Assembly (NCBI GenBank): GCA_902540655.1
Contig: CACBNQ010000014.1
Coordinates: 1 to 35,883, forward strand
Source of the DNA: an uncultured Alphaproteobacteria bacterium
Lineage (GTDB): Bacteria; Pseudomonadota; Alphaproteobacteria; Rhodobacterales; Rhodobacteraceae
Length of the DNA stretch: 35,883 nt
Direction of reading: 5' to 3'
Shown here: positions 1 through 35,883 of the stretch, piece by piece
Layout of the letters: every line of letters begins with the position of its first letter
Position numbering within the stretch: the first letter of the stretch is position 1
Notes under the pieces: model-generated
Databases searched by the model: none
What the model was told of the DNA's origin: nothing
What the model saw: the letters and a program-made list of their open reading frames with translations, nothing else
Position numbers and translations under genes: made by a program

Positions 1-1
1 A

Positions 2-892
2 AATGGTATTATTTTGCTGTGCTTAGCAATGCTAGGTTGGGCTGGTAATACGGTCGCAGGAAGGATGTCAACTGGTGAAATTTCGCCAATGGTAGTTGTT
101 TTTTTGCGATGGTTTATTATTTCAATTTTTTTAATCATATTTTTAAATAAGAAATTAATTTTGTCTTTTAAGTTAATTAGTGGGAAACTCGTTTGGCTTT
201 GCTTAATGGGCTCACTTGGACTCACCGGTTTTAATGCATTGTTTTACATAGCTGCTCAGAATACAACAGCAATAAACTTAGGTATTATTCAAGGCATCAT
301 GCCTGCAATAATATTAGTTGGGTCAGTAATTATTTTCAAAGAGGCGGTTAACTTTACGAAGGTTACTGGGCTGATAATAGCATTTTTTGGCGTCCTAGTA
401 GTGGTAAGCCAAGGCAACTATGAGAGAGTAATTTTATTGTCTTTTAATTATGGAGATTTAGTGATGCTATGTGCCTGTTTTTTCTATTCTGGCTTTACCC
501 TAGGATTGAAAAAAAAACCAGTAATTGATCCTGTTGTACTCATGACTTATTTCTCACTTAGCGCCTTGATATTTTCTATTCCGCTACTGATTATAGAATA
601 CTATCTAGGGCTCATTCAGGTTCCTGCTACAAGTACTGCTTGGCTTACTATACTTTACATAGCTTTTGTCCCCTCTTTTCTAGCTCAGATTTTTTTTATA
701 AGAGGTGTTGAGCTAGTTGGAGCATCTAAAGCAGGGTTATTTATTAATTTTTTACCTATCTTCGCAGCAATCCTGGGAGTGCTCTTGCTAGGGGAGAGGT
801 TATTCGTTTATCATTTAATATCATTATTCATTGTTTTGTTGGGTGTCTATCTTTTCATGGTAATTGGGGATAAAGAAAAAAATATATCGTAA
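2..892 (+). CDS. EamA/DMT-family transporter (5' partial)
   Basis: Hydrophobic protein of the drug/metabolite transporter superfamily, probably an inner-membrane exporter; the substrate cannot be told from sequence. About 297 codons are visible, with roughly ten membrane segments in two EamA-type halves (about residues 1-130 and 145-285). The opening motif GWAGNTVAGR and the second-half motif ending in LGERL are typical of EamA repeats. The reading frame is open to the left edge, so the real start lies outside the window; the TTG at 14 is only the first in-frame start-like codon. Family is sure, function is not. Confidence 0.85.
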   Translation, partial: NGIILLCLAMLGWAGNTVAGRMSTGEISPMVVVFLRWFIISIFLIIFLNKKLILSFKLISGKLVWLCLMGSLGLTGFNALFYIAAQNTTAINLGIIQGIMPAIILVGSVIIFKEAVNFTKVTGLIIAFFGVLVVVSQGNYERVILLSFNYGDLVMLCACFFYSGFTLGLKKKPVIDPVVLMTYFSLSALIFSIPLLIIEYYLGLIQVPATSTAWLTILYIAFVPSFLAQIFFIRGVELVGASKAGLFINFLPIFAAILGVLLLGERLFVYHLISLFIVLLGVYLFMVIGDKEKNIS

Positions 893-966
893 TAAAAAAT
901 TGGACTCCAAAACTTTGTTGTGGCATCAGATATTATCAGGAACTACGGTCAAGCTATTGTGAAAAA

Positions 967-2466
967 ATGCAACTGAATGAAAACAAATACTTTAGGGATA
1001 TTTTAGAAGAAGAAAAAAAGTTGGAGTTTGTTATCGCCAACGAACTCCAAAATCCAGACAGACGGAAGGCATTCACTTTTTCTTTTGAGGATATATCACT
1101 TGATATAACTAGGCAGCTTATTTCCTCTGATCAGTTTGCTAAACTTAAAATGCTTGGAGAGGCTATAGACATTAAAGATAAAAAAAAGAAGCTCTTTGAG
1201 GGTTCTTTTTTGAATGTTACTGAAAATAGACATGTAACCCATTTCCTTGAACGTAATTCAAACTTAGTAGTAGATAAAACTGACAGGTATAAGTCTTTCA
1301 TTTCTTTCCTAAAACAAAAAAAAATAAAGAATCTAATTAATGTAGGAATAGGAGGATCGGACCTTGGCATAAAAATGGTTTATCATGCACTAAAGCACGA
1401 AAGTAAGGGGCCTTCCTTAATTAACATATCAAATTTAGATTTCACAATTCTTGAAAACACTCTTGAAATGAAAGATATCAAAGAAACGTTCTTTATCTTC
1501 AATTCCAAGTCGTTTTCTACAGAAGAAACATTAGTTAATCTAAGCTTTGTCAAAACTTTGCTCAATAATGAGGGCTTGGATCTCCATGATCATATGGTGG
1601 CAGTCACATCATTTCCAGAAAAAGCATTGGAAGCCGGTCTCAAGGAGCACGCAATTTTTCACGTTCCGAATGGAGTAGGCGGAAGATTTTCAATGTGGTC
1701 CCATTTTGGTTTAGGCTTAGTTGCGTCTCTTGGTATAGATGTTTACAAACAGCTTCTTGCAGGAGCCTATAAAATGGACAAGCATTTCTTGGAAGAAAAA
1801 CTTGAATTAAATTTACCCTACATTCTCGGCATAACAAGGATATGGAACAGAAACGTTCTAAATCTGCAAAATCTAGCAATTGTTCCTTATCAGGATGGTT
1901 TGAAATTTTTTCCAACTTGGTTTCAGCAAGTGGAAATGGAGAGCAACGGGAAAAGTATAGATGCTCTAGGTAACGATCTAGAGTTACCCGCAGCACCTTT
2001 AGTTTTCGGGGAAATTGGAACGGAGTCGCAACACAGTTTTTTTCAGTTACTACATCAAGGCATAGATAAAATTCCAGTGGAGTTCTTAGTTCCATTTGAG
2101 GGTAACAATGTAGTTGGTAAAAATAAAAAAGATTTTGAACCCCATTCAAGGTTAGTTGTAAACGCTATTGCACAAGCAGAAGCGCTTATTACGGGAAAAC
2201 ACACACATAAAGAAAAGTATAGAAATATGACGGGCAATAGGCCGTCTACCTTTATAAGCTGGGATAGAACCAACGCCGAGTCTTTAGGTAAACTAGTTTC
2301 CCTGTATGAAAATGCAACTATTGTATGTGGCTTGCTATGGGGAGTTAATAGTTTTGATCAATGGGGTGTCGAACTGGGAAAAGAGATATCAAGAAATATT
2401 TATACCGGTCAAAATTTAGAAGACTTATCTTACAGCGCGAGGAAAATGTTAAAAGGTATCATTTAA
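967..2466 (+). CDS. pgi: Glucose-6-phosphate isomerase
   Basis: Cytosolic enzyme interconverting glucose-6-phosphate and fructose-6-phosphate. At 499 aa it is shorter than the about 550 aa E. coli enzyme but carries the family landmarks: phosphosugar-binding GIGGSDLG (127-134), SKSFSTEET (180-188), signature 1 around VGGRFSMWS (237-245), ESNGK (325-329), GTESQHS with the catalytic-site His (351-357), and signature 2 around NSFDQWGVELGK (461-472). It starts 74 bases after the transporter gene with no clear Shine-Dalgarno sequence. The minus-strand open frames across it are shadows. Confidence 0.97.
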   Translation: MQLNENKYFRDILEEEKKLEFVIANELQNPDRRKAFTFSFEDISLDITRQLISSDQFAKLKMLGEAIDIKDKKKKLFEGSFLNVTENRHVTHFLERNSNLVVDKTDRYKSFISFLKQKKIKNLINVGIGGSDLGIKMVYHALKHESKGPSLINISNLDFTILENTLEMKDIKETFFIFNSKSFSTEETLVNLSFVKTLLNNEGLDLHDHMVAVTSFPEKALEAGLKEHAIFHVPNGVGGRFSMWSHFGLGLVASLGIDVYKQLLAGAYKMDKHFLEEKLELNLPYILGITRIWNRNVLNLQNLAIVPYQDGLKFFPTWFQQVEMESNGKSIDALGNDLELPAAPLVFGEIGTESQHSFFQLLHQGIDKIPVEFLVPFEGNNVVGKNKKDFEPHSRLVVNAIAQAEALITGKHTHKEKYRNMTGNRPSTFISWDRTNAESLGKLVSLYENATIVCGLLWGVNSFDQWGVELGKEISRNIYTGQNLEDLSYSARKMLKGII

Positions 2467-2477
2467 ATCTCGATATA

Positions 2478-2600
2478 TTACTTTTTCAAGAGAGTTTTAA
2501 ATGCAGCTTCAAATCGTGCTTTATCAATTTGTCTCGATAATCGCAAGTTCATTACTTTATCCTGAATCGAATTGCTTTTTTTAGACAGTGTCTCGTTCAT
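2478..2600 (-). CDS. Possible 40-aa ORF downstream of hsp20
   Basis: A short ATG-started frame of 40 codons lies in the gap between pgi and the small heat-shock gene, on the same strand as the latter and 70 bases beyond its stop. The predicted peptide is strongly basic (begins MNETLSKKS, ends LLKK) and could be helical. No good Shine-Dalgarno sequence precedes it; GGAT lies about 15 bases upstream. I do not recognise a family. It may be a small basic protein co-transcribed with hsp20 or simply a chance frame. Confidence 0.3.
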   Translation of the reverse strand: MNETLSKKSNSIQDKVMNLRLSRQIDKARFEAAFKTLLKK

Positions 2601-2670
2601 GAGAAGTTTTTTGTCTATCCTTTTCTTGTCTTTGTCATTTTTCAATTATCTATGTCTTTTAATAAGTAGC

Positions 2671-3081
2671 TTATGATTTTATAGGAATCTTCTGGGGAGT
2701 TTCTTTTTTTGGCTCTTCTCTGTAAAGATGAATAGATAATAGCCCATCTTTAAACTCAGCTCCGTTTACTCTTACATTTTCAGCTAATCTAAATGTTTTA
2801 GTAAACGCTCGTTTAGCTATTCCCTTATGAATATATTCATGTTGTGTATCTTTATCACCATTGCCACAAACCACCAATTCACTTGATGTTGCCTCTATAA
2901 TAAGATCGTTAGAACTGAAGCCAGCGAGTGCCAAAACAATTATAAAACTGTTATTTGAAAGTTTTTTAATATCGTAGGCGGGATAGGTGGAATGTTTTAC
3001 AGAAGACATGCGTTCAATTTCATCAAAAAGACTGTCAAAGCCTACAAAAGAACTCATATATGGTGATGACAAAAAACTCAT
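2671..3081 (-). CDS. Small heat-shock protein, IbpA/Hsp20 family
   Basis: ATP-independent holdase chaperone of the alpha-crystallin family. With the ATG at 3081 the protein is 136 aa: an N-terminal segment with GFDSLFDEIE as in IbpA proteins, then the crystallin beta-sandwich (about residues 36-125) with GAEFKDGLLSIHL matching the family A-x(3)-nGvL motif, and a C-terminal IPI matching the I-x-I/V oligomerisation motif. The frame continues upstream to a TTG at 3123, but the ATG gives the normal N-terminus and AGGGA lies upstream of it. It is the last gene on this strand after the thiamin operon, probably transcribed separately. Confidence 0.9.
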   Translation of the reverse strand: MSFLSSPYMSSFVGFDSLFDEIERMSSVKHSTYPAYDIKKLSNNSFIIVLALAGFSSNDLIIEATSSELVVCGNGDKDTQHEYIHKGIAKRAFTKTFRLAENVRVNGAEFKDGLLSIHLYREEPKKETPQKIPIKS

Positions 3082-3155
3082 GATTTCTTTATTTTCCCTT
3101 TTTAATTTTAATAGTCTGATCAAAATGAGAAATCAATATGGAAATGGAAAACTGA

Positions 3156-3178
3156 TCACTTTTAAGGTTGAAAAGTGA
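3156..3178. repeat. 8-bp perfect inverted repeat between thiX and hsp20
   Basis: TCACTTTT, a 7-base spacer, then AAAAGTGA. The site lies between the stop of the thiamin operon and the start of hsp20, both on the minus strand. It could be a weak terminator for the thi operon (only a short T-rich stretch, TCAGTTTT, follows) or a dyad operator or leader hairpin in front of hsp20. It is not a CIRCE element, because the arms differ from TTAGCACTC/GAGTGCTAA. Confidence 0.4.
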
Positions 3179-3210
3179 GGTTAATAACAGTTTTTCATCC
3201 TCAGCTGAAA

Positions 3211-3954
3211 CTATCCTTTCAAGTACTTAGATAGAGAAATCTGTAATAAGTAGCTTATTAAGCCGAATAAAGTAATCGATAAAATTCCGAGTGTAAAAAG
3301 GCTAGCAAACATTAGATCAGTTTTTACTCGACCATTTGCTAAAATCATAAGATATCCCAAGCCTTGAGATGACCCAACCCATTCCCCTATAACTGCTCCA
3401 ATTGGTGCATAGACGCTAGCTAACTTTATTCCGGAACATAAAGAAGGAATGCTATGTGGAATTTTTAAATATAATAGATTTCTTCGGTTTGTTCCTCTCA
3501 TTGTCTTTGCGAGGTCAAGATATCGTTTTGGGGTTTGAGAAAGACCATCATGAAATGCTGAAGTAACAGGAAAATAAATAATCAAGATTGCCATTACGAC
3601 TTTTGACAAAATACCATAACCAAGCCATAAAGTAAGTAATGGGGCAATTGCAAATACCGGAATAGATTGGCTAAATATCAACAGTGGTCTAAGTATCAAG
3701 CGTGCAGTCACGAATATTTCAAGTGTTAACGCAGTAATCATGCCTAATATTATCCCTATGGTGAGCCCAATTAAGACTTCTACAATTGTCACAATTGAAT
3801 GTTCATAAATAAGCAGTGAGTTTTCTTTAAATGCGACTAATACGGAGTAAGGTGTTGGAAGTATATAGGGTGGAGGGTTAGCTAACCTTACCGCTAATTC
3901 CCAAAAAAAGAAAATTGATAAAAAAGTACAGACTATATAAATTATAGCTTTCAT
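3211..3954 (-). CDS. thiX: Thiamin-pyrimidine ABC transporter permease
   Basis: Inner-membrane permease of the BPD_transp_1 family, 247 aa. It has an N-terminal membrane segment (about 4-22) and several further segments. The cytoplasmic EAA-type coupling loop lies at about 148-170 (DLAKTMRGTNRR through KIPHSIP), followed by VIGEWVGSSQGLGYLM, typical of the nitrate/taurine/ThiX permeases. Its ATG overlaps the stop of the ATPase gene by 4 bases (ATGA). With the substrate-binding protein and TenA in the same operon it most likely imports formyl-amino-pyrimidine, a thiamin breakdown product. The symbol follows the ThiXYZ naming and is inferred from context. Confidence 0.88.
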   Translation of the reverse strand: MKAIIYIVCTFLSIFFFWELAVRLANPPPYILPTPYSVLVAFKENSLLIYEHSIVTIVEVLIGLTIGIILGMITALTLEIFVTARLILRPLLIFSQSIPVFAIAPLLTLWLGYGILSKVVMAILIIYFPVTSAFHDGLSQTPKRYLDLAKTMRGTNRRNLLYLKIPHSIPSLCSGIKLASVYAPIGAVIGEWVGSSQGLGYLMILANGRVKTDLMFASLFTLGILSITLFGLISYLLQISLSKYLKG

Positions 3955-4685
3955 GATCGGTTGCTTTTTATTTTTTCTAGTAACGAATATTGCAGATCGA
4001 AAACCAATTTGTCGGAATATGTTTTAGGAAACGGTGGTTTGAGACTTCTATTGCTTGTTGTCTTTTGCCGGCCAAGAATGTAGATACTTTCACACAGTCT
4101 TGCAGCTTCATGGGGATCATGAGTTACAAACAAAACGGTTTTTCCTTTAAGACTTTCAAATGTCAGATCGATCATCTCTTCTCTGGTATTTGAGTCTAAT
4201 GAACCAAATGGCTCATCTAATAGAACTATAGGTGTATTTTCCATTAACGTTCTTGCGAGAGCAGCTCGTTGACGCTGTCCTCCAGAAAGCTGAAAGGGAT
4301 ATTTTTTTTTATGATCCATCAAACCAACTTTTTCAATAATTTTCAGTTTTTTTTCTGGCGAGAACTTTTCTCCTCGTAATTTATTACCCAAAGAAACATT
4401 GGCGCTTACTGTCGCCCATGGAATTAACAAATCATTCTGGGCCATGTAGGAAACACGATTTGAGATAGGTAAGTGATCATTACTTTTTATGCTGCCGTCA
4501 AGTTTTACATGGGTTGGCAACCCAGCAATTAATCGAAGAATAGTCGATTTGCCAATACCTGATGCACCAAGAAGGCAAGTCCACTGATTAGCCCTTACTG
4601 CAAGCCTTATATCTCCAAACAAAACCTCACTTTCTGATCTTACACTTCCGATCAATTCTATTGAAGGGGAGGTGGAAGACATCAT
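3951..4685 (-). CDS. thiZ: Thiamin-pyrimidine ABC transporter ATPase
   Basis: Nucleotide-binding subunit, 244 aa. Walker A GASGIGKST (40-48), Q-loop Gln83, signature LSGGQRQR (133-140), Walker B IVLLDEP (153-159) and switch His189 in VTHDPHEA are all intact, so it should hydrolyse ATP. The family is the nitrate/sulfonate/taurine-type importer ATPase. It overlaps tenA upstream and thiX downstream by 4 bases each, so translation is coupled. It should pair with ThiX at the membrane. Confidence 0.9.
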   Translation of the reverse strand: MMSSTSPSIELIGSVRSESEVLFGDIRLAVRANQWTCLLGASGIGKSTILRLIAGLPTHVKLDGSIKSNDHLPISNRVSYMAQNDLLIPWATVSANVSLGNKLRGEKFSPEKKLKIIEKVGLMDHKKKYPFQLSGGQRQRAALARTLMENTPIVLLDEPFGSLDSNTREEMIDLTFESLKGKTVLFVTHDPHEAARLCESIYILGRQKTTSNRSLKPPFPKTYSDKLVFDLQYSLLEKIKSNRS

Positions 4686-5350
4686 ATATTAGTCATTTCC
4701 CAAAAATTTTTTTCGAGGAGTGTAGCTATTTTAAATTTTTGAGAAAGGTCACGAAATTTACCTAAAGATGTATAGTTGCCACCTAGTCTTATGATAACAG
4801 CATTATCAATTAAGGTTCCTACTTCCACACATAAACTTTGATAATCCTTTCCAGCATATGTAGTTATCCACTTTTCATAGACCGAACTATATTGGGACGC
4901 TCCTAAGCGCTTACCTATTTCCCCATAGCCCAGCACACATGGTGCGAGTGCTGCCATAAGGTCTAAAAAATCCCCTGAAAAACCCGCATCCAGAACGAAC
5001 CTTGTGTAAGCTAAATTCTGATGCATTTCATTTGTCTTTTCAAGTTCGTCAGTTGAGATGCCTTCACTGTTACAAAATTCTATATGCAATTTTATTTCCT
5101 CGTCTAAAAGTGCGTGAACCACCTTGGAACAAGTGTGCATCTCAGTTATGTTACCGGACTTTGCAATTGCAAGACCCCAAGCTCTAGAAAAATGTTTTAG
5201 AAAGATATAGTCTTGTCTCAGATAGTTTAGAAAAGCGCTTTTTGGTAAAGTTCCATCTCCTATTTTTTCTACAAATGGATGCCTCGTATAAGAAGTCCAC
5301 TCAGTCTTATACAAATCTCTCCAAGTTGAAAAAACGTCACTGTAGTTCAT
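4682..5350 (-). CDS. tenA: Aminopyrimidine aminohydrolase (thiaminase II)
   Basis: TenA family, 222 aa. Hydrolyses aminomethylpyrimidine from degraded thiamin to hydroxymethylpyrimidine (HMP). Recognisable residues: Asp47 in LRQDYIFL, the catalytic Cys138 in APCVLGYGEIG, WITTYAG (161-167) and the C-terminal Glu218 in FWEMT. The ATG directly follows the TAG of thiY with no gap. Its position between the binding protein and the ATPase of a pyrimidine importer indicates salvage rather than degradation as its role. Confidence 0.95.
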   Translation of the reverse strand: MNYSDVFSTWRDLYKTEWTSYTRHPFVEKIGDGTLPKSAFLNYLRQDYIFLKHFSRAWGLAIAKSGNITEMHTCSKVVHALLDEEIKLHIEFCNSEGISTDELEKTNEMHQNLAYTRFVLDAGFSGDFLDLMAALAPCVLGYGEIGKRLGASQYSSVYEKWITTYAGKDYQSLCVEVGTLIDNAVIIRLGGNYTSLGKFRDLSQKFKIATLLEKNFWEMTNI

Positions 5351-6289
5351 CTAATTCCTCGTTACATCTATAGCTATTCTAGAAATCGGAAAAGCCTTAT
5401 TTATTAACTTATTTTGAATCAGAAAATCTTGGAATTCTAGATATCTTCCGGCATCAAACGCAGGAGGTCTCAAAGCAAAACGAGGTATCGTATCCGCCCA
5501 TGCCATTCTATTTAATTGATCATCTAGTTCTTTAGACGTCGACGCAAATATTTTCCAGCTTTCCTCAGGATTATTTATAATAAATTGGGTTGCTAGCTCC
5601 GTTGCTTTAAGAAATTTACGAATTTTTTCTTTATCAATATTCTTTGAATTAGCAACATAAATAAGCTCGTCGTAAGGAGGAACTCCTTCTTCCTCTAGGA
5701 AGAAACATTTTCCGGGTACGTTCTCAATCTTCATTTGATTTAATTCAAAGTTTCTGAAAGCACCAATAACAGCATCAACCTGACCAGACATTAAAGAAGG
5801 TGAAAGAGAAAAGTTTACATTTACTAGTTCTACATCTTCTAATTTTACACCATACTTTTCTAAAATTGCAGATAGTAGAATTTCTTCAACACCTGCAACA
5901 GAGAAACCGATCTTCTTTCCGGACAAACTCTGCGGAGTGCTTATGGGACCGTTCTCCAAAACTAACAGACAATTAAGTGGGGTTGCCACAAGGGTCCCAA
6001 CACGAATAAGTGGCAATCCTTGTGTAAGTTGCAAATGTAATTGTGGTTGATAGCTTACGGCTAAATCAGCTTGACCAGCAGCGACAAGCTTTGGTGGAGC
6101 TGATGGGTCAGCTGGAGCGATTATTTCAATTTCTAGATTTTGATCAGAAAAATAGCCCTTTTCTTTAGCAATTATTATTGGACCATGATCGGGATTTATA
6201 AACCAGTCCAACAAAAGGGTCATTTTATCTTTTGCAGCCAATTTATTTGCTGTGAGAATTAAAAATAAGAGTATAAGTCTTAAGATCAT
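5351..6289 (-). CDS. thiY: Periplasmic pyrimidine-precursor binding protein (NMT1/THI5-like)
   Basis: Substrate-binding protein of the ABC importer, 312 aa, with a cleavable signal peptide (hydrophobic 4-16, probable cleavage after Ala19). The mature protein opens with LLLDWFINPDHG (25-36) and AKEKGYF, the conserved start of the NMT1/THI5-like fold; a substrate-site aromatic and Asp are expected here. Family members ThiY bind N-formyl-aminomethyl-pyrimidine. It lies 21 bases after thiD with GGGA upstream of its ATG. Substrate assignment rests on the operon (tenA, thiD, thiE, riboswitch). Confidence 0.9.
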   Translation of the reverse strand: MILRLILLFLILTANKLAAKDKMTLLLDWFINPDHGPIIIAKEKGYFSDQNLEIEIIAPADPSAPPKLVAAGQADLAVSYQPQLHLQLTQGLPLIRVGTLVATPLNCLLVLENGPISTPQSLSGKKIGFSVAGVEEILLSAILEKYGVKLEDVELVNVNFSLSPSLMSGQVDAVIGAFRNFELNQMKIENVPGKCFFLEEEGVPPYDELIYVANSKNIDKEKIRKFLKATELATQFIINNPEESWKIFASTSKELDDQLNRMAWADTIPRFALRPPAFDAGRYLEFQDFLIQNKLINKAFPISRIAIDVTRN

Positions 6290-6310
6290 TATTGGGTCCC
6301 TTTAATTTTG

Positions 6311-7123
6311 TTAAAAAATTTTTAATGCGTGAAAGTGGTTGGTCGGTCCATGACCTTTCCCGACAGATAGTTTATCTGAGTCTCTAATAGCACCAGTAAC
6401 AAACTCCTTTGACTTAGAAACTGCCTCCTCTATTGAGTAGTTTTTAGCTAAAAAACTTGCGATAGAGGAGGATAAAGTACATCCTGTTCCATGTGTATTT
6501 TTTGTATTTATTCTTTTCTCATTGAACCAGACATGATCTTTTTCTGTTACTAGTAGATCATTACTTGTACTGCCTCCTGAGTGTCCACCTTTTATCAAAA
6601 CCGACTTAGATCCCAAACATAATAGAGCTTTGCCTTGATTAACCATATCCTCTTTGGATTTTGCAACAGAAGAACCCAATAGAACTGCTGCCTCAGGTAA
6701 ATTAGGTGTTATGATTGTTGCGATTGGTAACAGATGGTCTTTAACAGATTGGATTGCTTTTTTATCTAACAAAGGTGATCCACCTTTTGCTACCATAACT
6801 GGGTCAACTACTGAAAATACTTTTTTATATTTTGCCAATGTAGTGCCAACTTCTTTGGCGATTTCTGCGTTAGCGACCATTCCAACCTTAACTGAGCTTA
6901 CACATATATCACGAAAAATAGCATTAATTTGAGACGCAACAAATTTTTTTGGTATCAAATGAATACCTTCCACTCCCATAGTATTTTGGACTGTTAAGGC
7001 AGTAACTGCTGCCATGCCATATACACCATTTGCAGCAAATGTTTTTAAATCAGCTTGTATTCCTGCACCTCCCGATGGATCAGACCCAGCTATAGACAGA
7101 ACATTTTTCACTCGATTTGACAT
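6311..7123 (-). CDS. thiD: HMP/HMP-phosphate kinase
   Basis: Bifunctional hydroxymethylpyrimidine and HMP-phosphate kinase of the ribokinase fold, 270 aa, full length. Landmarks: [19 protein letters not shown] (11-29), [16 protein letters not shown] (33-48), DPVMVAKGG (107-115) and the anion-hole/catalytic THGTGC (209-214, with Cys214). It supplies HMP-diphosphate to ThiE. The start lies 2 bases after the thiE stop, consistent with one transcript. Confidence 0.96.
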
Positions 7124-7125
7124 TT

Positions 7126-7782
7126 TTAGTTCACCGGTTTGTTATCTTCAAATACTCGTCGAATTTCATCATGCAATAATTTTGTTTCCATGTAAGGATC
7201 ATCTTTACCACAGATCGCCGATACTACTGCCATCCCTTGGCAGCCGGTGCTAAATATTTTTCCACAGTGTTCTCTTTTAAGTCCACCGATAGCTACTGAT
7301 GGTAGAGATGTTGCATTTACGATATCGCTTATACCGTTTAACCCGATATACGCATTGAAATCCGATTTTGTTGGTGTCGGAAATACTGGACTGATACCTA
7401 TATAGTCCACTAAAGCTGGGTCTGCAGCTTTTGCATCTTCAATTGTTTCACATGATAATCCGATGATTTTATCTTTTCCAACTTTACCTCTTATCTCAAA
7501 GGTGCTTTTATCATTTTGTCCTACGTGGATACCATCTGCATCTATCGCTAAAGCCGCTTCAACGTCATCATTTACTATCAATGGGATCTCAGTATCCTTT
7601 AATATTTTCTGTAGCTCTTTTCCAACACCGATCCTATCTTTTGTCGATGCTTCTTTATCTCTAAGTTGAACCATCGTAATCCCGCCTTTTACTGCAGCAT
7701 TAACTGTATTCAATAACCCAAAAGTTGCACAGAGATAAGGGTCAGTTACTAGATAGAGTTTTAATTTAGCGGCATCAAACAC
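7126..7782 (-). CDS. thiE: Thiamin-phosphate synthase
   Basis: Joins HMP-diphosphate and hydroxyethylthiazole phosphate to thiamin phosphate. TIM-barrel protein of 218 aa with the expected strand motifs: LVTDP (11-15), MVQLRDKEA (37-45, diphosphate/Mg2+ site), IVNDDVEAA (69-77), [11 protein letters not shown] (81-91), GLSCET (108-113), [13 protein letters not shown] (127-139) and AIGGL (164-168). Its ATG overlaps the end of thiM by 8 bases. Confidence 0.96.
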
Positions 7783-8593
7783 TATCAGCCCACTTTAAAT
7801 TTGAAAAATTATGAGGGTTCACAAGGGAGAGTTGATCTATAAAATGCGTTCTAAATGAACCTGGGCCATTAGCACTTAATTTTGCTTTATGTCCTGCTTC
7901 AGCGAACAGAGTAGCAGCACTAACGCTAGCAGTGTAGGGATCAGTGATCGCTGTGAAGGCGCCAACTAGACATGTTAAAGAACATCCAATAGCTGTAACA
8001 CTCGACATAAAAGATGACCCGCCTGATACTCGAGTAACCCTTACACCATCTGTGATTATGTCTGTTTCTCCAGTCACGAAAATTGTACAATTATGCTTTT
8101 TTGCAAGTTTCTTACTAGCATTTAAGGCTGTTTCAACTCCTTCTTGAGAGTCTACACCCTTTGCTTCAGTCTCTTCGCCTTGTAAGGCTAAAATTTCAGA
8201 CGCATTCCCTCTTACAACTGAGGGTTCTAGGGATATCAATCTTGCTATTGAGGTTTGACGGTATGGTGTCGCAAAGTGCGCTACAGGATCCAATACCCAA
8301 GGGACTTTTGCTTTATTAGCCGCCTCAATTGCTTTTTCCATACCTTCGAGCCAATTTGGTGAAATAGTACCGATATTTACAGTTAGTGCACCCGCTACTG
8401 GAGAAAAATCTCCACTCTCTTCTGGAGTATGTATCATTGCTGGAGACGCTCCAACTGCCAAAAGCGTATTTGCTGCAATATCCATGGAAACATAATTAGT
8501 TATACAATGCACGAGAGGATTTTTTGCTTTTAATTCTTCAAGACTATTCATTGAGGTCTCCAATGATTTGTGGCCGATGTGAGGAATGCGCAT
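7775..8593 (-). CDS. thiM: Hydroxyethylthiazole kinase
   Basis: Phosphorylates the thiazole alcohol for ThiE; 272 aa from the ATG at 8593. Recognisable are PLVHCITNYVSMDIAANTLL, ASPAMIHTPEE, WVLDPVAHFATP and the anion-hole segment VTAIGCSL with its Cys. First gene behind the TPP riboswitch. Two starts are plausible: ATG 8593, with AGGAG from the riboswitch 3' strand 9 bases upstream, or ATG 8548 (MNSLEELKAKNPLVH, 257 aa), which matches the usual family N-terminus better and has its own GGAG 6 bases upstream. I list the longer form. Confidence 0.93.
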   Translation of the reverse strand: MRIPHIGHKSLETSMNSLEELKAKNPLVHCITNYVSMDIAANTLLAVGASPAMIHTPEESGDFSPVAGALTVNIGTISPNWLEGMEKAIEAANKAKVPWVLDPVAHFATPYRQTSIARLISLEPSVVRGNASEILALQGEETEAKGVDSQEGVETALNASKKLAKKHNCTIFVTGETDIITDGVRVTRVSGGSSFMSSVTAIGCSLTCLVGAFTAITDPYTASVSAATLFAEAGHKAKLSANGPGSFRTHFIDQLSLVNPHNFSNLKWADSV

Positions 8594-8599
8594 ATCTCA

Positions 8600-8678
8600 T
8601 GACTCCTTACGCCAGCATTACCCGGTTCAAGTTTGAGGGTTATTCTCAGCCTCACAAAACAACGAGGCACCCCTGTCA
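8600..8678 (-). promoter_or_regulatory. TPP riboswitch (THI element)
   Basis: Read on the minus strand, the conserved core is present in order: ACAGGGGTGCC, GAGGCTGAGA, ACCC, TTGAACCGGGTAATG, CTGGCGTAAGGAG. The closing helix P1 can form between TGAC (8675-8678) and GTCA (8600-8603). The Shine-Dalgarno AGGAG (8603-8607) adjoins and overlaps the 3' strand of P1, so ligand binding should hide the thiM ribosome site directly. No terminator follows before thiM, so control is most likely translational. A possible -35 (TTGACT, 8709-8714) lies upstream; its -10 is weak. Confidence 0.97.
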
Positions 8679-8921
8679 ATCCACTAGAACATCCTAATTA
8701 ATATTAAAAGTCAAGAGAAAGAATTTCTAGGCGTTTATTTTCAAAAAAGAAGGTGAGATAATTTTCCCAAATAAATAGGTGACCGTATTAATATTCTATT
8801 CAATTAGTAATAGGTTAATTAATAAAAAAAAACGAAATGCCTTGGTATTTCTTAGATTTTTATTTTAATATTTTAGGATACTAAGATCATTACGATTAAT
8901 TGTACTACAAAAACAACGAAA

Positions 8922-9686
8922 ATGAATAATGTGAAATTCACAAAGAATAATGGTGTCGGGATATTAATACTGGACTCGCCCAAAAGAAAAAACGCGCTTA
9001 ATTCAGAAGATATGTTGTTGCTAAGAGATATACTTTCTAGAGAGGCAAAATCTGATATTTATGCACTTATTATCTCAGGAAGCGGTAACGTTTTTTGCTC
9101 GGGAGCTGACCTTTCTGAGATTATTTCAATAATTGGAAAAAATAAAAAAGATCAAGAGTTACAAACAAACGATATGTCAAAATTATGTGATGCTATTCAA
9201 AGCTTTCCTCTCCCAACAGTGTGCGCTTTAAATGGGAGCGCTTATGGTGGAGGTGTAGAAATAGCTTGTGCCTGCGATTTTAGAATTGCTGTTTCAAATA
9301 TTGAAATTATGGTGCCTCCAGCCAAGATTGGAATTCATTATCACCCGGCCGGAATAAAAAGATTTTTAAATATTTTTGGAGCAAGTACTACCAAGAGATT
9401 ATTACTTACAGCAAAAAAAATGTCAGAAAAAGAACTCAAAAATGTTGGATTTTTTGATGAGATAATAAACGAAGGCGACAATATCATTGATAGAGCGCAT
9501 GTTTTTATTAAGCAATGTAAAGAGTTATCGCCTGAAGCTGTAAGAGGCATGAAACTATCGATAAATGACATAGTTATGGATAGCGTGAGTGCCCAAAGTT
9601 TTGATTCACGCATCAAGGAAACACTTGAGTCTAGGTACTTAGAACGTCAACTAAAATTTATCAAAGAAAAAACTCTTAGTAGATAA
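8922..9686 (+). CDS. Enoyl-CoA hydratase/isomerase-family protein
   Basis: Crotonase-fold protein of 254 aa. The oxyanion-hole segments are present (FCSGADLSEI; AYGGGVEIACACDF). The first catalytic Glu of classical hydratases is kept (GGGVE). The second, normally in the QPE motif 20 residues on, is replaced by proline (VPPAKIGI). It may therefore not be an ordinary enoyl-CoA hydratase; other crotonase chemistries (isomerase, decarboxylase, thioesterase) are possible. It is transcribed divergently from the thiamin operon, convergently with the nitronate-monooxygenase-like gene, and has no clear Shine-Dalgarno sequence. Confidence 0.85.
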   Translation: MNNVKFTKNNGVGILILDSPKRKNALNSEDMLLLRDILSREAKSDIYALIISGSGNVFCSGADLSEIISIIGKNKKDQELQTNDMSKLCDAIQSFPLPTVCALNGSAYGGGVEIACACDFRIAVSNIEIMVPPAKIGIHYHPAGIKRFLNIFGASTTKRLLLTAKKMSEKELKNVGFFDEIINEGDNIIDRAHVFIKQCKELSPEAVRGMKLSINDIVMDSVSAQSFDSRIKETLESRYLERQLKFIKEKTLSR

Positions 9687-9698
9687 ATTAAAAAATTT

Positions 9699-10676
9699 TT
9701 ATGCAGAAAGCATACCTTCAAGTCTTTTTGTTATTAAGCGGTCAGCTTCACTCATTATTCCATCTATAAGTTCTTTACAGCTTGGTATGTCATTTATTAG
9801 ACCAACAACCATTCCGCATGACCACGCCCCTGCTTCCATTTCTCCATCTAGCATGACTTTAGGATATACACCTGCTACTTCATCCATAATGTCTTCAAAT
9901 TTAATATTAGAACCAAGATCTTTTTCTTTTTCTAATAATTTTTCTACTGCAGAATTATTTAATACTCGTTCGGTGTTTCTCAGTGGACGCATAACAAGTC
10001 TGGTATCTAATTCTGTGGCATTAATTATTGCCTCTTTCACTCTTTCGTGACATGGAGCCTCCTTAGTAGCCATAAATCTTGTTCCCATGTTCATTCCATC
10101 AGCCCCCATTGCAAGCGAGGCAACTAAGCTTCGCGCGTCAGCCATTCCTCCTGAGGCGACAAATGGGATTTTCAACTCCTCAGCTGCTCTGGGAAGTAAA
10201 ATCATATTTGGCATATCGTCTTCTCCAGGATGTCCTCCGCATTCAAATCCATCAACAGACACGGCATCACATCCTATAGCTTCGGCTTTGAGTGAGTGCC
10301 TAACAGAGGTACATTTGTGGATAACTTTTATATCGGCTTTTTTTAATTGTTTCATATAAGGTTGGGGATTTCTTCCTGCGGTCTCTACAATCTTAATGCC
10401 CCCATCGATAATTGCATCAATATATCCTGGATAGTCAGGCGCCGCTACTGTTGGAAGAAATGTTAAATTCACTCCAAACGGCTTGTCTGTCATTTCGTGG
10501 CATCTCGCTATCTCTTTTGCAAGATCGTTTGGGGTCTTCTGAGTAAGTCCAGTTATTATGCCTAAGCCGCCAGCATTTGATACAGCAGAGGCAAGCTCGG
10601 CAAATCCCACATAGTGCATACCACCCTGAATTATTGGGTGTTCAATGTTAAATAATTCTGTTATCCGGGTTTTCAT
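9699..10676 (-). CDS. Nitronate monooxygenase / 2-nitropropane dioxygenase-like FMN protein
   Basis: FMN-dependent TIM-barrel oxidoreductase, 325 aa from the ATG at 10676, which has AGGA 7 bases upstream; a TTG two codons earlier is not needed. N-terminal IIQGGMHYVGFAELASAVSN, CDAVSVDGFECGGHPGED (with the family His) and VASGGMADARSLVASLAMGADGMNMGTRF (phosphate-binding region) identify the 2-nitropropane dioxygenase family, to which FabK-type enoyl-ACP reductases also belong. It is last in the valine-catabolic operon, 52 bases after mmsB, so an acyl-CoA-related or nitronate-detoxifying role is possible. Confidence 0.85.
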   Translation of the reverse strand: MKTRITELFNIEHPIIQGGMHYVGFAELASAVSNAGGLGIITGLTQKTPNDLAKEIARCHEMTDKPFGVNLTFLPTVAAPDYPGYIDAIIDGGIKIVETAGRNPQPYMKQLKKADIKVIHKCTSVRHSLKAEAIGCDAVSVDGFECGGHPGEDDMPNMILLPRAAEELKIPFVASGGMADARSLVASLAMGADGMNMGTRFMATKEAPCHERVKEAIINATELDTRLVMRPLRNTERVLNNSAVEKLLEKEKDLGSNIKFEDIMDEVAGVYPKVMLDGEMEAGAWSCGMVVGLINDIPSCKELIDGIMSEADRLITKRLEGMLSA

Positions 10677-10728
10677 TTTCAATTCCTATTTTTCTTTAAT
10701 GCTATGACATTTAAGTTCAAATATAAAA

Positions 10729-11586
10729 CTATTTTTTTGCTAGATAGGGTAAAATAGCAGAAAAATCCATACCCTTGCCACCGTCGGAAATGAAAGTTTC
10801 ATATATTTCAGTAGCGTGCTTACCTAATTCAGTAGGGGCTGATACTGCGTTAGCAGCTTCTTGAGAAAGCTTAAGGTCTTTTAACATCAATTCAGCTGCA
10901 AAACCAGGTTTATAGTCCCTGTCTGCAGGACTTTCTGGCCCTACGGCAGGAGCTGGGCAATATGTGTTAACAGACCAGCAAGATCCCGAAGATGTTGATA
11001 CAACATCAAATAACCTATTCCAATTTAGATTTAGTTTTTGAGCCAAATTAAAAGCTTCGCACACTCCTATCATTGAAATTCCCAAAATCATATTATTACA
11101 AATCTTTGCAGACTGACCAGCTCCTGGCCCACCGCATAACACAGATTTCTGTCCCATTATTGCAAAATATGGTTCTATTTGGTCATAAGCATCTTTTTCT
11201 CCCCCAACCATAAATGTCAGCGTGCCATTTTCTGCACCTACAACACCACCAGATACTGGAGCATCTATTACCGCTATTGAGTTTTTCTCAGCCTCTTTTG
11301 ATACATGCAAAGCACTTTCCACGTCCACTGTTGAACAATCAACAAGTATTGTTTCAGAGGTACATAAGGGTATAAGTTCCTCATATACATTTCTCAAAAC
11401 ATTTCCATCGGGCAACATAGAAATGATAATTCTGCATTCCTCCGCTATTTTAGGAATCGAGTCCTGAGTAATATCTCCGACATTGGTCGGAGTGACGTCA
11501 AAACCTAACAAATCATGACCAGCGTTAATTAAATTTCTTGCCATGGGCGCACCCATGTTCCCAAGCCCTATAAATCCTATTTTCAT
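10729..11586 (-). CDS. mmsB: 3-hydroxyisobutyrate dehydrogenase
   Basis: Oxidises 3-hydroxyisobutyrate to methylmalonate semialdehyde with NAD+. 285 aa: Rossmann motif GFIGLGNMGAPMARNL (4-19), substrate-binding DAPVSGGVVGAENGTL (108-123) and the catalytic Lys161 with Asn165 in GAGQSAKICNN. AAGGAG lies 9 bases before the ATG. It follows the 3-hydroxyisobutyryl-CoA hydrolase gene by 18 bases, exactly the preceding step of valine breakdown, which separates it from the related tartronate semialdehyde reductases. Confidence 0.94.
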   Translation of the reverse strand: MKIGFIGLGNMGAPMARNLINAGHDLLGFDVTPTNVGDITQDSIPKIAEECRIIISMLPDGNVLRNVYEELIPLCTSETILVDCSTVDVESALHVSKEAEKNSIAVIDAPVSGGVVGAENGTLTFMVGGEKDAYDQIEPYFAIMGQKSVLCGGPGAGQSAKICNNMILGISMIGVCEAFNLAQKLNLNWNRLFDVVSTSSGSCWSVNTYCPAPAVGPESPADRDYKPGFAAELMLKDLKLSQEAANAVSAPTELGKHATEIYETFISDGGKGMDFSAILPYLAKK

Positions 11587-11604
11587 GTTAGTGTACTCCT
11601 TACT

Positions 11605-12615
11605 TTAACGGTGAATAGTTTGAAAAAACGGTTTGAGGTCTTCATCCGAAACTTCACCCAGATTTGTTTTTTTCCATAGCGGAGTTCGGTCCTTATCGAT
11701 AACAGCGGCTCTTATTCCTTCTTGGAAGTCTCCAAATTCTTGTGATCGAGCAGTAAAACTATATTCCGCATCAAGGGCGTCTGAAATACTATTGCGAACC
11801 TTTTCCATCTTTAGCATTGATATTGTATAAGCAACTGAAATAGGGGAGTTAAATCTTAATGCACTCAAGTCCTTTTCAAAATATGGGTGCTGCAATCTCG
11901 ACTCTATATTCTTAGTTGAGACGTCAACCATAGCTTCTGAGATTTGTGAAAATGAGTTTTCTATTTCCGAGGCCTCTGTACTTCGATGGAATTTTTTTAT
12001 CCAATCAATGTTTCCAGTTTTAACAAGTTTCTCTTTTAGATCCTCCCACTTTGTTTCTGGTATGAAGTAATCAGCGAACCCACAATAAATAGCATCACTT
12101 GCTTTCATTCTTTTCCCAGTTACACCCAAAAATGTACCTATATTCCCAGGTAGTTTTGCAAGAAGAAAAGAGCCTCCAACGTCTGGAACTAAACCAATGC
12201 TACATTCAGGCATTGCTATTTTGCTTGTTTCCCCCACAATTCTATGACTGCCGTGGCATGAAACTCCGACACCTCCACCCATCGTGAAACCTTGCATGAA
12301 AGCTACAAACGGTTTCTTGTAATTAGCAATCTTTTCATTCAGTCGATACTCATCAGCCCAGAACTTTTTACCATAAGCAAAGTTTTTGTTAAATCCGTTT
12401 TCATATAGGATCTGAATATCACCACCAGCACAAAAGGCTCTATCTCCTCTAGCGTCGATAACTACGAGGGCTATGCTTTCGTCGGTTTCCCATTCAATCA
12501 AGGCAGTCTCTATAGAGAGTATCATTAAATAGGTTAGTGAGTTTAACACGTCGGGTCTATTTAAAGTTATACGGCCTACATAGCCGGATTTTCGTATAAA
12601 AATATCCTCCGACAT
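11605..12615 (-). CDS. 3-hydroxyisobutyryl-CoA hydrolase
   Basis: Crotonase-fold CoA thioesterase (ECH_2 type), 336 aa, longer than simple hydratases as expected for this family. Landmarks: AFCAGGDI (60-67), TMGGGVG (111-117) and PECSIGLVPDVGGS (136-149) with the conserved Glu137 and Asp145. It releases 3-hydroxyisobutyrate in valine degradation. It starts 2 bases after the acyl-CoA dehydrogenase stop, and mmsB, which uses its product, is next. Confidence 0.92.
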   Translation of the reverse strand: MSEDIFIRKSGYVGRITLNRPDVLNSLTYLMILSIETALIEWETDESIALVVIDARGDRAFCAGGDIQILYENGFNKNFAYGKKFWADEYRLNEKIANYKKPFVAFMQGFTMGGGVGVSCHGSHRIVGETSKIAMPECSIGLVPDVGGSFLLAKLPGNIGTFLGVTGKRMKASDAIYCGFADYFIPETKWEDLKEKLVKTGNIDWIKKFHRSTEASEIENSFSQISEAMVDVSTKNIESRLQHPYFEKDLSALRFNSPISVAYTISMLKMEKVRNSISDALDAEYSFTARSQEFGDFQEGIRAAVIDKDRTPLWKKTNLGEVSDEDLKPFFQTIHR

Positions 12616-12617
12616 TT

Positions 12618-13757
12618 TTACTCAGACAAAATGGCTCTTGCTATAATTACTCTCATAATCTCATTTGTTCCCTCTAGAATTTGATGAACACGAAGATCAC
12701 GTACTATTTTCTCTATGCCATACTCTTCAAGATAGCCATAACCACCAAGTATTTGTAGGGCGGTATTTGATATTTCAAATGATACATCAGTAACTAACCG
12801 CTTTGCCATTGCGACAGAGACAGTTGCATCCGGTTTTGAATTGTCTAACTTCCAAGCAGCGCTTCTCAAAAAAAGTCTTGCCGCCTCGAGTTGTGTTGCC
12901 ATGTCTGCCAATTTAAATTCTATAGACTGAAATTTACTGATAGGTTTACCAAACGCTGACCTTTCCTTTGAATATGATTTTGCAATTTCATAGGCCTTTT
13001 GCGCGCCGCCTAATGAGGCGGCGGCAATATTAAGCCTTCCCCCATCTAAACCCTCCATAGCGTATTTAAAACCATCACCTTCTTCACCTACAAGGTTTGC
13101 AGCAGGAATTGAGCAGTTGTCAAATTGCACGATTGCAGTTGGTTGTGCTTTCCATCCCATTTTTTGCTCTTTTTTTCCGAAACTAAGACCTTTTTGTCCA
13201 TTTTCAACTAAGACCATTGATATACCATTCGGTGTTTGATCTCCAGTCCTGCACAGGACAACGTATAAATCTGAAAAACCTCCACCAGATATAAATGACT
13301 TCGATCCATTAAGGCTATATCCCTCATTTGTTATTGCTGCCTTTGTTTTTAGCGCAGCGGCATCTGACCCTGATCCAGGTTCTGTTAAACAATATGAACA
13401 AACGTCATCAAAGCTTACAATGTTCTTTAAAAATTTATCTTTTAAAGCTTGGTCCCCTCTCTTTGAGATTACCCATGCAGACATATTGTGAATTGAAATA
13501 AAAGAGGAGACAGAAGGGCAGGACATTGCTAGAGCTTCAAATACGAGCGTTCCGTCTAAGCGCGACATTCCAGAGCCGCCATCTTCCTCAGAGACTATAA
13601 TCCCTCCAAGTCCCAGGGTTCCAGCCTCCTTAAGAAGTTTTCTAGGAATTTCTTCCTTCTTTTCCCAGTCTATCGCATTTGGCGCAATAGTTTCCTCACC
13701 AAATTCCCTAGCCGTATTATAGAGAATGTTTTGTTCTTCTGATAAAGAAAAATACAC
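12618..13757 (-). CDS. Acyl-CoA dehydrogenase, probably isobutyryl-CoA dehydrogenase
   Basis: FAD flavoenzyme of 379 aa. YCLTEPGSGSDAAALKT (122-138) is the FAD/substrate signature, and ILGGYGYLEEYGIEKIVRD plus ILEGTNEIMR near the C-terminus carry the catalytic Glu362 at the short-chain/isobutyryl position. It begins with GTG, with GGAG 6 bases upstream, 3 bases after mmsA. The general family is certain; the isobutyryl-CoA specificity is inferred from the neighbours, which supply the following steps. Confidence 0.9.
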   Translation of the reverse strand: MYFSLSEEQNILYNTAREFGEETIAPNAIDWEKKEEIPRKLLKEAGTLGLGGIIVSEEDGGSGMSRLDGTLVFEALAMSCPSVSSFISIHNMSAWVISKRGDQALKDKFLKNIVSFDDVCSYCLTEPGSGSDAAALKTKAAITNEGYSLNGSKSFISGGGFSDLYVVLCRTGDQTPNGISMVLVENGQKGLSFGKKEQKMGWKAQPTAIVQFDNCSIPAANLVGEEGDGFKYAMEGLDGGRLNIAAASLGGAQKAYEIAKSYSKERSAFGKPISKFQSIEFKLADMATQLEAARLFLRSAAWKLDNSKPDATVSVAMAKRLVTDVSFEISNTALQILGGYGYLEEYGIEKIVRDLRVHQILEGTNEIMRVIIARAILSE

Positions 13758-13760
13758 TAG

Positions 13761-15260
13761 TTACTCCATTGTCGGAATTGAAAAACTCGCCCCCTCCTTG
13801 ATGCCGGTAGGCCATCGGGACGTGACAGTTTTTGTTTTTGTATAAAAACGAAAGGCATCTGGTCCGTGTTGGTTAAGATCTCCAAAAGCAGATTTTTTCC
13901 AGCCGCCGAAAGTGTGGTAAGCTAGCGGAACGGGTATAGGTACATTCACCCCCACCATTCCCACATTAACTTTATTAGCGAAATCACGAGCAGTATCTCC
14001 ATCTCGAGTAAATATAGCAGTCCCGTTTCCGTATTGGTTCGTTTTTACAAGATCAAGAGCTTCCTCATAGTTTTTAGTTCGTACCGTAGACAGAACAGGT
14101 CCAAAAATCTCTTGCTTATATATTTCCATTTCTTTTGTGACATTATCAAAAAGACACGCACCCACAAAAAATCCATTTTCATAACCCTGCATTTTGAAGT
14201 TTCTTCCATCAACTTTGAGAGATGCTCCTTGTTCTACTCCTTTATCAACGAGGCCCAAAATTTTATTTTGTGCTTCTTTTGTGACTACAGGACCAAAATC
14301 AATATCCTTGCCAGCCGTGTAGGGGCCGATTTTTAAAGACTCTATTTTAGGTATAAGTTTTTCAACTAATTTATCAGCTGTTTTTTCTCCAACTGGTACC
14401 GCCACGGAGATGGCCATACATCTCTCGCCAGCAGCTCCATATCCAGCTCCTACCAGTGCATCAGCTGCTTGATCCATATCTGCATCTGGCATGATCAGCA
14501 TATGATTTTTTGCTCCAGCAAAACATTGTACTCTCTTTCCATTGGTGCAACCTCTTGTATATATATATTCTGCAATCGGTGTACTCCCAACAAAGCCAAC
14601 AGCTTGGATTGTTTCATTGTCCAAAATAGCATCCACGACCTCTTTATCCCCATTTACGACTTGCAAAATGCCCTCTGGCAAGCCTGCTTCTAATAGTAAT
14701 TCGGCTAAAGCCATAGGCACTGATGGGTCTCTTTCAGATGGCTTAAGAATAAACGCGTTGCCCGCGACGATTGCAGGACAAAACTTCCACATAGGTATCA
14801 TGGCTGGGAAGTTAAATGGAGTAATGCCAGCGACGACGCCAAGTGGCTGTCGCATTGAATACATATCAATTCCCGGTCCCGCACTATCTGTGAATTCTCC
14901 CTTAAGAAGGTGTGGCGCTCCTATACAGAACTCAGCTACTTCTAGTCCTCTGATTATGTCACCTTCAGCATCCGGTAAGGTTTTACCATGTTCTGATGAC
15001 AATAGTGCCGACAATTTATCCATGTCTCTATGAAGTAATTCAACAAACTTCATTATAACTCTCGCACGCTTTTGGGGGTTGACCTCTGCCCATTTTGGCT
15101 GCGCTACGCTAGCTAATTCGACGGCTTCGTTGAGCTCGTCGCGTGTTGCATAAGCCACCTCGGCTTGCACCTCGCCAGTGGCAGGATTAAACACTTGCCC
15201 GCTTTTGTTTGATTTTCCAGGTACTTCTTTGCCGTTAATAAAGTGGCCTATTGCTTTCAT
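13761..15260 (-). CDS. mmsA: Methylmalonate-semialdehyde dehydrogenase (acylating)
   Basis: Converts methylmalonate semialdehyde to propionyl-CoA. 499 aa, standard length. ITPFNFPAMIPMWKFCPAI (146-164), ILKPSERDPS (171-180), FVGSTPIAEYIY (223-234), FAGAKNHMLIMPDADMD (247-263) and the nucleophile Cys281 in GERCMAISVAV are characteristic of the CoA-dependent MMSDH branch of aldehyde dehydrogenases. GGAGG lies 5 bases before the ATG. First gene of the valine operon; its promoter should be in 15261-15336. Confidence 0.96.
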   Translation of the reverse strand: MKAIGHFINGKEVPGKSNKSGQVFNPATGEVQAEVAYATRDELNEAVELASVAQPKWAEVNPQKRARVIMKFVELLHRDMDKLSALLSSEHGKTLPDAEGDIIRGLEVAEFCIGAPHLLKGEFTDSAGPGIDMYSMRQPLGVVAGITPFNFPAMIPMWKFCPAIVAGNAFILKPSERDPSVPMALAELLLEAGLPEGILQVVNGDKEVVDAILDNETIQAVGFVGSTPIAEYIYTRGCTNGKRVQCFAGAKNHMLIMPDADMDQAADALVGAGYGAAGERCMAISVAVPVGEKTADKLVEKLIPKIESLKIGPYTAGKDIDFGPVVTKEAQNKILGLVDKGVEQGASLKVDGRNFKMQGYENGFFVGACLFDNVTKEMEIYKQEIFGPVLSTVRTKNYEEALDLVKTNQYGNGTAIFTRDGDTARDFANKVNVGMVGVNVPIPVPLAYHTFGGWKKSAFGDLNQHGPDAFRFYTKTKTVTSRWPTGIKEGASFSIPTME

Positions 15261-15336
15261 TTAATCCTCCGATAATGTTTTTAAAAGATATAGTTTATCA
15301 AATAACTATAAAATGTAATAAAAAAGTTTTATGGGT

Positions 15337-15375
15337 TCAAAGAGCCCTTGTTCTTTCAGAAGAAGGGCTCTTTGA
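15337..15375 (-). terminator. Strong stem-loop terminator after the 27-aa lipoprotein gene
   Basis: A perfect 13-bp inverted repeat, TCAAAGAGCCCTT and AAGGGCTCTTTGA, encloses a 13-base loop. It begins 2 bases beyond the stop of the 27-aa lipoprotein ORF on the minus strand, and CTTTTTT follows about 10 bases past the stem on that strand. It should end the gpx-lipoprotein transcript ahead of the mmsA promoter region. The U-tract is somewhat distant, so efficiency is uncertain. Confidence 0.75.
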
Positions 15376-15377
15376 GT

Positions 15378-15461
15378 TTAGATAAATGGTATCAATGGCA
15401 CATCAAAAGATGAGCAAGCGGACAATAACATCAACGAACTTAGTAAAATAATTTTCTTCAT
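15378..15461 (-). CDS. Tiny 27-aa lipoprotein
   Basis: A 27-codon ORF 30 bases downstream of the glutathione-peroxidase gene on the same strand. The ATG has GGGAG 8 bases upstream. The peptide is almost entirely a lipoprotein signal: MKK, a hydrophobic stretch (4-13), lipobox LSAC with Cys16, then an 11-residue mature tail rich in Ser, Pro and Ile. A strong terminator follows 2 bases after the stop. This resembles entericidin-size lipoproteins in layout, but I do not recognise a named family. Ribosome site, lipobox and terminator together make it a likely real gene. Confidence 0.75.
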   Translation of the reverse strand: MKKIILLSSLMLLSACSSFDVPLIPFI

Positions 15462-15491
15462 CTTAACAACTCCCAATTATATCTAAGATGA

Positions 15492-16022
15492 TTAAGGTTG
15501 TTTTAGTATTTCGTCAACCACTTTCAGTATACTGGTTGAATTGGGTTTTGTAAGCGAGTTGAAACTACTGTGGAAGTGTCCATTTTTATCCAATATAACT
15601 TTATAAAAATTCCATTTTGGTTGAAAGTTGTGTTCTTTTTTTAACCAACGGTAAAATGGGTGGGCACTTTTGCCTCGTACCGAAGTGATTTCTGTCATGG
15701 GTAGAGTAAGATCAAATGATATATTACAAAACTCTTTAACTTTAGAATTACTTGAAAGTTCCTGATTGAAATCGTTAGATGGAACAGCAATAACTACTAG
15801 CCCTTTGTCTTTGTAACTTCTATGTAATTTCTCTAAATGTGAATATTGGTTTGTAAATCCGCATCTTGAAGCAGTATTGGTAACCAATACTGCCTTACCT
15901 TCATACGCCCCTATATCTAAGGAGCCCCCATCTATACTTTTAAATGAAAATTCGGTTGCATCTGTAAGTGCTGGAGCGAAGCTCGAAAAAAACAATATAA
16001 TAACCTGCAGTAATAGTTTCAT
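15492..16022 (-). CDS. Glutathione peroxidase-family protein, exported
   Basis: Thiol peroxidase of the GPx/BtuE family, 176 aa. It has a signal-like N-terminus (hydrophobic 3-19), so it probably acts in the periplasm. NTASRCGFTNQY (49-60) contains the peroxidatic Cys54 (Cys, not selenocysteine). VIAVPSNDFNQE supplies Gln87, and PKWNFYKV supplies Trp137 and Asn138, completing the catalytic tetrad. Cys99, in the EFCN segment, could be a resolving Cys. It is followed by the small lipoprotein gene on the same transcript. The reductant (thioredoxin rather than glutathione in many bacterial members) is unknown. Confidence 0.92.
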   Translation of the reverse strand: MKLLLQVIILFFSSFAPALTDATEFSFKSIDGGSLDIGAYEGKAVLVTNTASRCGFTNQYSHLEKLHRSYKDKGLVVIAVPSNDFNQELSSNSKVKEFCNISFDLTLPMTEITSVRGKSAHPFYRWLKKEHNFQPKWNFYKVILDKNGHFHSSFNSLTKPNSTSILKVVDEILKQP

Positions 16023-16077
16023 GTTTGTGACCTGAGAAGGTACAAGTAGATTTAATTTTTAAAAAGTAAAGAGAAAA

Positions 16078-16182
16078 TTATTCGTTGTTTTTCCTATGAG
16101 ATTCCAAAGCCAAAATCAACGCAACAATAGCGATACAAATAATAAAGACAAAAACAAACATTGCGCCAAGACTACCTTCCAT
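16078..16182 (-). CDS. 34-aa single-span membrane peptide
   Basis: A 34-codon ORF 35 bases downstream of the psiE-like gene, with GAGGG 7 bases before its ATG. The peptide has a short N-terminus, one hydrophobic segment (about residues 7-26, rich in Phe, Ile and Val) and a basic C-terminal tail (SHRKNNE), so it probably inserts with the tail in the cytoplasm. No family recognised. Good ribosome site and composition argue that it is translated as the last gene of the his-psiE transcript. Confidence 0.65.
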   Translation of the reverse strand: MEGSLGAMFVFVFIICIAIVALILALESHRKNNE

Positions 16183-16217
16183 TTTTATACCCTCTTTAGT
16201 TGAAACTCTATTTATTA

Positions 16218-16610
16218 TTAATTACTTTTTTTACTATTAAAATCGAAATCTTCTGCTCTAGAAACATTTTTATGTGTTACAATGAAACAAGCAATAGCAA
16301 GGAGAAGAACTGCACCAGCCTCGTATATGAGGTTTTGTGGATCAGAGCCCTTTCCCTGTAAGATTATCATACGACTAAGAGCAGTAATCGCAATGAATAA
16401 AGGGAGAAGTATCGGTATTCGTCGACTTTTGTAAAAAATTGCTACCATCCCCAGAACCTCGGTATAGATGAAAAGGAGTAAGAGATCTGCTAATTGAACC
16501 TTTTGTTGTAATATCAGATAGTAAATTTCTTGACCGGTAGCAAAGACAGTTGCTATGCCGATTAAAGTTAAAAGTACTTTTTCTGTAATTTTTATAGTTT
16601 CCTCTATCAT
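16218..16610 (-). CDS. PsiE-like membrane protein
   Basis: Inner-membrane protein of the phosphate-starvation-inducible E family, 130 aa, with four predicted membrane segments (about 9-33, 40-60, 67-85, 96-112). The stretch ADLLLLFIYTEVLGM followed by YKSRRIP and IAITALSRMIIL is the PsiE signature region. The biochemical function of PsiE is not established. Its start overlaps the hisE stop by 4 bases, so it is translated with the histidine operon rather than from an obvious phosphate-controlled promoter. Confidence 0.85.
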   Translation of the reverse strand: MIEETIKITEKVLLTLIGIATVFATGQEIYYLILQQKVQLADLLLLFIYTEVLGMVAIFYKSRRIPILLPLFIAITALSRMIILQGKGSDPQNLIYEAGAVLLLAIACFIVTHKNVSRAEDFDFNSKKSN

Positions 16611-16927
16611 TCTAAATTCCTTTTTCTTTTCTCTTCAATACCCGATATGCCTTCTCTAGAAGCTAACTCTGTCAATACTTCGTTTATAGATATATTTTTT
16701 GATCTCAACAAAACCAACATATGGTACAAAGTATCAGCAGCCTCTCCAATAATCTCTTTTTTTTTCTTTTTTACACTGGCAACGATGAGTTCTATTGCCT
16801 CCTCGCCAAATTTTTCTGCGCATTTTTCTGTTCCTTTTTTTAACAGCTTTGCGGTATGTGATTTGTTTGGAGATTCAGTTGTTTTTCCTTGAATTGTTAA
16901 ATCCAATCTTTCTAGTATTGTGGTCAT
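16607..16927 (-). CDS. hisE: Phosphoribosyl-ATP diphosphatase
   Basis: Second step of histidine synthesis, hydrolysing PR-ATP to PR-AMP. 106 aa all-alpha MazG-like fold: metal-binding acidic residues in EKFGEEAIE (38-46) and EAADTLYHMLVLL (62-74). It is a stand-alone HisE without a HisI domain. It overlaps hisF by 4 bases upstream and the psiE-like gene by 4 bases downstream. Confidence 0.93.
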   Translation of the reverse strand: MTTILERLDLTIQGKTTESPNKSHTAKLLKKGTEKCAEKFGEEAIELIVASVKKKKKEIIGEAADTLYHMLVLLRSKNISINEVLTELASREGISGIEEKRKRNLE

Positions 16928-17688
16928 GTCATCCTCATGGGTACGTTAGATTTATTTAGAAACTCTTTTACTTCCGATATGGAAATTTCGTTAAAGTGAA
17001 AAACGGATGCAGCAAGCAAAGCTGATGCGCCACCGTCTTTAACAGCCTCAAGGAAATGTTCTACCTTGCCAGCACCTCCCGATGCTATTACCGGTATTCT
17101 TACAAGATCTGTTATGGTTTTTAGGAGCTTTATATCATATCCATCTTGTACACCATCTTTATCCATCGAGGTTAATAAAATCTCCCCAGCACCATTATCT
17201 TCCATAGATTTTGCAAACTCAGTAACTTTTATACCAGTGGACCTAGTCCCACCATGTGTAAAAACTTCCCAATCGTTTATGCTCGCACTAAATTTGGCGT
17301 CTATTGCTACAACGATGCATTGACTACCAAATTTATTCGCAGCTAAAGATATCAACCGAGGATTAGATACAGCAGCGCTGTTAAAACTTACTTTATCTGC
17401 GCCATGATTGAGTAACTTTTCAACTTCAGAGTCTTGTCGTACTCCTCCTCCAACCGTTAAAGGCATGAAGCATTGTTCGGCTGTTTTTTTTACGATTTCG
17501 TAGGTTGTATTCCTATTCTCTTGGGAAGCTGAAATGTCTAAAAAACAGAGTTCATCCGCACCTTTATCATTATAAATTTTTGCTATTTCGACAGGATCTC
17601 CAGCGTCACGCAGATTTATAAAATTTGTTCCTTTGACAACTCTACCATCTTTAACATCTAAGCAAGGTATTATACGCGTTTTTAACAT
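16924..17688 (-). CDS. hisF: Imidazole glycerol phosphate synthase, cyclase subunit
   Basis: (beta/alpha)8 cyclase that uses ammonia from HisH to form IGP and AICAR. 254 aa. The catalytic pair Asp11 (IIPCLDVKDGRVVKG) and Asp130 (IVVAIDAK) is present, with phosphate-binding motifs LTVGGGVR (77-84) and VIASGGAG. Start is 1 base after the hisA stop. Confidence 0.97.
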   Translation of the reverse strand: MLKTRIIPCLDVKDGRVVKGTNFINLRDAGDPVEIAKIYNDKGADELCFLDISASQENRNTTYEIVKKTAEQCFMPLTVGGGVRQDSEVEKLLNHGADKVSFNSAAVSNPRLISLAANKFGSQCIVVAIDAKFSASINDWEVFTHGGTRSTGIKVTEFAKSMEDNGAGEILLTSMDKDGVQDGYDIKLLKTITDLVRIPVIASGGAGKVEHFLEAVKDGGASALLAASVFHFNEISISEVKEFLNKSNVPMRMT

Positions 17689-17689
17689 G

Positions 17690-18409
17690 CTAATCCTTCA
17701 AAATTCTCAATGCCTCTTCAATTCTTAAAGCTCCAGTATATAGAGCTTTTCCAGCGATAATCCCCTCTAAGTTCGGAATATTTTTTTTCACGTTTTCAAG
17801 ATTCTCGGGGCCATTTATACCTCCTGACCCAATTACGGGAATACTTACATTATCCGACAGTCTCTTTGTAGCATCAGAATTCAATCCCGTCATTAAGCCA
17901 TCTCTTTCTATATCAGTGAAAATAATTGCATCGACACCACAATCTTCAAAACTTTTTGCCAGGTCTAACGTATTTTTATTTGATGTGGTTTTCCAGCCTG
18001 CAGTAGCGACCTTATTTGACCTGGAGTCTAGCGCAATTATGATGCCATCAAATAGTCTGCATGCCTCTTGAACTACAGAAGGGTTAGAAACGGCTAAAGT
18101 TCCTAAAATGACACGATCTACACCCTTCGACTTCCAGAATTCTATTTCCTTCAGACTTCTTATCCCCCCACCAACTTGAATTTTTAGGGAGGTAGAACTT
18201 CTTATCTCTTCAATGGTTTTTACATTCTTCTTAGTTCCAGAAACGGCACCATCTAGGTCTACTACGTGTAACCAATGACACCCTGCCTCTTGAAATATCT
18301 TTGCTTGAGCAATAGGATTATCATGGTAAACGATCGCTGTGTCTAGATCTCCCCGCTTCAGTCTTACACATTGGCCTTCTTTCAGATCAATAGCCGGATA
18401 AAAATTCAA
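17690..18409 (-). CDS. hisA: ProFAR isomerase
   Basis: Amadori isomerisation of ProFAR to PRFAR; 239 aa TIM barrel related to HisF. Catalytic Asp8 (YPAIDLKEGQCVRLKRGD) and Asp128 (IIALDSR), phosphate site QVGGGIRS (78-85) and FTDIERDGLMTG (164-175) are present. The start codon is TTG with AAGGAAAG 5 bases upstream; no in-frame ATG gives a normal N-terminus, so the rare start looks genuine. Confidence 0.96.
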   Translation of the reverse strand: MNFYPAIDLKEGQCVRLKRGDLDTAIVYHDNPIAQAKIFQEAGCHWLHVVDLDGAVSGTKKNVKTIEEIRSSTSLKIQVGGGIRSLKEIEFWKSKGVDRVILGTLAVSNPSVVQEACRLFDGIIIALDSRSNKVATAGWKTTSNKNTLDLAKSFEDCGVDAIIFTDIERDGLMTGLNSDATKRLSDNVSIPVIGSGGINGPENLENVKKNIPNLEGIIAGKALYTGALRIEEALRILKD

Positions 18410-18514
18410 CTTAACTTTCCTTATCTAAGTTTTTCTAGTAAAATGGCACCGTGAGTTTAATACAATGTAATTAATTTATTAACAAGATTTAAAGACTTTC
18501 TAGTGGAGATAATA

Positions 18515-18922
18515 ATGATGAAAACACTTATAGCGACAGTAGCTTGTCTTATGATTAGCACTCACGTTTTTGCGGGGGCGTTTTCAGGTACATACAAAAC
18601 TATGCCAAGTAAAAGGTCTGGGGGCTGGGCTTATGTGAAATTTGGAGCATGTAAAGAGAATAAACACTTAACATGTGGTACCTTAATTAAGGCTTTTTCT
18701 AAAGATGGGAAAGTGATAAAAAATTATGAACACAAAGGTAAGTATGTTGTTTGGGATATGAAAAAAGATGGAGACAATAACTTTTCAGGGGGAAAAATAA
18801 AAGATTATAGTGATGGAAAAGTTTATAATTCAAAAATGGAAATACTGACAAAGAAAAAAATCGGAGTATCGGGATGTGTTTTGTTTATTTGTCAAGCACA
18901 GGAATGGAGCAAAGTAAAATAG
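18515..18922 (+). CDS. DUF2147 secreted protein inside the his cluster
   Basis: Exported protein of 135 aa with a signal peptide (probable cleavage after VFA, residue 20). The rest matches the DUF2147 pattern: a GTYKTMP opening, Cys pairs in GACKENKHLTC and SGCVLFICQAQEW, and a C-terminal W-x-x-V end. Function unknown. The GTG at 18503 that would lengthen the frame is part of the ribosome site GTGGAG; the ATG at 18515 (or 18518) is the start. It sits on the plus strand between hisA and hisH, head-to-tail with neither. Confidence 0.88.
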   Translation: MMKTLIATVACLMISTHVFAGAFSGTYKTMPSKRSGGWAYVKFGACKENKHLTCGTLIKAFSKDGKVIKNYEHKGKYVVWDMKKDGDNNFSGGKIKDYSDGKVYNSKMEILTKKKIGVSGCVLFICQAQEWSKVK

Positions 18923-18927
18923 GCTCG

Positions 18928-19572
18928 TTAACGTAGAGGATCCCATTCGATAAAATTGCTTATAATCTTTAGCCCCGGAATTTGGCTTTTTTCAGGATGA
19001 AATTGTAGACCAATAATATTTTCTTTGGCTATTGCTGCTACGATATTCTTGCCATGATTTGTAGTAGCCACAATATCATTCTCTGAACAAGCAATAAATT
19101 CATAAGAATGAACAAAATAGAAATGATCATTTGTGTTAATGCCATTGAATATTGGATGGTAATTTTTAAAAGAAAGATTGTTCCAACCCATATGCGGTAT
19201 TTTTAAATTCTGCTCTACATCAATTTTTTTCACTTCACCAGGGATCCAATTTAAACCTGGATTATTACTTTGTCCCTCATGCCCTGTTGTTGCAAGAAGT
19301 TGCATTCCAACACATATTCCGAGAAATGGCTTTTTCTTTTCTATTACCATATCAATGAGAGAGTTATAAACATCGGTGTTCTCATGCAATTTTGACTTAC
19401 AAAAAGAAAATGATCCAACTCCTGGCAAAACTACCTTATCTGCTACTCGAATATCTTTGTAGCAAGAAGTTATTTTAACATTCACATCCTTAAAATTCGA
19501 TGCAGCAGCTTGGAAGCTTTTGAGAGCAGAATGCAGATTGCCACTTCTATAATCGACAATGGCAATGTTCAT
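18928..19572 (-). CDS. hisH: Imidazole glycerol phosphate synthase, glutaminase subunit
   Basis: Class I glutamine amidotransferase supplying ammonia to HisF. 214 aa. IVDYRSGNLHSALKS (4-18), oxyanion region LPGVGSF (49-55), nucleophile Cys87 in LGICVGMQLLA and the His192/Glu194 dyad in LQFHPEKS complete the triad. Starts 3 bases after hisB; separated from hisA by the opposing DUF2147 gene. Confidence 0.96.
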   Translation of the reverse strand: MNIAIVDYRSGNLHSALKSFQAAASNFKDVNVKITSCYKDIRVADKVVLPGVGSFSFCKSKLHENTDVYNSLIDMVIEKKKPFLGICVGMQLLATTGHEGQSNNPGLNWIPGEVKKIDVEQNLKIPHMGWNNLSFKNYHPIFNGINTNDHFYFVHSYEFIACSENDIVATTNHGKNIVAAIAKENIIGLQFHPEKSQIPGLKIISNFIEWDPLR

Positions 19573-19575
19573 TTT

Positions 19576-20160
19576 TTATAAGCTTCCTTTCGTAGAGGGT
19601 ATCATCTCCACATCTTTATTTTTTTCGATGGCCATTTTAATAGATTTACCCATAGCCTTAAAAATGGCCTCTGAGATGTGATGTGAATTGAAACCATCAA
19701 GCATTTCCACATGGAGTGTGGTACCTGAGTTTGTGCTGAACGCATTAAAAAACTCACGCACAAGCTCTAAATCAAAATTACCAACTTTGTTAGTTGGAAA
19801 GTTTACTTTCCAACTGAGAAACGACCGTCCTGAAAAATCTAGAGCAACCCTTATCAAGGCATCATCCATAGGAAGTAAAAAAAAGCCGTATCTATTGATT
19901 CCTTTTTTATCCCCAAGTGCCTCGAAAAAAGCCTTTCCCAAACAAATCCCACAATCCTCAACAGAGTGATGGAAATCAATATCGATATCCCCTTGTGCAT
20001 TTAATTCAAGGTCAACTGAAGAATGGAAAGTAAGTTGTTCAAGCATATGATCAAAGAAGGGAATATCAGTTTTAATTTTACCTCTCCCGACACCGTCTAG
20101 GTCTAAAACCAATTTAACATTAGTTTCATTAGTAATTCTTTCTATTTTAGAAGTTCGCAT
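19576..20160 (-). CDS. hisB: Imidazoleglycerol-phosphate dehydratase
   Basis: Mn2+ enzyme of histidine synthesis, 194 aa, the stand-alone dehydratase form without a phosphatase domain. Metal-binding His motifs FFDHML (35-40), DFHHSVEDCG (62-71) and NSHHISEAIFKAMG near the C-terminus are present. First gene of the minus-strand his operon; the promoter should lie in the 114 bases shared with the divergent coiled-coil gene. Confidence 0.97.
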   Translation of the reverse strand: MRTSKIERITNETNVKLVLDLDGVGRGKIKTDIPFFDHMLEQLTFHSSVDLELNAQGDIDIDFHHSVEDCGICLGKAFFEALGDKKGINRYGFFLLPMDDALIRVALDFSGRSFLSWKVNFPTNKVGNFDLELVREFFNAFSTNSGTTLHVEMLDGFNSHHISEAIFKAMGKSIKMAIEKNKDVEMIPSTKGSL

Positions 20161-20274
20161 TTGCTTACCATTAATTTTTTTGGCTTTAATTTTCCGCTTT
20201 GTTAGGGTATAAAAAGGCTAATCGGATCATCAATAGTCGTTGTAGCATCAAACTTATTTCATTACGAGAGAAAA

Positions 20275-21354
20275 ATGGTCTCAAAAAATTCTAGAGGGAA
20301 TCGGACTATGCTGTTGATCGTAGGAGCTATGTTTTTTAGTTTGACACTGTATTCCGGTGAAATAATAGCTGCGTTAGTAAAATCAAATCTGCTAACGATT
20401 AATCTTGAAGAAATAAGTGATGATGGTGAAAGCAAAAACAGAAAGATGCTTGCAAATCGACAGCTTGAAGAGGTGACCTCTAAACTACTGAATACAGAAA
20501 AATCGTTGCTCAATAGCAGTCAAGAATTATCTAAATTAGAAATGGCTAGAAAGGGTCTGCAATCGGAAAAGGAGAAACTCAAGCAAAGTATTGAAAAGCT
20601 CAAATTTGAACTGGTAGACCAACAAAACAAAAAAAAATTAGCCGAAAATAAAAAAGAAAAAACCAAAAGTGAGCTGGAACTACTTAAAAACGAAAACGAG
20701 CAGTTGAAAGAGAAAATTAGCGCTTTGGGTGAACTGGCTTTGGAAAAAAACAAACTGGAAAGCGCATTAAATAATTTAAAGAAAAAAAATAGAAGTTTAA
20801 TAGAACAAGTAAAGACTGCCCCTGATAAGGAAAAATTATTAGAAAGATCGGAAGAACTTAAGCAGAAAATAGTTTCACTCAATGAACAACTTACTACTCA
20901 AAAAATGCTGATCGAAGGCTATGAGTCAAATCAACAAATCCAACTAAATAGTATTAGTAGCCCTGGGACTGATAGCAATGACAATTACAAGAAGCTTATA
21001 CTAGATTTAAAGAAAGAACATAGAAATGAGGTTGGAAGATTAAAAAGTGAGATAGCACGATCAGAAAAATATAGAGTTAACTTTGACGAATTAAATGGTA
21101 TTAAAGTCGTCTTTTCCGGTTTTATGGGCTATGACCTGGAACGTAAAGAGATAATTTTTATGACCAGAGAAGGTCAAAAAATAATGATGGTACAAGACAA
21201 TTTTACTGGTACTTTAGTTGGGGAATGTGGGTTGCCGGTTATATCCAGTGAGAATGAGACTAGGTGTGCGGCGACCATAATAGCTCGTTTACTGTTTCAT
21301 AAGAATGGTCCAATAATGAAAGGCTTGGAAATTGTTGAGGTAAGAAAAAAATAA
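20275..21354 (+). CDS. Membrane-anchored coiled-coil protein of unknown function
   Basis: 359 aa, no family recognised. A single membrane segment (about 11-34) follows a short basic N-terminus, so the bulk is probably periplasmic. Residues about 55-235 are a long Lys/Glu/Leu-rich coiled coil with many KLK, EKL and LEKNK repeats. A compact C-terminal domain (about 265-359), with SGFMGYDLERKEI, a CGLP motif and a second Cys (ETRCAATI), looks folded and could be disulfide-bonded. It is followed 47 bases later by a lytic transglycosylase, suggesting a cell-envelope role. Confidence 0.8.
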   Translation: MVSKNSRGNRTMLLIVGAMFFSLTLYSGEIIAALVKSNLLTINLEEISDDGESKNRKMLANRQLEEVTSKLLNTEKSLLNSSQELSKLEMARKGLQSEKEKLKQSIEKLKFELVDQQNKKKLAENKKEKTKSELELLKNENEQLKEKISALGELALEKNKLESALNNLKKKNRSLIEQVKTAPDKEKLLERSEELKQKIVSLNEQLTTQKMLIEGYESNQQIQLNSISSPGTDSNDNYKKLILDLKKEHRNEVGRLKSEIARSEKYRVNFDELNGIKVVFSGFMGYDLERKEIIFMTREGQKIMMVQDNFTGTLVGECGLPVISSENETRCAATIIARLLFHKNGPIMKGLEIVEVRKK

Positions 21355-21365
21355 ATTAACCTATG

Positions 21366-21382
21366 TTGGCATGCTCATTGCA
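21366..21382 (+). promoter_or_regulatory. Sigma-54 type promoter upstream of the lytic transglycosylase
   Basis: TTGGCAT-GCTCA-TTGCA matches TGGCAC-N5-TTGCA with one mismatch, and GG (21368-21369) and GC (21380-21381) are exactly 12 bases apart. The expected transcription start is near 21393, 9 bases before the ATG at 21402. The site overlaps the upstream extension of the gene's open frame, which argues against the earlier starts at 21363 and 21393. Confidence 0.65.
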
Positions 21383-21401
21383 AATTTATTGCATGATCAT
21401 T

Positions 21402-22316
21402 ATGCATTTACGATTTCTTGAGTATAAAATCTCTTTTTTTATTTTCCTATTTATCTTACTAATAAACTTTAGTGGGGTTTACTCCCAATCTACGAATAGT
21501 CACCAAGATGCATTACTGTGTGAGTATCTTGCAAAAGATGCGGAAAAAAAGTACGGATTACCAGAAAATATCCTCCTGAGTATATCCAGAGTTGAATCAG
21601 GTTATCAAAAAGTAGATGGGGTTATACGAGCTTGGCCGTGGACATTAAATGCGGGGGGTGATAGCTCGTATTTTCAAACGAAAGAAGATGCTCTACGATC
21701 ACTGGAAGAAAGAATTAAAAAGGGTGTTACAAATATCGATATTGGTTGTATGCAGCTTAATTTTCGTTGGCACAAAGATTTTTTTAATGACTTAAGTGAT
21801 ATGATAAACCCAATAAATAACGTTGATTACGCAGCAAGATTTCTAAACAAACTGCACAAAAGACATCGTTCATGGGAAAAGGCTGTAAAATACTATCATT
21901 CTTCAAAGAGTAAATTTAACGTAAAATACTACAGAAAGGTTAAAGCGGTCTGGAAAAAAGAGAATAACGAGAGCTCATTGGCACCAAAGTTATTAGCTGC
22001 TGTTCTTGAACCTAGACCTAAAAAAGCAAACATCTTTATAAAGAAAGAAAACAGGGTGCCTTTGATCAAATTGGACCAAAAAGATCAATATTTGCGAGTT
22101 AAAGAGTCTGAAGCTTATAAACAGGATATTAACGAGAATAAGTCTGAAGTCGTTAGTGCGGTGAATTTTCATACGATGGTAGACACTAATACTGAATTTG
22201 ATTTTACGAGTTTTGTCAAAAGTATAAGTCGCAAAAATACAGCAATGCCTAAATATATTCGTGATAATTGGACAATTGTGTTATCAATAAGGAATCAACT
22301 TGAAAACAGCAAGTAA
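21402..22316 (+). CDS. Lytic transglycosylase (SLT domain), exported
   Basis: Murein lytic transglycosylase. From the ATG at 21402 it is 304 aa with a signal peptide (basic MHLRFLEYK, hydrophobic 11-24, cleavage near residue 28). The SLT domain follows: catalytic Glu65 in ISRVESGY, DIGCMQLNFRWH (the GLMQ-type motif), AARFLNKL and AVKYYHSS. The last about 110 residues are charged and unlike known domains. The frame is open to 21363, but that start would run through the sigma-54 promoter and spoil the signal peptide. No Shine-Dalgarno is seen. A role in clearing peptidoglycan for flagellum assembly is inferred from promoter and setting. Confidence 0.85.
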   Translation: MHLRFLEYKISFFIFLFILLINFSGVYSQSTNSHQDALLCEYLAKDAEKKYGLPENILLSISRVESGYQKVDGVIRAWPWTLNAGGDSSYFQTKEDALRSLEERIKKGVTNIDIGCMQLNFRWHKDFFNDLSDMINPINNVDYAARFLNKLHKRHRSWEKAVKYYHSSKSKFNVKYYRKVKAVWKKENNESSLAPKLLAAVLEPRPKKANIFIKKENRVPLIKLDQKDQYLRVKESEAYKQDINENKSEVVSAVNFHTMVDTNTEFDFTSFVKSISRKNTAMPKYIRDNWTIVLSIRNQLENSK

Positions 22317-22325
22317 ATTTTTTGC

Positions 22326-22547
22326 ATGAATGAGACAGAAAAAAAACTATTGAATGAAATAGCAACAATATTGAAAAATCATCCAGATTTCGATCCTCCT
22401 TTTTTCAGAACGGACGGAGACCTCGTGATACCTCTAAATAGTGCATTAAAAAAAAATAGAGAAGCCCATAGAAGGTTTGCAAATGCATTTAGTCAGATGA
22501 TGAAAAGTGATTCAAGCAAGAGAAAGAAAAATAAGGCTTGGGTTTAA
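22326..22547 (+). CDS. 73-aa hydrophilic protein of unknown function
   Basis: Small charged protein, no family recognised. The N-terminus is helical and acidic (MNETEKKLLNEIATIL), the middle contains a proline/aromatic segment (HPDFDPPFFRTDGDLVIPL), and the C-terminus is strongly basic (KSDSSKRKKNKAW). It starts 9 bases after the transglycosylase stop and ends 20 bases before the channel gene, so it is in the same transcript. Possibly an adaptor or nucleic-acid-binding peptide; this is not supported by a motif. Confidence 0.7.
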   Translation: MNETEKKLLNEIATILKNHPDFDPPFFRTDGDLVIPLNSALKKNREAHRRFANAFSQMMKSDSSKRKKNKAWV

Positions 22548-22567
22548 AATTAATCGCGGTTTCAGCT

Positions 22568-23470
22568 ATGCTTACAAAAGAACGTCTTCTCGAAATATTA
22601 GAAAAAAGTAAGCCTGAAGACAAAATTAGCTTTTATACTGAGATCGCACTGTCTTCTTTGATTATAATGAATCTTATAGCCGTCTCATTGGAGTCTGTGC
22701 CCAGTTTGAGTGAAAAATATTCTAGCTCTTTTCTTTACTTTGAGATTTTTTCGGTAGTAATTTTTGGTTTAGAATACATAGCGCGTATATGGGCTAGCTC
22801 GGAGAAAAAGGACACAAAGTATAGTTCGGGGCTCGGGAGAAGGTTAAGCTATATTTTTAGTTTTACTGGAATCATCGACTTTTTAGCAATCGTGCCAAGT
22901 ATTCTTGCAATATTTATAACCAGTGTAGACTTGAGGTGGTTAAGGGTTCTGAGGTTACTTCGGTTATTAAAGATCTCACACTATTCCACAGCACTTGAAG
23001 ACCTTTGGTCAGCAATAAAACATGAAAGAAGCTCATTTGTCGCTGCTCTTTATCTTTTCGCTATTGCATTATTTTTTTCGTCTGCAATGATGTATGTTGC
23101 TGAGAATACTGCTCAACCAGACAAATTTAAATCAATTCCTGAAACAATGTGGTGGTCTTTGATTACGTTAACAACGGTTGGTTATGGAGATGTGTCTCCT
23201 CTCACACCTTTGGGTAAGATCATCGGTGCTGTGACAGCTATAATGGGTGTTTGCGTGGTTGCTCTTTTAACAGGTATCGTAGCAAACGCATTTGCCAATC
23301 AAGTGGCAAGAAGAAAAGCGATATTAGAGGCAGAGGTAGCTAATGCTCTTTTGGATGGTGAAATTTCGGTCCAAGAGCAAGAGAAGATTGAATCCTTAAG
23401 AAAGAGATTTGATTTGAGCGAAGATCATGTAGATGCAATTATCGAAGTTTTCAAGGATACAAAAAAATAA
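22568..23470 (+). CDS. Voltage-gated type potassium channel (six TM)
   Basis: 300 aa from the ATG at 22568; an earlier TTG at 22538 overlaps the previous gene. Segments: S1 (about 27-44), S2 (55-76), S3 (94-117), an arginine-bearing S4 (DLRWLRVLRLLRLLK, 121-135), S5 (156-178), pore helix and selectivity filter TVGYGD (203-208), S6 (215-243). A cytoplasmic helical tail of about 55 residues follows instead of a cyclic-nucleotide domain. Selectivity for K+ is clear from the filter; voltage sensing is inferred from S4. It is co-oriented with the transglycosylase cluster. Confidence 0.9.
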   Translation: MLTKERLLEILEKSKPEDKISFYTEIALSSLIIMNLIAVSLESVPSLSEKYSSSFLYFEIFSVVIFGLEYIARIWASSEKKDTKYSSGLGRRLSYIFSFTGIIDFLAIVPSILAIFITSVDLRWLRVLRLLRLLKISHYSTALEDLWSAIKHERSSFVAALYLFAIALFFSSAMMYVAENTAQPDKFKSIPETMWWSLITLTTVGYGDVSPLTPLGKIIGAVTAIMGVCVVALLTGIVANAFANQVARRKAILEAEVANALLDGEISVQEQEKIESLRKRFDLSEDHVDAIIEVFKDTKK

Positions 23471-23486
23471 GTAGTCGATGATTATG

Positions 23487-23503
23487 TTGGCATATATTAT
23501 GCA
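23487..23503 (+). promoter_or_regulatory. Sigma-54 type promoter upstream of the 56-aa protein
   Basis: TTGGCAT-ATATT-ATGCA matches TGGCAC-N5-TTGCA with two mismatches, with GG (23489-23490) and GC (23501-23502) exactly 12 bases apart. The predicted start near 23514 would place the Shine-Dalgarno sequence AAAAGGAG (23515-23522) at the very 5' end of the mRNA, as also predicted for fliO. Confidence 0.5.
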
Positions 23504-23528
23504 AATCCTCTTTTAAAAGGAGAAAAAT

Positions 23529-23699
23529 ATGGCTAGCAAAACACTCGAAAAAAATTCAGACAAAATAATTTTAGATGACGATTTTAATTTGGCTTTCAAG
23601 CTAGTTTTCTTTGATGAAAATGATGAAGAAGTAAAACCAGCGCAATACAAAGCTCTAAGTACTTTCAGTGTTGAAAGAGAAATGTCCATACAGCAATAA
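23529..23699 (+). CDS. 56-aa acidic protein next to rpoN
   Basis: Short ORF with an excellent ribosome site (AAAAGGAG, 6 bases before ATG) and a sigma-54-like promoter just upstream. The peptide is acidic and has no membrane segment or Cys: N-terminal MASKTLEKN, a central LDDDFNLAFKLVFFDENDEE, and a C-terminal SVEREMSIQQ. No family recognised. It sits convergent to rpoN, whose stop is 39 bases beyond its own. Its setting suggests a function tied to motility or sigma-54 control, but nothing in the sequence shows this directly. Confidence 0.75.
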   Translation: MASKTLEKNSDKIILDDDFNLAFKLVFFDENDEEVKPAQYKALSTFSVEREMSIQQ

Positions 23700-23738
23700 A
23701 TCTGTAGACTGTGAAAGTATGTCGGTCCAAGGTTCCGC

Positions 23739-25229
23739 CTAGCTGGCAGTCATTGCTTCCAATTTGGCTCTCCTTTTCCTTTCCGAGGAGGATGGGATAT
23801 TCAACATCTCCCGGTATTTAGCTACTGTTCTCCTAGCAAGCTTCACACCTTTTTTGCTTACCATTTTTGCTATTAAATCATCACTTAGCGGTTTTTCACC
23901 TTTTTCTTCATTTAAAATATTCTTTATCATATTTCTGACTGCTGCAGCTGACTTACTATTCTCCTTGTCGTCAGTTTCAATGGTAACACTAAAAAGTGAT
24001 TTTAGTGGAAATGTTCCCTTAGGAGTAGAAACCATCAAGCCGTTTGTCACTCTACTTACTGTGCTCTCATGCATTTTTACTGCGATCGCAATATCTTTTA
24101 GAGAGAGAGGCTCAAGAAAGTCCAATCCTTTTTCAAGAAAATGCTTTTGCCTCTTTATTATTTCTGCTGTTATTTTTAGCGTTGTAATATTTCGTTGCTC
24201 TAAAGCTCTTTTTAGCCATCTGGCTGATGAAAGAGCTTGGCTTGCATAGCCATCTATTTTTGAGTTGTCGCGAGCTACTGGCGATAACTTTTCGGCATAA
24301 TCTTCATTTATGTTTATTGATGGGAGTGTTGAGCGATTAAGATCAACTACCCAGTCTTCACCGACTTTCCTCACTAGAAGGTCTGGTTTATGTATATTTG
24401 AAGTCTCAGACAAGAATACAGACCCTGGCTTTGGGTCAACACTTCTGATTATAACAAGAAAGTCTTTGATTTTTCTTTCATCGCAATCAATTTTTCTCAT
24501 CAAACTTTTTAAATCACCCTTGCCAAGTAAAGCAAGATTGTCCAAGAGAACTGAAAGACCGTTACACATTAAGCCTTTCTCATTTATTTGAAGTCGTAAG
24601 CATTCCGATAAATTTCTTGCAAATAGCCCGGTGGGTTCTACACCTTGCAGCTTTGTTAAAACATTCTCCAGATCAACATAATCGAGGTTTGTTTCAATTT
24701 GAATTTCATCTAGTGATTTTCCGAGCCAACCTGAAGGTTCTATCGCCTCTAAAAAATATCTTGCAATGAAATGTTCCCTTTGCGAGCTTAGTAAATAGGG
24801 CAACTGATCTTCAATGTGTGCAATTAATGACTTTTCATGATTAGGTACGGTTGAGGCAATTAAGTCCCAATCTTCCCCAGTATTTGATTTATTGTTAATA
24901 ACCGTTCCATAGTCGATGCCCGCATTATCAAACCTATTATCATAGTCATCGTTATTAGTAGGATCATCTGAAAAATCAGTTGTTTCTTTTGCTAGAACTT
25001 GCTCACTATTAGAGTCATTTTTATCTTGTGAACTAATTTCTGAGTCATTTTTCTTTGATGCCTGAGTTTCTTCTTCGACATTGATAAAAGGATTATCAAA
25101 GGTCTGCTCTTCTAAAAATTGCTTTAGCTCAAGGTTAGTTAACTGAAGCAATTTAATAGCTTGTTGGAGCTGTGGGGTCATTACTAATGACTGTTTTTGT
25201 TTTAAATTTAAAGACTGTGATAATTGCAT
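23739..25229 (-). CDS. rpoN: RNA polymerase sigma-54 factor
   Basis: 496 aa from the ATG at 25229, which has GGAG 7 bases upstream and gives the canonical MQLSQSLNLKQKQSL start; the longer frame to 25271 is not needed. Region I with its activator-contact residues is at 1-50, the acidic variable region II at about 51-120, the core-binding domain at 125-330, the HTH LSLKDIAIAVKMHESTVSRV at about 375-394, and the RpoN box ARRTVAKYRE at 465-474. The flanks are not the usual lptB and hpf/ptsN genes. The motility genes nearby suggest a flagellum-dedicated copy. It depends on an AAA+ activator not present here. Confidence 0.97.
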   Translation of the reverse strand: MQLSQSLNLKQKQSLVMTPQLQQAIKLLQLTNLELKQFLEEQTFDNPFINVEEETQASKKNDSEISSQDKNDSNSEQVLAKETTDFSDDPTNNDDYDNRFDNAGIDYGTVINNKSNTGEDWDLIASTVPNHEKSLIAHIEDQLPYLLSSQREHFIARYFLEAIEPSGWLGKSLDEIQIETNLDYVDLENVLTKLQGVEPTGLFARNLSECLRLQINEKGLMCNGLSVLLDNLALLGKGDLKSLMRKIDCDERKIKDFLVIIRSVDPKPGSVFLSETSNIHKPDLLVRKVGEDWVVDLNRSTLPSININEDYAEKLSPVARDNSKIDGYASQALSSARWLKRALEQRNITTLKITAEIIKRQKHFLEKGLDFLEPLSLKDIAIAVKMHESTVSRVTNGLMVSTPKGTFPLKSLFSVTIETDDKENSKSAAAVRNMIKNILNEEKGEKPLSDDLIAKMVSKKGVKLARRTVAKYREMLNIPSSSERKRRAKLEAMTAS

Positions 25230-25434
25230 TTCAAATCTCCTTACAAGATTATGAAAGCAGGTTTCTTTCAAACTTCAAAAAAATCAATTTGACAAGCCTT
25301 GATGTCAGCTTTTTGAAATAATTATTCAATAAAAACATAGCATTACATTATCCCGGTTAAAAATAAAAAATTGGTATGTCAAAAAAAAACTATTAAAAAT
25401 TAAAAGCATAAGTTAACCTATTCAAGAGGTAGAG

Positions 25435-25677
25435 ATGTTTAGAATAAAGCAGAAAAACACGCCAGAAGGGCCCTGTTTTACGTGTCGATTGATTAGATCA
25501 TTTATATTGGCCACCGTAATGCTCATAATTTTAGGACTGGTGGCTAGTGATAGGCTTTACTTAGTTAATTTCATTTCCACAGAATTAATAGCAGCAATTA
25601 TTATGGTGCTTGGGTTTCTTTTATTCTTGTTCAAGCTTTGGCAGTGGAAAAAAGATAAAATGGAAAAGAAAATGTAA
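25435..25677 (+). CDS. Small two-TM membrane protein
   Basis: 80 aa, with AGAGG a few bases before the ATG. A hydrophilic N-terminus with a CFTC motif (residues 14-17) precedes two membrane segments (about 20-40 and 48-67) and a basic Lys-rich C-terminus, so both ends are probably cytoplasmic. No family recognised. It is transcribed divergently from rpoN over a 205-base gap and converges on the DUF1566 gene. Confidence 0.65.
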   Translation: MFRIKQKNTPEGPCFTCRLIRSFILATVMLIILGLVASDRLYLVNFISTELIAAIIMVLGFLLFLFKLWQWKKDKMEKKM

Positions 25678-25688
25678 ATCTAGTATTT

Positions 25689-26168
25689 TTATCTATCCCT
25701 TACCAACCTTACCGCTAAATCTTTGATAGGAGAAAATCTATTAAAGGAGAAGCCAGTGTGGAAATTTACGCTAACGTAGAATTTACTGTTGAAAATACTG
25801 CGGTTACTTGTCCAGTAAGGTGCGTTGTCAGTGTTGGGAAATATTTTTTCATTTATCTTAGGAGAAGGGCAACTCTTACAAACTATAGATGTAAGCTCTA
25901 CCTTTGAAGGTAATCGCCAATTTCCGCCTAATTGTTCATTAGCAATCTTTATCGCTTCTGGTACGAGATCTAAAGAAAGGTTTACAATTTTTCCTGAACA
26001 CTTATTCCCATCCCACCTCTGGCCAACGGAACATCTTAACCACTCAATTTTATGCTCTAGATCTATAACTATGTGGTCTTTTACAACAAATCTACCGTCA
26101 CTAGGATAGCAAATGCCTCCAGTTAGTATTAAAACCCAACATATTGCTATCGATCGTAAATTTAACAT
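25689..26168 (-). CDS. DUF1566-type exported protein
   Basis: From the ATG at 26168 the protein is 159 aa with a signal-like N-terminus (MLNLRSIAICWVLILTGGIC); Cys20 could make it a lipoprotein, though the lipobox is poor. The mature part has DUF1566/Lcl-type features: a TGLEW-like segment (DLEHKIEWLRCSVGQRW), NWRLPSKVEL, YWTSN and a C-terminal VRLVRD. Function unknown; such domains occur on surface proteins. Longer starts at 26195 and 26240 are possible; none has a good ribosome site. Confidence 0.7.
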   Translation of the reverse strand: MLNLRSIAICWVLILTGGICYPSDGRFVVKDHIVIDLEHKIEWLRCSVGQRWDGNKCSGKIVNLSLDLVPEAIKIANEQLGGNWRLPSKVELTSIVCKSCPSPKINEKIFPNTDNAPYWTSNRSIFNSKFYVSVNFHTGFSFNRFSPIKDLAVRLVRDR

Positions 26169-26261
26169 AGAATTAGTTTTCTTGTATTTGTACATAACAT
26201 TATTATATTCATAAACAAGTTTGATGCCAAAAATTTTCATTTTTTAAATTAGTTGAATTTT

Positions 26262-26278
26262 TTGGTACTATAATTGCA
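26262..26278 (+). promoter_or_regulatory. Sigma-54 type promoter of motAB
   Basis: TTGGTAC-TATAA-TTGCA fits the YTGGYAC-N5-TTGCW consensus, with GG (26264-26265) and GC (26276-26277) 12 bases apart. The expected transcription start near 26289 leaves a leader of about 39 bases containing AAAGGA before the motA ATG at 26328. Confidence 0.75.
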
Positions 26279-26327
26279 ATGTTTATTGTTGCAGGTAACA
26301 AAATATTATGAGGATAAAGGAAAAACC

Positions 26328-27092
26328 ATGGATATAGCCTCTCTTCTAGGATTAATCGGAGCTCTTGGATTTATAATATACGCAATGGTTTCGGGCGGCG
26401 GCGTTGGTCCTTTTATAGATGTACCTTCACTAGCTATCGTTTTTGGTGGAACTTTCTTTTGTGTTATGTACACATGTCCTTTACCAACGTTTCTTGGTTC
26501 TTTCGGTGTAATGGCAAAAGCTTTTTTTCCACCTGTGAAACCTCAAGATGAATTAGTAACAAAGATGGTGGAATTAGCAGGTATTGCCAGGAAAGATGGA
26601 ATGATGGCACTTGAAGGTCAAGATGTGCCTGATAAGTTTTTTTCCAAGGGATTACAAATGCTTGTTGACGGAGCAGATGAGGCCAAACTGACAACGCAAT
26701 TAAATCAAGAGATAAAGGCTATGAAGGCACGCCATGAGACTAATCAAGGTGTTGTAAAGGCATGGATAGATATTGCTCCGGCTATGGGTATGATTGGTAC
26801 ACTAGTAGGACTAGTCTTGATGCTCGGAAATATGGCAGACCCAAAGGCAATTGGCCCAGCCATGGCTGTTGCTCTTTTGACAACTCTATATGGAGCTTTT
26901 ATAGCAAACGTGTTGTTTTTGCCAATGATAACTTCTCTTGAAGGTTATACCGCGTATGAGGTCACTTACAGGGAAATGGTTGTTATGGGCTTAAGAAATA
27001 TTGCAAGAGGGGAGTCCCCAAGAAATATTCAAGATCAGATGGTGGCAAATTTACCACCTGCAGTACAACAAAAAATTGAAGCTGCCGCTTAA
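26328..27092 (+). CDS. motA: Flagellar stator subunit, PomA/MotA type
   Basis: Four-TM stator protein of the MotA/TolQ/ExbB family, 254 aa. The start at ATG 26328 has AAAGGA 6 bases upstream and gives MDIASLLGLIGALGF, the PomA-type N-terminus; an upstream in-frame start at 26274 would run through the sigma-54 promoter. The cytoplasmic loop (about 70-150) carries the charged residues contacting FliG, and IDIAPAMGMIGTLVGLV and the following segment form TM3/TM4 with the conserved prolines. Closer in look to PomA than to E. coli MotA. Confidence 0.95.
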   Translation: MDIASLLGLIGALGFIIYAMVSGGGVGPFIDVPSLAIVFGGTFFCVMYTCPLPTFLGSFGVMAKAFFPPVKPQDELVTKMVELAGIARKDGMMALEGQDVPDKFFSKGLQMLVDGADEAKLTTQLNQEIKAMKARHETNQGVVKAWIDIAPAMGMIGTLVGLVLMLGNMADPKAIGPAMAVALLTTLYGAFIANVLFLPMITSLEGYTAYEVTYREMVVMGLRNIARGESPRNIQDQMVANLPPAVQQKIEAAA

Positions 27093-27121
27093 TAAGAATT
27101 GGATCTTAAGGGAACATTGAA

Positions 27122-28282
27122 GTGGCAGAAGAAGTAGAAGCTGAGATAGAAGAAGAGGAAGAGGAATGCCCAAAGTGCCCTCCTGTTGGGGCTCCTGCAT
27201 GGATGGCAACTTTTGCAGATATGGCGACCCTTTTAATGGCATTCTTTGTTCTCATTCTGTCATTTGCAGAATTTAACGTGCCCAAATTTAAACAGATATC
27301 CGGTTCGTTGAAGAATGCATTTGGTGTTCAAAGGTTGGTGCCCGTTGTTGAGCAACCAAAAGGAACTACGGTGTTGTCCTTAAACTTTAGCCCTTCTCCC
27401 AGTCCATCAGTTACAAAGCAGATGACCCAACAAACCACTAATCTGGAAAAAAAAGAGCTTGAAGTAAAAACGGAAGAAGATGAGGGAGGCGAGAAGGATA
27501 AAAAAGCTAAAGAATTAGTAGAAGCCCTTCAAGAAGCTGTTGATAAAGGAGAAATAAAAGTAGAAGCAATTGGGGAAGCTGTAAAAGTAGAAATAGGTGA
27601 TGAAGAGACTTTGGCGAAGGACCTTCCTAAGTTGATACAAGAAACACTAGAAGCTATTGAAGAAGCTAAGAATAAAACAGGTAATGCTGATCAAGAGGTG
27701 CTTTTTGGGGGTCTTGAGGATAAATTAAAAGAATTAGCATCTCTTGCACAGACAGAGGCTGATGGCGAAACAAAAGGTTCATCAAAAGATTCCGGTTCAG
27801 GGAAAACAGATAAAGAAAAGTCGGCAGAAGAAGCGTCAGCCAATCAAGCAGCGAATGAACTTGAAGTTGCTTTAAAAAATGAAATAGATAAGGGTCTTGT
27901 TAGTGTGGAAAGAAAAGATGGCAAGGTCTTCGTGACAGTAGGCTCTGGCGGAGCATTTTCATCAGGATCAGCGGAGTTAACGTCTCAAGCAAGACAGATT
28001 ATGGCAAAAATTGCTGATAAGGGGGTAGGAAAGACAGGGACAGTGACTGTTTCTGGCCATACTGATAATGTTCCCTTGATGTTTGGGGGAAATTTCAGAG
28101 ACAACTGGGATTTAGCTGCAGCTAGAGCATCTAGTGTCGTGCAAGAGCTCGAGAAAGCAGGAAACATAAGCACAGATAGAATGAAAGCGGTGAGCTTTGG
28201 TGAGTCGAAGCCAATTGATACAAATGAGACTTCTGCTGGAAGAGAAAAAAATAGAAGAATTGAGATTGAAATAAATTTTTGA
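27122..28282 (+). CDS. motB: Flagellar stator subunit, PomB/MotB type, with extended linker
   Basis: 386 aa, longer than the about 310 aa usual. GTG start with AAGGGA upstream. A Glu-rich N-terminus and CPKCPPVGAPAWM precede the single TM; TFADMATLLMAFF (30-42) holds the ion-binding Asp33. A plug-like region LKNAFGVQRL is at 63-72. A Lys/Glu-rich linker of about 200 residues follows. The OmpA-like peptidoglycan-binding domain (about 277-386) has VSGHTDNVPL, NWDLAAARAS and NRRIEIEI. Segment 129-160 resembles segment 244-275, just before the OmpA domain, suggesting internal duplication. Pairs with MotA 29 bases upstream. Confidence 0.94.
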   Translation: MAEEVEAEIEEEEEECPKCPPVGAPAWMATFADMATLLMAFFVLILSFAEFNVPKFKQISGSLKNAFGVQRLVPVVEQPKGTTVLSLNFSPSPSPSVTKQMTQQTTNLEKKELEVKTEEDEGGEKDKKAKELVEALQEAVDKGEIKVEAIGEAVKVEIGDEETLAKDLPKLIQETLEAIEEAKNKTGNADQEVLFGGLEDKLKELASLAQTEADGETKGSSKDSGSGKTDKEKSAEEASANQAANELEVALKNEIDKGLVSVERKDGKVFVTVGSGGAFSSGSAELTSQARQIMAKIADKGVGKTGTVTVSGHTDNVPLMFGGNFRDNWDLAAARASSVVQELEKAGNISTDRMKAVSFGESKPIDTNETSAGREKNRRIEIEINF

Positions 28283-28355
28283 TTATCGTACCTAAACACC
28301 GTTTGGATTTATTTGCACCAAATGCATTGTTAAAATTCGATATCAGCAAAAATCT

Positions 28356-28418
28356 TACAGCTGTATTTCGATAGATTTGACAATTACTATTTACGTTATC
28401 AACGTTGAAACAGCTGTA
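28356..28418. repeat. Paired ACAGCTGT palindromes able to form a long stem
   Basis: TACAGCTGTA (28356-28365) is a perfect 10-base palindrome, and ACAGCTGT recurs at 28410-28417. The two copies can also pair with each other: TACAGCTGT plus TTC against GAA plus ACAGCTGTA, about 12 bp with a 2-base bulge. The loop contains its own small hairpin, ACGTT-ATC-AACGT (28393-28405). This could be a structured transcript or a pair of dyad binding sites. Confidence 0.4.
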
Positions 28419-28990
28419 GTAAAAAGCTTGTTGATTTGAATAACCAAAATTGTGACCTTTCTGCGATGGATACTAAAATTCATTTAAAATGGAGGGATCT
28501 AACAACGCATCCATACGCATGTGCTTTTGCCTGATTTTATCTACCCTCGCTGAGATACATATATAAGCGCCCCCAAAGAGAGGATTTAGGTCTATGGAGG
28601 GATATGAAAAAATAGGGTTTTCCTAATTGCATTAAAAAGCAAGATAATCGATTTTATATAAGATTATCCACAAAAAATCAGAAAATTTATTTTCTAAATA
28701 GTCATTTGTTTCTCTTCTTCAGAGCGTTATTGGCAAATTTGTATTCCTGTTGTTTTGTAGATGAGATCAATAACTGGAAAAGCAATAGGTGTGAGCCAAG
28801 TTATAAGATATATCATTATGCCAGCACATCTGCGTCTTTGGTTATTATAAACCAATTAAAATATTAATGTAAGATCACTCAATTTTATTTTATGGGATTT
28901 GCTAAGGGAAGTTGAGAGGTATTTTAGTATTTTTTTGATACACTATTCATGAAAAAATTTTTGGTCTAAAGATTTTTTTTTAATAATTAC

Positions 28991-29014
28991 TAAATTCTAT
29001 AAAAATAGAATTTA
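28991..29014 (+). terminator. AT-rich hairpin, possible terminator
   Basis: TAAATTCTAT-AAAA-ATAGAATTTA, a perfect 10-bp stem with a 4-base loop, followed on the plus strand by ATTTTTATTT. It lies 700 bases past motB. The stem is nearly all A/T and therefore weak; it could terminate an unannotated plus-strand transcript in this region. Confidence 0.35.
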
Positions 29015-29419
29015 ATTTTTATTTGCGCTATGATGGACTGCGATTGATCTATTAAAAGTTTAAGTTGTAGAGACTTTCTTAAATTTAGATTAGGGAAGGA
29101 TAATACTAGAAAAATTATCCAGAATTACTTTGAAACGATCAAGTATACTTAAAGCAAAATAGGCATTTTGTATTAAAAACAATATCAATCAAGCTTGTTA
29201 TTGCGCAAAAAAGTAATGGTGAGATTAACTGAAATTAGTGCTTGCCATCCAAATATTTTTGCTGATTACTCTATATTCTTGCTTCGAAAGTCCATGCATT
29301 TATTCACCTGTTTATTGTAGGAAGGTATAGAGAGAGACCAATACATACTATTTAGGAAAATTATTACTCAAACACAAAATGCATACCTGAGTGGGGGGTT
29401 AACCTTTTATTCAGGGTTC

Positions 29420-30301
29420 TTATGTGTATTGTTGTGAGGCTTTGAGAACATTTCCAGATTTATTCTTTTTCCTAGGCTTAGGAACTTCCTTTTTATAAGG
29501 TTTTACGACGGCATTTATAAAATTAACTTTTTCATCGAGGTTCCGACACATCTCTTGAGCTTCTTTATCGGATCTTGCTGCAACTATTGCCCATACTTGC
29601 CTATCCTGAAACAGTCCGTAACTTCTTCTAAGAGTGACTTGGCCTTTTCTTAAATAGAGGCCTACTAAAACGACTGCTAATATAAAAAGATATATATTTA
29701 CGCTGAAGGTGATAAGATAAACACAGAGTATCGCTAACAATGGCTCCCACATTTTCTGTTGCACCAACCATACCGGAGGCAAGATAACTGCCAGCTGAGT
29801 ATGTGTCGTATCGTAGACATCTACCACTCTTTTAACGTCTCTCAGTGCCTCAAAAATACGGTATTCCTCTTTCTGTCCCATTTCCCTTTTCTGAAACAAT
29901 TCCATGATCATCTGGGACTCCTCAGGACGAGTGAATTCAAAAATTCCACCTAATGGACCTCTGGTGAATATTTCAAAAAACTTGCCATTTCTCCACACCG
30001 TTAAGAGCCACATGTCATCTTCTTCTCCACTAGACAGTAGATCAACCAATTTATCTATGCTCTCGTGATAACTGCTTCCATCTATCGCAACTATCACATC
30101 ATTTTCTTTCAGTCGTAAAGCTTTAGTTCTAGAAGATTGGCCATGCTCTTTAAGCTTTAAGAAAGTTTGCAGTTGTACTTCTTCAGAAGAACTTTCGTTT
30201 AACTCATTAGAATTTTCGTCGGACATTTCCGACTCAATGAAGTCCTCGTTTTCGCTCTCTGGTTGTTGACTATCTAAATCTTGCATAGTAGCTTGTTCCA
30301 A
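29420..30301 (-). CDS. PDZ-like membrane protein in the flagellar operon tail
   Basis: 293 aa, no named family. A very acidic, Ser/Asn/Glu-rich N-terminus (1-45) leads to a PDZ-like domain (about 50-115: KALRLKENDVIVAIDGSSY and a WLLTVWRNGKFFEI strand). A helical section (125-170) and a hydrophobic stretch (about 187-216) long enough for a hairpin of two short TM helices follow. A C-terminal cytoplasmic-type domain with a basic end (KKEVPKPRKKNKSG) completes the protein. It starts 4 bases after the coiled-coil gene, so it is the last gene of the fliM-to-tail operon. A scaffold at the flagellar base is a guess from location. Confidence 0.8.
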   Translation of the reverse strand: MEQATMQDLDSQQPESENEDFIESEMSDENSNELNESSSEEVQLQTFLKLKEHGQSSRTKALRLKENDVIVAIDGSSYHESIDKLVDLLSSGEEDDMWLLTVWRNGKFFEIFTRGPLGGIFEFTRPEESQMIMELFQKREMGQKEEYRIFEALRDVKRVVDVYDTTHTQLAVILPPVWLVQQKMWEPLLAILCVYLITFSVNIYLFILAVVLVGLYLRKGQVTLRRSYGLFQDRQVWAIVAARSDKEAQEMCRNLDEKVNFINAVVKPYKKEVPKPRKKNKSGNVLKASQQYT

Positions 30302-30305
30302 AAAA

Positions 30306-31055
30306 TCATGGGAATTTAATCAGTCCATCTGAGCTCTTAATTTTACTGAATATTTCTTCGTTCTTTTTATAGAGAGATCTGATTTCTTTTGTTAATTGGT
30401 TTTGAGACTTAGATATCTCTTCCATAACCATATTGTCAGATGTAGAAGCCTTCATATTCTTTAAAGAAGCGAGGAGTTCATTTTGATAAGCATCAATTCC
30501 TTTACTAAGCTTATTAAGCCTTTTTTCAAATGATTGGGCTATTTTTTCAGCAAATATATTAACCGCTTGCTCTGTATTTTTGGTCATTGCGTCCTGTAAG
30601 CCTTTGTTTTGTTCAAGCACTCTGCTAGCGAGAGCATTTGTTGCAACAGAAATTTCTTTTCTCAAAGAAGATAACTCCTCTACTAATTTCGCATTCTGTT
30701 TTTCGAGTGCTACCTGACTCTCCATGGCCACTGATAAAGCTTTGACGTTATCTTTGAGATCATCAACATTTTCTGCAAAAATCACAAGAGCCTCTCTATT
30801 TGTAGTCGTCATCACACTCAAATCTGACATTGAACGAAAATAGAGCACTGATGAAAATACCATCGCTACTATTGCTGCGATCATAGAGCTCCCAAAAATT
30901 ATAGTCGTATAACGATGTATTTGCTTCACTTGTGTCTCCAGTTTTTTATGCTCTCTTTTTACTTTGTTGTATTCAGAGGTTACATCAGTTGCCGCGTCTG
31001 CTGCATCTAGGGCGATTTTAATACTTTCTTCGATTGTACTTAGATCTGAACTCAT
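30306..31055 (-). CDS. Membrane coiled-coil protein in the flagellar operon tail
   Basis: 249 aa, family not recognised. A short cytoplasmic helix (1-48, heptad-like, ending in KKLETQVKQIHRY), one membrane segment (about 50-73) and a long helical coiled-coil region (80-240) rich in Ala, Lys, Glu and Ser with no Cys. The topology resembles chemoreceptor- or stator-associated coiled coils, but no MCP signalling motif is present. It starts inside the stop of the preceding gene (TAATG overlap), so translation is coupled. Confidence 0.8.
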   Translation of the reverse strand: MSSDLSTIEESIKIALDAADAATDVTSEYNKVKREHKKLETQVKQIHRYTTIIFGSSMIAAIVAMVFSSVLYFRSMSDLSVMTTTNREALVIFAENVDDLKDNVKALSVAMESQVALEKQNAKLVEELSSLRKEISVATNALASRVLEQNKGLQDAMTKNTEQAVNIFAEKIAQSFEKRLNKLSKGIDAYQNELLASLKNMKASTSDNMVMEEISKSQNQLTKEIRSLYKKNEEIFSKIKSSDGLIKFP

Positions 31056-31249
31056 TAATGTGACCTCCTGCGAGATTCAATTGTTTTTTCAACGTTTCTA
31101 CGTTTGTAGTAAGCACATTTCATGCCAGTTGTTGCCATAACCTCTTGGTAAGGAATCTTTGACGACTTGAAACCAAACTTTCGACAACCCCACCTTCGTC
31201 TAGGATCATGTGTAATAAACAAATGAATGCATTGATTACAAGTTGTCAT
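31055..31249 (-). CDS. 64-aa Cys-rich protein, possible zinc-binding
   Basis: Small basic protein with Cys4, Cys7, His9, Cys22 and Cys45 in the pattern CNQCIHLFITHDPRRRWGCR...GFKS...TGMKCAYY. This resembles a small proteobacterial family of the form CxxCxH-x(n)-GCRxxGFKS-x(n)-SGxxC, often left as hypothetical; I recall it only as a pattern. Metal binding by the cysteines is likely. It overlaps the upstream two-TM gene by 4 bases and the downstream coiled-coil gene by 1, so it belongs to the flagellar operon. Confidence 0.8.
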   Translation of the reverse strand: MTTCNQCIHLFITHDPRRRWGCRKFGFKSSKIPYQEVMATTGMKCAYYKRRNVEKTIESRRRSH

Positions 31250-31479
31250 GATTTTCTATTTTTTTTCTCACCTATAGAGTCAAAAAGGCGAGCTATTGCA
31301 TATCTAAAGACAGCCAGGCACAACAAAAAACAGACAATCCAAATAACTACAGCTCTAAAAATATTGCCCGCATAAAATGCTTCAAGACCGTTTAATAGGG
31401 ATAGAAAAGCAACTCCTCCAAAGCAAGCGGAACTTATATAGTCTCCAAGAGATTCGTGGCTTCTTCTAGGCATATCCAT
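31246..31479 (-). CDS. 77-aa two-TM membrane protein
   Basis: Small protein with a basic N-terminus (MDMPRRSHESLGDY), two membrane segments (about 14-33 and 41-64) and a basic C-terminal tail (GEKKNRKS). No family recognised. Its start lies 14 bases inside the end of flhB and its stop overlaps the next gene by 4 bases, indicating tight coupling with flhB translation. Confidence 0.75.
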   Translation of the reverse strand: MDMPRRSHESLGDYISSACFGGVAFLSLLNGLEAFYAGNIFRAVVIWIVCFLLCLAVFRYAIARLFDSIGEKKNRKS

Positions 31480-32629
31480 TCTCCTTCAAAATCGTTCCAT
31501 TTTCATTGAATCTTAAATCCTCTGGAACATCAATAGCTGGGGTTTCTATATCTTCCCCTCTGTCTAGTTTATAAACATATGCTAGTGCTACTGCCACCGC
31601 ATTGTAAAGCTTTTCAGAGATCTCTTCTCCAATTTCTCCTGTAAAAAATAATGCCCTAGCGAGTAGTGGGCTTCGAAAACTTGTTATGTTCTTCTCAGTG
31701 CCGATATCTATTATCCTTTTTGCGATCAGTCCTTTACCCATCGCAATGATTTTGGGGGCTCCTAATTGCCCAACTTCGTATTTGAGAGCTACAGCAAAAT
31801 GCGTTGGGTTTGTTATAATAGCTGTGGCTTCACCCATGTTTTCTAAGGCTTCTTGCTGCTTCGCAGATTTCGTGGCACTTTCCATTTGAAGTCGCCTTAT
31901 TTTCGCTCTTACTTCAGGGGAACCCTCCGTTTGTTTATACTCGTCTTTAACTTCTTGCTTAGTCATTCGAAGAGACTTGATGTGCTCATACCTTTGATAA
32001 AAATAGTCTATTGCCGCTATTACCAATAAACAAATCAGCAAGGCTCCTATCAAAAGCGGAAAAGAAGATTGAGTGAGTTCTAGCCCAGTCTTTAGATTAC
32101 CATCTGTAATTCGCAGTATTTGAGGCAGCAAATAGTAAATTACGCCAATAGCACTTGCAAATAACAAACCGACTTTTAATAATGCCTTTCCAAGCTCAAC
32201 TAAACTCTTTAAGGAGAACATTCTTTTTAATCCACTTAACGGATTAATTCTATTAGATTTGAAAGTGAGGGCTTTGGGCGCAAAATTTATACCTCCAACG
32301 GCAAATTGCGTAGCCAATACGACGACTAACATTGGCACGCCAACATATAGAGAGATTTTTAATATAAAAAATAAAGCATCTAATGATTTTGTTGTTGGTA
32401 AATCGTCCAGCTTGTCATTTCCTGTGAAAACAAATAGATTTCCCCATTCAAATAAGAGTGGTTTAAATGCAAAAGAAAAAGCGTACATAAGCAACAAAGC
32501 TCCTGCGATCCCTGTGAAAACAAACATTTCTTTAGAACTTAAAACCTTTCCGTCTTCTTTATGTTTGTCAATTTTGCGTTGGGAAGGCTCCTCCGTTTTT
32601 TCCTGTCCATCTTGGTTTTCTTCAGCCAT
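31466..32629 (-). CDS. flhB: Flagellar export switch protein
   Basis: Type III export component controlling the rod/hook-to-filament substrate switch. 387 aa: cytoplasmic N-terminus with EKTEEPSQRKIDKHKEDGKVLSS-type sequence (10-32), four membrane segments (about 33-60, 85-112, 145-170, 187-210) and the cytoplasmic domain with the autocleavage site NPTH (274-277) in ITNPTHFAVALKYE. The C-terminal tail after about residue 360 is slightly extended. It overlaps fliR by 8 bases. Confidence 0.97.
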   Translation of the reverse strand: MAEENQDGQEKTEEPSQRKIDKHKEDGKVLSSKEMFVFTGIAGALLLMYAFSFAFKPLLFEWGNLFVFTGNDKLDDLPTTKSLDALFFILKISLYVGVPMLVVVLATQFAVGGINFAPKALTFKSNRINPLSGLKRMFSLKSLVELGKALLKVGLLFASAIGVIYYLLPQILRITDGNLKTGLELTQSSFPLLIGALLICLLVIAAIDYFYQRYEHIKSLRMTKQEVKDEYKQTEGSPEVRAKIRRLQMESATKSAKQQEALENMGEATAIITNPTHFAVALKYEVGQLGAPKIIAMGKGLIAKRIIDIGTEKNITSFRSPLLARALFFTGEIGEEISEKLYNAVAVALAYVYKLDRGEDIETPAIDVPEDLRFNENGTILKENGYA

Positions 32630-33437
32630 CTTTTAAACTTTCAAGAGTTGTCATTAGATGGTCGAGAGATGAATCAATCAAATCTGAAAACGCAAATCCT
32701 AGGTTGCTTATGGAAAAATATAAAACAATAAAAGTACCAAGCATTGTGATCGGGAAACCAAATGAAAACAAATTTAATTGCGGAGCCGATCGAGTAATTA
32801 TTCCTATTGCCACATTGATAAGTAATACTACCAGAACAACTGGCATCATAATTATCGACGCATTTAAGAACATGGAGCCTGAAGCAGCCATTCCACCATC
32901 TATTAATGCTGAAGGAACTGGAAGCGTACCTATAGGGATGAAATTATAACTTTCAATTATGATCCTTAGTGCTATAAGGTGACCATCAACTGTCAAAAAA
33001 ATCATTATAAGGAAAAGATACAAAATTTGGCTTACCACGGGTGTCTGGACTCCAGAAACTGGGTCTACTTGGGCTGCATAACTTAAGCCTGCGCTGGTTG
33101 CAATTTTTTCCCCTGCTAAGGAGGCTGCTGAGAACATTATAGAAAGTATAAGTCCAGCGGTCACGCCTATAGCAATCTCTTTAAAAATAATTGCGATACC
33201 ATAGGCAGAGGTGAGTACCTGAGTGTCTAGATCCAAAGGGTGAATTGAAAAAACTACAATTGAAATTACAAATGCAATTATTATTCTTACTCTCAACATA
33301 ATGAATCGTGCACTAAAAAAAGGTGATGCAATAATGAAAGCACTAAGTCTGATAGAAGTTAAAAAAAAAGCTAGTAATATTTCTATTATATTTTGAAGCC
33401 CTAGGCCTGGAATAATCTCATTAATTGATTGTTCCAT
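32622..33437 (-). CDS. fliR: Flagellar export apparatus protein
   Basis: Inner-membrane export-gate protein, 271 aa with about six hydrophobic segments. Typical are FLTSIRLSAFIIASPFFSAR near the N-terminus and EIAIGVTAGLILSIMFSAASLAGEKI, followed by GLSYAAQVDPVSG. It begins 2 bases after fliQ and overlaps flhB by 8 bases. FliR completes the FliP5Q4R1 gate. Confidence 0.96.
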   Translation of the reverse strand: MEQSINEIIPGLGLQNIIEILLAFFLTSIRLSAFIIASPFFSARFIMLRVRIIIAFVISIVVFSIHPLDLDTQVLTSAYGIAIIFKEIAIGVTAGLILSIMFSAASLAGEKIATSAGLSYAAQVDPVSGVQTPVVSQILYLFLIMIFLTVDGHLIALRIIIESYNFIPIGTLPVPSALIDGGMAASGSMFLNASIIMMPVVLVVLLINVAIGIITRSAPQLNLFSFGFPITMLGTFIVLYFSISNLGFAFSDLIDSSLDHLMTTLESLKDG

Positions 33438-33439
33438 TT

Positions 33440-33712
33440 TTAGGCTTGACCGATTGCTGCTATTTGATCAAAAATAAACGCAAAGTAATCGGAAAGACCA
33501 GTTAACATAAAATTTGCAATCAAAGCCAAAGTCAAAAGAACAAGCACTAACTTTGGAACAAAACTCAAGGTCATTTCATTGATCGAAGTTGCTGCCTGAA
33601 TTATACCAATCAAGAGGCCTATGCCAAGTGCCACTATGAGGACTGGGCCTGCTGAAATAATTATTTGCCAGAAAGCATCTTCTAAATAATTGACGTTCTT
33701 GTCGAATTCCAT
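33440..33712 (-). CDS. fliQ: Flagellar export apparatus protein
   Basis: Export-gate subunit of 90 aa with two long membrane helices (about 15-40 and 50-78). GLLIGIIQAATSINEMTLSFVPKL is the conserved FliQ/SctS central loop and second-helix start. It lies 15 bases after fliP and 2 before fliR. Confidence 0.96.
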   Translation of the reverse strand: MEFDKNVNYLEDAFWQIIISAGPVLIVALGIGLLIGIIQAATSINEMTLSFVPKLVLVLLTLALIANFMLTGLSDYFAFIFDQIAAIGQA

Positions 33713-33727
33713 GCTAAAGCTCCTTTA

Positions 33728-34507
33728 TTAATTTGCCACATAAGTTGCTACCAGCGATCCCACCGTCATTGCCCAACCATCAACCAGAACAAAAAGGAGA
33801 AGCTTAAAGGGAAGGGCGACTAACATAGGACTGAGCATCATCATTCCTAAGGACATCAATATCGAGGCAATCACCATATCTATAACCAGAAAAGGAAGGA
33901 AAAGAAGAAAGCCTATTTGAAAAGCAGTTTTCAATTCTGATGTAATGAAAGCTGGGAGTATTACGGTAAGTGGTATGTCCTCATGATCACGATATCCTTG
34001 ATTGCCGATTAAATCCGTAAACATAGATAAATCATTTTCTCTAGTATTTTTTACTAAAAATTCCTTTAGGGTATTTGATCCCTTAGATAATGCTGTTTTT
34101 GCTGGTAACTCCCCTTCAAGATAGGGGTCGAGGGCTATTTTATTTATTTCCGTCAGTGTTGGGGTCATAATAAAGAAAGTTAAGAAAAGTGCTATCGCTA
34201 TAAGAACCTGGTTTGGTGGAGTTTGTTGCGTTCCCATAGCTTGTCTGAGTATTGACAAAACAATTATTATTCTGGTGAATGAAGTAGCTCCTAGCACTAT
34301 GGAGGGGAGCAGGGTCAACCCGGTCATTAGAGCGAGGATCTGTAGCGATAAAGAGTAGGTTGTTTCTGCGTCACCATTGCTTTCAACCTTCAAAGCTGGG
34401 AGTCCTTCCGCAAAGTTTGATATGCCGTTCTGTGCAAAGGCAGAACCAGCTAGAAGAAATAACAATATTATCGGTAGCAATGCTAATATATTTTTAAATT
34501 TTATCAT
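33728..34507 (-). CDS. fliP: Flagellar export apparatus protein
   Basis: Export-gate subunit, 259 aa, with a cleavable signal peptide (hydrophobic 8-22, cleavage near SAFA) as is usual for FliP. Signatures: FTRIIIVLSILRQAMGTQQTPPNQVL, the periplasmic loop with a RDHEDIPLTVILPAFITSELKTAFQ-like run (split here by function), and MMMLSPMLVALPFKLLLFVLVDGW. It overlaps fliO by 4 bases. Confidence 0.97.
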   Translation of the reverse strand: MIKFKNILALLPIILLFLLAGSAFAQNGISNFAEGLPALKVESNGDAETTYSLSLQILALMTGLTLLPSIVLGATSFTRIIIVLSILRQAMGTQQTPPNQVLIAIALFLTFFIMTPTLTEINKIALDPYLEGELPAKTALSKGSNTLKEFLVKNTRENDLSMFTDLIGNQGYRDHEDIPLTVILPAFITSELKTAFQIGFLLFLPFLVIDMVIASILMSLGMMMLSPMLVALPFKLLLFVLVDGWAMTVGSLVATYVAN

Positions 34508-34926
34508 CTCTTAAATCCTAGCTTTGGATTCATTTTTCGTGCATTAGATATCGCGTCTGACAAAATATTAGGTTTATTATTTGACTTTTCCTCATTGCGC
34601 GGTTCATTAGTCGTTTTATCCGAAAGCTGGCTGAGTTTAATATTTTGCTTAATTGTTGATGTGTTTTTTCCTTCATGAGGAATAATTGTTGGTTGGGATC
34701 CTTTAACAAAGAAATAAAGATATTCTTTGTTATCAACTCTAATTAATCTAATTCGCTCGGAATTACTCAAAGCAAATTCATCAATAAATTTTATTCTTTT
34801 CTTTTTATTTAAATGGCTTTGGAAACTAAATTTATTATTTTTCAGTAACTGTTGTAAAACAATAAGAGCACCTAAAAAGAGTAATACAACAACTATTTGT
34901 GTTACGCTTATATCTTGAACTTGCAT
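34504..34926 (-). CDS. fliO: Flagellar biosynthesis protein FliO
   Basis: 140 aa, one membrane segment near the N-terminus (about 10-27), then a basic cytoplasmic domain with the FliO-like core KRIKFIDEFALSNSERIRLI followed by DNKEYLYFFVKG. FliO assists FliP assembly and is poorly conserved; position directly before fliP supports the call. AAGGAGG lies 5 bases before the ATG, and a sigma-54 promoter lies immediately upstream. Confidence 0.88.
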   Translation of the reverse strand: MQVQDISVTQIVVVLLFLGALIVLQQLLKNNKFSFQSHLNKKKRIKFIDEFALSNSERIRLIRVDNKEYLYFFVKGSQPTIIPHEGKNTSTIKQNIKLSQLSDKTTNEPRNEEKSNNKPNILSDAISNARKMNPKLGFKR

Positions 34927-34949
34927 ACCTGCCTCCTTGCTTAGTAAAA

Positions 34950-34967
34950 GGCAAATATTGTGCCAAA
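34950..34967 (-). promoter_or_regulatory. Sigma-54 type promoter of fliOPQR-flhB
   Basis: On the minus strand TTTGGCAC-AATAT-TTGCC contains a perfect TGGCAC (34960-34965) and TTGC (34951-34954) with exact spacing. The predicted start near 34939 lies 1 base upstream of the AAGGAGG ribosome site (34932-34938), giving a 5' leader of about 13 bases for fliO. It is in the 120-base gap after fliN. Confidence 0.8.
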
Positions 34968-35046
34968 GAAATTATTCTTGTAAATCAGACGTATTTTGGA
35001 AGATAAATATTAAATTTCAACGAATAACGTCAAAAAAATGACCTAT

Positions 35047-35388
35047 TTACTTGACACTCTCAATTCTTTTTTGAGGATCAACTATCTCCACGAATCTTAT
35101 GCCAAATCTTTCACCAACCATTACGACCTCACCTTTAGCAATCATTGTTCCATTTATTAATATGTCTAATGGGTCTCCTGCTAACCTATCTAGCTCAATT
35201 ACAGATCCTTCATTTAGCCTGAGTAATTCTTTAATTTTGAGCTCGGCACTGCCTACTTCAACTGTCAGTTTAACATCAATATTTTCTAAAACGCGCAGAT
35301 TATCCGCAGAAGCGGTGTTTTGATCTTTTTCTTCAATATTAGCTGACTGCTCTTCACTTTGTTCCTCTATATTTTCTTCTTCACCCAT
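35047..35388 (-). CDS. fliN: Flagellar motor switch protein
   Basis: C-ring protein of 113 aa. An acidic Glu/Gln-rich N-terminus (1-30) precedes the SpoA domain (about 33-108): LENIDVKLTVEVGSAELKIKE, IELDRLAGDPLDILING and MIAKGEVVMVGERFGIRFVEI. Binds FliM to form the bottom of the switch. It is 16 bases downstream of fliM. Confidence 0.97.
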   Translation of the reverse strand: MGEEENIEEQSEEQSANIEEKDQNTASADNLRVLENIDVKLTVEVGSAELKIKELLRLNEGSVIELDRLAGDPLDILINGTMIAKGEVVMVGERFGIRFVEIVDPQKRIESVK

Positions 35389-35404
35389 TGTTTGATCCCA
35401 TTTG

Positions 35405-35883
35405 TTATTTACTTAATCTTTTCTTAATATTTACCGCTGCTTGTCCAGAAAGTTCTCCTAATTCACTTAAAAACACTAATTGATCTTCAATTAAAACTTC
35501 AATGCCTTCACCCACATATATAGGGAAGGTATCACCTGCTCGAGTTTGGAGAAGTTTATTCATTTGTACAGTAGGTTCACTTAATCGGCAACTGACATTC
35601 AAAGGAATCTCCATTACCATGCGTTCTAACTTTTCTTTCCATGTATAATCATCATCAATTACCTCGCTTTGAACTCTAGATCTTAGCTGGGAAGCAATAG
35701 GCTTAAGCGTTTGTAGTGGATAGATTACATCAAAGGTTGCTGCATCAACACCAGGTAATTGAACTACAAAAGAGCATATTATCACCATCTCAGAATTATC
35801 AACAAATGAAGCGAATTGTGGATTAACTTCTCTACTTTGTTCTACAAGAGTAATTGGCATAAGATCATACCATGCTTTCTCCA
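35405..35883 (-). CDS. fliM: Flagellar motor switch protein FliM (5' partial)
   Basis: C-terminal part of FliM, about 158 codons. The frame is open to the right edge of the window: codons before the internal Met at 35860 read EKAWYDL, matching the FliM middle domain, so the true start is outside. VNPQFASFVDNSEMV, LPGVDAATFDVIYPL and the SpoA domain (VSCRLSEPTVQMNKLLQ through GDTFPIYV) are recognisable. The CheY-P-binding N-terminus is not in view. It is the first visible gene of the minus-strand flagellar operon. Confidence 0.95.
   Translation of the reverse strand, partial: EKAWYDLMPITLVEQSREVNPQFASFVDNSEMVIICSFVVQLPGVDAATFDVIYPLQTLKPIASQLRSRVQSEVIDDDYTWKEKLERMVMEIPLNVSCRLSEPTVQMNKLLQTRAGDTFPIYVGEGIEVLIEDQLVFLSELGELSGQAAVNIKKRLSK

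Follow-up and report, generated by a model that had tools for sequence, protein, structure and literature searches.

Behind flhB on the minus strand of the window, i.e. the whole stretch of 35,883 nucleotides that was analysed, lie four genes to which we refer as A, B, C and D (Table 1). flhB scores 337.5 bits against the NCBIfam flhB model, just below the cut-off of 349; fliR, fliQ and fliP are clear by profile in the window and fliO is weak. A sequence-only reading of this DNA had pointed out the four open reading frames. Because their dN/dS values against the congener L036 are low (0.094 for A, 0.058 for B, 0.024 for C and 0.107 for D, i.e. 0.02-0.11, with 0.032 for flhB), they are genes under purifying selection and not chance ORFs.

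Table 1. Features at and near the flhB locus of the window.
Feature	Position	Strand	Description
flhB	31466..32629	-	Pfam Bac_export_2, E 6e-98; heads the cassette; export gate/switch gene
gene A	31246..31473	-	75 aa, membrane protein; earlier 77-aa start at 31479
gene B	31055..31249	-	64-aa Cys4 protein
gene C	30306..31055	-	249 aa; N-terminal helix, TM ~52-70, coiled coil, C-terminal IKFP
gene D	29420..30286	-	288 aa; predicted PDZ domain, membrane hairpin and strand-helix; earlier TTG start at 30301
motB	27122..28282	+	MotB_plug and OmpA domains; convergent with gene D
motA	26274..27092	+	TTG start, frame as called; 70-83% identical MotA in cassette clusters of other genera
rpoN	23739-25271		gene in the window

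Two of the starts are more likely to lie downstream of those first chosen. For gene A the second ATG (31473) is preferred: AAGGAG ends 7 bases ahead of it, and the first ATG is absent in the congeners L036 and L037. For gene D the ATG at 30286 is kept in all 11 same-genus loci examined, and several of these either lack the TTG or carry an in-frame stop after it. Gene A would hence have 75 rather than 77 amino acids, and D 288 rather than 293. With these starts flhB and A overlap by 8 bases, A and B by 4, and B and C by 1 with AGGAGG ahead, and C and D are separated by a 19-base gap. The junctions, given earlier as a 14-base overlap to a 4-base gap, now run from an 8-base overlap to a 19-base gap.

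Some features elsewhere in the window are also worth recording. We counted 13 sigma-54-like sites with at most one mismatch vs 3.3 expected, among them one where the motA frame begins, at 26263-26278 (+), and one at 34950-34965 (-), just ahead of fliO. The ~1.1 kb between motB and D (28283-29419, 30% G+C) has no convincing gene; it is 85-93% alike in 3/10 related loci searched and unmatched in 7. A TPP riboswitch at 8587-8684 (-), with 60.2 bits vs the Rfam gathering score of 54.3, precedes a same-strand gene run; one member of this run, 3211-3954, gave matches to ABC permease families. At 20275-22316 (+) lie two neighbouring ORFs, 359 and 317 aa long, with no NCBIfam match at 1e-5.

The four genes recur together behind flhB in many genomes. 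By a scan of genome contigs with alignment A1, we took 80 of at least 107 relatives (the listed named loci). FlhB-A-B-C stands in this order in 79/80 of them, and D follows in 78 and is present in 79. According to the record titles, 37/80 are SAR116 or Puniceispirillum and most others just Alphaproteobacteria, while a few MAG titles read Gammaproteobacteria, Pelagibacterales, Rickettsiales or Planktomarina, labels that were taken as given. This set shares contigs with loci fetched earlier, and the two sets are hence not independent. The earlier set has 29 C-bearing loci (the window, L031 and L032 left out), with A in 26, B in 20, and D after C in 27. D is missing in L034, where the contig ends inside C, and in L059 (genome G676), where C stands alone, with A and B missing as well. 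A search of 385 genomes of the class with the single C sequence gave 11 matches. One of these (G389) is coil only and was left out of the C counts; the ten true C genomes, the window's included, fall into five families (f1, f9, f19, f104 and f109).

The order fliP-fliQ-fliR-flhB-(A)-B-C-D recurs in 10-20 kb stretches around the C genes. The same order is found on plasmid pOA238_118 of Octadecabacter arcticus 238, with C and D annotated as hypothetical and no gene annotated under B. In most of the 10-20 kb stretches motA/motB lie beside the cassette, but not in L034 (cut by the contig) or L035. A convergent MotB is in view in 45/80 listed loci; of the remaining 35, 30 offer at least 3 kb of room behind D, and we therefore rejected motA/motB as a constant neighbour of the cassette. 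In two Rhodobacteraceae-family loci an opposite-strand gene of ~190 aa was seen just ahead of motF (L065, 9228-9809 (-); L061, 9108-9677 (-)). The distances to FlhB in a mirror comparison correlate at 0.69 for A, 0.59 for B, 0.74 for C and 0.86 for D, with FliR as a yardstick at 0.82, over 49 loci left after dereplication of 95, and shared descent also yields such correlations. L015 and the cut-off L074 were dropped from alignment A8, and L015 from alignment A9. Judged by gene order, flhB-A-B-C-D is a conserved cassette.

No above-threshold family name was found for A-D in Pfam, NCBIfam or PHROGs. A literature search, judged by titles, found no description of A, B or D, and no paper joining a PDZ domain, the flagellar motor, the stator and alphaproteobacteria. 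The sequence-only reading had seen no standard flagellar gene among the four, which holds per Pfam and NCBIfam; gene C, nevertheless, is an orthologue of the flagellar protein MotF. Profile A1, built without the sequence of G456, has one match at E 0.001 in that genome, which is presumably R. sphaeroides 2.4.1, with which the published MotF size and TM agree. This match is the gene behind flhB (E 1.4e-7, model positions 5-120), encoding 239 aa of 24.8 kDa with a TM at 54-74 by hydropathy. Passages of PMC7277832 give the MotF of C. sphaeroides Fla1 24 kDa and a TM at 54-74, and describe a protein that Fla1 needs in order to rotate, that can be spared once the MotB plug is changed, and that interacts with FlgT. 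Because the sole profile match in G456 is the gene behind flhB, with TM and mass as published, gene C is by its profile and position a distant orthologue of MotF from Cereibacter (Rhodobacter) sphaeroides Fla1. The two proteins share 16% identity, so their likeness is at the profile level only.

The C. sphaeroides protein resembles window C in its single TM near residue 54 and its long C-terminal half. The loci are also alike, with motF behind flhB, a D-family gene next (E 7.6e-13 in G456) and FlgT present, but in Fla1 neither A nor B separates flhB from motF, as both do in the window. We take RSP_0067 to be the motF locus tag, and motF reportedly heads a unit with hypothetical genes. In passages of PMC9779115, RSP_0066 is flhB and RSP_0067 a hypothetical protein among motility genes. 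The single TM claimed earlier for gene C agrees with hydropathy, by which 52-70 is the only TM-like segment, and one TM is consistent with a periplasmic C-terminal half as in MotF. By analogy, window C would be needed for rotation and bypassed by MotB plug mutations. The C family ends in (F/Y)P in 79/79 listed named loci with the stop in view, and in 28/29 rows of alignment A6 (L034, cut by the contig, left out), the exception being L035. PHROG tape-measure and Pfam coil matches of C were taken as generic coiled-coil matches.

There is a second protein under the name MotF, in Sinorhizobium and Agrobacterium, which the title of Sobe et al. (cited in PMC9812332) calls a FliL paralogue. It shares the name and, as proposed for gene C, stator activity, whereas neither Pfam nor NCBIfam gave C a FliL match; on sequence grounds the two are not the same protein. 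MotF is called Cereibacter-specific in a passage of PMC10954123 and restricted to some Rhodobacteraceae in one of PMC7277832, while the C family found here also includes SAR116 and other alphaproteobacterial families.

For gene D, an AlphaFold2 model made with 26 sequences (pLDDT 87, pTM 0.76) has a PDZ-like domain, strands, helices 185-201 and 203-231 in a hydrophobic stretch, and a strand-helix end, the residue numbers counting from the TTG start. In a Foldseek comparison with the PDB, PDZ chains rank first; single PDZ domains reach TMt 0.60-0.70 with E ~1e-3 to 2e-3, and PDZ2 of RseP has TMt 0.70. The Pfam scores stay below the gathering scores for both PDZ_2 (18.3 bits vs 27) and DUF2628 (21.6 bits vs 23). 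The N-terminal part of D is thus predicted to have the PDZ fold, as in the PDZ domains of RseP-type proteases and GRASP. Protease models match the PDZ region of D sub-threshold only, and the rest differs from RseP-type proteases in being a membrane hairpin and a DUF2628-like stretch. Both ends of D are probably cytoplasmic because of the positive charges after the hairpin. We considered a binding of the (F/Y)P tail of MotF by the PDZ domain of D and rejected it, since the predicted topology puts them on opposite membrane sides. The C-termini of MotA, MotB and FlhB were inspected and offer no compelling PDZ ligand. Profile A7 of D has matches in 230/299 phylum genomes; among the matches listed, none outside the window is full-length D, and all except the window's cover the PDZ part or the DUF2628-like part only.

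Gene A had been described as a two-TM protein, but hydropathy above 1.6 flags its second segment only, with the first borderline. The family has a conserved motif SLG(E/D)xIS (SLGEMIS) and an invariant arginine near the C-terminus, usually followed by F (L035, in which no start was found, was left out of alignment A4). The A profile matches behind flhB in 26/29 C-bearing fetched loci and 79/80 listed named loci. In L068 A remains behind flhB and the C-D pair lies away from it, ~3 kb from motA; in G432 A with flhB and C-D are on separate contigs (C85 and C41; loci L061 and L208); and in G479 A is behind FlhB with no B, C or D near by. The staying of A with flhB where C-D lie elsewhere is compatible with an export role for A. 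Because C. sphaeroides lacks A and B there and G479 lacks C-D, the distribution suggests one part, A(-B), that goes with the gate and another, C-D, that goes with the motor. One could go further and regard A and B as accessories of the type III export gate, acting in FlhB folding, stability or switching, with only C-D belonging to the motor, i.e. two adjoining units. The constancy of A behind flhB, its persistence where C-D are elsewhere (L068, G432) or missing (G479), and the overlaps at flhB/A, A/B and B/C vs the gap at C/D all point this way. But B is absent from 9/29 loci with the same kind of gate, and C. sphaeroides Fla1 has no A or B there and is yet functional according to passages of PMC7277832. 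We consider this separation possible, though on the unlikely side.

Gene B, noticed earlier as Cys-rich, has C4, C7, C22 and C45 invariant in 21/21 rows of alignment A5; a zinc-ribbon-like protein would show four such conserved cysteines. It has no family match in Pfam or NCBIfam, and its fold model is modest (pLDDT 77) with no PDB match at E 0.001. It is present in 20/29 C-bearing loci and all 80 listed named loci. Of 61 genomes searched for B at the protein level, 14 carry it: 13 of the 22 from the window's genus, which are 58-91% complete (the window's own is among the 13), and a single genome from a different family. The B family reaches wider, with matches in 82/398 phylum genomes, the window's included. 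A 71-aa Cys-rich relative on a plasmid of the Bacillota Rossellomorea (CP128836) is annotated as uracil-DNA glycosylase; this name on a B relative looks like a mis-annotation.

The 29 outside B loci that were fetched (L078-L106) all lack A, C and D. In these loci, which have flanks of ~1.5 kb and in which flagellar genes were sought using the window's own proteins only, a motif search found a Rieske-like small gene near B in 24/29, a possible clue to the function of the B family. By eye, a hook-protein-like frame adjoins B in L081, and L080 has a weak MotB match; because of these two cases and the short flanks, flagellar links of the outside B loci are possible. An occurrence apart from flagella, which the sequence-only reading had held to speak against its proposal, was thus seen for the wider B family only. 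These loci raise the question of whether B is a hitch-hiking metal or Fe-S housekeeping protein, with the flagellar genes limited to A, C and D. We find this very doubtful: the many relatives and the recurring Rieske-like neighbour speak for it, but at our locus B sits between A and C with overlaps of 4 and 1 bases and is kept in every listed named locus, and the short flanks and the frame in L081 weaken the case further.

The cassette goes along with one kind of flagellum. We ran the C profile against 295 genomes from 294 genera of the window's family and obtained 21 matches; searched with the window FlhB, the same set split into 22 genomes scoring at least 285 bits and a remainder scoring no more than 161. 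C is found in 21/22 genomes with the window-type FlhB, the exception being G479, and at E 0.001 in none of the other 273, though 200 of these carry another FlhB type. This tie of C to one flagellar type, together with the gene order, supports the earlier idea of an accessory module at the flagellar base. Of 10 cassette genomes tested, 9 match FlgT_N, the window's genome among them, and 8 of these exceed the cut-off; none of 14 control genomes matches. Passages of PMC12363192 describe two horizontally spread flagellar types in Rhodobacterales, the C. sphaeroides type among them, and Fla1 is said in PMC7277832 to come from a gammaproteobacterium. From the similarity of FlhB, the rpoN gene of the window and the FlgT of its genome, we infer that the window's flagellum belongs to these horizontally spread types.

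C and D, in turn, look alphaproteobacterial within the genomes sampled. In 210 genomes of the class of G742, presumably Gammaproteobacteria, profile A6 matched 13; the 17 places listed all fall within model positions 84-240, and none of them covers the N-terminal helix or TM of C. We took these coil-only matches as chance and, on this sample, rejected a source of C outside Alphaproteobacteria.

A landmark function would be another use for such genes, the cassette setting the position or number of flagella (polar or subpolar) and not stator activity. In favour of it, D resembles, in its model, a PDZ membrane anchor of scaffold-like shape. Against it, 8/10 cassette genomes have a match to the FlhF profile no more than 5 kb from FlgT, but none of these matches reaches the curated cut-off and 14/14 control genomes match the profile too, making it a weak signal. 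In view of these matches a replacement of FlhF was also set aside. The stronger objection comes from MotF: according to passages of PMC7277832, cells that have lost it no longer swim, and altering the MotB plug brings swimming back. We hold a landmark role to be highly unlikely.

Our analysis favours, with a probability of about 0.55, that A-D form a conserved motor-activation cassette, MotF and three partners, of a horizontally spread, FlgT-bearing flagellum of the C. sphaeroides Fla1 type. The activation role is drawn from the MotF literature, and the contacts and roles of A, B and D would follow from linkage. MotF has a single span; its periplasmic part is believed to act together with FliL and the FlgT ring in relieving the MotB plug, upon which the stator channel would open. 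D, with its predicted PDZ domain on a cytoplasmic-side membrane hairpin, and A and B may make up the part of this apparatus that lies at the inner membrane and in the cytoplasm, where they could hold MotF, or set its position, next to the export gate and the rotor. Such positioning would let stators be activated only at a finished motor, and translational coupling would keep A-D in proportion to FlhB. Among the functions guessed at earlier, i.e. scaffold, stator placement or polar anchoring, MotF makes the stator side the best match.

Several observations stand against the motor-activation cassette. At this place C. sphaeroides lacks A and B, G676 lacks A, B and D, and G479 lacks B, C and D; A stays with flhB where C-D lie elsewhere; relatives of B often occur with no A, C or D; and MotB does not adjoin in the 30 listed roomy loci. 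The predicted cytoplasmic PDZ domain and the periplasmic C-terminus of MotF would lie on opposite sides of the membrane, and the likeness of window C to MotF is at the profile level only. We speculate also about a stronger form, rather improbable in our estimate, in which A-B-C-D make one trans-envelope licensing complex that reads gate completion through A and a metal or redox signal through B, and relays them via D and MotF to the MotB plug. If true, stators would open only on finished motors under suitable conditions.

The earlier proposal of an undescribed system is only partly right because gene C is MotF, which is already described in C. sphaeroides with a mutant phenotype and interaction data; no description was found of A, B or D. 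MotF, described as special to Cereibacter or some Rhodobacteraceae, is here one gene of a four-gene cassette, and this cassette is carried by SAR116 and other marine alphaproteobacteria. Because motF is one gene of their cassette, the three unnamed genes A, B and D are strong candidates for accessory parts of the flagellar motor.
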